From positions 62,001 through 126,000 of the forward strand of contig NZ_JABFMV010000004.1 of NCBI RefSeq assembly GCF_013359685.1: DNA of 64,000 bases. Direction: 5' to 3'. The notes below the pieces were generated by a model that worked only from the letters and a program-made list of their open reading frames with translations, was not told where the DNA came from and made no database searches. The position numbers were made by a program, and so were the translations under genes. Source of the DNA: Leifsonia sp. C5G2 (GTDB taxonomy: Bacteria; Actinomycetota; Actinomycetes; Actinomycetales; Microbacteriaceae). Each line of letters begins with the position of its first letter. Within the stretch, counting starts at the first letter, position 1. Positions 1 through 64,000 of this stretch are shown here, one piece after another.

Positions 1-1
1 C

Positions 2-244
2 AACGTCCATCCGGTCGACGGCGGCGAGCGAGCGGGCGCGGCCGGGCGCGTGCCGGAGACGACACCGTCGGGTGCTCCAGCCCGGTATGTCGTGGCGACC
101 GGGGACACGTTCGACGGCGTCGCGCAGCGGTTCGGTATCACCTCGCAGGACCTGCTCTGGCTGAACCCCAGCGGTCGTGCGTACGACGGCGCCCTCAACC
201 TGCTGCAAGACCAGTCGCTGAACCTCGACCCGCAGGCGCTCTGA
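2..244 (+). CDS. LysM-domain protein, C-terminal part
   Basis: The reading frame is open from the left edge of the window to the stop at 242-244, so only the last 80 residues are present and the true start lies outside. The visible part is a Thr/Gly-rich linker followed by a LysM-like module: YVVATGDTFDGVAQRF, then a Leu/Asn-rich second half ending NLDPQAL. LysM modules bind peptidoglycan or chitin GlcNAc chains, so a secreted or membrane-anchored cell-wall protein is likely, but its catalytic part cannot be seen. A GTG at 50 is in frame but is probably internal, because the reading frame upstream has the same composition. Confidence 0.7.
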   Translation, partial: NVHPVDGGERAGAAGRVPETTPSGAPARYVVATGDTFDGVAQRFGITSQDLLWLNPSGRAYDGALNLLQDQSLNLDPQAL

Positions 245-259
245 CCTGCTCATTCGTCT

Positions 260-329
260 GCGACTGCGGTCGTTCGGAACAACTGCGGGCTGTCGCGCAG
301 CCGCAATCGTTCCGAACGACCGCAGTCGC
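260..329. terminator. Long perfect inverted repeat after LysM gene
   Basis: Arms of 21 bases at 260-280 and 309-329 are exact reverse complements (left arm begins GCGACTGCGGTCG) around a 28-base loop that is itself partly self-complementary. It starts 16 bases after the LysM stop codon. It has no U-run, as is usual in high-GC actinobacteria, so a terminator role is inferred from position and strength. A 14-base piece of the left side (CGTCTGCGACTGCG, 255-268) recurs at 28724-28737. Confidence 0.6.
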
Positions 330-392
330 GCGGCCGCCCTACCCGTTACGGGCAGCTGGGACGAGGATGGGAATACTTCGGCCCGCCTCGCG

Positions 393-412
393 TTATATGC
401 GTTTGCATAGAA
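393..412. promoter_or_regulatory. Palindromic operator candidate upstream of the CE1758/CE1759 pair
   Basis: The sequence TTATATGCGTTTGCATAGAA contains perfect 5-base arms TATGC/GCATA with a 4-base spacer, and two more outer pairs. It is an AT-rich island in very GC-rich DNA and ends 28 bases before the start codon at 441. This position suits a repressor or activator site overlapping the promoter. No regulator gene is adjacent. Confidence 0.4.
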
Positions 413-440
413 ACGGCGAGAACAATCAGAGGAGCCAGAC

Positions 441-1628
441 ATGCAGTACGGAATCTTCTCCGTCAGCGACATCACCCGGGACCCGGTCTCCGGTGAGACG
501 CCGAGCGAGGCGGAGCGCATCGACGCGATCGTGAAGATCGCGAAGCACGCGGAGGAGGTCGGACTCGACGTCTTCGCGATCGGCGAGCACCACAACCCGC
601 CCTTCTTCTCGTCGTCCCCCACGACCCTGCTCTCGCACATCGCGGCGCTCACCGAGAAGCTCACGGTGACCACCTCGACCACGCTGATCACCACGAACGA
701 CCCGGTGCGCATCGCCGAGGAGTACGCGATGCTGCAGCACCTGTCGAAGGGCCGCATGGACCTCATGATCGGCCGCGGCAACACCGGCCCGGTCTACCCG
801 TGGTTCGGCCAGGACATCCGCCAGAGCCTGCCGCTCGCCCTCGAGAACTACAACCTGCTGCACCGGCTGTGGCACGAGGACGTCGTGGACTGGGAGGGAC
901 GCTTCCGCACCCCGCTGCAGGGCTTCACCTCCACCCCGCGCCCGCTCGACGACGTCCCCCCGTTCGTCTGGCACGGCAGCATCCGCACCCCGGAGATCGC
1001 CGAGCAGGCCGCGTTCTACGGCAACGGCTTCTTCGCCAACAACATCTTCTGGCCGAAGGAGCACTACCAGCGGCTGATCGCCTTCTACCGTGAGCGCTTC
1101 GAGCACTACGGCCACGGCACCGCTAAGCAGGCGATCGTCGGCCTGGGCGGCCAGGCGTTCATCGCGAAGAACTCGCAGGACGCGAAGGACCAGTTCCGCC
1201 CGTACTTCAACGAGGCCCCCGTCTACGGCAACGGCCCGACGATGGAGGAGTTCACGGACGCGACCCCGCTGACCGTCGGCAGCCCGCAGGAGGTCATCGA
1301 CAAGACGCTGACCTTCCGCGAGTGGGCGGGCGACTACCAGCGCCAGCTGTTCCTGATGGACCACGCCGGCCTCCCGCTGAAGACGGTGCTCGAGCAGCTC
1401 GACCTGCTCGGCGAGCACGTAATCCCCGTGCTGCGCAAGGAGACCGAGGCCCGCAAGGACCCGGAGACCCCGGACGCGCCCACCCACGAGTCGCTCGTGA
1501 AGGCCAAGTACGGCGACAGCGCGCCGCGCCAGCCGCGCCCGAACGCCAACCGCGGCGACAACGTCACCGGCGCGTCCCCCTACCAGGACACCGAGGAGCA
1601 GTTCCAGGCCAGCTACCCGTCGCTCTGA
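441..1628 (+). CDS. LLM-class FMN-dependent monooxygenase, CE1758 family
   Basis: This 395-residue luciferase-like monooxygenase is predicted to use reduced FMN and oxygen on an unknown organic substrate in the cytosol. The single TIM-barrel domain fills the protein, with the family motifs AIGEHH (residues 46-51) near the flavin site and GRGNTGP (111-117), and a charged low-complexity tail after about residue 340. The ATG start is preceded by AGAGGAG. The next gene, 53 bases downstream, is a CE1759-type FMN reductase. These two families are defined by occurring together, so the reductase should supply reduced flavin to this enzyme. The substrate is unknown. A palindrome at 393-412 may control the pair. 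Confidence 0.88.
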   Translation: MQYGIFSVSDITRDPVSGETPSEAERIDAIVKIAKHAEEVGLDVFAIGEHHNPPFFSSSPTTLLSHIAALTEKLTVTTSTTLITTNDPVRIAEEYAMLQHLSKGRMDLMIGRGNTGPVYPWFGQDIRQSLPLALENYNLLHRLWHEDVVDWEGRFRTPLQGFTSTPRPLDDVPPFVWHGSIRTPEIAEQAAFYGNGFFANNIFWPKEHYQRLIAFYRERFEHYGHGTAKQAIVGLGGQAFIAKNSQDAKDQFRPYFNEAPVYGNGPTMEEFTDATPLTVGSPQEVIDKTLTFREWAGDYQRQLFLMDHAGLPLKTVLEQLDLLGEHVIPVLRKETEARKDPETPDAPTHESLVKAKYGDSAPRQPRPNANRGDNVTGASPYQDTEEQFQASYPSL

Positions 1629-1681
1629 CGCCGGAAGCCTGGGATTCGACAGCAGTCCGAGACTCGAGAGAAGGACAGACC

Positions 1682-2374
1682 ATGACCACATCCGACCCGC
1701 GGCCGTTCCGCGTCGTCGTCGTCAACGCGGGCGTCAGCGACCCGTCGTCGACGAAGATGCTCGCCGACCGCCTCGCCCTGCGCGTGGAGGCCGCGGCTCA
1801 GCGCGACGGACACACGGTACAGACGCTCAACCTGGACCTGCGGGAGCTGCTGCCGGAGCTCGGCGCGGCCCTCGCGTCCGGGCACCTCGGCCCGAAGTTC
1901 ACCAAGGCGATCGAGGCGCTGAAGGAGGCCGACGGCATCATCGCGACGGCCCCGGTCTACAAGGCCGGCCCGAGCGGGCTGTTCACCTCGTTCTTCCAGG
2001 TGCTCGACAACGACCTCCTGATCGCGAAGCCGGTCGTGCTCGGCGCCACCGCCGGCACGGCCCGCCACGCCCTGGTGGTCGACGGCGAGATGCGGTCGCT
2101 GTTCGCCTTCCTCCGCACCATGACCGCGCCGACCTCGGTCTTCGCGTCCACCGAGGACTGGCAGGACAAGTCCCTCGGCAAGCGCATCGACCGGGCCGCG
2201 CGCGAGCTGGTCGTGCTGATGGAGTCGGAGGTGGAGGCCAAGATCACCGACACCTCGTGGGACAGCTACCAGCACGAGTTCGGCTCCGCCGGCGGCAATG
2301 AGCTGGGCATCGACCTCGGCTCCGACCTGATGCGACTTGCCGCGGGCGGGGCTCTCCCCACCCAGCGGCGGTAG
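1682..2374 (+). CDS. LLM-partnered NAD(P)H:FMN reductase, CE1759 family
   Basis: This 230-residue flavodoxin-fold NADPH-dependent FMN reductase is the expected partner of the preceding monooxygenase. Its N-terminal VVVVNAG strand leads into the phosphate-binding loop (residues 11-27), and TAPVYKAGPSGL (89-100) is the typical flavin-contacting loop. ATG at 1682 is chosen because it follows GAGAGAAGGAC and gives the normal family length; the frame is open far upstream but that region is the other gene. A strong hairpin at 2397-2425 ends the two-gene operon. Confidence 0.86.
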   Translation: MTTSDPRPFRVVVVNAGVSDPSSTKMLADRLALRVEAAAQRDGHTVQTLNLDLRELLPELGAALASGHLGPKFTKAIEALKEADGIIATAPVYKAGPSGLFTSFFQVLDNDLLIAKPVVLGATAGTARHALVVDGEMRSLFAFLRTMTAPTSVFASTEDWQDKSLGKRIDRAARELVVLMESEVEAKITDTSWDSYQHEFGSAGGNELGIDLGSDLMRLAAGGALPTQRR

Positions 2375-2396
2375 CGCGGGCCGCCTTCCGCCCGCG

Positions 2397-2425
2397 AACA
2401 GGCCCCGGCACCGCCGGGGCCTGTT
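2397..2425 (+). terminator. Rho-independent-type hairpin after FMN reductase
   Basis: A 13-base perfect stem (AACAGGCCCCGGC at 2397-2409, complement at 2413-2425) with a 3-base loop lies 22 bases after the stop codon. It is not followed by a U-tract. Confidence 0.8.
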
Positions 2426-2441
2426 GCCGTCTGCGGGCTCG

Positions 2442-2463
2442 CCCTGCACGGTAGGGTGCAGGG
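2442..2463. promoter_or_regulatory. Promoter -10 inside a short palindrome
   Basis: CCCTGCAC (2442-2449) and GTGCAGGG (2456-2463) are reverse complements flanking GGTAGG, so the -10-like hexamer TAGGGT (2452-2457) sits within the palindrome. A GGGAGG ribosome-binding site and the GTG start of the glycosyltransferase follow, giving an inferred leader of about 20 bases. Confidence 0.45.
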
Positions 2464-2483
2464 TAGAACAGGGAGGTCTTCGG

Positions 2484-3977
2484 GTGGACGTTCTCACCGT
2501 GCTGCACTGGATCGGCGTGGTCGTGTGCCTGATCCTCGCGCTCTCCGGCCTCATCCCGGTGATCGCGGCGGCCGCGACCTTCGTCGTCATCCCGTTCCAC
2601 GCCTGGATCAACCACTACAAGAAGGCCGCGCCGTACCTCCCCCGCGTCGCCATCATCGTGCCGGCCTGGAACGAGGGCGCCGTGATCGGCGCATCCATCG
2701 ACCGGTTGATGAAGCTGGACTACCCGCGCGAGGCGCTGCGCATCTACGTCGTCGACGACGCCAGCACCGACGACACCCCGGTCGTCGTGCGCGACCGTGC
2801 CGAGCGGTACCCCGGCAACGTGTTCCTGCTCCGCCGCGAGCAGGGCGGCCAGGGCAAGGCGCACACCCTCAACCACGGCATCGCCCGCGTGCTGGAGGAC
2901 GACTGGATGGAGGCGCTCCTGATCATGGACGCCGACGTCATCTACCTGCCGGACTCCCTCCGCCGCATGACCCGGCACCTGGCCGACCCGGAGGTCGGCG
3001 CCGTGTCCGCCTACATCCGAGAGGGCAGCACCGAGCGCAACTACCTCACCAAGTTCGTCGGGGTGGAGTACGTGCTCTCGCAGCCCGCCGCGCGCCGCGC
3101 GCAGAACGTGCTGGGGGCGCAGGCGTGCCTCGCCGGCGGCGCCCAGCTGCACACCCGCGAGAACCTGATCGCGATCGGCGGCCGCATCGACACGTCGTCG
3201 CTCGCGGAGGACACGATCACCACGTTCGAGACCCAGCTGCTCGGCAAGAAGGTGGTCTTCGAGCCGCACGCGCACGTGCTGGCGGAGGAGCCGAACCGCG
3301 TCGACGCACTGTGGAAGCAGCGGCTGCGCTGGGCGCGCGGCAACGTCACCGTTACCGCCCGCTACGCGAAGGTCTGGTTCCGGCCGTCGCGGAAGCACCA
3401 CCTGGGCGGCGTCAGCTTCGGGATCGTGTGGTTCAGCCTGTGGCTGCTCCCGCTCATCATGATCCTGTCGTCGGTGGGGCTCGCCGGGCTGCTGTTCCTG
3501 CAGGACGAGCTCGCCACCAACGTCTTCCGCGTGTTGTGGATCTCGGCGGCGCTGGCGTACCTGTTCGTGCTGATACTGGGCTCGCAGACCGACGGAGCGA
3601 CGACCAAGCACACCCTCGGGCATGTGCTGCTGTTCCCCGGGATCGTCAACATGCTGGTCATGGTGACGGCGCTGTTCCCGCCGGTGATGCTGGTCTGGCT
3701 GCCCGGCCTGTTCGGGGTCGCACTCGACGGTCCCGCCCTGTTCGCGATCACGCTCGCGATCTACATCTGGATCCCGTTCTCGATGGTCGTCGCGTGGCTC
3801 GCCCGCAAGGCCGAGCGGACGCGCGCCGGTCGCTGGCTCGCGCCGGCGCTCATCTACCTCGCCGGGTACGGCTCGCTGCTGTGCGCGATCACGTTCGACT
3901 CCTACCTCAAGGAGCTGGCCGGCACCGAGGCCAAATGGGACAAGACCGAGAAGGTCGGGCGCGTCGCCACGAGCTGA
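2484..3977 (+). CDS. Membrane glycosyltransferase, family 2
   Basis: This 497-residue processive-type GT2 enzyme at the inner membrane has one or two N-terminal membrane segments (about residues 4-40) and a cytosolic catalytic domain (about 50-290). The catalytic domain carries DDAS (91-94), DAD (149-151), AED (241-243) and QRLRW (279-283), the D,D,D,QxxRW set of cellulose/hyaluronan/IcaA-type polysaccharide synthases. Four or five membrane segments follow. The GTG start at 2484 is chosen because GGGAGG lies 7 bases before it and the upstream in-frame part overlaps a terminator. It stands alone, without precursor-supplying genes, so the polymer cannot be inferred. Confidence 0.82.
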   Translation: MDVLTVLHWIGVVVCLILALSGLIPVIAAAATFVVIPFHAWINHYKKAAPYLPRVAIIVPAWNEGAVIGASIDRLMKLDYPREALRIYVVDDASTDDTPVVVRDRAERYPGNVFLLRREQGGQGKAHTLNHGIARVLEDDWMEALLIMDADVIYLPDSLRRMTRHLADPEVGAVSAYIREGSTERNYLTKFVGVEYVLSQPAARRAQNVLGAQACLAGGAQLHTRENLIAIGGRIDTSSLAEDTITTFETQLLGKKVVFEPHAHVLAEEPNRVDALWKQRLRWARGNVTVTARYAKVWFRPSRKHHLGGVSFGIVWFSLWLLPLIMILSSVGLAGLLFLQDELATNVFRVLWISAALAYLFVLILGSQTDGATTKHTLGHVLLFPGIVNMLVMVTALFPPVMLVWLPGLFGVALDGPALFAITLAIYIWIPFSMVVAWLARKAERTRAGRWLAPALIYLAGYGSLLCAITFDSYLKELAGTEAKWDKTEKVGRVATS

Positions 3978-4093
3978 GCGGTCGTACCTGAGCCGGTCGT
4001 ACCTGGGGACCACCTCCCGAGGATGAGGACCCGGCGCGAGGATGGGCCTCCCGCCCGATGCCGCCGGAGGCGCCCGGCCGCGAGGCTGGGGGC

Positions 4094-4801
4094 ATGACCT
4101 CAGCATCCGCCGCAGCGCCCGCCCTCTCCGCGGGCGCGCTCACCAAGTCCTACGGCAGTTCGGTCGCCCTCGCGGGCGTCGACTTCCGCATCGCCCCCGG
4201 GGAGTCGGTGGCGATCATGGGCGCCTCCGGCTCCGGCAAGACCACCTTGCTGCACTGCCTTGCCGGCATCGTCGCCCCCGACAGCGGCTCCGTCGTGCTC
4301 GCGACCCCGCACGGCCCGGTCGAGGTCACCGGCCTCGACGAGCGCGGACGCTCCCGGCTGCGGCGCGAGGCCTTCGGCTTCGTGTTCCAGCAGGGCCTGC
4401 TGCTCCCCGAGCTGACCGCGCTCGAGAATGTCGCGCTCCCGCTCATGCTGAACGGCGTCGACCGCAGGGCCGCCGAGCAGACCGCGAGCATGTGGCTCGC
4501 CGCGCTCGGGCTCGCCGGCTTCGAGGCGCGGCGCATCGGGCAGCTCTCCGGAGGCCAGGCGCAGCGGGTGGCGATCGCCCGGGCGCAGACCACGGGCGCC
4601 GCGGTGGTGTTCGCCGACGAGCCGACCGGCGCGCTCGACTCGCAGACCTCGGCGGAGGTGATGGATGCGCTCATCCGCTCCACCACCGACCGCGGCCGCT
4701 CGCTCGTGGTGGTCACCCACGACGAGACCGTGGCCTCCCGCTGCTCCCGCGTGCTGCGGCTCGCGGACGGCCGGATCGTCGACGAGGTGGTGTCGCGATG
4801 A
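4094..4801 (+). CDS. ABC transporter ATP-binding protein, MacB/LolD type
   Basis: This 235-residue nucleotide-binding subunit has Walker A GASGSGKT (43-50), Q-loop FVFQQG, signature LSGGQ (151-155), Walker B VVFADEP (171-177) and an H-loop VVTHDE. The DEPTGALDSQTS run is typical of the MacB/LolD/FtsE-like exporters that work with FtsX-fold permeases. Its TGA overlaps the ATG of the permease gene (ATGA at 4798-4801), so the two are translationally coupled. The substrate is unknown; antimicrobial peptide or lipoprotein handling is the common role of the family. Confidence 0.85.
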   Translation: MTSASAAAPALSAGALTKSYGSSVALAGVDFRIAPGESVAIMGASGSGKTTLLHCLAGIVAPDSGSVVLATPHGPVEVTGLDERGRSRLRREAFGFVFQQGLLLPELTALENVALPLMLNGVDRRAAEQTASMWLAALGLAGFEARRIGQLSGGQAQRVAIARAQTTGAAVVFADEPTGALDSQTSAEVMDALIRSTTDRGRSLVVVTHDETVASRCSRVLRLADGRIVDEVVSR

Positions 4802-6129
4802 CCACGCTCCGCCTGGCCTGGCTGTTCGCACGGCGCAGCGCCTCCGCCCGCTCCACAGTCGTGCTGCCGGTCGTCGCGTTCGCGGTCGTGACCGCCCTGC
4901 TGCTCATCGTCGCCGGCGGCGCGCAGTCGTTCTTCACCTGGACCGACGACATGGCGGGGCTGTACCAGGTGCTCGCCGTCGTCGCCCTCTCGCTGCTGAT
5001 CGTGCCGCTCGTGGCCCTCGGCGGCTCGGCCGCGCGCCTCTCCGCCCGCCGCCGCGACGACCGGCTGGCCGGTCTGCGCCTGCTCGGCGCGACGCCCGGG
5101 ATGGTGACGGCCCTCACCGTGATCGAGTCGACCGTGCTCGCGGTCGCGGGTGCGCTGGCCGGAGCGGTCGTCGCACTGGCCGCCTCCCCGCTGGTGGCAC
5201 TGATCCCGTTCCGCGGCGAACCGCTCGGGTTCTCCGTGCTGCTCGGACCCGCCTGGGTCGCGCTCGCGGTGATCGGCGTCGGCATGCTCGCCGCCGTGAG
5301 CGCGGTCGTCGGTCTCCGCGGCGTCATCCTGTCGCCGCTCGGCGTGCGCACCCGGCAGCAGGCGCCGCGCGTGCGCTGGGTGCGCGTCGTCGTCGCGATC
5401 GCGGTCGTCGCGCTCGTCGCCGGCGCCATGTCCGTGGTCTCCGCTGCGCCCGGCGTCGGCATCCTGGTGACCGTGCTCGCCGTCGGCTTCGGCGGGACGG
5501 TCGCGGTGCTCAACCTGATCGGGCCGTGGGTGCTGCGGGTGGTCGCCTCGGGGCAGGCCCGCCGCGCCAGGACCGCGCGGCGCCTGCTCGCGGCGCGCAG
5601 CATCCTGGAGTCGCCCAAGGCCGCCTGGCGGCAGGTCTCCGGCGTGGCGATGACGAGCTTCGTCGCCGTCGTGGCGGGGGTCGGCGTCGCGGTGATGGAT
5701 GCGGCCGCCGGCAGCGCGGACGCGCAGTCCCGGATGCTCGTCGCCGACATCCGCACCGGCGTGCTGATCACGATCGTCGCCTCCTTCCTGATGGTGGCGT
5801 GCTCGGCCGGCGTGAACCAGGCGGCCGCCGTCCTCGACCGCCGCGACCTCTACGTGAGCCTCGACCGCATCGGGATGCCGGTCGCCGAGATGAACGCGGC
5901 CCGCGGTCGCGCGGTCCTCTCGCCGCTGCGCATCACCTCGATCGGCTCGGCCGTGACGGCGGCGGTCGTGCTGTTCCCGCTCACCGGCCTCAGCCTCCTG
6001 ATCTCACCGCTGACCCTGGCGACGGTCGCGGGATGCCTCGCGACCGGCATCCTGCTGGTCTGGGCGGCCCTGCGCGCGACGCGGCCGGTGCTGACCCGGG
6101 TGCTCGCGGAGCCGGCGCCCAGCCTGTGA
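4798..6129 (+). CDS. FtsX-like ABC transporter permease
   Basis: This 443-residue integral membrane partner of the preceding ATPase has two FtsX-like halves, with hydrophobic blocks near the N-terminus, around residues 55-80, 100-170, 200-260 and in a second set over the last 150 residues. The motif RRDDRLAGLRLLGATPGMV in the first cytosolic stretch is the coupling-helix region seen in permeases paired with MacB-type ATPases. It has no large extracytoplasmic domain like that of MacB itself. A hairpin starting 6 bases after the stop (6135-6171) may end transcription and at the same time carries the next promoter. Confidence 0.8.
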   Translation: MTTLRLAWLFARRSASARSTVVLPVVAFAVVTALLLIVAGGAQSFFTWTDDMAGLYQVLAVVALSLLIVPLVALGGSAARLSARRRDDRLAGLRLLGATPGMVTALTVIESTVLAVAGALAGAVVALAASPLVALIPFRGEPLGFSVLLGPAWVALAVIGVGMLAAVSAVVGLRGVILSPLGVRTRQQAPRVRWVRVVVAIAVVALVAGAMSVVSAAPGVGILVTVLAVGFGGTVAVLNLIGPWVLRVVASGQARRARTARRLLAARSILESPKAAWRQVSGVAMTSFVAVVAGVGVAVMDAAAGSADAQSRMLVADIRTGVLITIVASFLMVACSAGVNQAAAVLDRRDLYVSLDRIGMPVAEMNAARGRAVLSPLRITSIGSAVTAAVVLFPLTGLSLLISPLTLATVAGCLATGILLVWAALRATRPVLTRVLAEPAPSL

Positions 6130-6134
6130 CGGTG

Positions 6135-6171
6135 CGGGCATGCTCCGCCCGGTAGGGTCGGAGCATGCCCG
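6135..6171. promoter_or_regulatory. 13-base inverted repeat enclosing the -10 hexamer and start codon of chorismate mutase
   Basis: CGGGCATGCTCCG (6135-6147) and its exact complement (6159-6171) flank an 11-base loop ending in TAGGGT (6153-6158). The ATG at 6165 lies in the right arm, 6 bases after TAGGGT, as in a leaderless promoter. In read-through RNA from the permease gene this forms a strong hairpin hiding the start codon and may terminate. As DNA it could be an operator. Confidence 0.6.
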
Positions 6172-6479
6172 ACATCAGCGACACGGAGGCCGCACTCCAG
6201 CAGCTCCAGAGCATCCGCCAGAGCATCGACAACATCGACGCGGCGGTCATCCACATGCTCGCCGAGCGGTTCAAGTTCACGCAGCAGGTGGGGGCGCTGA
6301 AGGCGGAGCACGGGCTCCCGCCGGCCGACCCGGAGCGCGAGCGCGAGCAGATCCAGCGGCTGCGGGGCCTTGCCGAGGAGAGCCACCTCGACCCGGCGTT
6401 CGCGGAGAAGTTCCTCACCTTCATCATCGCCGAGGTCATCCACCACCACGAGCGCATCGCCGGCGAGAACGGCCGCTGA
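6165..6479 (+). CDS. Chorismate mutase, AroQ type
   Basis: This 104-residue all-helical chorismate mutase converts chorismate to prephenate in phenylalanine/tyrosine synthesis, in the cytosol. The E. coli AroQ active-site residues are present at a constant offset of +7: Arg18, Arg35, Lys46, Asp55, Arg58 and Glu59. The position corresponding to the final Gln88 does not appear to be Gln (His95 falls there). There is no prephenate dehydratase or dehydrogenase domain, so it is monofunctional. No Shine-Dalgarno is needed if it is read from a leaderless transcript. The SDR gene starts 2 bases after its stop. Confidence 0.85.
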   Translation: MPDISDTEAALQQLQSIRQSIDNIDAAVIHMLAERFKFTQQVGALKAEHGLPPADPEREREQIQRLRGLAEESHLDPAFAEKFLTFIIAEVIHHHERIAGENGR

Positions 6480-6481
6480 AG

Positions 6482-7405
6482 GTGTCATGGAACCCGGCCG
6501 AGCTGCCGGACGCCCACGACCGTACCGTGGCGATCACGGGCGCGAACGCGGGCGTCGGCTACTTCACCGCCGAGCAGCTGGCCCGCGCGGGCGCGCGGGT
6601 GGTGCTCGCCTGCCGTGACCCGGAGCGGGCCGAGGCGGCCGTCGCGGCGATCCGACGGCGGGTGCCCGGTTCGCGCGTGCAGGCGGTGCCGCTGGATGTG
6701 GCCGACCGGCGCTCGGTCGACGCGGCGGCGGAGTCGCTGCTCGCCCTCGACCGGCTCGATGCGCTCGTGCTCAACGCCGGGATCGTCCACCCGCCGCGGA
6801 CGCGCCAGACCGACGCGTACGGCAACGAGCTCGTGCTCGCGACCAATGTGCTCGGGCACTTCCGGCTGACCGCCCGCGTGCTCCCGGCTCTCGAGCGCGC
6901 CGGCGACGCGCGGGTCGTCGTCCTGGGCTCGCTGGCCTCCCGGTTGGGACGGCTGCGCCTCGACGACCTCCAGCTGGAGCGCTCGTACACGGGCTGGCGC
7001 GCGTACTCCGGGTCGAAGATCGCGGCGCAGGCGTTCGGTTTCGAGCTTGACCGGCGGCTGCGGGCCTCCGGCTCCTCGGTCCGCAGCATCGTCGTGCACC
7101 CCGGGTACTCGACCTCGGGGCGCACACCCGGCATCCGCGGCGTCAACCAGCCGGGCCGGCTGAAGCGCTTCGCCGACAACCTGCAGGCGGCGTGGACGCA
7201 GGGCAAAGACGCGGGAGCCCACGTCCCGGTGCGCGCCGTGCTCGATCCCGACCTCTCCGGCGGCGACTACCTCGGCCCCGCGCTGCTGACCAAGGGCGCG
7301 CCCGTGCACGCCCCGGCGACCCGCGCCTCCCGCTCCCCGCGCCTCGGCGCCCGCCTCTGGCCGCTCCTCGAGTCCGCCGCCGACGAGCCCTTCCCCCTCC
7401 CCTGA
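6482..7405 (+). CDS. Short-chain dehydrogenase/reductase, WW-oxidoreductase/retinol-dehydrogenase-like
   Basis: This 307-residue SDR has the NAD(P) motif TGANAGVG (19-26), the LVLNAGI motif and the catalytic YSGSK (Tyr-x-x-x-Lys) in the second half. The overall pattern resembles the retinol-dehydrogenase/protochlorophyllide-reductase-like group, with an extended C-terminus (RLGARLWPLLES). The GTG start at 6482 lies 2 bases after the chorismate mutase stop, so translation is probably coupled. The substrate is unknown; there is no clear link to aromatic amino acid synthesis beyond the shared transcript. Confidence 0.78.
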   Translation: MSWNPAELPDAHDRTVAITGANAGVGYFTAEQLARAGARVVLACRDPERAEAAVAAIRRRVPGSRVQAVPLDVADRRSVDAAAESLLALDRLDALVLNAGIVHPPRTRQTDAYGNELVLATNVLGHFRLTARVLPALERAGDARVVVLGSLASRLGRLRLDDLQLERSYTGWRAYSGSKIAAQAFGFELDRRLRASGSSVRSIVVHPGYSTSGRTPGIRGVNQPGRLKRFADNLQAAWTQGKDAGAHVPVRAVLDPDLSGGDYLGPALLTKGAPVHAPATRASRSPRLGARLWPLLESAADEPFPLP

Positions 7406-7416
7406 AACCTCCACCA

Positions 7417-7475
7417 TCGAGTCCGCAAAGACTGCACACTTTTCGACGCAAAACGTGCAGTCTTTGCGGACTCGA
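7417..7475. terminator. 21-base perfect inverted repeat between convergent genes
   Basis: Arms at 7417-7437 and 7455-7475 are exact complements (left arm begins TCGAGTCCGCAAAGAC) with a 17-base loop rich in T and A. It lies between the convergent stops of the SDR (7405) and the minus-strand gene (7490), so it is probably a bidirectional terminator. It contains more A/T than the local coding DNA. Confidence 0.75.
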
Positions 7476-7489
7476 CGGAGGGCGGAGGG

Positions 7490-7783
7490 TCAGGCGTCGA
7501 CGACGATGGTGAGGAGGCGGTGCTCGGGCGGGACCTGCGCGCGGAGAGCGGTGCTGGCGGCGGCGTAGTCGGCGCCCTCGGCCTCGACCTCACGGACGGC
7601 CGACTCCCGGATGACACCAGACGCGATCACGCGGCCACCGCGGGGCATCGAGTTGTGCACCTGCAGCAGATCGAACCCTTCGGGCACCTGCTCCTCGATC
7701 AGCGCCCGCGCCGCCTGCGCGTCGTCGGCCTCCGCCGTCAGCTCCCGCGTACCGCTGCTCTGGATGAGACCACGCACCTTCAT
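7490..7783 (-). CDS. Conserved hypothetical small protein
   Basis: This 97-residue cytosolic protein has no signal peptide or membrane segment. Two similar halves can be seen, each with a basic strand ending in a short Arg/Gly turn and an acidic helix (DDAQAARALIEEQVPEGFDLLQV and GADYAAASTALRAQVPPEHRLL), suggesting an internal duplication of a small alpha-beta unit. Start ATG 7783 (MKVRG) is preferred because GAGGG lies directly upstream and the fold starts there. An in-frame ATG at 7804 would add seven residues. I do not recognise a named family. Confidence 0.65.
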   Translation of the reverse strand: MKVRGLIQSSGTRELTAEADDAQAARALIEEQVPEGFDLLQVHNSMPRGGRVIASGVIRESAVREVEAEGADYAAASTALRAQVPPEHRLLTIVVDA

Positions 7784-7821
7784 GCCCTCAACGCTAGCTG
7801 ACATCCGACCGGCCCCGCCGA

Positions 7822-7827
7822 TACGGT
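7822..7827 (+). promoter_or_regulatory. Leaderless-type -10 (TACGGT)
   Basis: The hexamer lies 6 bases before ATG 7834, which has no convincing ribosome-binding site. Confidence 0.45.
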
Positions 7828-7833
7828 GAAGGG

Positions 7834-9120
7834 ATGGACTACCTCACCGCACCCCTCGACGAGACCTCCCGGGCGGCCCTCGCCGCGACCGGACTCCGGT
7901 ACGCCGTCCTCGACAACGACGACGCCGCCGCACTGGAGGGCTGGATCCGGGCCGACTTCCGCGGCTTCCACGGCAAGCGCCCCTCGGCGGAGGTGCTGGA
8001 GGAGGCCCGCGGCAGCTTCGCGGGCCGACGCAACACGGGCGTCTACGACGACGAGGGCGCGACCTCCGACCCGGTCGGCACCGTCAACACCTGGCCGGCA
8101 CCGCTCACCGTGCCGGGCGGCGCGCGCGTCGACTCCTGGGCGATCAGCTCCGTGACGGTCGCGCCGACCCACCGCCGCCGCGGCATCGCGACCGCGCTGC
8201 TCGGCGGCGAGCTGCGCACCGCGCACGCGCTGGGGCTGCCGCTCGCCATCCTCACCGTCTCCGAGTCGGTCATCTACGGCCGCTGGGGCTTCGGCCCGGC
8301 GACCTGGGCCACCGCGTGGAGTGTCGACACCAAGCGCGTCCGCTGGGCCGGCGGCGAGACGCCCGGGCGCCTGTCGTTCGCCGAGCCCGCGGAGTACGAG
8401 GAGACCGGCGCGCGCGTCCTCGACCGCGTCATGGCGTCCCGCGCGGGCGAGATCGGCCTGGAGCCGTACCTCGCCAAGCGCCTGATCGGCCCGATGAAGG
8501 GCGACCCGGACGCCGACAAGCTGCGCCTGGTCCGCTACGACTCGGCCGAGGGCGAGCCGGAGGGTTTCGTCACCTACGTCCTGAAGGACGACCCGGAGGA
8601 CGACTTCACCCGCCACACCGTCGTCGTGAACCATCTCGCCGCCGCGACCCCCGAGGCTCTCCGCGCGCTGTGGCGGTTCCTCATCGAACTCGACCTGGTC
8701 GCCGAGGTGAAGGTGTGGACGCGCGGCGTCGACGAGCCGTACCAGTCGCTCGTGAACGACATCCGCGGCGCGCGGGTGACCGAGCTGCAGGACCACCTGT
8801 GGGTGCGCATCCTCGACGTCCCGGCCGCGCTGCAGGCGCGCACCTACGAGCAGGACGGCTCGCTCGTGATCGACGTCGCCGACGACCTGGGGCTCGCCGG
8901 AGGCCGGTTCCGCCTGACCGTCCGCGACGGACGCGCCGAGGTGGAGGCGACCGAGGACGCGGCGGACGTGTCGCTGCCCGTCGCCGCGCTCGGCAGCGCG
9001 TACCTGGGCCACGACGTGGTCCGCGGGCTGGCGCTCGCCGGGCGCATCCAGGGCGATGCCGAGGCGCTCGACCGTCTCTTCCGCACGGCCGTGCCCCCGC
9101 GCCTCAGTACCTGGTTCTAG
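7834..9120 (+). CDS. Eis-like GNAT family N-acetyltransferase
   Basis: This 428-residue protein has the three-part Eis build: an N-terminal GNAT domain with the acetyl-CoA loop VAPTHRRRGIATALL (about residues 109-123), a second GNAT-like domain, and a C-terminal SCP2-like sterol-carrier domain with VIDVADDLGLAGGRFRL. The last residue is Phe (LSTWF), as in the Eis family, where the terminal carboxylate acts in catalysis. Eis of Mycobacterium acetylates aminoglycosides and peptides; the natural substrate here is unknown. It converges on purA, separated by a hairpin at 9151-9179. Confidence 0.87.
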   Translation: MDYLTAPLDETSRAALAATGLRYAVLDNDDAAALEGWIRADFRGFHGKRPSAEVLEEARGSFAGRRNTGVYDDEGATSDPVGTVNTWPAPLTVPGGARVDSWAISSVTVAPTHRRRGIATALLGGELRTAHALGLPLAILTVSESVIYGRWGFGPATWATAWSVDTKRVRWAGGETPGRLSFAEPAEYEETGARVLDRVMASRAGEIGLEPYLAKRLIGPMKGDPDADKLRLVRYDSAEGEPEGFVTYVLKDDPEDDFTRHTVVVNHLAAATPEALRALWRFLIELDLVAEVKVWTRGVDEPYQSLVNDIRGARVTELQDHLWVRILDVPAALQARTYEQDGSLVIDVADDLGLAGGRFRLTVRDGRAEVEATEDAADVSLPVAALGSAYLGHDVVRGLALAGRIQGDAEALDRLFRTAVPPRLSTWF

Positions 9121-9150
9121 CGACCGTCAGCGCGCGGGCAACCGACCCGG

Positions 9151-9179
9151 CCGAGTGGCGACAAGATGTCGCCACTCGG
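9151..9179. terminator. 13-base palindrome between convergent genes, repeat family with 14103
   Basis: CCGAGTGGCGACA (9151-9163) and its perfect complement (9167-9179) with a 3-base loop lie between the Eis-like gene and purA. The element is followed by TCGGAATGGCCGCA, and the same arrangement in decayed form occurs at 14103-14146, so the two are copies of one repeat type. Confidence 0.75.
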
Positions 9180-9228
9180 TCGGAATGGCCGCAACTACTC
9201 ACCTCTCGGCGGGCCCGCCGGGCGCGGG

Positions 9229-10515
9229 TCAGTCGATCAGGTCGTGGCGGACGACGATCTGGTCGCGGGCGGGGCCCACACCGATCGCCGAGATGCGGGC
9301 GCCGGAGAGGCGCTCCAGGGCGAGCACGTAGTCCTGCGCGTTCTTCGGCAGGTCGTCGAAGCTGCGGGCGCCCGAGATGTCCTCGGTCCAGCCGGGGAAC
9401 TCCTCGTAGATCGGTGTCGCGTGGTGGAAGTCGCTCTGCGAGGCGGGCACCTCGTCGTGGCGCACGCCGTCCACGTCGTAGGCGACGGCCACCGGGATGC
9501 GCTCGATGCCGGTCAGGGTGTCGAGCTTGGTGAGCACGAAATCGGTGACGCCGTTGATGCGTGCGGTGTAGCGGGCGACAGGGGCGTCGTACCAGCCGGT
9601 GCGGCGCGGACGGCCGGTCGTCGTGCCGAACTCGAAGCCGCGCTCGCGCAGGAACTCGCCCCACTCGTCGAACAGCTCGGTCGGGAAGGGGCCGGCGCCG
9701 ACGCGCGTCGTGTACGCCTTGACGATGCCGATCACGCGGTCGATGCGGTTCGGGCCGATGCCCGAGCCCGTCGCAGCGCCGCCGGCGGTGGAGTTGGAGG
9801 ACGTGACGAACGGGTACGTGCCGTGGTCCACATCCAGCATCGTTGCCTGGCCGCCCTCGAACAGGACGTACTTGCCCTCCTCCAGCGCCTGGTTGAGCAG
9901 CAGGGAGCTGTCGACCACCATCGGGCGCAGGCGCTCGGCGTAGGCGAGCAGTTGGTCCACGACCTCGTCCACGCCGATCGCGCGGCGGTTGTAGACCTTC
10001 ACCAGCAGGTGGTTCTTCTGGTCGAGGGCGCCCTCCACCTTCTGGCGGAGGATGTTCTCGTCGAAGAGGTCTTGAATCCGGATGCCGACGCGGTTGATCT
10101 TGTCGGCGTAGGTCGGGCCGATGCCGCGACCGGTGGTGCCGATCTGGCGCTTGCCGAGGAAACGCTCCGTGACCTTGTCGATCGTGCGGTGGTACGAGGT
10201 GATGACGTGCGCGTTCGAGCTGACCTTGAGGCGCGAGACGTCGACGCCGCGGGCGATCAGGGCGTCGAGCTCCTCGAACAGCACCTCGATGTCGACGACG
10301 ACACCGTTCGCGATGACCGGCGTGACGCCCTCGGTGAGGATGCCGGAGGGCAGCAGGTGCAGTGCGTACTTCTCGTCCCCGATGACGACCGTGTGGCCGG
10401 CGTTGTTGCCGCCGTTGAACTTGACGACGTAGTCGATGCGGCTGCCGAGGACGTCGGTCGCCTTGCCTTTGCCTTCGTCGCCCCACTGGGCGCCGATGAT
10501 CACGATCGCGGGCAC
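9229..10515 (-). CDS. purA: Adenylosuccinate synthetase
   Basis: This 428-residue enzyme joins IMP and aspartate using GTP to form adenylosuccinate, the first committed step to AMP. The GTP-binding P-loop WGDEGKGK is at 11-18, followed by the GNNAGHTV segment, and [15 protein letters not shown] and [11 protein letters not shown] are typical PurA signatures. Length is exactly that of the family. The start is GTG 10515, preceded by GAGAGGA at 7 bases; upstream reading overlaps the divergent TetR promoter. The 120-bp divergent region is shared with the TetR gene. Confidence 0.97.
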
Positions 10516-10596
10516 GTTTGAGTCCTCTCGATGGGTGGAACGCGTCGGCGCCACGCGGACGGCCGTCGCACTCGATCCTATCGCGAGCCACGAAGT

Positions 10597-10612
10597 TGCA
10601 CACAAGTGTGCA
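10597..10612. promoter_or_regulatory. TetR-type operator palindrome
   Basis: TGCACACAAGTGTGCA is a perfect 7-2-7 inverted repeat. It lies 10 bases upstream of the TACACT -10 (10622-10627) and overlaps a TTGCAC -35-like element, so binding by the TetR protein encoded at 10634 would block its own transcription. Autoregulation is inferred. Confidence 0.6.
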
Positions 10613-10621
10613 CGAATGGCG

Positions 10622-10627
10622 TACACT
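10622..10627 (+). promoter_or_regulatory. Leaderless-type -10 (TACACT)
   Basis: The hexamer lies 6 bases before ATG 10634; there is no Shine-Dalgarno. Confidence 0.5.
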
Positions 10628-10633
10628 GGACGC

Positions 10634-11296
10634 ATGCCCACCGAATCCACCCGCGCTCCACGCCGCGACGCCACGGCGAACCGCGAAGCCCTTCTGGGTG
10701 CCGCTGCTGCCGCGCTCAACGAGGACATCGACGCATCGCTCGAGAGCATCGCCGCGCGCGCCGGCCTCAGCCGCCGTGCCGTCTACGGGCACTTCGCCAC
10801 CCGCGACGAGCTGCTGGTCGAGGTGTTCACCCGCGGCGCCCGCCGGCTGGCCGCCCTGCTCGACCCGGTGTCGCATCCCGACCCCCTCGTCGAGATCGCC
10901 CTGTTCGGCGCGACCCTCTGGGCCGAGGTGGAGCACGTGCGGGTCAGCGCAGCGCTGGCCGTGCGCGGGCCGCACCGCGAGCTGGTCGGCACCGCCCTCG
11001 ACCCCGCGCGTGAGCGGCTGCGCGAGACCGTGGGGCGCGGAATGGAGTCGGGCCGGATCCGCACCGACCTCGACCGCGAGACGGTCACCCGGCTGATCGA
11101 GAACGCCGCGGTGTCGGTGCTCGACGAAGCCACCCGGGCGCGGCTGACGCCGGAGGCCGGCCACCGGCTGGTCATGCTCGCCGGGCTCGGCGCGGCCGGG
11201 CTCGGCTGGCGGGAAGCGGGCCAGCTGATCGCCTCCACCCCCGAACTGGCGTTCGGCGCCGCAAGCGGTGCACCGAAGGGAGGCGACGCCCGATGA
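10634..11296 (+). CDS. TetR family transcriptional regulator
   Basis: This 220-residue protein has an N-terminal TetR helix-turn-helix (about residues 18-62, [24 protein letters not shown]) and a variable ligand-binding C-terminal domain. It leads an operon of three overlapping genes: its TGA overlaps the ATG at 11293. The palindrome at 10597-10612 in its promoter is the likely operator. It probably controls the YhgE/Pip membrane protein two genes downstream; the inducer is unknown. Confidence 0.88.
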
Positions 11297-11991
11297 AGAT
11301 CGTCCTCGACCACGTCGGCAAGGGGGCGGCGCTCCCGGAGACCTCCGCGACCTTCGAGACCGGTCGCGCCACCCTCGCCCGCGCCGAGACGGAGCAGCGC
11401 CCGACCGTGCTCGGGCTCATCGCGTCCGGGAGGATGCGGCCCGACACCGGCAGCGTCACCATCGACGGCGCCACCGACTACTCGGCGATGCGCCGCCGGA
11501 TCGCCCTCATCGACGCCCCCGACGTGTCCGAGCCCGCGGCGGACGTCACGGTCGCGGGCATCGTCGCCGAGGAGCTGATGTTCGCGGGCCGGGCGTCGCA
11601 TCCCGTCGCCGTCGGCCGCACCCTGCGCGAGCTGGGCGCGGCGGAATGGTCGCGCTCGGCGATCGGCACGGTTCCGCCGACGGTCCGCATCCGGCTGCTC
11701 GCCGAGCTGGCGCTGCTGCGGAAAGGCGTCGACGCGCTCGTGATCGTGTCGCCCGACCGCCACGGCGGCGACCCGGTCGAGTGGTGGCGCTTCGCCCGCG
11801 AGCTCGCGGGCCGCGACAAGGCGGTGCTGGTCGTCGCCGGCGACGCCTCCGCTGCGGCCATCGCGGCCGCCTCCCTCGTCTCCCGCATGGATGAGACGGG
11901 CCCGGACGGCACCAGACCAGACACCTTCGACGAAGACCCCGGCCGGGACGACACCGACGATCTCCCGGACCAGATCGTGGAGACAGCATGA
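11293..11991 (+). CDS. Degenerate ABC-ATPase-like protein lacking Walker motifs
   Basis: This 232-residue soluble protein follows the order of an ABC nucleotide-binding domain but lacks its catalytic residues. The region LGLIASGRMRPDTGSVTIDG (about 39-58) matches the stretch after a Walker A loop, yet no GxxGxGKS/T is present. No LSGGQ motif is visible, and where Walker B should read LLDEPT it has LVIVSPDRHGG. The C-terminus is a 35-residue Asp-rich tail. It starts inside the TetR stop (ATGA) and its own stop overlaps the YhgE/Pip start. It probably acts as a non-catalytic partner of that membrane protein. The lack of frameshift or stop argues for selection, not decay. Confidence 0.65.
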   Translation: MKIVLDHVGKGAALPETSATFETGRATLARAETEQRPTVLGLIASGRMRPDTGSVTIDGATDYSAMRRRIALIDAPDVSEPAADVTVAGIVAEELMFAGRASHPVAVGRTLRELGAAEWSRSAIGTVPPTVRIRLLAELALLRKGVDALVIVSPDRHGGDPVEWWRFARELAGRDKAVLVVAGDASAAAIAAASLVSRMDETGPDGTRPDTFDEDPGRDDTDDLPDQIVETA

Positions 11992-13841
11992 AGATCCCGC
12001 AGATGATCGCGGCGGAGTTCCGCCGCCTCACGGCCAGCCCGATGTCCATCGTGGCGCTCATCGCCCTGATGTGCGTCCCGGTGCTCTACGGCGGCCTGTA
12101 CCTGTGGGCCAACCAGAACCCGTACGCGAACCTCAACCGCATCCCCGCAGCCATCGTGGTCGACGACACCGGCGCGACGGTCGACGGCAAGACGGTCAAC
12201 TACGGAGACGACGTCGCCCAGCAGCTGATCGACGACGGCTCGTTCCAGTGGCACCGGGTCGCCTCCGGGTCGGCGGCGAGCGGCGTGGACGACTCCAAGT
12301 ACGACTTCAGCATCACCTTCCCGAAAGACTTCTCGTCGGCGCTCGCGTCGGCCTCCGGCACCGACCCGCACCGGGCGGTCGTCACCCTGACCACCAACGA
12401 CACCAACAGCTACCTGGCCTCCACCATCGGAACCCAGGCGGCGGAGAAGATCCGCACCTCCATCGTCAAGCAGGTCAACGAGCAGGCGGCGAAGCAGTTC
12501 CTGCTCGGGCTCGCCGACATCCGCTCCAACCTGGTCACCGCCGCCGACGGTGCGGGCAAGCTCGTCGACGGCAGCGCGACCGCGCAGTCGGGCGCCTCGC
12601 AGCTCGCCGACGGCACCGCGCAGCTGTCCTCCGGGTCGCAGGAGCTGGCGACCAAGCTCGGCCAGCTCGCCTCCGGCGCCCAGCAGGTCAGCGACGGCGC
12701 CGCCAAGGTCGCCACGGGCAACCAGCAGCTGGCCGCGAAAGCCAACGACGCCGCGGCCGCCGCCGCCCAGATCGCGGCGGCCGCACCCGCCGCGCAGCAG
12801 GACCTGCTCGCCCGGCTGCAGGCCGCGGGCGCCACCCAGGCGCAGCTCGACCAGGTGAAGGCGGTGCTCGGCGACCTCGACACGAAGGTGCAGGCGGGCA
12901 ACAACCAGATCCAGGGAGCGGTCGGCGAGATCAACCAGCTCGCCTCCGGCGCCGGACAGGTCGCCGACGGCGCGTCGCAGGTCGCGTCGGGGTCGCAGCA
13001 GGCCGCCGCGGGTGCAGGCCAGCTGGCCTCCGGAGCGTCGACCGCGGCGACCGGCGCGGCCCAGCTCCGCGACGGGCTCACCACCCTCCACGACGGCACG
13101 GTGCAGCTGAGCGACGGGCTCAAGTCCGGCGTCGACCGCATCCCGGACAACTCCCCCGCGCTGCAGAAGAAGCAGGCGTCGACCATCGCCGACCCGGTGA
13201 ACCTGAAGAACGACTCCATCACCTCCGCCGGGACCTACGGCGCCGGCCTCGCGCCGTTCTTCGTGGCGCTGGCCGGGTGGATCGGCATCTACGCGCTGTT
13301 CCTCATCGTCAAGCCGGTCTCGCGCCGCGCCATCACCGCACTGCACTCGCCAGTCAAGATCACGCTCGCGGGCTGGCTCACGCCCGGGTTGCTCGGCGCC
13401 ATCCAGATGGTCGGCCTGTTCGCCATCGTCGCGGGCGCCCTGGGCTTCCGGATCGACAACCCGCTCGGGATGTACGGGCTGATGGGGCTCGCATCGGTCA
13501 CGTTCGCCGCGATCATCCTGGCGCTCAACGTCTGGCTGGGCAGCGTCGGGCAGTTCCTCGGCCTCGTGCTCATGGTGCTGCAGCTGGTGACCGCGGGCGG
13601 GACGTTCCCCTGGCAGACGCTGCCCGGTCCCCTCGCCGCGCTGCACCACGTGCTGCCCATGTCGTACGCGGTCGACGGCATCCGGCAGCTGATGTACGGC
13701 GGCAATCCGGCGACAGCGTGGGCGGACGCCGGAGTGCTCGGGCTGTGGTTGCTGATCGCGCTGCTCGTCTCGGCCATCGGCGTCACCCGGATGACGCACT
13801 TCCGCACCCTGCGCGACCTGCGCCCGTCCCTCATCGGGTAG
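11988..13841 (+). CDS. YhgE/Pip family membrane protein (ABC-2 type)
   Basis: This 617-residue protein has one N-terminal membrane segment (about 20-45), a large extracytoplasmic part and five or six C-terminal membrane segments (from about 415). The outer part contains a long heptad-like region rich in Gln, Ser, Gly and Ala with repeated units such as LASGAQQVSDGAAKVATG, typical of YhgE/Pip proteins (phage infection protein and type VII secretion-associated relatives). The membrane part belongs to the ABC-2 exporter fold. It overlaps the preceding pseudo-ATPase gene by 4 bases, supporting a complex. The substrate is unknown. Confidence 0.82.
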   Translation: MKIPQMIAAEFRRLTASPMSIVALIALMCVPVLYGGLYLWANQNPYANLNRIPAAIVVDDTGATVDGKTVNYGDDVAQQLIDDGSFQWHRVASGSAASGVDDSKYDFSITFPKDFSSALASASGTDPHRAVVTLTTNDTNSYLASTIGTQAAEKIRTSIVKQVNEQAAKQFLLGLADIRSNLVTAADGAGKLVDGSATAQSGASQLADGTAQLSSGSQELATKLGQLASGAQQVSDGAAKVATGNQQLAAKANDAAAAAAQIAAAAPAAQQDLLARLQAAGATQAQLDQVKAVLGDLDTKVQAGNNQIQGAVGEINQLASGAGQVADGASQVASGSQQAAAGAGQLASGASTAATGAAQLRDGLTTLHDGTVQLSDGLKSGVDRIPDNSPALQKKQASTIADPVNLKNDSITSAGTYGAGLAPFFVALAGWIGIYALFLIVKPVSRRAITALHSPVKITLAGWLTPGLLGAIQMVGLFAIVAGALGFRIDNPLGMYGLMGLASVTFAAIILALNVWLGSVGQFLGLVLMVLQLVTAGGTFPWQTLPGPLAALHHVLPMSYAVDGIRQLMYGGNPATAWADAGVLGLWLLIALLVSAIGVTRMTHFRTLRDLRPSLIG

Positions 13842-13854
13842 GGGCCGGGCACCC

Positions 13855-13897
13855 CTGGTGGGCGCCCCGTCGCGGGGGATAGGGTTGCGCCCACCAG
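13855..13897. promoter_or_regulatory. 11-base inverted repeat enclosing a TAGGGT hexamer
   Basis: CTGGTGGGCGC (13855-13865) and its perfect complement (13887-13897) flank a loop that ends with TAGGGT (13880-13885). It begins 14 bases after the YhgE/Pip stop, so it can act as that operon's terminator while the hexamer could serve as the -10 of the small gene at 13921. Confidence 0.5.
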
Positions 13898-13920
13898 CAT
13901 CCGACACAGGGAGGACCACC

Positions 13921-14085
13921 ATGGCCGATCTCGAAGTGCAGGCGGCGCTCTCGCAGGCGCGACAGGCGGCCAGCGCCGCGACCTTCGACATCCAGAAGCT
14001 GCCGGAGGACTCGATCGAACGGCAGGCGCTGCACAACCTCCTCACCGCGGTCGACGCGATCATCGAGGCGCTCGACACGGAGTGA
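13921..14085 (+). CDS. Small conserved hypothetical protein, helical
   Basis: This 54-residue acidic protein has no membrane segment and appears as two amphipathic helices (residues 2-20 and 30-52) with a short central turn IQKLPEDS. The start ATG is well supported by GGGAGGACCACC upstream. It is a single small gene between the YhgE/Pip operon and the phosphodiesterase gene. I do not recognise the family; a small helical binding protein is all that the sequence suggests. Confidence 0.65.
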   Translation: MADLEVQAALSQARQAASAATFDIQKLPEDSIERQALHNLLTAVDAIIEALDTE

Positions 14086-14102
14086 GCCGGGCGCGGCCTC
14101 GC

Positions 14103-14133
14103 GCCGAGTGGTGACATGCTGTCGGAACTCGGC
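14103..14133. repeat. Decayed copy of the 9151 palindrome
   Basis: GCCGAGT (14103-14109) pairs with ACTCGGC (14127-14133), and TGACA-like inner bases pair with three mismatches around a 3-base loop. The flank CCGGAATAACCGCA parallels the flank of the intact copy at 9151. It may be a weak terminator of the 54-residue gene. Confidence 0.5.
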
Positions 14134-14180
14134 CGGAATAACCGCATCGAGTCACGGCTCGGCGTGCCGGTGGTCGCCGG

Positions 14181-14186
14181 TAGGGT
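14181..14186 (+). promoter_or_regulatory. Leaderless-type -10 (TAGGGT)
   Basis: The hexamer lies 6 bases before the GTG start at 14193. Confidence 0.5.
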
Positions 14187-14192
14187 GGCCGC

Positions 14193-15035
14193 GTGACCGA
14201 CGAAGTCCTCCGCATCCTGCATCTCTCCGACACGCATCTGTATGGCGACGGGCGCCTGCACTACGGGATCGTCGACACGCTCGCGGGCCTCGACCGGGTG
14301 CTGGCGCGCGCCGGCTCGCTCGCCGAGGTGGATGTGGTGGCCGCGTCGGGCGACCTGTCCGACGACGGCAGCGCCGACTCGTACCGGCGGCTGAAGGGCA
14401 CGATCGAGCCGTGGGCGGCCGAGCGCGGGGCGGCCGTCGTCTACGCGATGGGCAACCACGACCTGCGCGACGGGTTCGAGGAGGTGCTCGGCGCGCGCGA
14501 GACGGTCACGACGGTGCGCGGCTTCCGGATCGTCACGGTCGACACGAGCGTGCCCGGCGCGGGCTACGGCAGCGTCGACGGCTCACAGCTCGACCGGCTG
14601 CGCGACGTGCTCGCCACCCCGGCGGAGCACGGGACGATCGTGGTGCTGCACCATCCCCCGGTCGCGCCGACGACGCTGCTCTTCCAGACCCTGCGGTTCG
14701 TCGAACCGGAGCCGCTGCTCGACGTGTGCTCGGCAGGAGACGTGCGCGTCATCCTCGCCGGGCACTACCATCACGGCCTGGTCACCGAGGCCGGCCCCTC
14801 CGGCATCCCGGTGGTCGTCGCCCCGGCGGTCGCCAACACGACCGACGTGCTGTGGCCGCCGCCGCGCGAGCGCGCGGTGCGCGGGGCCGGGTTCGCCTGG
14901 GTTCAGGTGCCGGTCGACGGCCCGGTGCGGGCGCACGCCGTGACGGCGCCGGCGCCCGACGACGGCGCGACCGTGTACGACCTCGACGCAGAGGCGGTCC
15001 GGCGGATCGCGGACGACGCGGGATGGCGGGGATGA
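14193..15035 (+). CDS. Calcineurin-like metallophosphoesterase, CpdA-like
   Basis: This 280-residue class III cyclic-nucleotide-phosphodiesterase-like enzyme carries the complete dinuclear metal set: Asp13 and His15 in LSDTHL, GDLSDDG (53-59), GNHD (87-90), a later HHPP His and GHYHH near residue 190. The arrangement fits 3',5'-cyclic AMP phosphodiesterase or related phosphodiesterases; the real substrate may be a phospholipid or nucleotide. There is no signal peptide, so it is cytosolic. It overlaps the DUF3052 gene by ATGA (15032-15035). Confidence 0.83.
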   Translation: MTDEVLRILHLSDTHLYGDGRLHYGIVDTLAGLDRVLARAGSLAEVDVVAASGDLSDDGSADSYRRLKGTIEPWAAERGAAVVYAMGNHDLRDGFEEVLGARETVTTVRGFRIVTVDTSVPGAGYGSVDGSQLDRLRDVLATPAEHGTIVVLHHPPVAPTTLLFQTLRFVEPEPLLDVCSAGDVRVILAGHYHHGLVTEAGPSGIPVVVAPAVANTTDVLWPPPRERAVRGAGFAWVQVPVDGPVRAHAVTAPAPDDGATVYDLDAEAVRRIADDAGWRG

Positions 15036-15442
15036 CCGCGGCCGCCGGCGGCGGCTACTCCGGCACGCCGCTATGGAAGAAGCTCGGGCTCAAGCCCGGC
15101 ATGCGCGTCTCGGTGCTGCACGCCGACGAGGGCTGGGAAATCCCGCTCGACGGGGCGCCGGAGGTCACCTGGGTCGGAGACGAGCCGGCCGGGCTGATCG
15201 TCGCGTTCTTCCGCTCGGCCGCCGAGCTGCTGGCCGAGCTGGACGACCTCGGCGAGCGCATCCGGCCAGACGGGATGATCTGGGCGGCCTGGCCTCGGAA
15301 GGCCGCCGGGCACGTCAGCGACCTCAGCGATTCCGTCGTGCGCGAGGCCGCGCTGGCCCGCGGCCTGGTCGACGTCAAGGTCGCCGCGATCGACACCGAC
15401 TGGTCGGGCCTGAAGCTCGTCTGGCGCCTCGCCAACCGCTAG
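15032..15442 (+). CDS. DUF3052 family protein
   Basis: This 136-residue cytosolic protein follows the phosphodiesterase with a 4-base overlap. The opening YSGTPLWKKLGLKPGMRV and the later IWAAWPRKAAG are typical of DUF3052, a family of unknown function; the fold resembles a small Rossmann-like sheet. An in-frame ATG 9 bases upstream (15023) is an alternative start. Its stop overlaps, on the opposite strand, the stop of the TrmH gene by 4 bases (15439-15442), so no separate terminator fits between the two convergent genes. Confidence 0.8.
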   Translation: MTAAAGGGYSGTPLWKKLGLKPGMRVSVLHADEGWEIPLDGAPEVTWVGDEPAGLIVAFFRSAAELLAELDDLGERIRPDGMIWAAWPRKAAGHVSDLSDSVVREAALARGLVDVKVAAIDTDWSGLKLVWRLANR

Positions 15443-16080
15443 CGCGGCGGGAACGGCACGTGCTGGGTCACCCACGCGTGCATCGCGACCGCGGCGGCGG
15501 CGGAGGCGTTGATCGAGCGGGTGGAGCCGAACTGGGTGATCTCGACCACGGCGTCCGCCGCATCCAGGGCCGCCGCCGAGAGCCCCGGGCCCTCCTGGCC
15601 GAACAGCAGCACGCATTCGCGCGGCAGGGCGAACATCTCGATCGGCACGGACCCCGGCACGTTGTCGATCGCGATCACCGGCAGCCCGGCCTCCCGAGCC
15701 CAGTCGACGAACCCGGCCACATCGTCGTGGTGCGTCACGTGCTGGTAGCGGTCGGTCACCATGGCGCCGCGCTTGTTCCAGCGGCGACGGCCGATGATGT
15801 GGACGGTGTCGGCGGCGAAGGCGTTGGCGCTGCGGACGATGGAGCCGATGTTCATGTCGTGCTGCCAGTTCTCGATGGCCACGTGGAACGGGTGCCTGCG
15901 CTGATCGAGGTCGGCGACGATCGCCTCCATGCTCCAGTAGCGGTACCGGTCGATGACGTTGCGGGTGTCGCCGTGACGGAGCAGCTCGGGGTCGTAACGC
16001 GCGTCGTCCGGCCAGTCCCCCGGCCACGGCCCGACGCCGTTCGTGCTCAGCTCGTGCGTCGGGTCAGGGGTGTCGTTCAC
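15439..16080 (-). CDS. TrmH/SpoU family RNA 2'-O-methyltransferase
   Basis: This 213-residue SPOUT-fold methyltransferase probably methylates a ribose 2'-OH in tRNA or rRNA using S-adenosylmethionine. Motif 1 is NIGSIVRSANAF with the conserved Asn and Arg, motif 2 LLFGQEGPGLS, and motif 3 FGSTRSINASAAAAVAM with the knotted SAM site. A preceding N-terminal segment of about 55 residues lacks the L30e-like substrate-binding domain of RlmB. The substrate position cannot be assigned. It is divergent from the HAD gene. Confidence 0.85.
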   Translation of the reverse strand: MNDTPDPTHELSTNGVGPWPGDWPDDARYDPELLRHGDTRNVIDRYRYWSMEAIVADLDQRRHPFHVAIENWQHDMNIGSIVRSANAFAADTVHIIGRRRWNKRGAMVTDRYQHVTHHDDVAGFVDWAREAGLPVIAIDNVPGSVPIEMFALPRECVLLFGQEGPGLSAAALDAADAVVEITQFGSTRSINASAAAAVAMHAWVTQHVPFPPR

Positions 16081-16122
16081 TCGCTCAGCGTATCCGGGGC
16101 GCGGCCGGCCTCACCGCGGCGG

Positions 16123-16150
16123 GGATGCGGCCTCTAAGCTGGTCGCATCC
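16123..16150. promoter_or_regulatory. Inverted repeat enclosing a TAAGCT hexamer
   Basis: GGATGCG (16123-16129) and CGCATCC (16144-16150) flank a 14-base loop with TAAGCT (16135-16140), the likely -10 of the HAD gene at 16174. The upstream gene is divergent, so here the repeat cannot be its terminator and an operator role is more plausible. Confidence 0.4.
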
Positions 16151-16173
16151 GAATCCCGGCGAAAGGGGCCCGT

Positions 16174-16971
16174 GTGACGAGTCGCGACGAGATCGAATGC
16201 TGGCTGACCGACATGGACGGCGTGCTGGTGCACGAGAACCAGGCGCTCCCGGGCGCCTCCGATCTCATCCAGCAGTGGCGCGACCAGGGCACCCCGTTCC
16301 TGGTCCTCACCAACAACTCGATCTTCACGCCGCGCGACCTCGCCGCCCGGCTGAGGACCTCGGGCCTGGATGTGCCGGAGGAGTCGATCTGGACGTCCGC
16401 CCTCGCCACGGCGGACTTCCTCAAGTCGCAGATGCCCGGCGGCAGCGCGTACGTCATCGGCGAGGCGGGCCTGACGACCGCCCTGCACGAGGCGGGTTTC
16501 ATCATGACCGACACGAACCCGGACTATGTGGTCGTCGGAGAGACCCGCAGCTACTCGTTCGACGCGATCACCAAGGCGATCCGCCTGATCGGGAAGGGCG
16601 CGCGGTTCATCACCACCAACCCGGACGCGACCGGCCCGAGCGCCGAGGGTCCGCTGCCCGCGACGGGCGCGGTGACCGCCATGATCACCAAAGCGACCGG
16701 CCGCGACCCGTACGTGGTCGGCAAGCCGAACCCGATGATGTTCCGCTCCGCGATGAACCGCATCGGCGCGCACTCCGAGAACACCGCGATGATCGGCGAC
16801 CGGATGGACACCGACGTCGTCGCCGGGATCGAGGCCGGGCTGCACACCATCCTGGTGCTCACCGGCATCAGCGACCGCACCGAGATCGAGCGCTACCCGT
16901 TCCGCCCCGACGAGGTGCTCAACGGCGTGTACGAGCTGGTGTCGGCGGCGCCGATCGAGACGGAGCTCTGA
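16174..16971 (+). CDS. HAD-IIA family phosphatase, NagD-like
   Basis: This 265-residue phosphatase has nucleophile/acid pair Asp13 and Asp15 in LTDMDGVLV, a motif II Thr/Asn segment (LVLTNNS), the C2 cap domain in the middle, the motif III Lys in VVGKPNP, and motif IV IGDRMDTDV. HAD-IIA members dephosphorylate nucleotides, sugars, glycerol phosphate or aryl phosphates; the actual substrate is unknown. GTG start is supported by GAAAGGGG at 5 bases. It converges on the Septum_form gene with only 7 bases between stops. Confidence 0.85.
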   Translation: MTSRDEIECWLTDMDGVLVHENQALPGASDLIQQWRDQGTPFLVLTNNSIFTPRDLAARLRTSGLDVPEESIWTSALATADFLKSQMPGGSAYVIGEAGLTTALHEAGFIMTDTNPDYVVVGETRSYSFDAITKAIRLIGKGARFITTNPDATGPSAEGPLPATGAVTAMITKATGRDPYVVGKPNPMMFRSAMNRIGAHSENTAMIGDRMDTDVVAGIEAGLHTILVLTGISDRTEIERYPFRPDEVLNGVYELVSAAPIETEL

Positions 16972-16978
16972 GACCGGC

Positions 16979-19726
16979 TCAGCCCGTGGGGCCCGGGCCG
17001 GCGACGGACGAGGTGAGTGCCTCGCCGCCGGAGCGGTTGACGAAGCAGTAGTAGGAGCGCTGTCCGTCCTTCCACTGCTGCTCGGTGGCGGGGAACGACC
17101 CGACGACCTGCAGGTCCGGGTAGGCGGCGGCCGCGTTCAGGTCGACGACGCCGGAGGCGGTGCACAGGCCGGGGACCTGCGCGGCGAGCGCATCCGCACC
17201 GGGGTACGGCGCGGCCGGGTCGGCGGACAGCAGGTTCGTGTACACGAGCTGTGCGGCGTGCGGTGTCGCGCAGTCGACCACCGTGAACTCCTGCGCCCAC
17301 ACGGAGGTGAACGGCTGGACGCACTCCCCACCGCCGAGCGCATCCCACGGATGCGTCCCCGCGCCGACGGGAGCCGGCTTCGGCGTCACCGTGGCCACCG
17401 GGGTCGGGGTCGGCGTCGGCTTCGGGGTCGGCGTGGCCGAGGTGCTGGCAGCGGGGACCGGCTGCGCGGCGCCGAACAGCGACGGGATGCGGGTGCCGAG
17501 GGCGAACAGCCCGATCAGCACCAGCAGGACCGCCAGTCCGCCGGCCATCGAGAACAGGATGCGGTTGTTGCGCGAGCCCCAGAGGCCGGGAGCGGCCGGT
17601 GCGGCGGTCGGGCCGGCAGCGGCCGACGGCGAGGTGGAGGCCGTGACGGGGGTGGACGGCTGCGCGGCGGTGGGGGCCGCGCTCGCAGCGGCGCCGGTGG
17701 CGGCGGCGCCGGTGGCGGCGGCGCCGGTGGCGGCGGGCCAGACGGTCGCGGCGGTCGCCGCGGCCGCGGCGGAGTCGGCTGCCGGTCCGTCGGTGGCGGC
17801 GGCATCGTCGATGCCGTCCGCCTCGTCGGTGTCGGCCAGAGCGTCCGACGACGGGAGGTAGAACGGCACGGTGGGCGCGAGTTGGGGTCCCTCGAGGGCG
17901 GCCGCGGGCTCCTGCTCGGCCTCGTCGAGCGCCTCGTCGCGGGCCGCGGCCGCTGACTCGTCCTCGGTGTCAAGGGTGTCGGCCTCGGTGTCGGCGTCGG
18001 TGTCGTCAGTCGTAACCACGTCGCCGAACAGCTCGGCAAGTCCGTCCGACTCGTCGCCGTCGGCGGTCCCCTCCGCCGCGGCCGGAGCGAAGACTCCGCT
18101 CTCCGATGCCGCCGCGATGCTCGCGGCGTCGATCGGGCTGGTCGCCGGCGACGGCACGCCTCCCAGCGCGACCTCGGCCTCGGCCGCCGGGATCTCCGGC
18201 TCCGAGGGCAGCACTACCGGGAACGCCGCGGTGGGCGCAGGCTCGGGGGTCTGCTCGAAGGGCGCAGGCTCGAAGGTCAACGGTTCGGAGGGCGCAGGCT
18301 CGACCGGCCGCGTCGCCGCCTCCGGCTCGGACGGAAGGGAGTGCTCGGCCGGCAGCGTGGGCGGTTCCGGACGGCTCTCCGAGCGAAGCAGCGCATCCAG
18401 CTCCGGCGCAGCGGCGCGGTGGGCGGCCGTGTCCGTTGCGGGCTCGAACAGAGCCGCGGCGTCGATCGGCGGGAGCACCGGGTTCGTCGGAGGCTCGGGT
18501 TCGGCGGCGCGCCGGTCGAACCAGGGGTCCGGCTGGTGCGAACCCGCCCACTCGGTCGATGGCGGCTCGGCGGCGGGGCCGGGGCCGGGCGCCGGGGGCG
18601 TCGTGGGAGCAGGCGGCACGGCGCCTGGGACCAGCGGAATGATGCTCGTCGTGTCCCCGATGACGGAGCGGGCGGACGGTCCGCCCTCCTCCGGCGCGCC
18701 GAAGCCGAGCAGGGCAGCCAGGCCGTGTCCGCTCTCGTCGGCGTCGCCGGCGCTCGTCGGCGTGGACGGCGGATCGAAGATCGTGCGCGGCTGCTCCGGC
18801 TCCGCGGGCTGTGGCGGCTCCGCGGGCGGGATGACCCAGGACCCGGCGGCGATCGGTGTCTCGACGGTGGGAGGCTCCGGCTCGCCGGAGGGCGCGGCGG
18901 CCTCGGGCGACGGTTCGAACAGCGGTGAGCGGTACTCCGGCGCCGGGGTCGGCTCGACCTCAGGAACGGCGGCCGCGGCCGGTTCGTCCGGCAGCACTCG
19001 TCCGTCCTGCTCCGGACCTTCGGCGACGAGAGCGTCGAACACCGACCACGTCTCAGACGGCTGCTCCGCCGGCTGCTCGGCGCTCGGCCCCTGCGCCTCC
19101 GGCTCTGCGGCCGGCGTCTCCGGAATCGCGGGCGGAGTCTCCTGCGGCTCCGAGCCCTGGAACGACGCCCACGCGGCAGCCTGCGCCTCCGCGGCAACGT
19201 CGTGGGCAGGCTCCGGGTTCTCTGCCGGCGCCACGTCCACCGGGGGCGCGTCGTCCGGCTCCGGCTCCGGCTCCGGTTCCACAAGAGGATCGGCGCCCTC
19301 GCCGGGAGTCAGGTTCCAGTTGAAGGCGACCGGGAACTCCGTCTCCGTCTCGGTCGCGGCGGCGACTGGGGCGGCGACAGGTTCCTCCGGCACGACAGTA
19401 CTGCCCAGCAGTTCGTCGAACGCGGCCGGTTCGCTGGTCGCGACGTCGTCGGAAGCCGCCGATGGCACCTCCTCGGAGGTGGGCACCTCATCCTGCGCCA
19501 CGGTCGGCTCCTCAGCCGCCTCAGCCGCCTCAGCCGTCTCGGCCCAGCCGGTCCCGGCATCCCGCTCGGCCGACCGCCGCCCGACGCGGCGGCCGCCCGT
19601 CAGCTGCTGCAGCAGCCACTCGGAGCTGCCGAATTCCGGCTGTTGCGCGTCCGCATCGGGCCCCGGCTCACCGGCGCCGCCGGCACGGCCGTGGTCTGCT
19701 GCGCCCCTCCCGCGCTCGTCGGACAC
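16979..19726 (-). CDS. Very long Pro/Ala/Glu-rich membrane protein with C-terminal Septum_form domain
   Basis: This 915-residue protein has about 700 cytosolic residues of low-complexity Pro/Ala/Glu/Thr sequence, with repeated short phrases such as EPEPEP. One membrane segment follows near residue 730 (RILFSMAGGLAVLLVLIGLFAL), then a Pro/Thr wall-spanning linker (TPTPKPTPTPTP), then an outer domain of about 150 residues with GECVQP, VVDCATPHAAQ, LCTAS and YYCFV, the Cys pattern of the Septum_form family. Three copies of a 15-base unit (17691-17735) encode AATGA repeats. The GTG start shares its G with the pyrE stop (TAGTG), so it is co-translated with pyrE. Envelope or division function is suggested only by the domain name. 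Confidence 0.78.
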   Translation of the reverse strand: MSDERGRGAADHGRAGGAGEPGPDADAQQPEFGSSEWLLQQLTGGRRVGRRSAERDAGTGWAETAEAAEAAEEPTVAQDEVPTSEEVPSAASDDVATSEPAAFDELLGSTVVPEEPVAAPVAAATETETEFPVAFNWNLTPGEGADPLVEPEPEPEPDDAPPVDVAPAENPEPAHDVAAEAQAAAWASFQGSEPQETPPAIPETPAAEPEAQGPSAEQPAEQPSETWSVFDALVAEGPEQDGRVLPDEPAAAAVPEVEPTPAPEYRSPLFEPSPEAAAPSGEPEPPTVETPIAAGSWVIPPAEPPQPAEPEQPRTIFDPPSTPTSAGDADESGHGLAALLGFGAPEEGGPSARSVIGDTTSIIPLVPGAVPPAPTTPPAPGPGPAAEPPSTEWAGSHQPDPWFDRRAAEPEPPTNPVLPPIDAAALFEPATDTAAHRAAAPELDALLRSESRPEPPTLPAEHSLPSEPEAATRPVEPAPSEPLTFEPAPFEQTPEPAPTAAFPVVLPSEPEIPAAEAEVALGGVPSPATSPIDAASIAAASESGVFAPAAAEGTADGDESDGLAELFGDVVTTDDTDADTEADTLDTEDESAAAARDEALDEAEQEPAAALEGPQLAPTVPFYLPSSDALADTDEADGIDDAAATDGPAADSAAAAATAATVWPAATGAAATGAAATGAAASAAPTAAQPSTPVTASTSPSAAAGPTAAPAAPGLWGSRNNRILFSMAGGLAVLLVLIGLFALGTRIPSLFGAAQPVPAASTSATPTPKPTPTPTPVATVTPKPAPVGAGTHPWDALGGGECVQPFTSVWAQEFTVVDCATPHAAQLVYTNLLSADPAAPYPGADALAAQVPGLCTASGVVDLNAAAAYPDLQVVGSFPATEQQWKDGQRSYYCFVNRSGGEALTSSVAGPGPTG
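17691..17735. repeat. Three tandem copies of a 15-bp unit inside the Septum_form gene
   Basis: The unit GGCGGCGGCGCCGGT is repeated exactly and encodes repeating Ala-Ala-Thr-Gly-Ala. It is in frame, so copy-number changes would only lengthen the disordered cytosolic region. Confidence 0.6.
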
Positions 19727-20280
19727 TAGGCCAGCCCCAGGTCCTTCAGGCCGATCGCGGCGAAGTAGGGGTAGCCCGCGGCCTCGATGGCCTCGCGTGC
19801 GCCGGTGTCGCGGTCGACGACCACCGCGACGGCCGCGATCTCGGCGCCGACCTTCTTCAGAGCCTCCGCGGCCTTGAGCGGCGAGCCGCCGGTGGTGGAG
19901 GTGTCTTCGAGCACGATGACGCGCTTGCCCTCGAGGTCGGGCCCTTCGACCTGCTTGCCGCGGCCGTGGTCCTTCGGCTCCTTGCGCACGACGAAGGCGT
20001 CGTACTCGAGGCCCTGGGCGGCGCCCTGGTGCAGGATCGCCGCGGCGACCGGGTCGGCGCCCATCGTCATGCCGCCGACCGCGAAGACGTCGGGGATGTC
20101 ACGGATGAGGTCGATCATCACGCGACCGATGAGCGGCGCGACGCGGTGATCGAGGCTGACCTTGCGCAGATCGACGTAGTAGCTCGCCTTCTTGCCGCTG
20201 GTGAGCGTGAAGTCGCCGTGGAAGACGGCCTCGGCGGCGATGTAGTCGATGAGCTGCTGTCGTGTGTCGGTCACATCCAC
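19726..20280 (-). CDS. pyrE: Orotate phosphoribosyltransferase
   Basis: This 184-residue enzyme transfers the phosphoribosyl group from PRPP to orotate, giving OMP in pyrimidine synthesis. The PRPP-binding motif is VIVLEDTSTTGGS (about 118-130), with Asp replaced in one position compared with the usual VEDVITTGGS. The early LTSGKKASYYVDLRK is the orotate/PRPP strand. Two GTG codons (20280 and 20274) could start translation. Its last base overlaps the start codon of the downstream Septum_form gene. Confidence 0.95.
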   Translation of the reverse strand: MDVTDTRQQLIDYIAAEAVFHGDFTLTSGKKASYYVDLRKVSLDHRVAPLIGRVMIDLIRDIPDVFAVGGMTMGADPVAAAILHQGAAQGLEYDAFVVRKEPKDHGRGKQVEGPDLEGKRVIVLEDTSTTGGSPLKAAEALKKVGAEIAAVAVVVDRDTGAREAIEAAGYPYFAAIGLKDLGLA

Positions 20281-20378
20281 GATTCTAGAGGGGAACCCGC
20301 CGGTGACCGGGAGTTGTCCACAGGCGGTGGGCCGTCCACGAACGCCTCGCCGGCTCGGATGACGTCGGCGGCGGCCGA

Positions 20379-20384
20379 TACGAT
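20379..20384 (+). promoter_or_regulatory. Leaderless-type -10 (TACGAT)
   Basis: The hexamer lies 6 bases before ATG 20391 of xthA. Confidence 0.5.
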
Positions 20385-20390
20385 CGGGGC

Positions 20391-21239
20391 ATGCGCGTCG
20401 CCACCTGGAATGTGAACTCGATCCGCACCCGCGTGACCCGGGTGGTCGATTGGATGGTCCGCGAAGACGTCGATGTCCTGGCGATGCAGGAGATCAAATG
20501 CAAGCCGGAACAGTTCCCCTACGCCGCGTTCGAGGAGGCCGGGTACGAGGTCGTGCTGCACGGCCTCAACCAGTGGAACGGTGTCGCGATCGCCAGCCGC
20601 CTCCCCCTCGAAGACGTCGAGATCGGCTTCCCCGACATGCCCGGCTTCCTGAAGGACCACGACGGCCCCGACCTTCCAAAGGAGGCGCGGGCGATCGGCG
20701 CGACGGTCGAGGGCCTGCGGCTCTGGAGCCTGTACGTGCCGAACGGCCGCGCCCTGGCCGACCCGCACTACGTCTACAAGCTCGACTGGCTCGCGGCGCT
20801 CGCGGCCGACACCCAGCGCTGGCTCGCCGACGATCCGGGCCTCCAGCTCGCTCTCATGGGCGACTGGAACGTCGCCCCGCTCGACTCCGACGTCGGCGAC
20901 CCCAGCCTGGTCCCCGGCCTCTCGACCCACATCTCGCCGCCGGAGCGCACGGCCTTCGCCGCCTTCGAGAAAGCCGGCCTCACCGACGTCGTCCGCCCGA
21001 TCGTCCCCGACGGCTACACGTACTGGGACTACAAGCAGCTGCGCTTCCCGCGCAACGAGGGCCTCCGGATCGACTTCATCCTCGGCTCCCGTGCGTTCGC
21101 CGACCGGGTCGTGGATGCGAGCATCCACCGCAACGAGCGCAAGGGCGACGCCCCCAGCGACCACGTCCCCGTTCTCGTCGAGCTCGCGCAGCCGGCCGGC
21201 GACGAGGACGACGACGACCGTCCCATGATCTTCGGCTGA
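20391..21239 (+). CDS. xthA: Exodeoxyribonuclease III / AP endonuclease
   Basis: This 282-residue Mg-dependent exonuclease and AP endonuclease acts in base excision repair. Motifs in order: ATWNVNSIR (4-12), MQEIK (32-36, metal-binding Glu34), NGVAI, GDWNVAPLDSDV and the C-terminal SDHVPV with the catalytic His. Length and spacing are normal for the ExoIII/Xth group. A small membrane-protein gene follows after 42 bases that contain short tandem repeats of GACGCAGCGAG and GAGAC. Confidence 0.92.
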   Translation: MRVATWNVNSIRTRVTRVVDWMVREDVDVLAMQEIKCKPEQFPYAAFEEAGYEVVLHGLNQWNGVAIASRLPLEDVEIGFPDMPGFLKDHDGPDLPKEARAIGATVEGLRLWSLYVPNGRALADPHYVYKLDWLAALAADTQRWLADDPGLQLALMGDWNVAPLDSDVGDPSLVPGLSTHISPPERTAFAAFEKAGLTDVVRPIVPDGYTYWDYKQLRFPRNEGLRIDFILGSRAFADRVVDASIHRNERKGDAPSDHVPVLVELAQPAGDEDDDDRPMIFG

Positions 21240-21281
21240 GACGCAGCGAGCAGACGCAGCGAGAGGAGACGAGACGAGACG

Positions 21282-21668
21282 ATGACGACCCCGCCGCCCG
21301 GTTACGCACCGCCGCCCGCTCCGCGCCGTCCCGTCGAGGTGTGGGACCTCGTCACCACGATCGTCCTCCTGGTGATCGGCGGGGCGATCACCATCGGCCT
21401 GACCTTCTTCGCGTTCTTCCTCGTCTTCGCGAGCGACCCGTGCGGCGCCTCGACCGTGTGCGACACCGGCCGGATGAGCGCAGGCTTCTTCGTCGCGCTC
21501 CTCGGCCCTGGCGCGGTCGCCGTGGCGACCACCATCGTCGCGGTCGTGCTGCTCGTGCGCAGGCGGATCGCGTTCTGGGTGCCGCTCGCAGGCATCGTGC
21601 TCGCGGTCGGCGTGTGGATCGGCGGCGCCGCGCTCGTGATCTCCGGCGTCCCCGGCGCCTCGCTCTGA
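21282..21668 (+). CDS. Small membrane protein, hypothetical
   Basis: This 128-residue protein has a Pro-rich cytosolic N-terminus (PPPGYAPPPAPRRP) and three hydrophobic segments: about 22-50, 64-87 and 94-122. The first loop has two Cys residues (DPCGASTVC) that could form a disulfide outside the cell. The layout resembles the many small DUF4190/DUF6264-like actinobacterial membrane proteins but I cannot assign a family. ATG follows GAGAGGAG at some distance, within a run of GAGAC repeats. Confidence 0.65.
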   Translation: MTTPPPGYAPPPAPRRPVEVWDLVTTIVLLVIGGAITIGLTFFAFFLVFASDPCGASTVCDTGRMSAGFFVALLGPGAVAVATTIVAVVLLVRRRIAFWVPLAGIVLAVGVWIGGAALVISGVPGASL

Positions 21669-21683
21669 CGCTCCCGAGGCACG

Positions 21684-21723
21684 GCTGGGCCGCTTTCGTT
21701 ACGTAGCGTTTCAGCGGCCCAGC
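21684..21723 (+). terminator. Hairpin terminator candidate
   Basis: GCTGGGCCGCT (21684-21694) and its complement (21713-21723) form an 11-base stem with an 18-base loop, 15 bases after the stop of the small membrane protein. Confidence 0.65.
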
Positions 21724-21743
21724 GGGCGGGCGCCGCCCCTCGG

Positions 21744-21749
21744 TAGCGT
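21744..21749 (+). promoter_or_regulatory. -10 candidate (TAGCGT) of the ssu-like operon
   Basis: The hexamer lies 9 bases before ATG 21759, implying a leader of only a few bases. Confidence 0.4.
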
Positions 21750-21758
21750 CGGAGCACC

Positions 21759-22616
21759 ATGACCGCCGCTCCGTCCTCCGCCTTCCCCGTCGCCTTCGAC
21801 GGCGTCGGGCGCGCCTTCGAGGTACGGGACACGCGCGACACGCGGTCCGCCGAGCGGCAGCGCGTGGTGCTGCGCGACGTGTCCCTCCGCATCGCGCCGG
21901 GCGAGGTCGTCGCGATCCTCGGCCCGAGCGGCTGCGGCAAGTCGACGCTGTTGCGCATCGCGGGCGGACTCGACACCCCCACGGGCGGCGCCGCCCTGAT
22001 CGACGGCACCCCGGTCGCCGGCGTGGATGCGCGCTGCGCGGTCGGCTTCCAGGAGCCGCGCCTGCTCCCGTGGCGCTCGCTCGCCGACAACGTCGCGCTC
22101 GGACTCCCCCGCGGCCTCGACCGCGCCGCTGGCCGAGAGCGCGTCGCCCGGCTGCTCGACCTCGTCGGGCTCACCGCCTCTGCGGCCCTCCGGCCGCGCG
22201 AGGTCTCCGGCGGCATGGCGCAGCGCGCCTCCCTCGCCCGGGCTCTCGCCCGCAATCCCGGCGTCCTGCTGCTCGACGAGCCGTTCGGCGCCCTCGACGC
22301 GCTCACCCGGCTCCGCATGCAGGACCTCCTGCTCGACGTCCACGCGGCCGCGCCCACCACGATCCTGCTCGTCACCCACGACGTCGACGAGGCCCTGCAG
22401 CTCGCCGACCGCGTCGTCCTGCTCGGCACCGAGCCGGGGCGCGACGGCTCCACGATCCGCAGCGTCACCACCGTTCCCGGCGCTCGTCCGCGCGATCGCG
22501 GCTCGGCGGAGCTCGCCGCGCTGCGCGCGGACCTGCTCGACGGCCTGGGCATCGACCGCCACGGCCGCGCCCACGGCGAGCACCGCACCACCGCACTCCC
22601 CGTCTTCCCGTACTGA
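21759..22616 (+). CDS. Sulfonate/nitrate/taurine-type ABC transporter ATP-binding protein
   Basis: This 285-residue ATPase has Walker A GPSGCGKS (55-62), Q-loop GFQEPRLLPW, signature VSGGM, Walker B LLLDEPFGALD and VTHDVDEAL. The FQEPRLLPW and DEPFGALD strings are diagnostic of the SsuB/TauB/NrtD group. It opens a three-gene operon with a periplasmic-binding lipoprotein and a permease, all on the plus strand. The substrate is probably a small organosulfur or related oxyanion compound; no sulfonate monooxygenase lies beside it, so the specificity is open. Confidence 0.85.
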   Translation: MTAAPSSAFPVAFDGVGRAFEVRDTRDTRSAERQRVVLRDVSLRIAPGEVVAILGPSGCGKSTLLRIAGGLDTPTGGAALIDGTPVAGVDARCAVGFQEPRLLPWRSLADNVALGLPRGLDRAAGRERVARLLDLVGLTASAALRPREVSGGMAQRASLARALARNPGVLLLDEPFGALDALTRLRMQDLLLDVHAAAPTTILLVTHDVDEALQLADRVVLLGTEPGRDGSTIRSVTTVPGARPRDRGSAELAALRADLLDGLGIDRHGRAHGEHRTTALPVFPY

Positions 22617-22647
22617 AACCCCTACGCACAGCGACCCGAGAGGCATC

Positions 22648-23685
22648 ATGCGCCGCACATCCACCATCCTGACCGCCGCCGCGGCCATCGCCGCGGCCAC
22701 GAGCCTCCTGCTGACCGGCTGCGTCGCCGGCGAGGGGGCCGCAGCCGGCTCGGAGAGCACCGCCGGCGTCACCAAGGGCGGGACGCTCAACATCGACTTC
22801 GCCACCTACAACCCGCTGAGCCTCGTCATCAAGAAGGAGGGATGGCTGGAGAAGGCGCTGAAGAAGCAGGACATCACGGTCAACTGGGTGCAGTCCGCCG
22901 GCTCGAACAAGGCCAACGAGGCCCTGCGCTCCGGTGCCATCGACGTCGGCTCCACCGCCGGCTCGGCCGCGCTGCTCGCCCGTTCCAACGGCTCCGCGAT
23001 CAAGACGATCGACATCTACTCGCAGCCGGAGTGGTCGGCGATCGTCGTCGGACCGAACTCCCCGATCACCTCGGTGAAGGAGCTCAAGGGCAAGCAGGTC
23101 GCCGCCACCAAGGGCACCGACCCGTACTTCTTCCTGCTGCAGTCGCTGGAGGCCAACGGCCTGTCCGCCAGCGACGTCACCATCCAGAACCTGCAGCACG
23201 CGGACGGCTGGGCCGCCCTGCAGAACGGCTCGGTGGACGCCTGGAGCGGCCTCGACCCGATCATGGCGAACGCCGAGAAGTCGGGCGCGAAGCTCATCTA
23301 CCGCAACGTGAAGTTCAACACCTACGGCTTCCTGAACGCGACCGAGTCGTTCTTGTCGTCGAAGCCGGACGTGGCTCAGACCGTCGTGAACACCTACGAG
23401 TACGCGCGGGCCTGGGCGCAGAAGCACCCCGACGAGACGGCGAAGATCCTCTCCGACGTCGCCGGCATCGACCCGGCCGTCGCCACCACGGTCATCACCG
23501 AGCGCACCAACCTGGACGTCTCCAACGTGCCGGGGAAGGCGCAGCTGGCCGTTCTGAAGAAGGTCGGCCCGATCTTCGTCCAGTCGGGCGACGTCCGCTC
23601 GCAGGCCGACATCGACAAGGCGCTCGACACGCTGCTCGACCCGGCGTTCGCCACGAAGGCCGACCCGAGCGCCATCGGGGGCTGA
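22648..23685 (+). CDS. Aliphatic sulfonate-type substrate-binding lipoprotein
   Basis: This 345-residue lipoprotein has the signal peptide MRRTSTILTA... and lipobox LLTGC with Cys25, so it is anchored to the outer face of the membrane. The mature part is an SsuA/TauA-type binding protein: GTLNIDFATYNPLSLVIKKEGWLEKAL starts the first lobe, and TKGTDPYFFLLQSL and GWAALQNGSVDAWSGLDPI are typical of the sulfonate group. The ATG is preceded by GAGAGG. It sits between the ATPase and permease genes of the same operon. Confidence 0.86.
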   Translation: MRRTSTILTAAAAIAAATSLLLTGCVAGEGAAAGSESTAGVTKGGTLNIDFATYNPLSLVIKKEGWLEKALKKQDITVNWVQSAGSNKANEALRSGAIDVGSTAGSAALLARSNGSAIKTIDIYSQPEWSAIVVGPNSPITSVKELKGKQVAATKGTDPYFFLLQSLEANGLSASDVTIQNLQHADGWAALQNGSVDAWSGLDPIMANAEKSGAKLIYRNVKFNTYGFLNATESFLSSKPDVAQTVVNTYEYARAWAQKHPDETAKILSDVAGIDPAVATTVITERTNLDVSNVPGKAQLAVLKKVGPIFVQSGDVRSQADIDKALDTLLDPAFATKADPSAIGG

Positions 23686-23693
23686 CGGAGACC

Positions 23694-24584
23694 ATGACGA
23701 CGAGCAACGCGCCGGGAGGCGACGGCCCGCTGATTTACGTCGGCGGCACCGGGCTGGCCGGTGGAGGCGGCACCTCGGTCGCCCGCGAGCGGCCGCGCCC
23801 GGAGCCGCCGGGCTCCCGCATCCCGCGGGCCTCCCGCCGCTGGGTGCGGATCGCCGCGGGATTCCTCATCCCCGTGATCCTCCTCGTCGCCTGGCAGCTC
23901 GCCGCGACCTCCGGCGCGTTCACGTCGTCGCAGCTGCCGACACCCGCGATGGTGTGGGAGGCGGCGGTCGACCTGGCCCAGCGCGGGCTGCTCGGGCAGT
24001 ACGTCGCGATCTCGACCCAGCGCGTGCTGATCGGTTTCGCCATCGGCGCGGCGCTCGGCCTGCTGCTGGGGGCGCTGGTCGGGCTGTCGCGCTGGTCGGA
24101 CATCCTGTTCAGCCCGACCCTCGCCGCCATCCGTGCCGTGCCGTCGCTCGCCTGGGTGCCGCTGCTGATCCTGTGGTTCAAGATCGGCGAGGACTCCAAG
24201 ATCATCCTGATCGCCATCGGCGCGTTCTTCCCCGTCTACACGACCGTCGCCGCGGCCCTCAAGCACGTCGACCGGCACCTGGTGGAGGCGGGGCGCGCGT
24301 TCGGCCTGAACGGCGTGCGCCTGTTCACCACGGTGCAGCTTCCCGCCGTGCTGCCGTCGGTCATCTCCGGCCTCCGGCTGGCGCTCGCCCAGGCGTGGCT
24401 GTTCCTCGTCGCCGCCGAGCTGATCGCGTCGTCGATGGGGCTCGGCTTCCTGCTGAGCGACTCGCAGAACAACGGCCGAACCGACCGCCTCTTCCTCGCG
24501 ATCATCCTCCTGGCCGTGCTCGGCAAGATCACGGACTCGCTGCTCGGCCTGTTCGAGCGCTGGGCGGCCCGGCGCTGGGCGTGA
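23694..24584 (+). CDS. ABC transporter permease, SsuC-like
   Basis: This 296-residue permease has an unusual 50-residue Gly/Pro/Arg-rich cytosolic N-terminus before the first membrane segment (about 53-73). Five more membrane segments follow, with the EAA coupling motif VEAGRAFGLNGVRLFTTVQLPAVLPSVISGLR. That motif is typical of SsuC/TauC permeases. The start ATG lies 8 bases after the stop of the binding-protein gene. The operon seems to end here. Confidence 0.84.
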   Translation: MTTSNAPGGDGPLIYVGGTGLAGGGGTSVARERPRPEPPGSRIPRASRRWVRIAAGFLIPVILLVAWQLAATSGAFTSSQLPTPAMVWEAAVDLAQRGLLGQYVAISTQRVLIGFAIGAALGLLLGALVGLSRWSDILFSPTLAAIRAVPSLAWVPLLILWFKIGEDSKIILIAIGAFFPVYTTVAAALKHVDRHLVEAGRAFGLNGVRLFTTVQLPAVLPSVISGLRLALAQAWLFLVAAELIASSMGLGFLLSDSQNNGRTDRLFLAIILLAVLGKITDSLLGLFERWAARRWA

Positions 24585-24673
24585 GCACGCCGTAGCGCGG
24601 GCAGGGTCGTTGGGCTTTCCACGATCCGGCTGAGAAATCCATCCCCTACTCCCCCCGCCCTACCCGGCCTAGC

Positions 24674-24720
24674 GTCGGCTCCGATCGCGAAGAACGAGAA
24701 GTACAGCGAAAGGAGCCGAC
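24674..24720 (+). promoter_or_regulatory. Hairpin that would mask the ribosome-binding site of the SRPBCC gene
   Basis: GTCGGCTCC (24674-24682) is the exact complement of GGAGCCGAC (24712-24720), which contains the GGAG Shine-Dalgarno and ends directly before ATG 24721. If the transcript begins upstream of 24674, translation would be blocked by a 9-base stem. If it starts from the TAGCGT-like hexamer at 24670-24675, the left arm is mostly not transcribed and the repeat is incidental or a DNA operator. Confidence 0.4.
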
Positions 24721-25188
24721 ATGGCTGCAGTGACCGAGTCCATCGACGTGAGCGTGCCCGTCACGACGGCATACAACCAGTGGACCCAGTTCGAGTCCTT
24801 CCCCCACTTCCTCGACGAGGTGGAGGAGATCACCCAGGTGGATGAGACCACCAACCACTGGCGGGTCAAGATCGGCGGTGCTGAGCGTCAGTTCGACACC
24901 GTCATCGCCGAGCAGATCCCCGACGAGCGCGTGGCGTGGAAGTCGGTCGCCGGCGACACCGAGCACGCGGGCGTCGTCACGTTCCACCGCCTCTCCGACA
25001 CGGAGACCAAGGTGACGGTCCAGCTGGAGTGGGCGCCGTCGGACGCGCTGGAGAAGGTCGGCCAGGTCTTCGGCCTCGACGACCACGCGGTGAAGAAGGA
25101 CCTCAAGAACTTCAAGGAGTTCATCGAGTCGCACGGCGGCGAGACGGGCGCCTGGCGCGGCGAGGTCGACCGCGGCGAGACGGTCTGA
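24721..25188 (+). CDS. SRPBCC family protein (polyketide cyclase/dehydrase-like)
   Basis: This 155-residue START/SRPBCC-fold protein has the helix-grip pattern: an N-terminal strand ESIDVSVPVTTAYNQWTQFESFPHFLDEVEEI, central sheet strands and a long C-terminal helix ending in KNFKEFIESHGGETGAWRGEV. Members bind small hydrophobic ligands or act as stress proteins; no catalytic residues can be assigned. It is a single-gene unit with a 15-base terminator stem at 25209-25243. The possible RNA structure at its start is described separately. Confidence 0.82.
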   Translation: MAAVTESIDVSVPVTTAYNQWTQFESFPHFLDEVEEITQVDETTNHWRVKIGGAERQFDTVIAEQIPDERVAWKSVAGDTEHAGVVTFHRLSDTETKVTVQLEWAPSDALEKVGQVFGLDDHAVKKDLKNFKEFIESHGGETGAWRGEVDRGETV

Positions 25189-25208
25189 CCGCTCACCCTC
25201 GAAGACGC

Positions 25209-25243
25209 GAACGGCGCCGGTGGCCTGACCACCGGCGCCGTTC
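25209..25243 (+). terminator. Strong hairpin terminator after the SRPBCC gene
   Basis: GAACGGCGCCGGTGG (25209-25223) and its perfect complement (25229-25243) form a 15-base stem with a 5-base loop, 20 bases after the stop. Confidence 0.8.
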
Positions 25244-25258
25244 TCGTGCGTGCGCGGA

Positions 25259-25390
25259 CTACAGGGCGGGGCGGCCGCCCGTCACCGCCACCCGCGCCCC
25301 CGAGATGTACGAGCCCTCGTCGGAGGCGAGGAGCACATACACCGGCGCGAGCTCGGCCGGCTGGCCCGCGCGCCCGAGGGGTCGAGCGCG
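25259..25390 (-). pseudogene. C-terminal remnant of a short-chain dehydrogenase gene
   Basis: On the minus strand, ending at a TAG (25259-25261), an open stretch of about 41 codons reads PLGRAGQPAELAPVYVLLAS, then DEGSYISGARVAVTGGRPAL. This is the standard end of the stress-type SDR family (PLGRxGQPAExAPxxVFLAS...SYxxGxxxxVTGG). Upstream of the PLGR segment the similarity stops and the DNA becomes simple Gly/Pro/Arg-coding sequence, then reaches the stop of the next gene at 25438. The catalytic and NAD-binding parts are missing, so it cannot be functional as an SDR. It marks a deletion or insertion boundary at about 25385-25437. Confidence 0.75.
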
Positions 25391-25437
25391 GCCAGCCCCG
25401 CCACCGGGCGGGGGACGCGTAGCGGGGTACGCGGCGT

Positions 25438-26034
25438 CTAGCGGCGACGTGTCGGGACAACGGCGGCGACCAGCCCGGCCACTCCCAGAATCGTGCCAGT
25501 CGCGAGACCCGCAAGAAGCGGGGCACTGAACTCGGACGTCGCCATCCCGCTGTTGTCCAGCTTGAACCCGCCCTGAGGGTTCCCAAGTTCGCAGCTGACC
25601 GTCACCTCGCCGGAATGGGCAGGAGTGAACGTGTACACCTTCGGATAGATTCGACGCTCCCGCGTGGTGACATGGTTGCCATCGGAGCTCGCATCCTCGC
25701 TCGTCATGACCATCGGTGTGCCGCCACGCGAATCCTTCAGCGCGATGGACTCGCCACTCGCGGAACTCGCCGCGCAGTAAACGCGTTCCCGAGCCGACGA
25801 TTCGTCGACGTAGAGAACGACGTTGTTGCGCGAGTCTGCGTGGAAAGTGACCTCTTCACTAGACTCGAACGCCTCTGATGGGAAGTGGTGCCCGCGTTCC
25901 GCAGCGGCGTAAGAAGCACCGAATCCGCCGAGCACCATCACGCCGAGGGCGATGAGCGCGGACATCGGGATCGCCACGAGTCCCAGGATCCGGCGCGCCC
26001 CGAATCGACGTCTCGTTGCCATTGTTGAACGCAT
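25438..26034 (-). CDS. Membrane-anchored hypothetical protein, possibly acquired
   Basis: This 198-residue protein has an N-terminal membrane segment or signal (about 17-43), an extracytoplasmic domain of about 110 residues and a C-terminal membrane segment (about 170-193) ending in RRR. The outer domain is beta-rich with two Cys (VYCAASS, VSCELG) likely to be disulfide-bonded. Codon use is visibly less GC-biased than the neighbours (many AAC, TCA, GAA, TTC). It lies beside the SDR remnant, so it may have arrived with the event that truncated that gene. GGAGGAG precedes ATG 26034. Function unknown. Confidence 0.62.
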   Translation of the reverse strand: MRSTMATRRRFGARRILGLVAIPMSALIALGVMVLGGFGASYAAAERGHHFPSEAFESSEEVTFHADSRNNVVLYVDESSARERVYCAASSASGESIALKDSRGGTPMVMTSEDASSDGNHVTTRERRIYPKVYTFTPAHSGEVTVSCELGNPQGGFKLDNSGMATSEFSAPLLAGLATGTILGVAGLVAAVVPTRRR

Positions 26035-26244
26035 GGGTCTCCTCCGCCTACCGGCCGATGTCGCCGGCCCCCTCGAAATTCCGCCGCAACATCAGTAAGG
26101 ACCTGCAGGGTCGCCACGTTCTTACGCTCCGCGTCCCGCCCCGCCGGGATTCACGGGCGAGAGGAGGAGCAGGAGGGCTGGGTTTCCAGCAGCAGGCCTT
26201 GCGACGGAACGATCCGTTCGCTCACGAGGCTGGAGGCGCGCAGA

Positions 26245-27699
26245 TCATCGCCGGGAAGTCGGCTCTTCCTTCACGCTCGCACCGGGCTTCCCCTCCCCAG
26301 TCTCCCGCCGCTTCGCGGCCGCGGCGTAGATGCGCTCCGCCGCCCAGAGCAGCACCCCGATCGCGAGCAGTCCGAGCGCGATCGTGTACTGGCCGCCCGG
26401 GCGGCCGGATGTCCAGGGGAAGACCAGGTACAGGCAGGTGATGGCGCCGACGATCGGGAGCACGGTCGGCGCACGGAAGTGCTTGTGGTCGACCGGCTGC
26501 TTGCGCAGCACGAGCACCGCGACGTTGACGACCGCGAACACCGCGAGCAGGAGCAGGGATGTCGTGCCGCCGAGCAGCGCCACGATCGAGCCCTTCGGGT
26601 CGAGCGACACGTAGCCGATCAGGGCGACCGCGAGGGCCGTGGTGAACAGGATGGCCGTCCACGGCGTCCTGCGCTTCGGCGAGACCTTCGCCAGGAACGG
26701 CGGCAGCACCTTCTGCCTGCTCATGCCGTAGAGCAGGCGGCTGGCCATCATCATGTTGATGAGGGCCGTGTTGGCGACGGCGAACATCGAGATGAACGGC
26801 AGGAGGTCGTTGATCGGGAAGCCCGGAGCCGCCGCCTCGACGGCGGTGACGAGCGGGGTCTCACTGCCGGCGAGCTGTCCGATCGGCACGAGCGCCACCA
26901 CGGTGATCGACACCAGCACGTAGATCACGGCGGCGATGCCGAGGCCGCTGAGCATCATCTTCGGGAAGATGCGGCTCGGCTCCTTGGTCTCCTCGGCCAT
27001 GTTGACCGAGTCCTCGAAGCCGACCATCGCGAAGAACGCGAGCGAGGTGGCCGTGCTGACCGCCAGCAGGACGCCCTTGTCCTCCGGGGTCTCGAACGCG
27101 ACCACCCGCGACCAGTCGGCGTTGCCTCCGGCGATCGCCCACATCCCGATGAAGATGACGAGCAGCAGGCCGGAGAGCTCGACCAGCGTGAGCACCACGT
27201 TCAGCCAGACGCTCTCGGACACGCCGCGGAGGTTGACCAGCATGATCAGCACGATGAACGCGAGCGCGATCAGGAGGGTGGTGAGGTTGTCGTTCGGCAG
27301 GCCGAACCCGATCGTCAGGTTCACCGCGAACGCGCGGGAGGCCGTCGAGGCCGACGTGATGCCCGAGGTCATCACGATGAAGCACACGATGAACGTGAAG
27401 AAGTGGACGCCGAACGCCTTGTGCGTGTACAGCGCCGCCCCCGCCGCCTGCGGGTACTTGGTGACCAGCTCGAGGTAGGAGAACGCGGTCACGGTCGCCA
27501 CGGCGAAGGCGAGCAGGAACGGCAGCCAGGCCGCTCCGCCCACCTCTGCGGCCACCTGACCGGTGAGCGCGTAGACCCCGGTGCCCAGGATGTCCCCGAC
27601 GATGAAGAGCAGCAGCAGCCCGGGACCGAGTGCGCGTTTCAGCTCGGGCTGCTCAGGCTCGACGGTCTTGACCACCTGGGTCCACGACGGATCGCTCAC
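26245..27699 (-). CDS. APC family amino acid permease
   Basis: This 484-residue transporter has about 12 membrane segments. The first helix contains GDILGTGVYALTGQVAAEVGGAAW, the unwound helix 1 region of the APC superfamily, and helix 6 carries FFAMVGFEDSVNMAEETKEPSRIFP. That order is typical of amino acid/cation symporters or the YfnA/BasicAA subgroup. A short charged C-terminal tail follows. No catabolic genes adjoin it, so the substrate is unassigned. A perfect palindrome (27739-27752) lies 40 bases upstream of its start. Confidence 0.84.
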   Translation of the reverse strand: MSDPSWTQVVKTVEPEQPELKRALGPGLLLLFIVGDILGTGVYALTGQVAAEVGGAAWLPFLLAFAVATVTAFSYLELVTKYPQAAGAALYTHKAFGVHFFTFIVCFIVMTSGITSASTASRAFAVNLTIGFGLPNDNLTTLLIALAFIVLIMLVNLRGVSESVWLNVVLTLVELSGLLLVIFIGMWAIAGGNADWSRVVAFETPEDKGVLLAVSTATSLAFFAMVGFEDSVNMAEETKEPSRIFPKMMLSGLGIAAVIYVLVSITVVALVPIGQLAGSETPLVTAVEAAAPGFPINDLLPFISMFAVANTALINMMMASRLLYGMSRQKVLPPFLAKVSPKRRTPWTAILFTTALAVALIGYVSLDPKGSIVALLGGTTSLLLLAVFAVVNVAVLVLRKQPVDHKHFRAPTVLPIVGAITCLYLVFPWTSGRPGGQYTIALGLLAIGVLLWAAERIYAAAAKRRETGEGKPGASVKEEPTSRR

Positions 27700-27738
27700 G
27701 CTCGGCTCCCTTGTTCGATCGTTCGGAAGCCCACTTTA

Positions 27739-27752
27739 TGTGAGTTCTCACA
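27739..27752. promoter_or_regulatory. Palindromic operator candidate TGTGAGTTCTCACA
   Basis: This perfect 6-2-6 palindrome lies upstream of the APC permease, next to a TAAAGT -10-like hexamer on the minus strand. Its GAGTTCTC core is shared with the palindrome at 49679-49692 upstream of the polysaccharide operon. Confidence 0.5.
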
Positions 27753-27783
27753 GAATTTGCAGGGGTGGGCGGCCGCAATCGGC

Positions 27784-28683
27784 CTAGCCCTCCCTCCCGG
27801 TGAAGTCGTCCATCGAGTCGTAGACGCCGAACACGCGGCCGGCGATCGCATCCCACGCCCGCACCGGCAGGATGCCGCGCAGCGTCTTCGCCAGCCCGAC
27901 CGTCCACGGCAGCATCAGCATCGGCCTGCCGGCCAGCATCGCCGTCCACACCCGGTCGACCACGTACTCCGGCGTCATCACCGGGGTCAGGAGCGGCCCG
28001 CGCGCACCCTCGAACATCCCGGTGTCGATGTAGCTGGGGGCGACCGTCGTCACCTTGACGTGCCCGAAGCCCTGCCGCTTCAGCTCCAGCCGGACGCTGT
28101 CGCTCCAGCCGATCACCGCCCACTTGCTCGCCGCGTACACGCTCATGCGGGGGTTCGCGATGGTGCCGGCGGCGGACGCGATGTTGACGATGCGGGCCTC
28201 GCGGGCGCTCTGCAGCATCCCGGGCAGGAACTCCCGCGTCACGTACATGGGCGCGAGCGCGTTGACCTGCATGGTCGGGCGGGTGTCCTCGCCGTTGTCG
28301 TGCTCCCAGAAGAACTTGCCGCGCACGATCCCGGCGTTGTTGATGAGCACGTCGACGCCGCCCAGCTCCTTGCGCACCGCCTGCGCGCTCTGCGCGATCG
28401 CTCCCAGCTCCGAGAGGTCGACGACGTACGGCAGCACCGTGGTCGCCGGGCGCCCGGCCGACGAGCTGGGCGAGCCCTCCGGCGCGCCCCACGCGGCGGC
28501 GGTGCGTCCGGCGAGGATCTCGCGGCGCAGCCGGTGCGTCAGCTCGGTCAGAGCGGCCTCATCGCGGTCCCACAGCACGACGGCGCGCGCTCCTTCGAGC
28601 ACCGCGCGCTCGGCATACAGCCGCCCCATCCCGGAGGCGGCGCCGGTGATCAGCACACGTGCGCCACGAACCGTCCTCGCCAT
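27784..28683 (-). CDS. Short-chain dehydrogenase/reductase
   Basis: This 299-residue SDR has the NAD(P) loop TGAASGMGRLYAERA (about 11-25), a DVLINNAG motif, catalytic Ser in NIASAAGT and YAASK with Tyr/Lys. An insertion of about 25 residues (GAPEGSPSSSAGRPA) between strands 3 and 4 is unusual for the family, and the C-terminus carries an amphipathic stretch typical of membrane-associated SDRs. ATG 28683 (MARTV) is chosen over upstream in-frame codons because the NAD fold starts there. Substrate unknown. Confidence 0.8.
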   Translation of the reverse strand: MARTVRGARVLITGAASGMGRLYAERAVLEGARAVVLWDRDEAALTELTHRLRREILAGRTAAAWGAPEGSPSSSAGRPATTVLPYVVDLSELGAIAQSAQAVRKELGGVDVLINNAGIVRGKFFWEHDNGEDTRPTMQVNALAPMYVTREFLPGMLQSAREARIVNIASAAGTIANPRMSVYAASKWAVIGWSDSVRLELKRQGFGHVKVTTVAPSYIDTGMFEGARGPLLTPVMTPEYVVDRVWTAMLAGRPMLMLPWTVGLAKTLRGILPVRAWDAIAGRVFGVYDSMDDFTGREG

Positions 28684-28789
28684 GCCTCCATCATCGCAGG
28701 CCCGCGACTGCTGCGCCCCGTAGCGTCTGCGACTGCGCGCCCGGGCGCACACGTGACGAGGGGCCGCAGAAGCGACGCGGCGTCGGGGG

Positions 28790-28795
28790 TACCGT
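28790..28795 (+). promoter_or_regulatory. Leaderless-type -10 (TACCGT)
   Basis: The hexamer lies 7 bases before ATG 28803. Confidence 0.45.
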
Positions 28796-28802
28796 CCTCC
28801 GC

Positions 28803-29360
28803 ATGCCCACCGTGTTCACGATCGGCCACTCGACGCGCGGCTTCGACGAGGTGGTCGGGATGCTGCGCGTCAATGGCGTGACGCTGCTCGCCGACATCCG
28901 GCACTTCCCGTCGTCGCGGCGTCTGCCGCAGTGGAACCGCGACGCGATCGAGGCCGCACTGCCGCCGGACATCGGGTACCGCTGGCTGGAACGGCTCGGC
29001 GGCAGGCGGCACACGCCCGCCGGCGTCCAGGGCCCGAACGGGTACTGGCGGGTGGCGGCGTTCCGCGCGTACGCGGACTACATGGCGACGCCGCCGTTCG
29101 CCGAGGGGCTGGACGAGCTGCTCGCCCTGGCGCAGACGTCGCGGCCCGCGATCATGTGCAGCGAGGCCGTTCCGTGGCGCTGCCACCGCCGCCTGGTGAC
29201 GGATGCGCTGCTGGTGCGCGGCGTCGAGGTCTTCGACATCCTTTCCGAGACGTCCGTGCGCCCGGCAGTGCTGACCCCGGCGGCTCGGATGGTGGACGGG
29301 CACCTCGTCTACCCTCCGGAGGGTGCGGCCGCCGCCGCGCTACCATCGCGGGATGGATGA
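28803..29360 (+). CDS. DUF488 family protein
   Basis: This 185-residue cytosolic protein has the DUF488 hallmarks: TIGHSTR at the N-terminus, LADIRHFPSSRRLPQWN, YRWLERLGGRR, a conserved CSEAVPWRCHR segment near residue 120 (two Cys and His) and a C-terminal hydrophobic tail. DUF488 function is not established; the Cys/His segment could bind metal. Its last codons overlap the next gene's start by 8 bases, so they are probably co-translated. Confidence 0.85.
   Translation: MPTVFTIGHSTRGFDEVVGMLRVNGVTLLADIRHFPSSRRLPQWNRDAIEAALPPDIGYRWLERLGGRRHTPAGVQGPNGYWRVAAFRAYADYMATPPFAEGLDELLALAQTSRPAIMCSEAVPWRCHRRLVTDALLVRGVEVFDILSETSVRPAVLTPAARMVDGHLVYPPEGAAAAALPSRDG
29341..29346 (+). promoter_or_regulatory. 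Internal leaderless-type -10 (TACCAT)
   Basis: The hexamer lies 6 bases before ATG 29353, inside the end of the DUF488 gene, so the nucleotidyltransferase may also have its own promoter. Confidence 0.35.
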
Positions 29361-30102
29361 GCCGGTCGCGCACCTGGTATCCCAGCTCTCGGCGCTGCCG
29401 GGCGTTCGGGCGATCGCCCTCGGCGGATCGCGGGCCACGGGCGACGAGCGCCCAGACAGTGACTGGGACCTCGGCGTCTACTACCGCGGCGGCTTCGACC
29501 CCGAGCTCGTGCGCGCGCTCGGCCATCCCGGCGAGGTGTCGGAGCTCGGCGGCTGGGGCGGCGGCGTGTTCAACGGCGGCGCATGGCTGCAGGTCGGAGG
29601 CATCCCCGTCGACCTGCACTGGCGCGATCTGGACGCGGTGGAACGGGAGATCGCCGACGCCGAGGCCGGACGCATGCACATCGAGCCCTTGGCGTTCCAC
29701 CTGGCCGGCATCCCGGGCTACCTCCTGCTCGCGGAACTCGCCATCGCCCGCGTGCTGACCGGTGAGCTCCCGCGGCCGGCCTTTCCGCCCGCGCTGCAGA
29801 GGTCGGCGCCCGCGGTGTGGTCCGGCAATGCGCGGATGCACGTCGCCTACGCGCGCAGTCACGCCTCGGCGGGCAGGCTGGCGCAGTGCACCGCCACGCT
29901 GACCGTCGCTGCGCTTCAGACCGCGCACGCCGTGCTGGCGGCGAGGGGCGAGTGGGTCACCAACGAGAAGCGGCTGCTCGACCGCGCCCGCCTCCGCTCC
30001 ATCGACGGCATCGTCGCCGATGCCGCCCCCGACCCCACCGCCCTGCTCGCCACCTGCGACCGGGTCGAGGCGCTCTGCGCCCCCGTCTGGGACGCCGCCT
30101 GA
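29353..30102 (+). CDS. Nucleotidyltransferase-domain protein
   Basis: This 249-residue protein has a pol-beta-type nucleotidyltransferase core at the N-terminus: GGSRATGDERPDSDWDLGVYY, with the GS motif and the DxD metal pair, and a third Asp in IPVDLHW. The C-terminal half is all-helical, similar to HEPN-like or KNTase C-terminal domains. It could nucleotidylate an antibiotic, tRNA or protein; the substrate is unknown. It is not an obvious toxin-antitoxin MNT/HEPN pair because both parts are in one polypeptide. It overlaps DUF488. Confidence 0.75.
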   Translation: MDEPVAHLVSQLSALPGVRAIALGGSRATGDERPDSDWDLGVYYRGGFDPELVRALGHPGEVSELGGWGGGVFNGGAWLQVGGIPVDLHWRDLDAVEREIADAEAGRMHIEPLAFHLAGIPGYLLLAELAIARVLTGELPRPAFPPALQRSAPAVWSGNARMHVAYARSHASAGRLAQCTATLTVAALQTAHAVLAARGEWVTNEKRLLDRARLRSIDGIVADAAPDPTALLATCDRVEALCAPVWDAA

Positions 30103-30112
30103 CGAACGAGTG

Positions 30113-30158
30113 GACGCAACACGCCGTACGGCGTCCCGTCGGCGCGGCGTGTTGCGTC
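30113..30158. terminator. Palindromic repeat, family with 43867
   Basis: GACGCAACACGCCG (30113-30126) and its perfect complement (30145-30158). The TGA stop of the preceding gene leads straight into TGACGAACGAG, a prefix also present at the copy at 43852-43862. A lone right half (CGGCGTGTTGCGTCA) occurs at 49593-49607. Confidence 0.7.
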
Positions 30159-30317
30159 AACCAGGTGCCGCGCGGCCGGCGAATAGCTGCGCCTGCGCGG
30201 CGGATCGCGCACTTTTCCGCCGGAATGGGCAACAAAACGCTTGCGATCCCCGGATAGGCTCGATTCATCCACTTCACTGCCGCGTGCGAGCGGCCGACCA
30301 GCGACGGGAGGTTCGTC

Positions 30318-31763
30318 ATGTCTCAATTCGTCCAGAACTACACCGCAGACGCGATTGTCGGAGAGCCCGAGGTCGTCGAGGACGGCCGCCCGGTCCGCGA
30401 GGTCGCGAACGACCCCGCCTGGCTGCGCCTCAAGGACGCCGCCGTCGCGCTGCAGGCGCTCCAGGTCAAGGACGGCTCGGTCGAGCAGGAGTCCGATCGG
30501 CCGGCCGCCGCGGAGCACGTCCGCACCATCGTCGACTCGATCGCCGCACTCGCACCGGCGTTCCCGCACGACGCGTCCTACCTCGCCGCCCTGCAGCGCG
30601 ACTTCGCCCGCTGGGCGGACGAGGGCTTCGGCGTGCCCGACTTCCTCGACTCGCTGAACGAGTTCCAGCCGCAGCAGCACCGCGTGGACGGGCTCGGCCA
30701 CCTGGTCGTGTTCCCGATGTACACGCAGAACGGCAGCCCCGACCGTCACGTCGAGGCGCTGCTGGTCGAGGTGATCTGGCCGGAGTTCGTCGCGGAACTG
30801 GAGGCAGGCGACTACGGCAACAAGCTGTTCGTCGCGCTGCGGTTCGTCGACTTCACGCCCGGCTACGACACCAACTCCGCGGTGCTGTTCCCGGAGACCG
30901 TCGCGATGCGCGAGATCCCGCAGTTCACCTGGGGGGCGATCTTCCAGGACCGCGAGGCCGCGCGCTACCGCCGCGTGGTGCGCGCCGCCGCCGAGATCAC
31001 CAAGCTGGAGCTGCCGGACGACGCGGCCGCGATGCTGGACGACCAGCACCTCACGGAGGAGACCTTCGTGATGTGGGACATCATCCACGACCGCAGCCAC
31101 ATGCGCGGCGACCTGCCGTTCGACCCGTTCATGATCAAGCAGCGGATGCCGTTCTTCCTCTACTCGCTGGAGGAGCTGCGCTGCGACCTGACGGCGTTCC
31201 GCGAGTCGGTGAAGCTGGAGCGCGAGCTCAGCGCCCTGCCGGAGTCGGAGCTGTCGGATGCGCAGCGCGCGATCCGCGATCACGCGCACCTGGTGCAGTA
31301 CGCGGTGATCTTCGACCGTATCTTCCGCTTCGCGATCACCGGCAGCCGGGTGCGCAACTACGACGGGCTCGGCGGCCAGCTGCTGTTCGCGTGGATGCAC
31401 CAGCACAACGTGCTGCACTGGACCGACACCCAGCTCACCATCGACTGGGAGAACGTGCCCGACGTGGTCGTCGCCCTCAGCGACCGGATCAACGACCTCT
31501 ACTGGCGGTCGATCGACCGGCCGAAGGTGGCGCACTGGCTGGCGGCGTACGAGATGCTCACCGAGACGCTGACCCCGCACCCGGCCTCCAACTGGGCGCG
31601 CGGCCTCTCGGACGAGGTGCTCGCCGGTCCGCCGAAGGGCTACACCGACCAGGTGCTGGACGACGAGTTCCCGCTGTCGATGTTCTACGAGGCACTGAAC
31701 AAGAAGATGGCGGCGGTCATCGAGTCCACCGCCGGAATCACCGGCACGACGGACGCCGTATGA
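30318..31763 (+). CDS. DUF6421 family protein
   Basis: This 481-residue cytosolic protein of unknown function opens a three-gene operon with an SDR and a threonine-aldolase-family enzyme; the order recurs in actinobacteria as far as I know. No membrane segment is predicted. Conserved-looking segments include HRVDGLGHLVVFPMYTQNGS, WDIIHDRSHMRGDLPFDPF (several His/Asp that might bind metal) and WMHQHNVLHWTDTQL. The last could be a second His-rich site. GGGAGG precedes ATG at 6 bases. Its stop overlaps the SDR start (ATGA). It may be an enzyme working on the same amino-acid-derived substrate as its neighbours. Confidence 0.78.
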   Translation: MSQFVQNYTADAIVGEPEVVEDGRPVREVANDPAWLRLKDAAVALQALQVKDGSVEQESDRPAAAEHVRTIVDSIAALAPAFPHDASYLAALQRDFARWADEGFGVPDFLDSLNEFQPQQHRVDGLGHLVVFPMYTQNGSPDRHVEALLVEVIWPEFVAELEAGDYGNKLFVALRFVDFTPGYDTNSAVLFPETVAMREIPQFTWGAIFQDREAARYRRVVRAAAEITKLELPDDAAAMLDDQHLTEETFVMWDIIHDRSHMRGDLPFDPFMIKQRMPFFLYSLEELRCDLTAFRESVKLERELSALPESELSDAQRAIRDHAHLVQYAVIFDRIFRFAITGSRVRNYDGLGGQLLFAWMHQHNVLHWTDTQLTIDWENVPDVVVALSDRINDLYWRSIDRPKVAHWLAAYEMLTETLTPHPASNWARGLSDEVLAGPPKGYTDQVLDDEFPLSMFYEALNKKMAAVIESTAGITGTTDAV

Positions 31764-32482
31764 CCGACGCTCACGCGGCGCACCCGGCGGCCCGGCCCTC
31801 CTCGGAGGCCGGGCCGTCCGGCGCGGCGGGCAGACTCGTCCTCCTCGCCGGGGCGACCAGCGCGTCCGGCGAGGCCGTCGCCCGGGCGCTCGTCGCCGCG
31901 GGCGCCCGCGTCCTCGCGGTCGGCACCCGGCAGGAGGCGCTGGATGCCCTGGAGGCCGCGGTGCCGGGCGTGGACACGCGCGCCTGCGATCTCGCCGACC
32001 GGGACGCCGTGGCCGAGCTGGCCATGCGCATCCACCTGAAGTTCGGCCACCTCGACGGTCTCATCCACCTCGTCGGCGGCTGGCGCGGCGGCGGCGGGTT
32101 CGCCGGGCAGAGCGACGAGGACTGGGACTTCCTGGAGCGCGCCTTCCGCACCCTCCGCAACACGACCCGCGTCTTCTTCGACGACCTCGCCGCCTCTCCC
32201 GCCGGGCGCCTGGCGATCGTCTCGTCGACGGCGGTCGACAAGCCCTATCCCGGCGGCGCCAACTACGCGGCGGCGAAGGCGGCCGCCGACGCCTGGGTCC
32301 GCGCGATCGCGCAGGGCTTCGCGAAGCAGGCGCCGCAGTCGGCGGCGACCGTGTTCGTCGTGAAGTCGCTCGAGGGCCTGGAGGCCCGGCTCGGAGACGA
32401 GGTCGTGGGGCTCTGGGATGCGGAGGCGGCCTCGGTCAACGGTCAGCGCATCCCGCTCACGCCTGGAAGGATGGAACCGTGA
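31760..32482 (+). CDS. SDR family oxidoreductase of the DUF6421 cassette
   Basis: This 240-residue SDR has a slightly unusual cofactor loop GATSASGEAVARAL (about 30-43) in place of the usual TGxxxGxG, LIHLVGGWRGGGGF in place of NNAG, Ser in VSSTAVDKP, and catalytic YAAAK (Tyr/Lys). The Gly-rich insert WRGGGGF after the strand 4 region is odd. It overlaps both neighbours by 4 bases, so the three proteins are made together. The nearby aldolase suggests a beta-hydroxy or beta-keto amino acid as substrate, but this is inference. Confidence 0.75.
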   Translation: MTDAHAAHPAARPSSEAGPSGAAGRLVLLAGATSASGEAVARALVAAGARVLAVGTRQEALDALEAAVPGVDTRACDLADRDAVAELAMRIHLKFGHLDGLIHLVGGWRGGGGFAGQSDEDWDFLERAFRTLRNTTRVFFDDLAASPAGRLAIVSSTAVDKPYPGGANYAAAKAAADAWVRAIAQGFAKQAPQSAATVFVVKSLEGLEARLGDEVVGLWDAEAASVNGQRIPLTPGRMEP

Positions 32483-33549
32483 CGCTTCAACTCCACGACC
32501 TCACCCTTCGCGGGTTCGCCTCCGACAACTACGCGGGTGTGCATCCCGAGATCCTCGACGCCATCTCCGCCGCCAACAGCGGTCACCAGATCGCGTACGG
32601 CGAGGACGTCTACACCGCACGGCTGCACGAGGTGTTCGCCGAGCACTTCGGCGAGGGCGTCGAGGTCTATCCGGTCTTCAACGGCACCGGAGCGAACGTC
32701 GTCGGGCTGCAGTCGATGCTGCCGCGCTGGGGCGCCGTCGTCTGCGCCAAGACCGCGCACATCAACACCGACGAGGCCGGCGCGCCCGAGAAGGTCGCCG
32801 GCATCAAGCTGCTGACCGTGGAGACGCCGGACGGCAAGCTCACCCCCGAGCTCATCGACCGCGAGGCGTGGGGATGGGGCGACGAGCACCGGGCACAGCC
32901 GCTCGTCGTGTCCATCACGCAGACGACGGAGCTCGGCACGGCCTACACGGTGGAGGAGATCCGCGCGATCGCCGACCACGTGCATGCCAAGGGCATGAAG
33001 CTGCACATGGACGGCTCGCGCATCTCCAACGCGGCGGCCACCCTCGGCGTGCCGCTGCGGGCGTTCACGACCGACGCGGGCGTCGACGTGCTCAGCTTCG
33101 GCGGCACGAAGAACGGCATGCTGTACGGCGAGGCCGTCGTCGTGCTCAACCCGGCGGCCTCCGAGGGGCTCATCTACCTCCGCAAGCTGAACATGCAGCT
33201 CGCGTCGAAGATGCGGTTCATCTCGGCGCAGCTGATCGCGCTGCTCACCGACGACCTGTACCTGCGGTCGGCCGGGCACGCCAACGCCATGGCGACGCGG
33301 CTGCGGAACGCCCTGGAGGCGGGCATCGCCGACGGCAGCATCCAGGGCGTCGGCTTCAGCCAGGAGACGCAGGCGAACGGTGTGTTCGCGACCCTGCCGA
33401 CCGGCGTCGCGGATCGTCTGCGCGAGCACTTCCGGTTCTACGACTGGGATGCGGCCAACAACGAGGTGCGCTGGATGTGCTCCTTCGACACCACGGAGGA
33501 CGACATCGACGCCTTCGTCGCCGCCCTCAAGCAGGAGCTCAGCGCCTGA
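32479..33549 (+). CDS. Low-specificity L-threonine aldolase / beta-eliminating lyase family
   Basis: This 356-residue PLP enzyme of fold type I has GTGAN (69-73) binding the phosphate, Asp178 in HMDGSRI contacting the pyridine nitrogen, and Lys211 in SFGGTKNG as the PLP Schiff base. The family cleaves threonine or other beta-hydroxy amino acids to glycine and an aldehyde. GTG start overlaps the SDR stop. As third gene of the cassette it could interconvert a beta-hydroxy amino acid that the SDR oxidises. A palindromic structure (33689-33734) downstream ends the unit. Confidence 0.85.
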   Translation: MTLQLHDLTLRGFASDNYAGVHPEILDAISAANSGHQIAYGEDVYTARLHEVFAEHFGEGVEVYPVFNGTGANVVGLQSMLPRWGAVVCAKTAHINTDEAGAPEKVAGIKLLTVETPDGKLTPELIDREAWGWGDEHRAQPLVVSITQTTELGTAYTVEEIRAIADHVHAKGMKLHMDGSRISNAAATLGVPLRAFTTDAGVDVLSFGGTKNGMLYGEAVVVLNPAASEGLIYLRKLNMQLASKMRFISAQLIALLTDDLYLRSAGHANAMATRLRNALEAGIADGSIQGVGFSQETQANGVFATLPTGVADRLREHFRFYDWDAANNEVRWMCSFDTTEDDIDAFVAALKQELSA

Positions 33550-33639
33550 CCAGCCGCTTGCCCCTCAAATTGGGGACAGGCCGGGGTACAAAAATGTCCT
33601 CCATTTGACCTACACAGACCGGTCTTGTCGTGTATTCTC

Positions 33640-33734
33640 GAAGAGCGCCGGGGGAACCCGAATAATCCACCGGCGTAACCCCGAACGTATGCCGGGCCGT
33701 AGGAAGAAACCCTAGTCTTCCTACAGCCCGGCAT
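33640..33734 (+). ncRNA. Structured intergenic element, candidate small RNA or riboswitch remnant
   Basis: Downstream of the aldolase a 95-base stretch has GCCGG...CCGGC pairing (33646-33673) and then a long hairpin with arms 33689-33707 and 33716-33734. A TTGACC box (33605) and a TATTCT hexamer (33633-33638) lie upstream, although 22 bases apart. The GGGGGAACCCG and later CGTAGG strings resemble parts of the cyclic-di-AMP (ydaO) riboswitch, but the rest does not match, and the next gene is on the other strand. It also holds an 8-codon reading frame (ATG 33689). Confidence 0.35.
33689..33734. terminator. Bidirectional hairpin between threonine aldolase and PhyH genes
   Basis: ATGCCGGGC and GTAGGAAGA (33689-33707) pair with TCTTCCTAC and GCCCGGCAT (33716-33734), with one internal mismatch. 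It lies between convergent stops at 33549 and 33761. Confidence 0.75.
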
Positions 33735-33760
33735 CGTGGTTTAACGGCGGACGCCCGGCT

Positions 33761-34624
33761 TCACGCGTCGCCCATCATGAGGCCCTCGATCGTGTGCTTC
33801 TGGGTGATCGGGGTGAGCTCGTCCACGATCGGGCACACGAGGTGCCGCTTCACGCGGTCCGGGAGGCTGTCGTAGAAGTTCCGGGTCACGGCCATGTCGT
33901 GGTGCTCCGCGTTCCCCGCGCCCGGCGCATCCACGCCGAGCACCAGAACAGGACGGGACAGCTGCGACGTGTTCTCGGTGCCGCGGTGCAGCGTGAGCGC
34001 CGACCGGGCGGAGATGTCGCCGCGCAGCGGGTACTTGCGCACGGCGCGCTCCTGGAGGCGCGGGTACAGCTCTCTCACCGGGAACATCTCGTGTTCGAAT
34101 CCCTCGGGGAGGTCCCACTGCGTGCCGAGCGCTATCTCGAACGGGCCCATGTCCTCGGCGGTGTCGACAGCCGTCAGATTGAAGGCCAGCGAGGTCAGGC
34201 GGCCGGTCCGCTTCGTCTCGTCGGGCATCGGGAAGTCGCGGTGGAACGGCTGGTCCTTCGCACCGGGACCCGGCACGTCGAAGCCGAGCTCGACGATCTG
34301 GTAGTCGGGGCCGAGCACCGCCTCGCACACGCCGCGCACCCACGGGTGGTCGACGATGTCCAGCCAGCCGTGCAGCTGCTCGGGATGGAGCTCCACGTAG
34401 TAGCGCTTGGTGCCACGGCCGACAGCGCCGCCCGGGCGGCCGAGCGCCTCGGCGAACGCCGCATCGATGTCCTCGCGGAGACGATCCGCCCATTCGACCG
34501 TGAAGGCGCCCTTCTTGCCGACGATGCCGTCGGCGTAGAGGGCGGCCACGGCGTCCGCAATCCCGGGATCGACTCCTGCGGTGTCCGGCATCGACGGGGT
34601 GACGCGGGGGACGTCGGCGGTCAT
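33761..34624 (-). CDS. Phytanoyl-CoA dioxygenase (PhyH) family protein
   Basis: This 287-residue non-heme Fe(II)/2-oxoglutarate-dependent dioxygenase has the facial triad His128-x-Asp130 in FHRDFP and the distal His213 in TLHRGTENTSQLSRP, with Arg224 suited to bind 2-oxoglutarate. PhyH members hydroxylate small molecules, lipids or sugars. It is the last gene of the six-gene minus-strand sugar operon, 9 bases after a GH43 gene. Hydroxylation of a sugar or modified glycan product is therefore possible, though unproven. Confidence 0.82.
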   Translation of the reverse strand: MTADVPRVTPSMPDTAGVDPGIADAVAALYADGIVGKKGAFTVEWADRLREDIDAAFAEALGRPGGAVGRGTKRYYVELHPEQLHGWLDIVDHPWVRGVCEAVLGPDYQIVELGFDVPGPGAKDQPFHRDFPMPDETKRTGRLTSLAFNLTAVDTAEDMGPFEIALGTQWDLPEGFEHEMFPVRELYPRLQERAVRKYPLRGDISARSALTLHRGTENTSQLSRPVLVLGVDAPGAGNAEHHDMAVTRNFYDSLPDRVKRHLVCPIVDELTPITQKHTIEGLMMGDA

Positions 34625-34633
34625 GGCTTCTCC

Positions 34634-35542
34634 CTAGTGTTCGACGTGGACGGCGCCGAGGTGCAGCTGCCGCATGGTCGCGTCCGCGTTCCAGGAGTGG
34701 AACGCGATCACATCCGTTCCGTCGGGTGAGACGGTCAGCGAGTTGTGGCCCGGGCCCCGCAGGTCGCCGCCGCTGCGCAGGAGCGGCGGCTGATCCACGT
34801 GCCCCCAGGGGCCGAGCGGATGGTCGGCGACGGCCACTCCGACCGCGTAGCCCTCGCCGGTCCACGCGCCGCCCGAATAGGTGAGCCAGTAACGGCCGTC
34901 GCGGTGGAGGACGGCCGGGCCCTCCAGCGTGTGCCAGTCGAAGCGCCGGTCATGGATGAGCCGGTCGCGCTCGTAGAGCTGCCAGTCGGCGTTCGGTGCG
35001 AGGACCGCGACGGCCGGATCGTCGAGCGACGCCATCCCGGCGCCGAGCGGGGCGACGGCGAGGTGCGTTCCCGGCCGCTCATGGTCGAGCACGTCCCGGG
35101 CGAAGAAGAGGTACCAGCGGCCATCGACGTCCTGGAACGGGTGGGCATCGATGGCGAAGACCTCATCCGGGGTGAGGTCGACGCCGAGATCACGGAAGGG
35201 TCCGGTGGCGGAGTCGGCGCGGGCGACCCGCAGGTGGTGGCCGTCGATGCCGCGGCCGACCGAGTAGTACATCCAGAAGCCCTCGTCGGTCTCCGCGACC
35301 TCCGGCGCCCAGTAGTCGTCGCCGAAGCCCTGGGGCAGACGCTCGAGCACCGCGCCGGCGCTCTGCCAGGCCGCGAGGTCGGGCGAGACGAGGGCCTCGA
35401 AGACCCGGTCGTCGTCGCTGCCGGGATGCGTACCGTAGGCGACGTAGCCTCCGTCCCGCAGCCGCAGCACGAACGGGTCGGCGAAATAGCCGGCCCAGAC
35501 CGGTCCCCAGTGCCGGGCGACGCGGAGGCCTCGCCCGGTCAC
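34634..35542 (-). CDS. Glycoside hydrolase family 43, cytosolic
   Basis: This 302-residue five-bladed beta-propeller hydrolase has the three acidic positions of GH43: Asp in YFADPFVLR, Asp in IDAHPFQDVDGRWYLFF and Glu in LEGPAVLHRDGRYWLTY. There is no signal peptide, so it acts on imported oligosaccharides; arabinofuranosidase or xylosidase activity is usual for the family. GTG start at 35542 overlaps the stop of the upstream GH43 gene (GTGA). The pair is divergent in localisation: this one in the cytosol, the next a lipoprotein. Confidence 0.78.
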   Translation of the reverse strand: MTGRGLRVARHWGPVWAGYFADPFVLRLRDGGYVAYGTHPGSDDDRVFEALVSPDLAAWQSAGAVLERLPQGFGDDYWAPEVAETDEGFWMYYSVGRGIDGHHLRVARADSATGPFRDLGVDLTPDEVFAIDAHPFQDVDGRWYLFFARDVLDHERPGTHLAVAPLGAGMASLDDPAVAVLAPNADWQLYERDRLIHDRRFDWHTLEGPAVLHRDGRYWLTYSGGAWTGEGYAVGVAVADHPLGPWGHVDQPPLLRSGGDLRGPGHNSLTVSPDGTDVIAFHSWNADATMRQLHLGAVHVEH

Positions 35543-36513
35543 GGCGACGGCTCCGGCAGGCCGTTCCGCCAGGTGACGGGGACGGCATGCATCCCGCGGT
35601 AGGCGAACGCCTCGTCCCACGAGTGGAAGAGCAACCAGTCCTCGCCGCGGAAGGTCACCAGGTCCTCACCGCCCGGTCCGAGGTAGCGGCCCTTCGAGCC
35701 GGAGGTGGACAGCAACGGGTTCTTCGCCTTCGCATAGGGGCCAAGGAGGCTCTTCGCCGTCGCGGCGCCGGTCGCGTAGGAGGAGTCGCCGTAGTCGTTC
35801 GCAGAATAGAGGAGCACGTACTGGCCGTCGTGCCGAACGATCACGGGAGCTTCGATGAGGTGCCCCTCCCACGGCTCGGTCTGCTTGATCAGGCGCGTCG
35901 GCTCGCCGGTGAGGGAGGCGCCGTCTGCCGCGAGCGGCTGCGCGTAGAGCCAGGTGTCGAAGCCGCAGCAGTTGCCGTCGTTCTTCCAGACCAGGTAGCG
36001 CTGTCCGTCCGCGTCGATGGTTACGCTCGCGTCGATCGCGCCGCCCTGATCGACGGGACAGACGAGCGGCTTGTCGGCTGTCGAGGTGAACGGACCCTCC
36101 GGTCGGTCGGCGAACGCGACGCCGATGCACTGGTAGCGGCTGGAGGCATCCGATGCGGTGAAGTAGAGGGCGAACCGGCCGCCCGCGAGCCGGGCCGGTC
36201 CGGGCGCCCAGGTCTTGCCCGGGAGCGCCCACGCAGGAAGGTCGGGCATCGCATCCCGGTCGCTCAGCGTCCACGTCTTCATGTCGTCGCTGGTGGCGAG
36301 CTGGACGTTCACCGCCGGCGTGTTCGTCGCGTACGCGTAGACGCGGTCGCCGACGACCAGGGCACCGGGGTCGGGGAAGTCGCTGTCGATCTGGAACGGC
36401 GCGATCGTGGGCGACGGCTCCGCGCTCGGCGCCGAGCCCGCGGAGCACCCCGCGAGCCCGGCGGCCAGAGCGCACGCCGCGACGGCCGCGACCGCGAGGC
36501 GGCGCACCCTCAC
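35539..36513 (-). CDS. Glycoside hydrolase family 43-like lipoprotein
   Basis: This 324-residue protein has a lipoprotein signal (MRVRRLAVAAVAACAL, lipobox LAGC with Cys23) and a five-bladed propeller of the GH43/GH117-like type: DFPDPGALVVGDRVYAYAT, DASVTIDADGQRYLVWKN and EAPVIVRHDGQYVLLYSAND. The conserved Asp, Asp and Glu are present. It sits on the outer face, next to the importer, and should trim extracellular glycan before uptake. GTG 36513 overlaps the permease stop; a second GTG at 36507 is possible. Confidence 0.76.
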   Translation of the reverse strand: MRVRRLAVAAVAACALAAGLAGCSAGSAPSAEPSPTIAPFQIDSDFPDPGALVVGDRVYAYATNTPAVNVQLATSDDMKTWTLSDRDAMPDLPAWALPGKTWAPGPARLAGGRFALYFTASDASSRYQCIGVAFADRPEGPFTSTADKPLVCPVDQGGAIDASVTIDADGQRYLVWKNDGNCCGFDTWLYAQPLAADGASLTGEPTRLIKQTEPWEGHLIEAPVIVRHDGQYVLLYSANDYGDSSYATGAATAKSLLGPYAKAKNPLLSTSGSKGRYLGPGGEDLVTFRGEDWLLFHSWDEAFAYRGMHAVPVTWRNGLPEPSP

Positions 36514-37409
36514 CCCTTGACCCCGCTGGTGGCCACGCTCTCGACGATCTGCTTCTGGGCGAAGAAGAACAGGATGAGCACCGGCACCGACGCGATCACC
36601 GCGCCCGCCATGACGATGGCGTAGTGGGTGGAGTAGGCGCCCTGCAGCTGCGACAGGCCGGGCTGCAGTGTGAGGTTCTCCGGGCTGAGGAGCACGTAGA
36701 CCGGCCACAGGAAGTCGTTCCAGTTCGCCAGGAAGCTCAGCACCGCAAGGGTCGCCAGCGCAGGCCGGGCGAGCGGGAGGACGATCTGCAGGAAGATCCG
36801 GAAGTCGCCTGCGCCGTCGATGCGAGCCGCCTCCTCGATCTCCGCCGGCAGCCCGACGAAGAACTGACGGAGGAAGAACACGCCGAACGCGCTCGCGGCA
36901 CCCGGGATCGTGATGGCCCAGATGGTGTCGAGCCACCCCAGGTTCTGCACGATCAGGTAGTTCGGGATGAGGAAGATCACCGGCGGCACCAGCAGCGTCG
37001 CGACGATCAGGCCGAACACGATCCGCTTGCCCCAGAACTCCAGGCGCGCGAGCGCATACGCGGCCATCGACGCGGTGACCAGGATGATCACGGTCTGCAG
37101 CGCCGCGGCCGCCAGGCTGTTGAGGAACCAGCGGAACACCGGCTGCTGCCCGCTCGCCAGGGTCGTGTACGCATCGGTCGAGAACGGGTTGGGGAACGCC
37201 GAGTACGGGTTCCGGATGGCGTCGCCGTCGGTCTTGAACGACGTCAGCAGGATCCACACCAGCGGGAGGATGACGATGAGCGCGAGCACGATCAGCACGG
37301 CGTAGAGGACGCTCTTCCGCAGCGCCCGCTGCGGGCTCTGCCTGCGGCGGCCGGGCACCGCACGCGGTGCGGCGGTCTCTTCCCGGACGGGGGTGGTGGT
37401 CGTCGTCAT
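36510..37409 (-). CDS. Carbohydrate ABC transporter permease, MalG/UgpE type
   Basis: This 299-residue permease has a disordered N-terminus of about 35 residues and six membrane segments, the first at about 38-60. The coupling EAA loop is EIEEAARIDGAGDFRIFLQIVLPLARPALATL, typical of MalG-type sugar permeases. It overlaps both its neighbours by 4 bases. Substrate is presumably an arabinose-, xylose- or galactose-containing oligosaccharide, judged by the GH43 and GH2 genes around it. Confidence 0.9.
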   Translation of the reverse strand: MTTTTTPVREETAAPRAVPGRRRQSPQRALRKSVLYAVLIVLALIVILPLVWILLTSFKTDGDAIRNPYSAFPNPFSTDAYTTLASGQQPVFRWFLNSLAAAALQTVIILVTASMAAYALARLEFWGKRIVFGLIVATLLVPPVIFLIPNYLIVQNLGWLDTIWAITIPGAASAFGVFFLRQFFVGLPAEIEEAARIDGAGDFRIFLQIVLPLARPALATLAVLSFLANWNDFLWPVYVLLSPENLTLQPGLSQLQGAYSTHYAIVMAGAVIASVPVLILFFFAQKQIVESVATSGVKG

Positions 37410-38386
37410 GAGGCGCTCTTCTCTGCCCGCTCCCGCTGGAGCCGGAAGTTGATGATGCTGATGATCGCCAGGAACGCGAACAGCACGTAGCTCATCGCCG
37501 AGGCGGCGGCCATGTTGTTCTGCGAGAGGCCCTGGTCGGCGATGTACATGATCGCCGTGCGCGTCTGGTTGCCCGGGCCGCCCTTGGTGATCAGGAACGA
37601 CTGCCCGAACATGTTGGCGCTCGCGAGGATCGTGATGGTGACCACGAAGGTCATCACCGAGCGCAGGCCAGGGAGCGTGACGCTGAAGAACTGGCGCACG
37701 GCGCCGGCGCCGTCGAGCGCGGCGGCCTCGTACAGGTCGGGGCTGATGCCCTTCAGCCCGGCGAGGATGATGACGGTGTTGAACCCCATCGTCCACCACA
37801 CGGTCACGCCGGCGAGGGTCACCCAGACCCAGGGGGTGTCGACGGTCCAGGGGAGGTTGTCGGGCAGGCCGAGCATCCCGAGCAGGTGGTTGACGATGCC
37901 GGACTGCGTGTCGAGCAGGTACTTCCAGATCACGCCGATGACGGCGACGCCGAGCACGTACGGCGCGAAGAAGATGCCGCGGAAGAACGATCCCGCCCGG
38001 ATCCGCTGGTTCAGCAGCACGGCGACCAGCAGCGGGATGATCAGCAGGAAGGGGACGCTCGCGAGCGTGAAGATGCCGGTCGCCGACATCGACTGCCAGA
38101 AGTCGCCGGAGGTCGCGGAGCCCGGCGTGAAGAGGTCGAGGTAGTTCTTCAGCCCGACGAACGACTGGTTGACCCGGAACGGGCTCCAGTTGGTGAGGCT
38201 GATCCACAGGCCGAACACCGCGGGCCCGAGAACGAAGACGACGAACAGCACCAGGAACGGCGCGAGGAAGAGGTACGCGACGCCGGTGCGCCGCGGAGCG
38301 CCGGGCCGCCGGGAGCGGCCCGAGCGAAGCGGGCGTGGCGCCCCGGTCTCCCGGGGCGCCACGATCGAAGCGGTGGTCTCAGTCAC
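37406..38386 (-). CDS. Sugar ABC transporter permease, MalF/UgpA type
   Basis: This 326-residue permease has a basic Pro-rich N-terminus (RSGRSRRPGAPRR) and six membrane segments; the first is GVAYLFLAPFLVLFVVFVLGPAVFGLWISL. The coupling loop LYEAAALDGAGAVRQFFSVTLPGL is the MalF-type EAA motif. It overlaps the second permease by 4 bases and the binding-protein gene by 8 bases. No ATPase gene is in the locus, so a shared MsiK-like ATPase elsewhere probably energises it; that is typical of actinobacteria. Confidence 0.9.
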   Translation of the reverse strand: MTETTASIVAPRETGAPRPLRSGRSRRPGAPRRTGVAYLFLAPFLVLFVVFVLGPAVFGLWISLTNWSPFRVNQSFVGLKNYLDLFTPGSATSGDFWQSMSATGIFTLASVPFLLIIPLLVAVLLNQRIRAGSFFRGIFFAPYVLGVAVIGVIWKYLLDTQSGIVNHLLGMLGLPDNLPWTVDTPWVWVTLAGVTVWWTMGFNTVIILAGLKGISPDLYEAAALDGAGAVRQFFSVTLPGLRSVMTFVVTITILASANMFGQSFLITKGGPGNQTRTAIMYIADQGLSQNNMAAASAMSYVLFAFLAIISIINFRLQRERAEKSAS

Positions 38387-39686
38387 CGTACTTCTCTTTG
38401 TTCTGCTTCAGCAGGGTGTTCGCCTTCGCGACCGCGTCGTCGAGCGCCTGCTTCGGGTCCTTCTTGCCGGTGATCGCCTCGTTCACCGCGGTGGTGATGG
38501 TGGCCTCCACGGTGGTGATGCCCGGGGCGATCGGCTCGTAGTGCGCGTACGGCAGCTGGTCCAGGAACGGCTTCAGGTTCGGGTAGGTCTGCACCAGCTT
38601 GGGGTCGTCGCGGACCGAGTTCTTCGCGGGGAGCTCACCGGTCTTGGGCCAGTCGGCGGAGTTGTCGTTCATCCACTTGACGAACGTCGCGGCGGCCGCG
38701 GTCTTGTTCTTGTCCTGGCCCTTGTTGTTCATGAACATCCAGTGGGTGGACGAGGACCACACGGCCTTCTGGTCGCCGATCTGCGGGACGGCGGTGGCCT
38801 CCCACTGCAGCTTGTCGAACGCGGTGTTCGTGGTCTGCCAGACGCCGTTCCAGTTGAACGCGGTCTTGCCCGCGATGAGGGCGTTGATGTTGCCGTCCTG
38901 CGCCACGTCGGCCGGGCTGTAGCCCTTCTTGATGAGGTCGGTCATCCAGGTGAGCGCCTTGACGCCCGCGTCGGAGTTGAAGGTGGCCTTCGTGACGTCC
39001 TTGTCGAACAGGTCGCCGCCGAACTGCCAGAGCAGGCTCTCGAACTCGAAGGTGCCGGTGAAGACGTAGCCGTCGACCCACTCGCCCTGCACGCCCGCGG
39101 CCTTCAGCTTGTCGAGCGCCGCGAGGTAGCCGGCCTTGTCGGTGGGGATGCTGTCCACGCCCGCCGACTTCAGGACGTCCTTGTTGACGTAGAGGCCGAG
39201 CGGGGTGACCGACCACGGCACGGCGTACTGGCCGCCGTTGTACTTGCCCGCGTCGAGCAGGCCCTCCGGGAAGTCGCTCGCCTTGTAGCCGAGCCCCTTC
39301 ACGATGTCGTCCGCCTTCAGCACGAGGCCCTGGGCCGCATAGGTGGCGATGTCGTCGCCGTGGCCGACCGCGACGTCCGGTCCCTTGCCCGCCTTGACTG
39401 CGAGGGGCATCTTGCGGGCGATGTCGGCCCACTCCATCGGGACGTCCTTGACGACGATGTTCTTGTGCTCCGAGTTGAACTTGTCCACCAGCTTGGGGAC
39501 GAGCACGGGTGCTGCGCCGCCCGTCCAGCCGTTCCAGAAGCTGATGGTGACCTTCGGTCCGGTGTAGTCGCCGGAGGAGACTTCCGCGCCTCCTGCGCCG
39601 CCGCTGCTTCCGCAGGCGGTCAGCGCGAGCCCGAGGCCCGCCGTGACCGCGAGTGCGATCGCGCGTGCGGCGAATCGCTTCTTCAT
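38379..39686 (-). CDS. Extracellular sugar-binding lipoprotein (family 1)
   Basis: This 435-residue binding protein has a signal peptide with lipobox ALTACG (Cys25). The mature part opens with KVTISFWNGWTGGAAPVLVPKLVDKF, typical of family 1 oligosaccharide-binding proteins, with PWSVTPLGLYVNKDVLKSAG in the hinge area. ATG 39686 is preceded by GGGAGAG. It is the first gene of the six-gene operon and lies 99 bases from the TTTACAGCGCTG operator candidate at 39786. Confidence 0.9.
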   Translation of the reverse strand: MKKRFAARAIALAVTAGLGLALTACGSSGGAGGAEVSSGDYTGPKVTISFWNGWTGGAAPVLVPKLVDKFNSEHKNIVVKDVPMEWADIARKMPLAVKAGKGPDVAVGHGDDIATYAAQGLVLKADDIVKGLGYKASDFPEGLLDAGKYNGGQYAVPWSVTPLGLYVNKDVLKSAGVDSIPTDKAGYLAALDKLKAAGVQGEWVDGYVFTGTFEFESLLWQFGGDLFDKDVTKATFNSDAGVKALTWMTDLIKKGYSPADVAQDGNINALIAGKTAFNWNGVWQTTNTAFDKLQWEATAVPQIGDQKAVWSSSTHWMFMNNKGQDKNKTAAAATFVKWMNDNSADWPKTGELPAKNSVRDDPKLVQTYPNLKPFLDQLPYAHYEPIAPGITTVEATITTAVNEAITGKKDPKQALDDAVAKANTLLKQNKEKYGD

Positions 39687-39785
39687 GTGATCTCTCCCTT
39701 GAGTGAGCCGTTCGCGCAACCCCGGTGACCGGGTGGGCGCGTGGACGGTGGTGCTTGAGCCGGTACGTCGGCACGTGGGGGCGAA

Positions 39786-39797
39786 TTTACAGCGCTG
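39786..39797. promoter_or_regulatory. LacI-type operator copy 1 (TTTACAGCGCTG)
   Basis: The palindromic core CAGCGCTG lies in the divergent region between the sugar operon and the LacI gene. The same 12 bases recur at 40925-40936 before the GH2 gene. Confidence 0.65.
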
Positions 39798-39843
39798 AAC
39801 ACACCGTGTCAACCCGGATATGCCTGCATGGGGAGCGTCGCTG

Positions 39844-39849
39844 TAGAGT
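39844..39849 (+). promoter_or_regulatory. -10 candidate (TAGAGT) of the LacI gene
   Basis: The hexamer is flanked by GCGTC (39835-39839) and GACGC (39850-39854), a short inverted repeat. Confidence 0.35.
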
Positions 39850-39892
39850 GACGCAGCGAACACCCTCGACGATGACGCGGAACGGAGCGGCG

Positions 39893-40906
39893 ATGGCGGT
39901 CAGACTTCAGGACGTGGCGGAGCACGCCGGCGTCTCCATGAAGACAGTGTCCAACGTCGTGCGGAACTACGCGCACGTCAGCCCGCAGATGCGCGAGCGG
40001 GTGCAGCGCGCCATCGACGAGCTCGGCTACCGCCCGAACATCATGGGGCGCCGCCTGGCCACCGGGCGCACGGGCCTCCTCGCCCTGGCGTTCGCCGACG
40101 TGACCCTGCCGTACTTCGCCGAGCTGGCGCGCGTCGTCGCCGACGAGGCGGAGCGGCGCGGCTACCGCGTGCTGCTCGAGCAGACCGAGGGGACCATCGA
40201 GGGCGAGCGCGCCGTGGTCTCGGCCGGCGAATCGGGCCTCGTGGACGGCATGATCTTCCAGCCCAGCGTGATGAACTCGGCCGAGCTCGCCCAGTCGCGC
40301 ATCGACATCCCGCTCGTCGTGCTCGGCGAGAACGCGGCCCCGCTGACGGTCGACCGGATCATGATCGACAACGTGGAGGCGGCCCGCGCGGCGACGGAGC
40401 ACCTGCTCTCCCTCGGCCGCCGCAGGATCGCGTTCGCCGGCCACGAGGCCTCCCGGCCGACGCGCACCTCCAAGCTGCGCATGGCCGGGTACCAGCAGGC
40501 GCTGGAGGACGCGGGTCTCACTCCCGATCCCGAACTGCTCATCTCGAGCGTCTCGGTCACGGCGGGCAACGCGGTCCGCGGCGTCGGCGCCGCGCTCGAC
40601 GCGGGACTGCGCTTCGACGGCCTGGTGTGCCGCGACGACCTGGCCGCGATCGGTGCACTCCGCGCCCTTCAGGAGCGCGGCATCCGGGTGCCGGACGACG
40701 TCGCGATCACCGGCTGGGACAACACCCCCATGACCGCCGTCACCTACCCGTCGCTGACCACCGTGGCGCCCGACATGCGGGCGCTCGCCGCACGCGCCGT
40801 CGAGATGCTGCTGGAGCGGGTCGCGGGATTCGACGGGATGGGCCGGCACGAGCTGGCCCCGTTCTCCCTCGTGACCCGCGAGAGCGCCCCCGCACTCGCC
40901 TCGTAG
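39893..40906 (+). CDS. LacI family transcriptional regulator
   Basis: This 337-residue regulator has an N-terminal helix-turn-helix VRLQDVAEHAGVSMKTVSNVVRN (about 3-25), the hinge helix region RRLATGRTG and a periplasmic-binding-protein-like effector domain. Start ATG 39893 has GGAG at 6 bases; an ATG at 39872 would add seven residues. It lies between the divergent sugar operon and the GH2 gene; operators matching on both sides suggest it represses both. Effector is probably a sugar released by GH43/GH2 action. Confidence 0.9.
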   Translation: MAVRLQDVAEHAGVSMKTVSNVVRNYAHVSPQMRERVQRAIDELGYRPNIMGRRLATGRTGLLALAFADVTLPYFAELARVVADEAERRGYRVLLEQTEGTIEGERAVVSAGESGLVDGMIFQPSVMNSAELAQSRIDIPLVVLGENAAPLTVDRIMIDNVEAARAATEHLLSLGRRRIAFAGHEASRPTRTSKLRMAGYQQALEDAGLTPDPELLISSVSVTAGNAVRGVGAALDAGLRFDGLVCRDDLAAIGALRALQERGIRVPDDVAITGWDNTPMTAVTYPSLTTVAPDMRALAARAVEMLLERVAGFDGMGRHELAPFSLVTRESAPALAS

Positions 40907-40924
40907 GTCCGGCGGATTTCCGAC

Positions 40925-40936
40925 TTTACAGCGCTG
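40925..40936. promoter_or_regulatory. LacI-type operator copy 2 (TTTACAGCGCTG)
   Basis: Identical to the copy at 39786-39797; 24 bases before the GH2 start. Confidence 0.65.
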
Positions 40937-40959
40937 CACGATTCGTGCATGCTGGTGGG

Positions 40960-42756
40960 ATGCTCACCGAGGAACGCCGCGTCGCCGCGGCCACCGCGCA
41001 GGACGGGCGCTACCCGCGCCCCCAGCTCGTCCGGGCCGACTGGCTCGACCTCTCCGGTCCGTGGACGTTCGCGTTCGACGACGACGACCGCGGCCGCCGG
41101 GAGCACTGGGAGTCGTCCGGCCCGCTGAGCGGCGTCATCCAGGTCCCGTTCCCGTTCGAGTCGGCGGCCTCCGGGGTCGGCGACACCGGGTTCCACCCCG
41201 TCGTCTGGTACCAGCGCACGGTGCTGCGCGACGAACTGCCGTCGGGCGAGCGTCTGCTGCTGAACCTGGGAGCGGTCGACCACGCCTGCGAGGTATGGGT
41301 GGACGGCCGCTCGGCCGGCACGCACGAGGGCGGCTCCACGCCGTTCACGCTCGACATCACCGATCTCGCCGACCTCGCCGGGGACCGCGACCTCACGCTG
41401 ACGATCCGGGCGGAGGACGACCCGGCCGACGTCGCCCAGCCGCGCGGAAAGCAGGACTGGCGCCACCACCCGCACTCCATCTGGTACCACCGGACCACGG
41501 GCATCTGGCAGCCGGTCTGGCTGGAGGCCGCCCCCGCCGTGCGCGTGGAGCAGCTGCACTGGCTGACCGACGTGCCCGCGGGCGAGGTCACCGCCCAGGT
41601 GAGGCTGAGCCGACCGGCACCCGCGGGCACCACCGTCCGCATCGAGGTCGCCCTCGGTGCGGAGCCGCTCGCGAGCGTCGAGGTGGCGGTGGCGGGCCGC
41701 GAGGTGGAGGTGCCGTTCCGCATCCACCGGCAGAGCAACGGGCAGGCGTACGAGGAGCTGCTCTGGTCGCCCGCGCACCCCACCCTGCTGGACGCGACCG
41801 TGCGGCTGCAGGCGCCCGACGCTCCTGCCGACGTTGTCGCGTCCTACCTGGGCCTGCGCTCGGCGGCGGTGGAGGGCGGCCGTTTCCTGCTCAACGACCG
41901 TCCGCTGTACCTGCGGTCGGTGCTCAACCAGGGGTACTGGCCGGAGTCGCACTCCGCTGCGCCGAGCGCCGACGCCCTCCGCGCCGAGGCGCAGCTCATC
42001 CTGGACCTCGGCTTCAACGCCACGCGTGTGCACCAGAAGTACGAGGACCCGCGCTTCCTGTTCTGGGCGGACAAGCTCGGTCTGCTGGTGTGGGGCGAGG
42101 CGCCGGCCGCATACGCCTTCACCCCGGAGGCCGTCCGCCGCAGCATCGCGGAGTGGTCGGCCGTGCTCGACCGCGACCGGTCGCATCCCTCGATCGTCAC
42201 CTGGGTGCCGCTCAACGAGAGCTGGGGCGTGCAGCACCTCGCCCACGACCCGCGGATGGTGTCGTACGCGAAGGCGCTGGTGCAGCTGACCAAGACGGTC
42301 GACCCGTCGCGTCCGGTCATCTCGAACGACGGCTGGGAGCACGCGGACTCCGACATCCTCTCGATCCACGACTACGACCACGACCCGGCGCGGATCGCCG
42401 AACGCTACGCGACGCGCGAGGGCATCCTCGGGGCGGAGTTCACCTTCCCCGGCCGGCGGCTCATCGTCGACCCGGCCCAGCGCACGGATGCTCCGCTGAT
42501 GCTCACCGAGTTCGGCGGCGTCTCGTACACCGACGACGGCCCGGCCGACGCCTGGGGCTACTCCACCGCGACCAGCCCCGAGGACCTGGTGGAGCGGCTG
42601 CGCGCGCTGGTCGGCGCGGTCCGCGCCTCCGCGCCCCTCGCCGGCTACTGCTACACCCAGCTCGCCGACACCGGCCAGGAGACCAACGGCCTGGTGTTCG
42701 AGGACCGCCGCCCGAAGGCGCCGATCGAGGAGCTGCGGGCGATCTTCGGGGGCTGA
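40960..42756 (+). CDS. Glycoside hydrolase family 2, beta-galactosidase/glucuronidase-like
   Basis: This 598-residue enzyme has a jelly-roll sugar-binding domain (about 15-190, with the DLSGPWTFAFDDD and HSIWYHRTTGIWQPVWLE signatures), an Ig-like domain (about 195-300) and a TIM barrel (about 305-598). The acid/base is Glu420 in VPLNESWG and the nucleophile Glu517 in LMLTEFGG. No signal peptide, so it degrades imported oligosaccharide. It is shorter than LacZ and nearer the small GH2 group; beta-galactosidase, -glucuronidase or -mannosidase cannot be separated. Its 3' end overlaps an antisense gene. Confidence 0.85.
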   Translation: MLTEERRVAAATAQDGRYPRPQLVRADWLDLSGPWTFAFDDDDRGRREHWESSGPLSGVIQVPFPFESAASGVGDTGFHPVVWYQRTVLRDELPSGERLLLNLGAVDHACEVWVDGRSAGTHEGGSTPFTLDITDLADLAGDRDLTLTIRAEDDPADVAQPRGKQDWRHHPHSIWYHRTTGIWQPVWLEAAPAVRVEQLHWLTDVPAGEVTAQVRLSRPAPAGTTVRIEVALGAEPLASVEVAVAGREVEVPFRIHRQSNGQAYEELLWSPAHPTLLDATVRLQAPDAPADVVASYLGLRSAAVEGGRFLLNDRPLYLRSVLNQGYWPESHSAAPSADALRAEAQLILDLGFNATRVHQKYEDPRFLFWADKLGLLVWGEAPAAYAFTPEAVRRSIAEWSAVLDRDRSHPSIVTWVPLNESWGVQHLAHDPRMVSYAKALVQLTKTVDPSRPVISNDGWEHADSDILSIHDYDHDPARIAERYATREGILGAEFTFPGRRLIVDPAQRTDAPLMLTEFGGVSYTDDGPADAWGYSTATSPEDLVERLRALVGAVRASAPLAGYCYTQLADTGQETNGLVFEDRRPKAPIEELRAIFGG

Positions 42757-43496
42757 TCGAGGGGACGCGACCAGTAGGCGTAGCCGGAGGCGCGGCGGAA
42801 GCCCAGCGATGCGTAGAGCGCGTGCGCGGCGGCGTTGCCGGCGAGCACCTGCAGCCACAGCCGTTCCACGCCGTGCCCGGCCGCGGCGGCGGCAAGCGCC
42901 CCGGCGAGAGCGCGGGCGAGCCCGCGCCGCCGCGCCTCCGGACGGGTCGCCACCGCGAACAGCCCACCCCACTCGCCCACGAGGGCGAGGCGCGCCACGG
43001 CGTCCGGCGCCGCGGGGTCGCCGGCTGACGCGTAGAGCGCGGGGCCGCCGGTGAGGATGCGCGCGGCCACCGCGCGCTCGGCCTCGCCGCCCCGGCCGTC
43101 GACGGACCACCAGGTGCCGATCCAGGCCTCGCCGGGCTCGCCGTCGATCCGGATGCCGTCCCCATCCACCGGCGGCACCCCGGCCCGCTCCGCCACCAGG
43201 ATGTCGGTCTGCGAGTGCTCGCGGTAGCCGCGTGCGGCGAGGAGGGCGCCGAGCCCGGGCGCGGACGCCGGGCTCACCTGGAACACGGCGGGCAGGGACC
43301 GGGCCGCGTACCAGTGCTCCGCCGCATCCACCGCCGCGCACGGGTCGGCGACCGGACCAGCGGTGAGCGCCGAGTTCGCGCGGTTGGTGACTCCCGATGA
43401 GGCGCGGAGCGTCCAGGCGTCGAGCGGCTCGCGCTCAAGCGCGGGCCAGCCGCGGTCGGCGAGGCGATCGAGGGTCGCTGCATCGGGATCGGGCAC
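42651..43496 (-). CDS. GNAT family N-acetyltransferase, tail overlapping GH2 antisense
   Basis: This 281-residue protein has a C-terminal GNAT domain with acetyl-CoA loop VATRPEARRRGLARALAGAL and the LQVLAGNAAAHALYASLGFR segment. Its N-terminal part resembles a second, degenerate GNAT domain. The recognisable fold ends at YWSRPLDQPP near 42750; the last 34 codons run antisense through the end of the GH2 gene, so the overlap of 106 bases is probably due to loss of the original stop. GTG start. Confidence 0.72.
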   Translation of the reverse strand: MPDPDAATLDRLADRGWPALEREPLDAWTLRASSGVTNRANSALTAGPVADPCAAVDAAEHWYAARSLPAVFQVSPASAPGLGALLAARGYREHSQTDILVAERAGVPPVDGDGIRIDGEPGEAWIGTWWSVDGRGGEAERAVAARILTGGPALYASAGDPAAPDAVARLALVGEWGGLFAVATRPEARRRGLARALAGALAAAAAGHGVERLWLQVLAGNAAAHALYASLGFRRASGYAYWSRPLDQPPKIARSSSIGAFGRRSSNTRPLVSWPVSASWV

Positions 43497-43520
43497 CTGT
43501 CGACGCTAGCGCAGGCGGCG

Positions 43521-43526
43521 TACCGT
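43521..43526 (+). promoter_or_regulatory. Leaderless-type -10 (TACCGT)
   Basis: The hexamer lies 7 bases before ATG 43534. Confidence 0.45.
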
Positions 43527-43533
43527 GCATGCC

Positions 43534-43854
43534 ATGAGCGACACCCACACCCGAGACGCCCACGCGGACGTCCTCCCCGAAGCCGAGGTGGCCGGCCTCA
43601 GCGCCAAGACGGTCGCGCACGTCATCCACTACCGCCGCAAGACCTACGTGACGAAGCCCTCGGAGGGGTACGCCCTGCTCAAGCGGGTGCGGACGCTGCT
43701 GCGCGACGGGACGACCGACCTCGTGCCCCTGGTCCACCGCGACGGCTTCGTCTGGCTGGCGGTCGGGCCGAGCATCCCGATCGCGATCGACGAGATCGAG
43801 ACCGACCAGGGCCACAGCGAGAAGCACACCCTCAAGCGGCTCGGGCTCGACTGA
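43534..43854 (+). CDS. Small hypothetical protein
   Basis: This 106-residue basic cytosolic protein has no membrane segment. It appears as one alpha-beta domain: a helix around VLPEAEVAGLSAKTVAHVIHYRR, then KTYVTKPSEGYALLKRVRTLLRDG and a strand LVPLVHRDGFVWLAVGPSIPIAI. The C-terminus is charged (HSEKHTLKRLGLD). I do not recognise a family. The stop TGA leads into the palindromic repeat at 43867-43907 (prefix TGACGAACGAG). Confidence 0.6.
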   Translation: MSDTHTRDAHADVLPEAEVAGLSAKTVAHVIHYRRKTYVTKPSEGYALLKRVRTLLRDGTTDLVPLVHRDGFVWLAVGPSIPIAIDEIETDQGHSEKHTLKRLGLD

Positions 43855-43866
43855 CGAACGAGAGGA

Positions 43867-43907
43867 CGCAGCACGCCGCCATCCACGAGGGATGACGGCG
43901 TGCTGCG
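43867..43907. terminator. Palindromic repeat, second copy of the 30113 family
   Basis: CGCAGCACGCCG (43867-43878) and its perfect complement (43896-43907), preceded by TGACGAACGAG whose TGA is the stop of the upstream gene. It separates the small plus-strand gene from the convergent polysaccharide operon. Confidence 0.7.
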
Positions 43908-43924
43908 ACCGAGGGATGCGGCGG

Positions 43925-44989
43925 TCAGGCGCCCGCGACGGGCACCAGGTCGCGCTCGGGGGCGGGAGCGTCGGCCTTCGTGGCGGCAGGCTTGGGCTTG
44001 ACCACGACGGGCTTGACCGCGGCGGGCTTGGCGGCCGCGGCGGGGGCAGCGGCAGCCGGCGTGAGCGGCAGCGTCGGAATGGGCGCGGTCTCCGCCGGAC
44101 CGGCGGTCGTCGCGAACTCCTTCAGCCACGGCAGCAGCTCCGGTCCGAGGTCCTCGCGGGCCACGGCCATCTGCACGATCGCCTTCAGGTAGTCCAGCCG
44201 GTCGCCCGTGTCGTAGCGGCGTCCCTTGAAGATGACGCCGTGCACGCCGCCGGTCCACGCGGGAGCGGTGGCCAGGCCCTCCAGGGCGTCGGTCAGCTGG
44301 ATCTCGCCGCCCTTGCCCGGCTCCGTCTTCTCCAGGATGTCGAAGATCTCCGGGCGGAGGACGTACCGGCCGATGACCGCATAGTTCGACGGAGCGTTCT
44401 CGCGGCTCGGCTTCTCGACGAGGCCGGTGATGCGCACCACGTCGTCGTCGTCCGTCTCCACCACCGCGGCGGCGCCGTACAGGTGGATGGACTCCGGCGG
44501 CACCTCCATCAGGGCCACGACGGTCGTGTTGAGCGCGTGCTGCACCTCCAGCATCCGGGAGAGCAGCGGGTCGCGGGCGTCGATGATGTCGTCGCCGAGC
44601 AGGACCGCGAACGGCTCGTGCCCGATGTGCATCTTCGCCCGGAGGACCGCGTGACCGAGGCCCTTCGGGTCGCCCTGCCGCACGTAGTGCATGTCGGCGA
44701 GCGAGGTCGAGTAGCTGACCTTGAGGAGCTTGTCGAGGTCGCCCTTCTTCTCGAGGGCGTCCTCGAGCTCGGCGTTGCGGTCGAAGTGGTTCTCGAGCGC
44801 GTTCTTGTTGCGCCCGGTCACCAGCAGCACGTCGTGCAGGCCCGAGGTGACGGCCTCCTCGACCACGTACTGGATGGCCGGCTTGTCCACCACCGGCAGC
44901 ATCTCCTTGGGCATGGCCTTGGTCGCGGGCAGGAACCGCGTCCCCATGCCCGCTGCCGGGATCACCGCTTTCGTCACGTAACTGGTCAT
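43925..44989 (-). CDS. galU: UTP--glucose-1-phosphate uridylyltransferase
   Basis: This 354-residue enzyme makes UDP-glucose from UTP and glucose-1-phosphate. The N-terminus holds PAAGMGTRFLPATKAMPKEMLPVVDKPA, the nucleotide-binding and catalytic signature, and EKPSRENAPSNYAVIGRYVL and GRRYDTGDRLDYL follow. After about residue 295 there is a 55-residue Ala/Pro/Lys-rich tail (AAAAPAAAAKPAAVKPVVVKPKP) not found in the usual enzyme. It is the last gene of the polysaccharide operon, so a dedicated supply of precursor is likely. Confidence 0.93.
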   Translation of the reverse strand: MTSYVTKAVIPAAGMGTRFLPATKAMPKEMLPVVDKPAIQYVVEEAVTSGLHDVLLVTGRNKNALENHFDRNAELEDALEKKGDLDKLLKVSYSTSLADMHYVRQGDPKGLGHAVLRAKMHIGHEPFAVLLGDDIIDARDPLLSRMLEVQHALNTTVVALMEVPPESIHLYGAAAVVETDDDDVVRITGLVEKPSRENAPSNYAVIGRYVLRPEIFDILEKTEPGKGGEIQLTDALEGLATAPAWTGGVHGVIFKGRRYDTGDRLDYLKAIVQMAVAREDLGPELLPWLKEFATTAGPAETAPIPTLPLTPAAAAPAAAAKPAAVKPVVVKPKPAATKADAPAPERDLVPVAGA

Positions 44990-45023
44990 GATGGTCTCCT
45001 TGCGGTCGTTTCGGTCCGGCGGT

Positions 45024-46424
45024 TCAGCGGACGGGGGTGAGGGCGGCGAGGTCGTCGGCGAGCGGCGCGACCTCCGGGACCGTGCCCATGGCGTAGACGC
45101 TCCAGCCTGCGCGGCTCCAGGCGGAGGCGTCGAGGCAGTTGCGGCCGTCGATGACGTTGCGGCCGCTCACGATCGCACGCAGCTCGGCCGGGTCGGCGGT
45201 CGTGAACTCGTCCCACTCGGTGAGCACGACCGTCAGGTCGGCGCCGGTGAGCGCCTCCTCCATCGAGTCCGCGTAGCCGAGGGTCGGGAACAGTCGCTGC
45301 GCAGTGGTGCGGGCCTGCGGGTCGTAGACGACGACCTGCGCGCCCCGAAGGTGCAGCGCGGCGGCGACGTTGAGCGCGGGCGAGTCGCGCACGTCGTCGG
45401 TGTGCGGTTTGAAGGCCGCGCCCAGCACGCCGATGCGGCGGTTGAGCACCGAACCGCCCAGCGCCTTCAGCGCCAGGTCGATCACGCGCTGGCGGCGGCC
45501 CATGTTGATCTCGTCGACCTGCTGCAGGAGGCCGACCGCCCCGTGCGCGCCCAGCTCGTTGGAGCGGTGCATGAGCGCGCGGATGTCCTTCGGGAGGCAG
45601 CCGCCGCCGAAGCCGAGGCCGGCGTTGAGGAACTGCCGCCCGATCCGCTTGTCGTGCCCGAGCGCATCGGCCAGGAGCGTGACGTCCGCGCCGGCCGCGT
45701 CGCACACCTCGGCGATCGCGTTGATGAAGGAGATCTTGGTGGCGAGGAAGGCGTTCGCGCTCACCTTCACCAGCTCGGCCGTCGGCAGGTCTGCGACGAG
45801 AACGGGCGACCCCTCGGCGATCGGCTTCTCGTAGATGCGGCGGAGCGTGGCCTCCGACTTCGCCGACGTGCCGCCGAACACCAGCCGGTCCGGCGAGAGG
45901 GTGTCCTCCACCGCCTTGCCCTCGCGCAGGAACTCGGGGTTCCACACGAGCTCCACGTCGATCCCGGCCGGGGCCGCGTCGGCGATGATCGCCCGCAGCC
46001 GCGCGCCGGTTCCGACCGGAACGGTCGACTTGCCGACGATGAGGCCGTCGTGCGTGAGGTTCTCGGCGATGCCGCGGGCGGCGGCCTCCACATAGGAGAG
46101 GTTCGCGGCGAACGAGCCCGACTGCTGCGGCGTGCCGACGCAGATGAAGTGGACGTCGGACACGGCGACGGCCTCGGCCAGGTCGGTGGTGAAGCTGAGG
46201 CGGCCGGCGGCGACGTTCCGGCGGATGAGCTCCGGCAGGCCGGGCTCGAAGAACGGCGCGCGGCCCTCCTTCAGCTCCTCGACCTTGCGCGGGTCGGTGT
46301 CGACGCCGACGACGTCGAAGCCGAGCTCGGCCATGGCGGCCGCGTGGGTGGCTCCGAGGTAGCCGGTGCCGATGACGCTGATGCGCGGTGCCGGCTGGTC
46401 CTTGATCTTCTTGGGAGCGGTCAT
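45024..46424 (-). CDS. ugd: UDP-glucose 6-dehydrogenase
   Basis: This 466-residue NAD-dependent enzyme oxidises UDP-glucose to UDP-glucuronate. The Rossmann motif is GTGYLG (19-24), the central helical domain carries NPEFLREGKAVED, and the catalytic Cys is in GFGGGCLPKDIRAL. A late RDSPALNVAAAL segment is the UDP-binding part. ATG 46424 has GGAAAGGAC. It sits between the GH26 gene and galU, so a hasB-like role in feeding the membrane synthase is likely. Confidence 0.93.
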   Translation of the reverse strand: MTAPKKIKDQPAPRISVIGTGYLGATHAAAMAELGFDVVGVDTDPRKVEELKEGRAPFFEPGLPELIRRNVAAGRLSFTTDLAEAVAVSDVHFICVGTPQQSGSFAANLSYVEAAARGIAENLTHDGLIVGKSTVPVGTGARLRAIIADAAPAGIDVELVWNPEFLREGKAVEDTLSPDRLVFGGTSAKSEATLRRIYEKPIAEGSPVLVADLPTAELVKVSANAFLATKISFINAIAEVCDAAGADVTLLADALGHDKRIGRQFLNAGLGFGGGCLPKDIRALMHRSNELGAHGAVGLLQQVDEINMGRRQRVIDLALKALGGSVLNRRIGVLGAAFKPHTDDVRDSPALNVAAALHLRGAQVVVYDPQARTTAQRLFPTLGYADSMEEALTGADLTVVLTEWDEFTTADPAELRAIVSGRNVIDGRNCLDASAWSRAGWSVYAMGTVPEVAPLADDLAALTPVR

Positions 46425-46453
46425 GGCGATCGTCCTTTCCAGTGGTCGGTGGG

Positions 46454-47926
46454 TCAGGGAGCCGGCGTGAGGGCGAAGTCGTCCTCTGGCCGGGTGAGTC
46501 CGGTGATGAAGGCCGACAGCGAGTCGGCACGGGAGTCGATGCGCCAGTCGTTGGTGGCGCGCACGCCCTCCACGTAGCTGGTGACGGCGAGGTTGAACCA
46601 GGAGAACCCGATGATGTCCTCGTTCTCCGGTTTGGCGAGTGCTTGGAAGAAGGAGGTGATCCAGGCCGCCTTGTGCCCCTCCGTCTCCGACGCGCCGACC
46701 TCGGCGAGCATGATGGGCTTGCTCGTGATCGAGCGGAGCTTGTCCAGGCTGGCCTTGAACGTGTAATCGAAGCTGAAGTCGTTGTCCGACTTGTACGGCG
46801 GGCGGAGGTAGCCGGAGAGGCCGACCCAGTCGACGTACGCGTCTCCGGGGTAGAGCGACTCGAGGTAGCCGGGCGCTTTGTGCGACGCGGGCAGGTTGTT
46901 GACGATGTTCGGCGCCCAGATCCACATCACGAGGTTGTTGGCGCCCTCCTGCTGGAAGATGTCGTGGACGTGCCGCCACATCTTCGCGTAGTCGCCGACG
47001 TTGTTGCCGTTGATCGAGTTGCCCTGCCCGTCGGTCTCCGACCACGGGTACCAGATGCCGTTCATCTCGTGGTCGAGGCGGATGCCGAGCGGCAGGCCGG
47101 TCGCGACGATGTCCTTCGCGTACTGGTGCAGGTAGGCGTCGAAGTCGCCGCGGATGATGTTCGGCAGCGAGTACGCCGGAGCGTCCACGGTGTCGTTGCC
47201 CGCGTTGATCGGGCGCGACTCCCACGTCATCATCGGCAGGCGACCCTGCTGCCAGGACCGGGTGACCGCGTTGGCGCGGAAATTCTCGTCCCAGCCGCTG
47301 AAGTAGCCGACGACGTTCGGCGAGACGCCGACCTTCGCGCTGGTGGCGTCGAAGGTGGCCCAGTTGAAGGGGGCCTGCTCGGTGTACATCCCGTAGTAGC
47401 GCTTCGCCGGGCTGAGCAGTTCGGCACGCGACGGCGCGGTGATCGGGGCCGCGGCGCTTCCGCCGCTGGAGCCCTTGCCGCCCGCGGCGGTGGAGCCGGA
47501 TGCGGTGGACCCGCTTCCGGACTTCCCCTGCGCCGCCGCCAGCTGCGCCTGCATGCTGGCCAGCCGGCCCTCCGCCGCTGCGGCCTTCTGCTGGGCCGCC
47601 GCGAGCTGCTTGGCCGCGGACGCCTGAGCCGCGAGGGTCGACTTCTGCAGGGCGGTGAGCTTCCCCTTCTGCGACGCGATGGTCTCGGTCGCCTTGTCGA
47701 GGTTGCGCTTCAGCTCGGCGTTCTGCGCGGCGAAGGGCGTCACGACCTCGGCGGCCTGGTCGACGGCCTTGCGCAGCGGGGCGCCGGTCGGCGACACCCA
47801 GACGTAGGCGGAGATGCCGACGAGCACGGCGGTGAGCACGAGCGCCGCGACGGTCGTCGCCTGCGAGCGGGACTTGGACTGGGACCACCAGGCGGCGGCC
47901 CGTGAGGGGGCGGTCTGGTCAGACAA
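46454..47926 (-). CDS. Membrane-anchored GH26 glycosidase with coiled coil
   Basis: This 490-residue protein has one N-terminal membrane anchor (about 24-44), an Ala/Gln/Lys-rich coiled coil (about 53-134), a Gly/Ser linker (134-162) and an extracellular GH26 domain (about 175-480). The acid/base Glu287 is in RLDHEMNG and the nucleophile Glu409 in MLAEVGASE, as in endo-beta-1,4-mannanases; some GH26 members cut mixed-linkage beta-glucan or beta-xylan. It overlaps the synthase gene by 8 bases, so it probably trims or releases the polymer made by the synthase. Codon use matches the operon. Confidence 0.83.
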   Translation of the reverse strand: MSDQTAPSRAAAWWSQSKSRSQATTVAALVLTAVLVGISAYVWVSPTGAPLRKAVDQAAEVVTPFAAQNAELKRNLDKATETIASQKGKLTALQKSTLAAQASAAKQLAAAQQKAAAAEGRLASMQAQLAAAQGKSGSGSTASGSTAAGGKGSSGGSAAAPITAPSRAELLSPAKRYYGMYTEQAPFNWATFDATSAKVGVSPNVVGYFSGWDENFRANAVTRSWQQGRLPMMTWESRPINAGNDTVDAPAYSLPNIIRGDFDAYLHQYAKDIVATGLPLGIRLDHEMNGIWYPWSETDGQGNSINGNNVGDYAKMWRHVHDIFQQEGANNLVMWIWAPNIVNNLPASHKAPGYLESLYPGDAYVDWVGLSGYLRPPYKSDNDFSFDYTFKASLDKLRSITSKPIMLAEVGASETEGHKAAWITSFFQALAKPENEDIIGFSWFNLAVTSYVEGVRATNDWRIDSRADSLSAFITGLTRPEDDFALTPAP

Positions 47927-49466
47927 GGAAGAGAGCCTCCAGGGTCAGGATCGCGATTCCGATCAGGTAGGGGATGGCCGCGAGCGGGTTCAGGCGGCGG
48001 CGCGCGGCCTTCGGCGCAGGCGCGTGGGCTGCGGCCTCGGCCGCGCGGGCCTCGGCGGCCTTGGCCTCTGCGCGGGTGGCGACGTGCGTGCGGGTGGCGA
48101 GCGCGGTCGCGGTGGTCATGCCGCCGACAGCATCGGGCAGGGCCGGAGCCGCGGAGGCAGAGGAGGCCGTCGCGGCCGTGTGCCGGGCGATCTCCTCTTC
48201 GGAGCTGACCTCTCCGGGGCCGCCGGAGTAGGCGCCGGCGCGGGTGCCCCATCCACTGGCGTGCGCCATGCGGAAGAACCCGATGAGCCGGATCGGCATG
48301 AGGAAGAAGGTCGAGACGATGATGAACACCGGAAGGCGGAAGAAGTCGCTCGGCTTCTCGGAGAGGTGCCGGATCTGGCGGATCGACATGCTGATCACGG
48401 ACGACGCCACCATCAGCGCGACGACGGTGAGAATGCCGCCCTCGATCCCGTAGGACTTCAGGAAGCCCTCGTAGAAGTTGTAGCCGCCGCCGGTGATCGA
48501 CCGGTAGATCCAGCCGCCGATGACGCCCGCCAGCATGAACGGCAGGATGATGTCCATCACGAAGAAGAACGCCAGCACCGGGGCGTGGCCGAGCATCCAC
48601 GGGAGCATCCGCATGGTGTTGTACTGGCTGCCGCGCGCCCAGCGGAGCTGCTGCTTGAACAGCTTCTTCACCTTCAGCGGGGCGTCGGTGTAGACCAGGC
48701 TGGTGTGCTGGTACACCGTGCGGTAACCCTCCTTGAGGGTGAGGTTGGTCAGCGTGCGGTCGTCGGAGACCTCGAGGAAGACGCCGAGGAACTTCTCGGT
48801 CATGAACTTGTCCATGACGCGCATCAGGATCGAGCGGCGGAAGGCGATCGTGCGGCCGGGCAGGCAGCCGATCTGGCCGACGACGCTCTGCGCGGGCATC
48901 GAGTACAGGGCGCGGGAATTCTCCAGCCAGTCCGCCCAGCGGGTGATCCAGCTGCGGGTGGGCTCCAGGATGCGCTGCTTCGTGGTCACGCCGCCGACGC
49001 GCTCGTCGGCGAACGGCTTGACGAGCTCGGCGAGGGTGCCCTCGGTCCAGATGGTGTCGGAGTCGACGAGCACCGTGATCTCGCCGGTCGACATCTTGGT
49101 GCCGATCATGACGGCGTTGCGCTTGCCCGGGATGGGCGTGTGCACCCAGCGGACGAGGGGCGCGAACTCCTCGCACACCTCCGCAAGCTCCGGGTTGGGC
49201 GCGCCGTTGATGACGACGATGATCTCGCCCGGCTTCTGCTCGACCATACGGCCGAGCACGTCGCGGAACAGGTCGAGCGGCTCGTCCACCACCGGGACGA
49301 CGACGCTGGTGGTGCCGTGGAACTCGCCGGTGTAGGCGCGGTAGCGGCGGGACATGAGCGCCTTGACGATCCAGATGACCCAGATCAGCGCCGAGTAGAT
49401 CGCGAAGAGGTAGAACTCGGGGTGCCCGCCCAGCATATGGCGGAGCTGAAGAAGGAAGATGAACAC
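47919..49466 (-). CDS. Membrane glycosyltransferase family 2, hyaluronan synthase-like
   Basis: This 515-residue processive synthase has an N-terminal membrane segment (about 15-38), a cytosolic catalytic domain and four or five C-terminal membrane segments. DSD is at 135-137, SDDR at 234-237 and QQLRW at 272-276, close to the hyaluronan synthase pattern (DSD...GDDR...QxxRW). The first Asp motif is degenerate (VVINGAPN in place of DDGS). An Ala-rich cytosolic region (about 430-490) precedes a last membrane helix. First gene of the operon GT2-GH26-Ugd-GalU. Confidence 0.84.
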   Translation of the reverse strand: MFIFLLQLRHMLGGHPEFYLFAIYSALIWVIWIVKALMSRRYRAYTGEFHGTTSVVVPVVDEPLDLFRDVLGRMVEQKPGEIIVVINGAPNPELAEVCEEFAPLVRWVHTPIPGKRNAVMIGTKMSTGEITVLVDSDTIWTEGTLAELVKPFADERVGGVTTKQRILEPTRSWITRWADWLENSRALYSMPAQSVVGQIGCLPGRTIAFRRSILMRVMDKFMTEKFLGVFLEVSDDRTLTNLTLKEGYRTVYQHTSLVYTDAPLKVKKLFKQQLRWARGSQYNTMRMLPWMLGHAPVLAFFFVMDIILPFMLAGVIGGWIYRSITGGGYNFYEGFLKSYGIEGGILTVVALMVASSVISMSIRQIRHLSEKPSDFFRLPVFIIVSTFFLMPIRLIGFFRMAHASGWGTRAGAYSGGPGEVSSEEEIARHTAATASSASAAPALPDAVGGMTTATALATRTHVATRAEAKAAEARAAEAAAHAPAPKAARRRLNPLAAIPYLIGIAILTLEALFLV

Positions 49467-49592
49467 GGACGGGACCTCTCACGGTGGTAGTGGGGGTGGC
49501 ATCCACAGCACTGGGGATCTGGTCGGGTTCGGGTGATGACAGTTCTACGGGGCTCAGAGCTGCCCCGCAAGTGGGGGTCGAACGGGTCGCCT

Positions 49593-49607
49593 CGGCGTGT
49601 TGCGTCA
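49593..49607. repeat. Single half of the 30113 repeat family
   Basis: CGGCGTGTTGCGTCA is identical to 30145-30159, but the matching left arm is absent. Confidence 0.5.
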
Positions 49608-49678
49608 CCCCCCGGAGGGCGGTGTCCGTCGACACGCGGACACGGCCTGACGAGAGTCCGTGACGGCGCGGCGGATTC

Positions 49679-49692
49679 TTCGAGAACTCGAA
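49679..49692. promoter_or_regulatory. Palindromic operator candidate TTCGAGAACTCGAA
   Basis: This perfect 6-2-6 palindrome lies just downstream of a TTGACC box on the minus strand. It shares the GAGTTCTC core with the site at 27739-27752. Confidence 0.5.
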
Positions 49693-49854
49693 ACTTCCCG
49701 GTCAAGCCTCAAATCCGCTGCTTTCGGAGCGTCGATCCGGCGGCGACGCCGACGCGCCCGGGATACGTGAAATCTGTACCCCGGAGGTGGGTCATGGGAG
49801 GTCGCTGCGAATGTTACGAACTTTTACAGCTACGACACATCTTGTTCACACAAC

Positions 49855-49887
49855 GAGCCCGTCGGCACTGGTCGCGCCGACGGGCTC
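49855..49887 (-). terminator. Terminator hairpin of the DUF7144 gene
   Basis: GAGCCCGTCGGC (49855-49866) pairs perfectly with 49876-49887 around a 9-base loop. Confidence 0.75.
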
Positions 49888-49933
49888 CGTCGTTCCCCCC
49901 TGGTTCCCCCGCCGCCCCGAAGGGCGGACGATC

Positions 49934-50335
49934 TCAGTCCCTCCGCAGCTCCCGGCCGTGCACGGTCACCGCATAGATGATGAGGATGTCGAGTGTCACC
50001 ATGGCGATCGACCACCACGGCTGCGACGGGAAGGCGATCAGCTGCCCGAGCGCGTGGAGGCCGGCCACGATGACCGCGAAGATCCTGGCCCACATCCGGC
50101 CGCTGGCGAGCGAGATGCCCGCGAGGAGCAGCAGGACGCCCAGGATGATCGACCACCACCCCCACGCCGTCAGGCTGAACGTCTGCACACCGGACGAGGA
50201 GACGAAGTAGCCGGTGTCCGGGCCGAGGAGGGCCATGAATCCGTAGAAGATGTCGAGGATGGCCGCGATGATCAGCAGCACCGCTGCGAACAGCACCCAT
50301 CCCGTCCAACCGCTCTGTACACGTGCTTCTGACAT
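49934..50335 (-). CDS. DUF7144 family membrane protein
   Basis: This 133-residue protein has four membrane helices (about 10-30, 48-66, 73-95 and 100-120). The WGWWSIILGVLLLLAGISLASGRMWARIFAVIVAGLHALGQLIAFPSQPWWSI block is typical of DUF7144. ATG 50335 (MSEARVQ) is chosen; the in-frame extension to 50434 overlaps the neighbouring promoter. GAAGGGTGG lies upstream of it. Function unknown; many relatives occur in stress-related loci. Confidence 0.8.
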   Translation of the reverse strand: MSEARVQSGWTGWVLFAAVLLIIAAILDIFYGFMALLGPDTGYFVSSSGVQTFSLTAWGWWSIILGVLLLLAGISLASGRMWARIFAVIVAGLHALGQLIAFPSQPWWSIAMVTLDILIIYAVTVHGRELRRD

Positions 50336-50412
50336 CGCATCCACCCTTCGTGATGGACCGCTTGGCGCGGTCAGCGCCAGGATGCCGCGTCGCACCCGCT
50401 CTGCACTAGACA

Positions 50413-50448
50413 GGGAATTCCCGCCAGGATCCATGTGTTCTCATGGAT
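50413..50448. promoter_or_regulatory. Two palindromes upstream of the nitroreductase
   Basis: GGGAATTCCC (50413-50422) and ATCCATGTGTTCTCATGGAT (50429-50448, 7-base arms and a 6-base spacer) lie 55-90 bases before ATG 50503. The second has a typical operator layout. Confidence 0.45.
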
Positions 50449-50502
50449 ATAGCCAGGCAATGGAGCCGGTCGTTTCCTGAGAATGATCCCCGGAGGAGTC
50501 CC

Positions 50503-51090
50503 ATGTCCATCGCCGAAACCGCATCGCGCACAGCCGACGTGTCCGCGCCGCTGCTCCCCGCCCTCGTCGAGCGCTGGAGCCCGCGCTCGTTCGACCCGAC
50601 CGTCGGGATCGACGACATCGCGCTCCGCTCCGCGCTGGAGGCGGCTCGCTGGAGCCCGTCGGCGAACAACTCCCAGCCGTGGCGCTTCATCGTCGCCCGC
50701 CGCGGCACGGAGGCCTTCGCGACCGTCGTCGAGAACCTGGCCGGCTTCAACAAGGCCTGGGCGTCCTCCGCCGCGGTGCTCGTCGTCGCCGCCGCCGAGG
50801 TGGTCGACGAGGACGGCAACGAGCGCCGCTGGGCCGTCTACGACCTCGGCCAGGCGGTCGCGCACCTCACCATCCAGGCGCATCACGACGGCCTGCACGC
50901 CCACCAGATGGGCGGCTTCGACGCGGAGGGCCTGCGCACGGCGTTCGGCCTCGAGGAGCGCTTCGTGCCGACCTCGGTGACCGCGCTCGGCGTGCTCGGC
51001 GACCCGGAGGCCCTGCCCGAGCCGCTGCGCAGCCGCGAGAGCGCCCCGCGCACGCGCCGCCCGCTCGAGGAGATCGCGGTCGTCCACTGA
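50503..51090 (+). CDS. Nitroreductase family protein
   Basis: This 195-residue FMN-dependent oxidoreductase has ERWSPRSFDP (FMN contact Arg/Ser), ARWSPSANNSQPWRFIVARR and, near the C-terminus, GVLGDPEALPEPL. A dimer is expected because the active site lies at a dimer interface. The substrate may be quinones, nitroaromatics or a flavin; it is not predictable. GGAGGAG precedes ATG. A perfect palindrome pair upstream may respond to redox signals. Confidence 0.86.
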   Translation: MSIAETASRTADVSAPLLPALVERWSPRSFDPTVGIDDIALRSALEAARWSPSANNSQPWRFIVARRGTEAFATVVENLAGFNKAWASSAAVLVVAAAEVVDEDGNERRWAVYDLGQAVAHLTIQAHHDGLHAHQMGGFDAEGLRTAFGLEERFVPTSVTALGVLGDPEALPEPLRSRESAPRTRRPLEEIAVVH

Positions 51091-51114
51091 GCCTCGCGGC
51101 TCCACACATGACTC

Positions 51115-51152
51115 GGCGCCCGCCGGGATGCGTTCATCCCCCGGCGGGCGCC
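51115..51152. terminator. Terminator hairpin between nitroreductase and alcohol dehydrogenase
   Basis: GGCGCCCGCCGGG (51115-51127) pairs with 51140-51152 between convergent stops at 51090 and 51169. Confidence 0.75.
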
Positions 51153-51168
51153 GTCGTGTCTGCGGGTG

Positions 51169-52233
51169 CTACGGCCGGACGAGCGTCTTGATCGCGCGGC
51201 GCTCATCCATCGCGGCGTAGGCCTCTGCGATGTCGGTGAGCGGCAGCTCCAGGTCGAACACCTTGCCCGGCTCGATCGCGCCGGACCAGACGTCCTGCAG
51301 CAGGTCCTCGACGTAGTTGCGGACCGGCGCGACGCCGCCGTTCACGCCGATGTTGCTCTGGAACAGCGGGCGCACCGGGAGCTCCGGGCCGCCGTTCGGC
51401 ACGCCGACGTAGCCGACCATGCCGCCCGGGCGGGCCGAGCGGATCGCCTGGTCCATCGACTCCTTCGTGCCGACCGCCTCCAGCACGCAGTCGGCGCCGA
51501 TGCCGTCGAACAGCTCCTTCACCGCGGCCACGCCGGCGTCGCCGCGCTCGGCGACGATGTCGGTCGCGCCGAACTCGCGCGCGAGCGCCTGGCGGGACTC
51601 GTGCCGCGACATGGCGACGATGCGCGAGGCGCCGAGCCGGGCGGAGGCGAGCACAGCGCACAGCCCGACCGCGCCGTCGCCGACCACGACGACGGTGCTG
51701 CCCTGGGTGACCCCGGCGGAGACGGCGGCGTGGTGGCCGGTGCCCATCACGTCCGACAGCGTCAGCAGGCTCGGGATGAGCTCCGCGCGCGGGTACTCGG
51801 GCGTCGCGACGAGCGAGCCGTCGGCGTGCGGGACACGGACGTACTCGCCCTGGCCGCCGTCGGCGAACCCGCCGATGCGGTCCTCCGCACCCCACCATCC
51901 GCCGTGCAGGCACGACGTGCTCACGCCGTTGCGGCAGTTCACGCAGGTCATGTCGCAGTCGTAGAAGGGCGCGATCACGAAGTCGCCCGGCTTGATCGTG
52001 CGGACGTTGTCGCCGACCTGCTCGACCACGCCGACGAACTCGTGACCGATGCGGTGGGGCTCCTTGGTCGGCGTCACGCCGCGGTACGGCCAGAGGTCGC
52101 TGCCGCAGACGCAGGCGGCGACCACGCGGACGACGGCGTCGAGGCCGTCGGCTCCCTGGCCGGTGTACAGGGTGGGGGTGGGGACCTCTTCGAGGCGCAC
52201 ATCGCGCTCCCCGTGGATGACAGTCGCAAGCAT
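51169..52233 (-). CDS. Zinc-dependent alcohol dehydrogenase
   Basis: This 354-residue MDR dehydrogenase has the catalytic zinc ligands Cys in CVCGSDLWPYRG and Glu/His in GHEFVG, and a structural-zinc Cys cluster DCDMTCVNCRNGVSTSC. The nucleotide loop is VVVGDGAVGLCAVLASARLGA. The cluster fits zinc-binding alcohol dehydrogenases of the formaldehyde- or threonine-dehydrogenase type; I cannot choose the substrate. A terminator lies on each side. Confidence 0.88.
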   Translation of the reverse strand: MLATVIHGERDVRLEEVPTPTLYTGQGADGLDAVVRVVAACVCGSDLWPYRGVTPTKEPHRIGHEFVGVVEQVGDNVRTIKPGDFVIAPFYDCDMTCVNCRNGVSTSCLHGGWWGAEDRIGGFADGGQGEYVRVPHADGSLVATPEYPRAELIPSLLTLSDVMGTGHHAAVSAGVTQGSTVVVVGDGAVGLCAVLASARLGASRIVAMSRHESRQALAREFGATDIVAERGDAGVAAVKELFDGIGADCVLEAVGTKESMDQAIRSARPGGMVGYVGVPNGGPELPVRPLFQSNIGVNGGVAPVRNYVEDLLQDVWSGAIEPGKVFDLELPLTDIAEAYAAMDERRAIKTLVRP

Positions 52234-52252
52234 GCTCCGAGCCTACGCGCAC

Positions 52253-52286
52253 GGAGGGCGCCGTCCCATCCAGGACGGCGCCCTCC
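52253..52286 (-). terminator. Terminator hairpin of clpB
   Basis: GGAGGGCGCCGTCC (52253-52266) pairs with 52273-52286 around a 6-base loop, 12 bases beyond the clpB stop. Confidence 0.8.
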
Positions 52287-52298
52287 GATCGGGTGCGG

Positions 52299-54452
<2,154 letters not shown>

Positions 54453-54483
54453 CTGGTCCCCTTCCCATGGTGTTCTGGGCAAA

Positions 54484-54504
54484 CTTGAGTCTACTAAGCT
54501 CAAC
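54484..54504. promoter_or_regulatory. HAIR (HspR-binding inverted repeat) operator
   Basis: CTTGAGT-N7-GCTCAAC, 32-52 bases upstream of the clpB start, matches the HspR-associated inverted repeat (CTTGAGT-N7-ACTCAAG) except for the outer two bases of the right arm. HspR represses dnaK and clpB operons in actinobacteria, so heat-shock control is probable. Confidence 0.75.
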
Positions 54505-54587
54505 TTTGTTCGGCCAGGGCGAATTCCCGAAATCCTCGATGGATTCCCGGACGCCCGGATGTCGAAGTGCGCACACCGCCGCGGCGG

Positions 54588-54593
54588 TACCCT
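54588..54593 (+). promoter_or_regulatory. Leaderless-type -10 (TACCCT)
   Basis: The hexamer lies 6 bases before ATG 54600. Confidence 0.45.
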
Positions 54594-54599
54594 GTCGTC

Positions 54600-54965
54600 A
54601 TGATCGACCCCGCAGACGTGCGCGTCGTGCTGATGGACGGCGCGACGGCGGCCACCCTGTCTCAGGTGCTGCCGCTGCTCCTGCTCACCCTTATGGTCGA
54701 GCTGCGGCGCGTCGAGCTGCACCGCCGGGGGCGGAACGTGAGGACCACGCGACTGCTGCTCGGACTGTTCTTCATCGCGTTCGGCGTGGTCGAGACCGTG
54801 TTCGTGCTGTCGATCGACGGCGAGTTCATCCCGTTCACGTGGAGCGACCTGATCGCAGCGCTCAGCATCTTCGTCCTGATCGCGCTGCTGTTCCTCCTCT
54901 CGCTCCTCGACTCGCCGGAGCACAGGAAGCAGCACGAGCGCCCGCGAGACGCCGACAGCTCCTGA
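54600..54965 (+). CDS. Small membrane protein, hypothetical
   Basis: This 121-residue protein has three membrane helices (about 16-33, 49-72 and 81-105) and a charged cytosolic tail ending ...RDADSS. It is divergent from clpB, separated by the HAIR site, so it might share heat-shock control; the sequence does not resemble a known stress protein. The last three codons lie within the palindromic repeat (54957-55011), which supplies the stop codon. Confidence 0.65.
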
Positions 54966-55011
54966 GTTCTTCGCCTCGACACGCGGTAGAGGGTCGAAGA
55001 ACTCAGGAGCT
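54957..55011. terminator. Palindromic intergenic repeat, copy A
   Basis: AGCTCCTGAGTTCTTCG (54957-54973) and its perfect complement (54995-55011) lie between convergent genes. The TGA in the left arm (54963-54965) is the stop codon of the preceding gene. Same family as 58923 and 62839. Confidence 0.75.
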
Positions 55012-55041
55012 GAGGGTTGGGGACGAGCTAGGTGCCCCCGG

Positions 55042-56568
55042 TCAGCGCGCCGCGGGGTCGCGGTCGTCGATGTTCGGCGGTGCGGCCACGTCCAGCTCCT
55101 CGGGCAGCTCCAGCGGACGGCGGGTGTAGTACTCGCGCGCCTTCCGGTAGAAGAGGAGGATCGGCACCACGCCGAGCACGATCAGGCCGAGGCCCAGCAC
55201 GTTGACGACGATCGCGTCGTCCTGGAAGTTCTGCACGATCCCGAGCACGAAGATCACGCCCATGAAGATCGCGCCGACCGCCGGCCACAGGCCGATCAGG
55301 AGGAAGTTCTTCGCCGATTTCAGCAGCACCCTGCGGTAGGCGACCACCACGGCCACGCCCGCGAGCGTGTAGTAGAACGCGATCTGGATGCCGATGGATG
55401 CGATGGCGTTCGTCATGATGTCGCCGACGGTCTTGCCGATCAGGTTGGCGCCGAGGAACAGCACGATCGACACCCCGACGACGATGAGCGTCGCGAACGC
55501 CGGAGTCCGCCAGCGGCGGTGGATGGTGCCGAACACCTTCGGGATGGTGTGGTCGCGTCCCATCGAGAACAGCGTCCGGGTGACCTGGATCAGGGTGGTC
55601 TCGAGCGTGGCGACGGTCGACAGCGCGACCGCGATGACGAGGATCTTCCCGCCGATCCCCGGCCAGACCGCGTCGCCGAGCACGGACAGCACGTTGGCGC
55701 TGTTGTTCTCGATGGTCTTCGCCGGGAGGATCACCATCGTCGCGATGGTGAAGATCTCGAAGAGCAGGAAGACGATGATGACGCCGATGATGCCCGCGGA
55801 GCCGGCGTTCTTGTGCCCGTCCTTGGTCTCCTCGTTGAGGTTGGCCGCGACGTCCCAGCCCCAGAAGTAGAAGGCCGCGATCAGCGCGGCCGAGACGAAC
55901 ACGCCCTGCCCGGTGAGGTGCTGAAAGCCGAGCCAGTCCCACGAGAACGAGGGGCCCGCGTGCGCGGAGGTGGACGCACGCACGATCATCAGCACCGCGA
56001 AGAGGATGAGGATGCCGACCTCGATGACCGACATGATCCACTGCGCGCGGGCGGTCACGTGCACGCCGAACAGCACGCACGCGGCCATCACCAGGAACCA
56101 CAGTGCGCCGACGCCGGTGATGAGCGGGACGTTGCCCGCCTGGTCCGGGGCGAACAGCGTGACCGTCATCGCGCCGGCGGGGAGCGCTCCGGCGACCATG
56201 AAGATCGTCGCGGAGATGACGAGCGCCCAGCCGGAGAGGAACCCGAGGATCGGATGCAGCGCCCGCGCGACCCACGAGTAGGCGGCGCCCGCGTTGACGT
56301 CGAGGCGGCCGAGGTAGAGGAACGCCCAGGCGATGCCGAGCATCGGGATGCCGCACCAGAGCAGGGCGGCGGGAGCGCCGAGCGCGGCGGCGCCGACCAG
56401 CGTCGCGGTGGTCGCGGCGATCGAATAGGCGGGCGCGCTGCCCGCCACGGCCATGACGATCGAGCCGGCGGCGCTCACACCGTCGGCCTTGAGCGCGTGC
56501 TGCTGCTCTCCCGGGGTCTGCAGCGGGGCGCCCTGAGGGGCGTCCGGCCGGGAACTGGTCTGCGTCAT
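55042..56568 (-). CDS. APC superfamily permease
   Basis: This 508-residue permease has about 12 membrane segments. The unwound helix 1 motif is [15 protein letters not shown], typical of the amino acid/choline or GABA-permease-like APC group, and [21 protein letters not shown] is its helix 6-7 signature. ATG 56568 follows GGGAGAG. It is a single-gene unit. Substrate unknown. Confidence 0.85.
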
Positions 56569-56744
56569 TGCTCTCCCTGGCTTCGGGGTCGCCGACGCCG
56601 GCGCGATCTTCGCGACAGCGGTGTGCGACAGGGGGACGTTAGCAACATCCGGCGACCAAGACAAGTGGATTTCGACTGATTCCGTTGCCGTTTCGCTGAT
56701 CGAACCCTGAAAACGTTGTGAGATTGCACGTCGGCGGCGGATTC

Positions 56745-56758
56745 GGTGTGCCCACACC
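56745..56758. promoter_or_regulatory. Palindrome GGTGTGCCCACACC
   Basis: Perfect 6-2-6 repeat located 43 bases upstream of the GDPD start; possible operator for GDPD or the APC permease. Confidence 0.35.
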
Positions 56759-56789
56759 AAGGGACTTGATCCAGCGCGGGCGGGATGCC

Positions 56790-56795
56790 TAGGGT
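56790..56795 (+). promoter_or_regulatory. Leaderless-type -10 (TAGGGT)
   Basis: The hexamer lies 5 bases before ATG 56801. Confidence 0.45.
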
Positions 56796-56800
56796 TGCCC

Positions 56801-57757
56801 ATGCCCGAGGACCAGCAGCCTTCCCCGCCGGACGAGCGGCGGCCGACCCGGCGCACGCTGGTCGCGTTCGTCGTCGGCGCCGGCGTCGTCGCCGGGGCGG
56901 GCGCGCTCGCGACGCAGCTGCTGGGCGGCGGACCGCAGAAGGCACCGGCGAGCGGGACACCCACGCCGCGCGGCACCGCGACGGCGACGGCCGGTGAGCG
57001 CACCGACGGCCTCCTGGTCGAGCGCCTGGTGCAGCGTCCCGGTTTCACGGTCGCCCACCGCGGCGGTTCGCTCGACTGGCCCGAGATGTCGATGGAGGGG
57101 TACCGGCAGTCGGTACAGCTCGGCGCGAACGCGCTGGAGATCTCGCTGGCACGCACGTCGGACGGCGTCTGGTTCGGGCTCCACGACGCCACCCTCGACC
57201 GCACCTCCGGAACCTCCGGGTTCGTCGCCGCGCAGCACACCTGGGCGGAGGTGCAGGCGCACAGGATCACGGCGGCCGAGACGAACGATCCGCAGCAGCC
57301 GCCGCAGCCGTACCTGCGCTTCGAAGACCTCGTCTCCGCCTACGGCCGCACGCACACGATCTTCGTCGACCCGAAGGTGGTGCCCACGGATCACCTCGGC
57401 GAACTGTTCGCGCTGATGTCGGCGCTGCCCGACCCGACCGGCACGTTCGTGGCGAAGGGCTACTGCACCGCGCAGGCCTGGCCGGTGGATGCGGCGGCCC
57501 GCGGCTACCGCACCTGGGGCTACTACTACGGGTCGGAGCTGGCGGCGGATCCCGGCATGCTCGCGGCGACGCAGGCCCGCTGGTCCTGGCTCGGCCTCGA
57601 CTACGAGGCGACCGCCGACGCCTGGCGGACGCTCAACGCGACCGGCAAGCCGGTGCTCGCGCACATCGTCCCGTCACGGGCGGAGGCGGACCGGGCGCTG
57701 TCGCTCGGGGCGGCGGGTCTCGTCGTCTCCGGGGTGCGCGAAGTGCTCGCGCGCTGA
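56801..57757 (+). CDS. Glycerophosphodiester phosphodiesterase family protein
   Basis: This 318-residue TIM-barrel phosphodiesterase has the active-site pair His86-Arg87 in AHRGG, with Glu in NALEISL and HDATLDRTSGTSG following in the correct order. The N-terminus has RRPTRRTLVAFVVGAGVVAGAGAL, an Arg-Arg-containing hydrophobic segment suggesting a Tat-type signal anchor, then a Pro/Thr linker. It therefore acts outside the membrane on glycerophosphodiesters or polymers such as teichoic acids. Confidence 0.86.
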   Translation: MPEDQQPSPPDERRPTRRTLVAFVVGAGVVAGAGALATQLLGGGPQKAPASGTPTPRGTATATAGERTDGLLVERLVQRPGFTVAHRGGSLDWPEMSMEGYRQSVQLGANALEISLARTSDGVWFGLHDATLDRTSGTSGFVAAQHTWAEVQAHRITAAETNDPQQPPQPYLRFEDLVSAYGRTHTIFVDPKVVPTDHLGELFALMSALPDPTGTFVAKGYCTAQAWPVDAAARGYRTWGYYYGSELAADPGMLAATQARWSWLGLDYEATADAWRTLNATGKPVLAHIVPSRAEADRALSLGAAGLVVSGVREVLAR

Positions 57758-57771
57758 CGATCCATCGATCC

Positions 57772-58917
57772 TCAGGACGGTCTGCGCGACGCCGTGATCG
57801 TGAACTTCGGGTTGCGCGCGATCTGGCGGGTCGGTCCGACGGCGCGCTCGAGGGCCGGGCGGTAGCCGAGGTGCGAGTTCCAGACCGTCCACAACTCGCC
57901 GCCCGGGGCGAGCACCCGGCCGGCGTCCGAGAACAGCCGGTGGGCGATGCCGGTGTGCACCGCGCCGCCGATGTGGAACGGCGGGTTGAGAACGATCACG
58001 TCGGCCGACGCGTCCGGCTGCGATGCCAGGCCGTCGTCGCGCACCACGGCGACCCGGTCGGCGACGCCGTTCGCGGCCGCGGTCGCGCGGGCGGAGGCGA
58101 CGGCGGCCGCGGACTGGTCCGTCGCGACGACGCGGAGTCCAGGCCGGGAGACGGCGAGCGCTGAAGCGAGGACACCGGTGCCGCAGCCGAGGTCGATCGC
58201 CGTGCGCGCCTCCGGAACCGCTTGGTAGAGCACGGTCAGGAGGAACCGGGTCCCGATGTCGACGGAGGTCCCGGCGAACGCCGCGCCGTGCGCGCACACC
58301 CACAGCCCGGTCTCGGGGTCGAGTGCGCGCTCCGGCCAGCGATCGAGCACGGTGGCCGCGGCGGGATGCGGCTCGCGCACGGTCAGCACCCGAGCCTTCT
58401 GCCGGGCCAGCGACGCCGACACGTCGCCGAACACCTCCGCGAGCACGGCGTTCATCGCGGTGGTCATGTGCTTGAGCATGCCGCCGGCGTAGACCGTCAC
58501 GTCGGCGCGGGCGTGCTCGGCGATCAGGGTCGCGATCTCGGCGAGGGCGTCCAGGCTCCGGGGCAGGCGCAGCAGCACGGTGCGGGCGCCGCGGACGAGG
58601 GAATCGTCCAGCGGCCGGTGCTCGAACGATCCGGCGAGCCCGAACGCGTCGGCGTTGGCGTCGAGCGCGCGCTCGCCGGTCAGCGCATCCTGGTGCACCC
58701 GGATGCCGCGGGCACCGCGCGCCGCGGCCGCGAGGGTGAGTGCGCCGTAGCCGTCGCCGATGACGACGAGACCGGGCTCGCTCACCGCGTCGCCCGCCAG
58801 GTCGGCGATCAGGCGGTCGGCGGCGTCCGACGCGAACAGGTTCGGCGCCTCGACCTCCGGCCACCGCCGCAACCGCTCGTACTCGAACTCCACCTCCCCA
58901 TCCAACCAGCAACCCAC
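57772..58917 (-). CDS. RlmG/RsmC-like class I rRNA methyltransferase
   Basis: This 381-residue SAM-dependent methyltransferase has a degenerate N-terminal methyltransferase-like domain (about 1-170, VVIGDGYGALTLAAAARG) and an active C-terminal one, with AIDLGCGTGVLASALAV (SAM loop) and VLNPPFHIGG (NPPF catalytic motif). This double build is that of RlmG/RsmC, which methylate a guanine N2 in rRNA. GTG 58917 is chosen because AGGAG lies 8 bases upstream; notably the AGGAG belongs to the repeat copy at 58923. Confidence 0.8.
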   Translation of the reverse strand: MGCWLDGEVEFEYERLRRWPEVEAPNLFASDAADRLIADLAGDAVSEPGLVVIGDGYGALTLAAAARGARGIRVHQDALTGERALDANADAFGLAGSFEHRPLDDSLVRGARTVLLRLPRSLDALAEIATLIAEHARADVTVYAGGMLKHMTTAMNAVLAEVFGDVSASLARQKARVLTVREPHPAAATVLDRWPERALDPETGLWVCAHGAAFAGTSVDIGTRFLLTVLYQAVPEARTAIDLGCGTGVLASALAVSRPGLRVVATDQSAAAVASARATAAANGVADRVAVVRDDGLASQPDASADVIVLNPPFHIGGAVHTGIAHRLFSDAGRVLAPGGELWTVWNSHLGYRPALERAVGPTRQIARNPKFTITASRRPS

Positions 58918-58922
58918 GCCAT

Positions 58923-58979
58923 CAGCTCCTGAGTTTCTCCACCTGTCCACGGCGCGTCGGTCGAAGAACTCAGGAGCTG
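58923..58979. repeat. Palindromic intergenic repeat, copy B (imperfect)
   Basis: CAGCTCCTGAGTT (58923-58935) pairs with 58967-58979; the inner arms (TCTCC versus TCGAAG) have diverged. It lies between two tandem minus-strand genes, after the permease start-side terminator position, and supplies the AGGAG ribosome-binding site of the methyltransferase gene. Confidence 0.65.
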
Positions 58980-58996
58980 TTGGCTGCGGTGGCGGA

Positions 58997-60382
58997 TCAG
59001 GCGGGCTGGTCGGCGAGCTCCTCCTTCTCGGAGAAGTCCATGGTCGGGGGGCGGCGGCGGAAGCCGCGGGTGAGGGCGGCGAGGTAGATCACGCCGACCA
59101 GCATCCACGAGAGGCCGACGATGAACGTCGTGACGGTCAGCGACGTCCACAGCCACACCGTCAGCACGAAACCGATCGCCGGGAGCACGCCGTAGCGCAC
59201 CCACTCGCCCGCCGAGGGCGCGGTGCGGCCGCCCTTCGGGAACAGGTGGTGCTTGATCACCGACAGGTTGACCATCGAGAACGCCGCGAGCGCGCCGAAC
59301 GAGATCATCGTCGCCGCCTGGTCGAGCGTCAGCACGAGCGCCAGCAGCGACACGACCGAAACGGCGAGCGCGGCGACCCACGGCGTGCGGAAGCGCGGGT
59401 GCAGCCGGCCGAAGACCCGCGGCAGCACTCCATCCCGGCCCATCGAGTAGATGATGCGCGAGACGCTGACCTGGGTCGTCATCCCGGAGCCGAATGCGCC
59501 GACCACGTAGACCGCGACGAAGAAGGAGGTGAGGAACGCGCCGCCGACCTTCGCCATCAGGTCGACACCGGCCGAGTCGACGTTCGCGAAATCGCGCCAG
59601 TCCGGGTAGACCAGGGCTCCCAGCCACGACACGACGATGAAGATCGCACCCCCGATGAGCGTGGTGAGCACGATGGCGCGCGGGATGTCGCGCTTCGGGT
59701 TCTTCGCCTCCTCCGACAGCGTCGACACCGCGTCGAAGCCGAGGAACGACAGGGCGAGCACCGCAGCGCCGGCGAAGATCGGCCCGAGGCCGCCCTTGCC
59801 GGGCAGGAACGGCTCGATCAGGCTCGGCGTCGCCGAGGACGGGTTCGTGGCGAGCTCCTTGATCGCGAGCACGGCGAAGACGACCACGAGCAGCACCGAC
59901 AGGGCGACGATGGCGACGTTCAGGCGGTTCACCAGGGTGATGCCCAGCACGTTGAACAGCAGCGTGAGGAGCAGCGCGGCGAGCGCGAACACCCACTGCG
60001 GCACCTCCGGGAACTGCGTGTTCAGGTACAGCCCGATCAGGAGGAAGTTGATCATCGGCAGGAACAGGTAGTCGAGCATCAGCGTCCACCCGGTGAGGAA
60101 GCCGACGTGACCGCCGAAGGTCTGCTGCGTGTACGTGTACGCCGAGCCCGAGACCGGGAACGCGCGCGCCATGGCGCCGTAGCTCAGCGCCGTGAACAGC
60201 ATCGCGACGAGCGCGACGACGTAGGCGGAGGGGAGGTGGTTGTCCGTGGTCTCGGTGACGATCCCGTAGGTCGTGAAGACGGTCACCGGCGCGAGGTAGG
60301 TGAGCCCGAACAGCACGAGCGCGGTGGGGCCGAGCGCGCGCTTCAGGCGGGGCTGCTGCGTCGGCAGGTCGGTCGTGGTCAT
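58997..60382 (-). CDS. APC superfamily permease co-transcribed with the amidohydrolase
   Basis: This 461-residue permease has about 12 membrane segments, with LFGLTYLAPVTVFTTYGIVTE as helix 1 and ALSFLGFDAVSTLSEEAKNPKRDIPRAIV as helix 6-7. It follows the amidohydrolase gene by 47 bases on the same strand, and probably imports that enzyme's substrate or exports its product. ATG 60382 follows AGAGAGG. The last gene of the unit. Confidence 0.84.
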   Translation of the reverse strand: MTTTDLPTQQPRLKRALGPTALVLFGLTYLAPVTVFTTYGIVTETTDNHLPSAYVVALVAMLFTALSYGAMARAFPVSGSAYTYTQQTFGGHVGFLTGWTLMLDYLFLPMINFLLIGLYLNTQFPEVPQWVFALAALLLTLLFNVLGITLVNRLNVAIVALSVLLVVVFAVLAIKELATNPSSATPSLIEPFLPGKGGLGPIFAGAAVLALSFLGFDAVSTLSEEAKNPKRDIPRAIVLTTLIGGAIFIVVSWLGALVYPDWRDFANVDSAGVDLMAKVGGAFLTSFFVAVYVVGAFGSGMTTQVSVSRIIYSMGRDGVLPRVFGRLHPRFRTPWVAALAVSVVSLLALVLTLDQAATMISFGALAAFSMVNLSVIKHHLFPKGGRTAPSAGEWVRYGVLPAIGFVLTVWLWTSLTVTTFIVGLSWMLVGVIYLAALTRGFRRRPPTMDFSEKEELADQPA

Positions 60383-60429
60383 GTGGTGCTGCCTCTCTGT
60401 CGAGTGGTGCAGTGGGGTGGGGGTGGGTA

Positions 60430-62052
60430 TCAGCTCCGTACGGTGGCCGCGCGGCGGATGCCGGCGACCCAGGTTCCGAGCACGCGGACGGACCGCAGGT
60501 CGTGCGGGTCCACGTGACGCGGGTCGGTGTCGAGCCAGACCAGGTCCGGGGCGGACCCCGGACGCAGCTCGCCGCGCTCTGTGCGGGCGAAGGCCTGGCG
60601 GGCGACGCCGGAGGAGTAGGCCTCCAGCGCGTCGGTGAGCGGGATGCGCTCGGCGGGGGTCCATCCGCCGTCCGGCACGCGGTCGTCGGTCTGGCGGGTG
60701 ACCGCCGTCGCGACGCCCGGCCGCCAGTCGGCGCTGCTGACCGGCCAGTCGCTCCCGAAGGAGACGGCGGCCGAGCCGAGCAGCGTGCGGATGGGGTACT
60801 GCAGTCGCTCGCGCTCTGGGCCGAGACGCGGGATGGTCAGGGCGACCATCATCGGGTCCAGCTGCGCCCAGAGCGGCTCGAAGTTGGCGATGACGCCGAG
60901 GGCGGCGAAGCGCGGCAGGTCGGCCGGGTCGACCACCTGCACGTGCGCGATGACCGGTCGGCGGTCGCGGGGGCCGTTGCTGCGCTCCACCTCCTCGAAG
61001 ACGTCGAGGGCGGTGCGGGTGGCGGCGTCGCCGATGGCGTGCAGGTGCAGCTGGAAGCCGAGCTTGTCGAACGTGACGGCCGCGGCGGCGAGCTCGCCGG
61101 CCTCCCAGTTCGGGAGCCCCCGGTCGCCGGGGGTGTCGGTGTAGTCGTCGAGCATGGCCGCCGTGTGGTTCTCGATGACGCCGTCGACGAAGACCTTGAC
61201 CGTCCCGGCCGTGAGCAGGGGGTCGCCGAGCTCCTCGACGCGGCGCCGCGACTCGACGAACTCGGGCACCTGGTCGCGCCAGCGCAGCGGGTCGGCGCGG
61301 AGGGCCAGGTTGACGCGGGTGGACAGCAGGCCGCGGACGGACGCCTCCAGGTACGCCTCCACCTCGGGCCGCTCGACCCAGGCGTCCTGCACCCACGCGA
61401 TCCCGAGCCCGGCGTACTCGGCGGTCGCGAGCCGCAGCGCCTCGACGCGCTCGTCGTGCGTGCGGCCGGGCTCGACCGGGAGCAGCAGGTCGACAGCGCC
61501 CGGCTCCTGCAGGATGCCGAGCGGTTCGCCGTCGGGCCGGCGCGGGATTCGGCCGAGCGCCGGCTCCGGCGTCGTCGCGTCGATCCCGGCGCGGCGGAGC
61601 GCCTCCGAGTTGACCCAGACGGTGTGGTAGTCCCAGGCGCGCAGCACGACCGGGCGGTCGGGCACGGCCGCGTCGAGCCAGCGTGCGTCGAAGAGCCCCT
61701 CGGGGGCGAGGGTCGCGTCGTAGCTGGCGCCGTAGATCCACTCCTGCTCGGGATGCGCGTCCGCCCACTCCTTCACGCACGCGACGATCTCGTCGACCGA
61801 GCCGCAGCTGCGCACCTGGGGGCCGAGCTTCTCCAGGCCGCCCTGCAGCGGGTGCGCATGCCCGTCGCCGAAGGCGGGGGCGAGCACGCCGCCGAGCAGG
61901 TCGACGGTCTCCTCGGCGCCGCTGCGCAGTGCGAGGGCGTCGGCGCCGACCGCGACGATGCGCCCGTCCTGCACCGCAGCCGCGGTGTGCTCGTCGGCGT
62001 CCGCGCGGTAGCTCGACAGGATCGTCCCGCTGGTGAAGACGGTCGTGGGCAT
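60430..62052 (-). CDS. Amidohydrolase family protein, YtcJ/LAF3-like
   Basis: This 540-residue metal-dependent hydrolase has HAH (65-67) in GDGHAHP, then later HLHAIGD, AHVQVV and FGSDWPV with the metal-binding Asp. The order matches the YtcJ-like (N-substituted formamide deformylase/LAF3) group, which hydrolyses amide or formamide bonds. It lacks a signal peptide. It is divergent from a TetR regulator with a shared palindrome (62070-62094), so it is probably induced by its substrate. Confidence 0.85.
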   Translation of the reverse strand: MPTTVFTSGTILSSYRADADEHTAAAVQDGRIVAVGADALALRSGAEETVDLLGGVLAPAFGDGHAHPLQGGLEKLGPQVRSCGSVDEIVACVKEWADAHPEQEWIYGASYDATLAPEGLFDARWLDAAVPDRPVVLRAWDYHTVWVNSEALRRAGIDATTPEPALGRIPRRPDGEPLGILQEPGAVDLLLPVEPGRTHDERVEALRLATAEYAGLGIAWVQDAWVERPEVEAYLEASVRGLLSTRVNLALRADPLRWRDQVPEFVESRRRVEELGDPLLTAGTVKVFVDGVIENHTAAMLDDYTDTPGDRGLPNWEAGELAAAAVTFDKLGFQLHLHAIGDAATRTALDVFEEVERSNGPRDRRPVIAHVQVVDPADLPRFAALGVIANFEPLWAQLDPMMVALTIPRLGPERERLQYPIRTLLGSAAVSFGSDWPVSSADWRPGVATAVTRQTDDRVPDGGWTPAERIPLTDALEAYSSGVARQAFARTERGELRPGSAPDLVWLDTDPRHVDPHDLRSVRVLGTWVAGIRRAATVRS

Positions 62053-62069
62053 GCAACCTCCGTGTTACG

Positions 62070-62094
62070 AATAAATGAACGACGTTCTTTTATT
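62070..62094. promoter_or_regulatory. Palindromic operator candidate between amidohydrolase and TetR genes
   Basis: The core GAACGACGTTC (62077-62087) is extended to a 25-base near-perfect palindrome in A/T-rich DNA, with one mismatched pair (62076/62088). It lies between divergent starts at 62052 and 62137, so TetR could control both. Confidence 0.65.
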
Positions 62095-62136
62095 ACGTCG
62101 GATACTAGGGTGTGATCGAGCCGGAGGGGAAGAGCA

Positions 62137-62847
62137 ATGGCCGAAGTCGATCGCCCGGCCCGCCGCGCGGGCCGCCCCCGGACGACCGTCCTCACCCGCG
62201 ACCTCATCGCCCACGCGGCGCTCCGGCTGCTCGACGAGTCGGGCGCGGACGGCTTCACCATGGCCCGCCTGGCGCAGGCCCTTCGCGTGCGGCCCAGCGC
62301 CCTCTACAACCACGTCGACGGCAAGGAGGACGTGATCGCGGCGGTCCGCGAGCTCGTCTCCGACCGCATCGACGTCGACGTTTTCGCGACCGAACCGTGG
62401 GATGCGGCGATGCTCGCGTGGGCGCGCTCGTACCGCGTCGCGTTCGCCGCGCATCCACCGACCATCGCGCTGCTCGCGACCCTCCCGCTGACCGGCGCGC
62501 TGCGCACGATGCACATGTACGACACCGTCGTCGCCGCGCTGGTGCGCGCGGGATGGCCGGAGCCGGAGGTGCTGCCGACGATCGTCGCGGTGGAGTCGTT
62601 CATCCTCGGCTCGGCGCTCGACGCGATCGCCCCGGCCGACATGTTCGACCCGGCCGGAGCCGACGACGCGGTGCCCGCGTTCGCGTCCGCCTACCGCGCC
62701 CGCTCAGCGGCGCTCGGCGATGCCCCGCCGGCCGACGCCGCCTTCGAGATCGGCCTGCGCGCTCTGCTCGACGGCCTCCGCGACCGCTACGCGCGCCTGC
62801 ACGCCGCCTCCCCCTCCCCCACTCCCTCCCAAGCTCACAGCTCCTGA
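62137..62847 (+). CDS. TetR family transcriptional regulator
   Basis: This 236-residue protein has an N-terminal helix-turn-helix ALRLLDESGADGFTMARLAQALRVRPSALYNHVDGKEDV (about 28-66) and a TetR_C-like ligand domain. GAGGGGAAGAGCA precedes ATG. It is divergent from the amidohydrolase-permease operon. The last codons AGC TCC TGA are part of the palindromic repeat 62839-62893, as in the gene at 54600. Confidence 0.88.
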   Translation: MAEVDRPARRAGRPRTTVLTRDLIAHAALRLLDESGADGFTMARLAQALRVRPSALYNHVDGKEDVIAAVRELVSDRIDVDVFATEPWDAAMLAWARSYRVAFAAHPPTIALLATLPLTGALRTMHMYDTVVAALVRAGWPEPEVLPTIVAVESFILGSALDAIAPADMFDPAGADDAVPAFASAYRARSAALGDAPPADAAFEIGLRALLDGLRDRYARLHAASPSPTPSQAHSS

Positions 62848-62893
62848 GTTCTTCGACCTTCCCGCGGCGTGGCGCTCGAAGAACTCAGGAGCT
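62839..62893. terminator. Palindromic intergenic repeat, copy C
   Basis: AGCTCCTGAGTTCTTCGA (62839-62856) pairs perfectly with 62876-62893, between convergent genes. The TGA at 62845-62847 stops the TetR gene. Confidence 0.75.
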
Positions 62894-62922
62894 GACGGCT
62901 GGGCACCGGGCTGGAGGCTGCG

Positions 62923-63891
62923 TCAGATCCAGTGCTTGCGCTTGAAGATGATGTAGAGGCCGACGCCCATGGCGAGCATCAGGAGGAGGGCGAACGGGTA
63001 GCCGAATGCCCAGTGCAGCTCCGGCATGACGCGGAAATTCATGCCGTACACCGTTCCGACGAGGGTCGGCGTGAACAGGATGGCGGCCCAGCCGGAGGTC
63101 TTCTTGACCTCGTCGTTCTGCTGCTGGCCGACCAGCGTGGTGTGCACCGTGAGGGCGTTCTGCAGGATCTGACGGAACCCGTCCGCGCGCTCGGTCACCC
63201 GGATGACGTGGTCCTCGACGTCGCGGAACGCATCCCGCAGGTCCTCGTCCTCCTGCCGCGCGAGCAGCCCCTGGCGCAGGCTGCTCATCACGTCGCGAAG
63301 CGGGTCCACCGCGCGCTGGAAGTGCATGACCTCCGTCGAGAGTTCGAAGATGCGGCGGGAGACGCCGCGGTCGCCGGAGAACAGCTGGTCCTCGATCTCG
63401 TCGATATCGTCCTCCAGGCCCGCGACGACCGGCGCGTACTCGTCGACGATCTCGTCGAGCACCCCGTACAGCGCGGCGATCGGACCGTGCGCGAGCAGAG
63501 CGGGGTCGCCTTCCAGCCTGTGGCGCACGCGGGCGAGGTCGGGGCTGTCGAAGTGCCGGACCGTGATGACGAAGTCCTCGCCGAGGAACAGGTGCACCTC
63601 GCCGAACTCGACCTTCTCGGTCTCGTCGACGTACCCGGCCGGGCGCAGCACCACGAACAGCATCGAGCCGTACTTCTCGACCTTCGGGCGCTGGTGGCCG
63701 GAGAGCGCATCCTCGACGGCGAGCGCCGGGAGGCCGAACTCCTTCGCGACCGCGCCGAGCTCGTCCTCGGTGGGGCGGTAGAGGCCGATCCACGCGAAGC
63801 CGCCGCGGTCGCGGACCGTCTCGCAGGTCTCCTCCAGCGACGGCGGCTCGGTGCGCAGCCCGTCCACGTACACGGCGTTGTCGACGATCAC
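62923..63891 (-). CDS. CorA family magnesium/cobalt transporter
   Basis: This 322-residue protein is a CorA-type channel with a long cytosolic alpha-beta domain (about 1-255) and two C-terminal membrane helices. The GMN selectivity motif is in VGTVYGMNFRVMP and the positively charged C-terminus KRKHWI lies after the second helix. It forms pentamers in the membrane. GTG start. It is divergent from the last gene of the window. Confidence 0.88.
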   Translation of the reverse strand: MIVDNAVYVDGLRTEPPSLEETCETVRDRGGFAWIGLYRPTEDELGAVAKEFGLPALAVEDALSGHQRPKVEKYGSMLFVVLRPAGYVDETEKVEFGEVHLFLGEDFVITVRHFDSPDLARVRHRLEGDPALLAHGPIAALYGVLDEIVDEYAPVVAGLEDDIDEIEDQLFSGDRGVSRRIFELSTEVMHFQRAVDPLRDVMSSLRQGLLARQEDEDLRDAFRDVEDHVIRVTERADGFRQILQNALTVHTTLVGQQQNDEVKKTSGWAAILFTPTLVGTVYGMNFRVMPELHWAFGYPFALLLMLAMGVGLYIIFKRKHWI

Positions 63892-63926
63892 CTCGCCACC
63901 GTACCTCTCTTCCAGGAGGCCGCCCC

Positions 63927-63932
63927 TAGACT
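63927..63932 (+). promoter_or_regulatory. Leaderless-type -10 (TAGACT)
   Basis: The hexamer lies 7 bases before ATG 63940. Confidence 0.4.
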
Positions 63933-63939
63933 GACGGGG

Positions 63940-64000
63940 ATGTCCGCCCTCGCCTGGCTCGCAGCCGCCCTCGTGCTCGTCGGTGCGTACCCGGCGTACC
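63940..64000 (+). CDS. Truncated N-terminus of a hydrophobic protein
   Basis: The frame is open to the right edge of the window; the 20 visible residues begin MSALAWLAAALVLVG, a probable membrane segment. Nothing more can be said. Confidence 0.4.
   Translation, partial: MSALAWLAAALVLVGAYPAY

Follow-up and report, generated by a model that had tools for sequence, protein, structure and literature searches.

Genes and features of the locus

The window, a 64,000-nucleotide stretch of Leifsonia sp. C5G2 (NZ_JABFMV010000004.1, positions 62,001–126,000), carries four consecutive minus-strand genes for a family 2 glycosyltransferase (GT2), a family 26 glycoside hydrolase (GH26), a UDP-glucose dehydrogenase (UGD) and a uridylyltransferase (GalU). 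The arrangement described in an earlier sequence-only reading was confirmed in the list of open reading frames: the GT2 and GH26 genes share 8 bases, and the following gaps measure 29 and 34 bases. The features, in window coordinates, are as follows:

47919..49466, minus strand: GT2, family 2 glycosyltransferase, putative processive synthase; 515 aa, GTG start
47922..47987, minus strand: C-terminal transmembrane (TM) helix of GT2, residues 494–515; kept in 15/15 aligned sequences
46454..47926, minus strand: GH26, membrane-anchored glycoside hydrolase family 26 protein of the CtLic26A (lichenase) type; 490 aa, TTG start
47786..47866, minus strand: N-terminal hydrophobic anchor of GH26, residues 21–47; invariant Trp-Trp ahead of it (15/15)
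47519..47779, minus strand: long helix and putative coiled-coil stalk of GH26, residues 50–136 (AlphaFold2 model)
46490..47407, minus strand: catalytic barrel of GH26, residues 174–479
47066..47068, minus strand: GH26 Glu287, aligned with Glu109 of CtLic26A
46700..46702, minus strand: GH26 Glu409, aligned with Glu222 of CtLic26A
46802..46804, minus strand: GH26 Arg375, standing for Trp187 of CtLic26A (number counted along the chain)
45024..46424, minus strand: UGD, UDP-glucose 6-dehydrogenase-type nucleotide sugar dehydrogenase; 466 aa, ATG start
43925..44989, minus strand: GalU, UTP-glucose-1-phosphate uridylyltransferase; 354 aa, ATG start, tail rich in Pro/Ala/Lys; one of two GalU copies in the genome
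43868..43906, minus strand: inverted repeat directly past the GalU stop; 17-base arms with one mismatch, 5-base loop, no T run

The inverted repeat is a possible end of the transcription unit. The four nearest flanking genes, scanned with Pfam, matched acetyltransferase, DUF7144 (one each), nitroreductase and alcohol dehydrogenase families. UGD was matched by Pfam over three domains. GalU was matched by NTP_transferase and scored 334.9 with NCBIfam TIGR01099, against an equivalog cut-off of 326.8. As is established for these enzyme families, UGD supplies UDP-glucuronate and GalU supplies UDP-glucose.

The GT2 protein matched Pfam PF13641 at 79.3 bits. The DSD, SDDR and QQLRW motifs read from the sequence are present and were invariant across the 15 aligned sequences; a WGTR motif is found as well. 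The extra C-terminal TM helix was kept although the Ala-rich linker ahead of it varies. The nearest solved structures were hyaluronan synthases, matched weakly (E-values of 7e-18 and 2.6e-16), and in the alignment WGTR is shared with the algal-virus hyaluronan synthase. After QxxRW, the GT2 family has ARG, versus TKS and SKS in the two solved hyaluronan synthases, and no equivalog cut-off was reached by GT2 in an NCBIfam scan. By its sequence, GT2 is a member of a hyaluronan-synthase-like class. Its structure model (pLDDT 50.4) was too poor for judging donors, and a comparison of residues between the close homologs and two UGD-less ones revealed no clear uronate signature.

The GH26 protein as a probably tethered, lichenase-type enzyme

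GH26 matched Pfam PF02156 at 47.8 bits (cut-off 20.2). The membrane anchor proposed from the sequence was recovered as a single hydrophobic segment, and the proposed coiled coil may correspond to the long helix predicted ahead of the barrel in an AlphaFold2 model (mean pLDDT 73.5, 15 sequences). The single TM segment and the N-terminal positive residues suggest that the catalytic domain faces outward.

The best match by both sequence and fold was the lichenase CtLic26A (2bv9, 2cip). It ranked above the listed mannanases in both comparisons, and assignment of GH26 as a mannanase was therefore rejected; the GH26 xylanase AlXyn26A was also among the fold matches. The window GH26 and CtLic26A have in common the barrel and both catalytic Glu residues, namely Glu109 of CtLic26A, the acid/base, and Glu222, the nucleophile. 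They differ in the replacement of Trp187 by Arg and of Leu107 by Asp/Asn in window-type GH26s, and in the TM anchor, the stalk and an insertion near residues 449–459 of the window GH26. Trp187 appears to belong to the active-site region of CtLic26A. The GH26 of Leifsonia virtsii was 97% identical to that of the window. Between the window and Leifsonia locus L002, synonymous change in GH26 far exceeded amino-acid change (pS 0.154, pN 0.014).

Conservation of the gene unit

We assessed conservation in samples of larger groups comprising 150 genomes of the family, 149 of the order and 148 of the class, the last searched with GT2 only. In the family, the GH26 query matched 34 genomes (E ≤ 1e-10) and the GT2 query 33 (E ≤ 1e-40). 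Close GT2 homologs (>500 bits) were found in 25 of the 150 genomes, the window's included, and these were the same 25 that hold the best-scoring GH26s; beyond them, nine GH26-positive and eight GT2-positive genomes had distant homologs only. Three genomes of the same genus as the window were listed, and one of these, G125, had neither gene.

GH26 lay directly downstream of the close GT2 on the same strand in all 25 genomes (24/24 loci other than the window), and UGD came next in 24 (23/24 other loci). The UGD-less exception, L054, has the most divergent GT2 (55–56%). GalU belonged to the unit in two cases, one of them the window (1/24 other loci). The four-gene neighbourhood expected from the sequence thus held for GT2-GH26-UGD (24/25) and failed for GalU (2/25); the conserved unit is therefore GT2-GH26-UGD, and GalU was ruled out as a core member.

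A GH26-led scan of genome contigs yielded 21 loci. All four genes were present in nine Leifsonia loci (L002–L010), and ten of the other twelve loci had GT2-GH26-UGD without GalU in the sequence examined; the remaining two, both on short contigs, consisted of GT2-GH26 (L018) and GH26 alone (L022). Outside Leifsonia, the unit was often located between glnE and a convergent glnA, as identified by Pfam for L032 and L036 and by eye from protein starts for others. Ten genomes were searched for GalU: two Leifsonia genomes had two copies each, which makes the GalU of the operon an additional one there, seven others had one copy outside the unit, and G237 had none at E ≤ 1e-30. UGD paralogs were detected in nine of ten genomes searched (E ≤ 1e-30).

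In the order sample, GT2 was matched in four of 149 genomes at E ≤ 1e-70, the window's own included. L055 and L056 (the same contig as L021) have the GT2-GH26-UGD triad, and L057 has GT2-GH26 with no UGD in 10 kb. Two of the 148 class genomes, again counting the window's own, matched GT2; the other locus, L087, carries GT2 and GH26, and a UGD begins there at the contig end. The triad is also borne by a Curtobacterium plasmid. Among the 149 genomes of the order, 13 were matched by the GH26 query (E ≤ 1e-15), against four for GT2, and GH26 relatives are therefore commoner than the GT2-GH26 pair. Gene order was kept across genera and families, plus one genome of another order; the outcome named beforehand in the sequence-only reading as its refutation, a lack of conserved order in related genomes, was thus not observed. 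This conserved order, together with synonymous change far above amino-acid change, means that the arrangement is more than chance.

Arg375 and the GH26 cleft

Residues of the GH26 cleft were counted in loci at 76 places, with 42 UGD-linked copies set against 28 others. The latter, a convenience set, consisted of CtLic26A and 27 sequences drawn from 24 loci. They included the GT2-linked, UGD-less L054 and L057, copies linked to a GT2 in Deinococcus and in the archaeon Salinirubellus, and three rhizobial/Microvirga copies. L034, L035 and L056 were excluded because they duplicate the contigs of L013, L016 and L021, as was L017, which is identical to L014 over all 17,398 bases though on a different contig of the same assembly. 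The short-contig loci L018 and L022 and the second Cellulosimicrobium copy in L020 were kept apart; all three have Arg375.

Both catalytic Glu residues (287 and 409) were retained in all 42 UGD-linked copies. Position 375, which comes right after a strand predicted at 367–374 in the AlphaFold2 model, was Arg in 42/42 UGD-linked copies, versus Trp (20), Tyr (4), Phe (2), Thr (1) and Val (1) in the 28 others. Asp or Asn occupied position 285 in 42/42 versus 2/28, and Arg occupied position 238 in 37/42 versus 1/28. The three rhizobial/Microvirga copies, which are near a different UGD, have Tyr at position 375.

A check set of nine GH26 sequences was added. It contained L087 and eight sequences without a UGD match from the order sample, in which four of the 13 GH26 matches were already in the set, eight of the other nine were added and G274 (contig end) was left out. 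The UGD-linked L087 copy has Arg375 and Asp285 and lacks Arg238. Seven of the eight others lack Arg375. The exception, L088, has Arg375, Asp285 and Arg238, yet UGD was not matched within 12 kb; its GH26 is directly ahead of a different, cellulose-synthase-like GT2; UGD may be located elsewhere in G247, the genome of an Arg-type GH26. For the 42 + 28 set plus L087 and the eight order sequences, Arg375 thus occurred in 43/43 UGD-linked GH26s and 1/36 others.

All Arg forms fell into one clade (45 tips, support 0.915), and the association of Arg375 with UGD therefore amounts to one event at most. In a larger tree, the Arg clade including L088 had 47 tips (support 0.731) with L088 as its first branch, so that Arg may predate UGD or serve something else. 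With L088, the case for Arg375 as a strict marker of linkage to UGD is weakened. Judging from the trees, Arg375 is a mark of the lineage that gave rise to UGD-linked units rather than of UGD itself, and is, taken alone, no proof that the Arg binds glucuronate.

Comparison with known systems

One of the closest known systems is the type 3 capsule locus of Streptococcus pneumoniae, ugd-wchE-galU-pgm. According to the accessible part of the report, this locus makes a glucose-glucuronate polymer with the synthase and Ugd as the minimal specific set, and galU is dispensable, a second copy being present elsewhere (PMC3182177). Both loci encode one synthase, putatively processive in the window, with Ugd and GalU, and window-type loci contain the synthase and UGD set. 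The type 3 locus differs in gene order and, as far as that text describes it, consists of four genes without a glycoside hydrolase (PMC3182177). Since type 3 capsule pairs glucose with glucuronate using a synthase and Ugd as its specific genes and a dispensable galU, a glucose-glucuronate chain is our first guess for the polymer, a tentative one held at somewhat less than even confidence.

Among actinobacteria, the exopolysaccharide (EPS) cluster wps-1 of Actinoplanes missouriensis also contains a GH26, WpsE, and deletion of wpsE rendered some sporangia abnormal, as stated in the available sections of the paper (PMC13390465). That cluster is predicted to follow the Wzx/Wzy pathway and is not synthase-dependent; the available description names no UGD, and its authors did not know of a GH26 in any characterised Wzx/Wzy cluster (PMC13390465). 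GH26 was also found directly behind a GT2 in Deinococcus and Salinirubellus. Cellulose operons likewise encode a hydrolase (BcsZ or CcsZ) alongside the synthase, in the portions of the literature available to us. They differ from the window locus in having hydrolases of other GH families, CcsZ among them, and a neutral polymer; to our knowledge, they lack UGD.

Proposed system and alternative readings

A conserved GT2-GH26-UGD unit fits a glucuronate-containing polymer that is processed outside the membrane. We consider it somewhat more probable than otherwise that the locus is a synthase-dependent EPS operon with this core, in which a beta-linked glucuronate-containing chain is edited by the tethered GH26. 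In our model, in which donor use, linkage, topology, the part played by Arg375 and cleavage by GH26 of the polymer that this operon makes are all inferred, UGD would oxidise UDP-glucose to UDP-glucuronate, and the extra GalU of Leifsonia would provide more UDP-glucose. The membrane GT2 would polymerise glucuronate, most likely alternating with glucose through beta-1,4/1,3 linkages in a chemistry like that of type 3 capsule, and would move the chain through the membrane. The TM helix and the long helical stalk would hold GH26 on the outer face beside the synthase, where it would cleave the emerging beta-linked chain and thereby set its length or release it. The enzyme itself would be of the lichenase type with a cleft altered by Arg375 and Asp/Asn285. 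A lichenase-type cleft fits a beta-1,3/1,4 backbone; the mixed-linkage glucan of S. meliloti, for example, is cut by lichenase to a disaccharide according to the accessible part of the report (PMC9495663). Alternatively, the target of GH26 may be another wall polymer.

The sequence-only reading had called the operon hasABC-like, and a true hyaluronan operon would have GT2 use UDP-GlcNAc and UDP-glucuronate with GH26 as an accessory. The likeness lies in the D-x-D, DDR and QxxRW motifs of the synthase, the presence of UGD and GalU, the rank of hyaluronan synthases as the nearest solved relatives of GT2 and the common WGTR. The structure matches to hyaluronan synthases are weak, however, GT2 reached no equivalog cut-off, and ARG replaces T/S-K-S after QxxRW. 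GH26 occupies the second place in the Leifsonia locus, no gene of the unit leads to GlcNAc, and GH26 is of the lichenase type; the hyaluronan hydrolases known to us belong to other families. With GalU in the unit only in Leifsonia, the hasABC label is not supported, and the hasABC-like character is a Leifsonia overlay. We regard a hyaluronan operon as unlikely, and a glucose-glucuronate polymer as the more likely product. A homopolymeric glucuronan, made from UDP-glucuronate alone and cleaved by GH26, would agree with UGD as the sole precursor gene kept across the family loci and with the changes in the GH26 cleft. A bacterial (1,3;1,4)-glucuronan may have been described, but the literature searched gave no support for it and it carries no weight here. 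The added GalU of Leifsonia raises UDP-glucose too, and glucuronan-cutting enzymes are mostly lyases, which leaves this reading distinctly improbable.

UDP-glucuronate could also be decarboxylated to UDP-xylose or UDP-arabinose for a pentose-based polymer, as in the rhizobial APS system. The APS system combines a GT2 synthase with UGD (operon from PMC7902896), the APS-like loci observed here in Phyllobacterium and Rhizobium CCGE532 (UXS-GalE-GT2-UGD-DUF995-GH26) contain a GH26 as well, and the xylanase AlXyn26A is among the fold matches. Those loci, however, include a UDP-glucuronate decarboxylase, an epimerase and DUF995 partners, whereas no decarboxylase or epimerase was found among the four Pfam-scanned neighbours in the window or, by eye from protein starts only, at the other loci. 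Their GH26 and GT2 are also distantly similar to those of the window: the rhizobial/Microvirga GH26s are 26–28% identical and lack Arg375, and the Microvirga synthase is 21% identical to GT2 over part of its length. We therefore judge this very unlikely, and equally so that GH26 is a scavenger of plant or microbial beta-glucans placed in the operon by chance. GH26 relatives do occur without a GT2 homolog in nine of the 34 GH26-positive family genomes, and in the order. Yet GH26 follows directly in 25/25 close GT2 homologs, its gene overlaps that of GT2 in the window, the UGD-linked copies have distinct residues, and the enzyme appears to be tethered rather than freely secreted.

Novelty and implications

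Hydrolases inside synthase operons and GH26 genes in EPS clusters are already known from the parts of the literature at hand. The claim that no described locus has a GH26 in this place was upheld for a synthase-dependent unit, since no report of a GT2-GH26-UGD locus of that kind was recognised in a literature search that mostly left subscription papers outside its reach; it does not extend to GH26 in other EPS loci, as illustrated by wpsE (PMC13390465) and by the APS-like rhizobial loci observed in this analysis. Returning to the synthase-dependent operon with an edited, glucuronate-containing chain, a bolder version posits an undescribed acidic EPS system in Actinomycetes, with the synthase and the hydrolase changing in step. 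The GT2-GH26 pair would have gained UGD, and the Trp-to-Arg and Leu/Ala-to-Asp/Asn changes in the cleft would have turned a tethered lichenase into an endo-hydrolase specific for beta-1,3/1,4 chains that contain glucuronate, which would be a new activity for GH26. We hold this version to be doubtful, if conceivable.

The probable role of the conserved three-gene module is to assemble an acidic polysaccharide at the cell surface and to trim it. If so, about one-sixth of the sampled family genomes (25/150), and some relatives, would make an acidic polymer that is as yet uncharacterised and comes with a specific cutting enzyme of its own. The module would represent a minimal three-gene system for chain-length control by a Gram-positive synthase and a tethered hydrolase, and its GH26 would be a candidate new enzyme for uronate-containing beta-glucans.

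Other synthase and GH26 arrangements

In one comparison locus, the partner of an Arg-type GH26 (Arg where CtLic26A has Trp187) is a different synthase:

L088 4539-8608, plus strand: Arg-type GH26 and cellulose-synthase-like GT2

The GH26, which carries an Excalibur domain, is encoded by a gene overlapping that of the GT2 (664 aa), and no UGD match was found within 12 kb. Two further genomes, those of Deinococcus taeanensis and of a haloarchaeon, Salinirubellus salinus (L061, L063), each carried a direct pair of GT2 and GH26, again with overlapping genes, and no annotated UGD adjoined either pair:

L061 4556-6777 and L063 4641-6768: GT2-GH26 pairs

GH26 also stood beside a synthase and UGD in loci of Phyllobacterium, Rhizobium and Microvirga that resemble the rhizobial APS operon; these GH26s lacked Arg375 and were 26-28% identical:

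L064 1-6666, L067 1805-9111 and L066 680-8624: APS-like loci

Stand-alone GH26 genes of the Trp type were seen on four Micrococcaceae plasmids (L059, L065, L069, L070), three of which had HU and J-domain genes nearby.

A doubled unit, a repeated region and sister clusters

Cellulosimicrobium cellulans carried a doubled unit:

L020 5786-14163: GT2-GH26-UGD-GT2-GH26

Two scaffolds of the Lacisediminihabitans changchengi assembly were identical over 17,398 bases, the whole of loci L014 and L017; either the region is truly duplicated, or the second copy arose during assembly. Elsewhere in the window lies a second GT2, only distantly related to that of the operon:

Window 2337-3977, plus strand: GT2, 546 aa

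Three sister clusters were found in Microbacteriaceae, the family of the window:

L081 5324-11137, minus strand; L083 7314-16455, plus strand; L084 7749-13631, plus strand: GT2, beta-helix protein(s) and UGD

Their GT2s belong to the same superfamily as the operon GT2 (32-34% identity), and one or more right-handed beta-helix proteins occupy the place where GH26 would stand. The polymers of these clusters are possibly modified by an epimerase or lyase.
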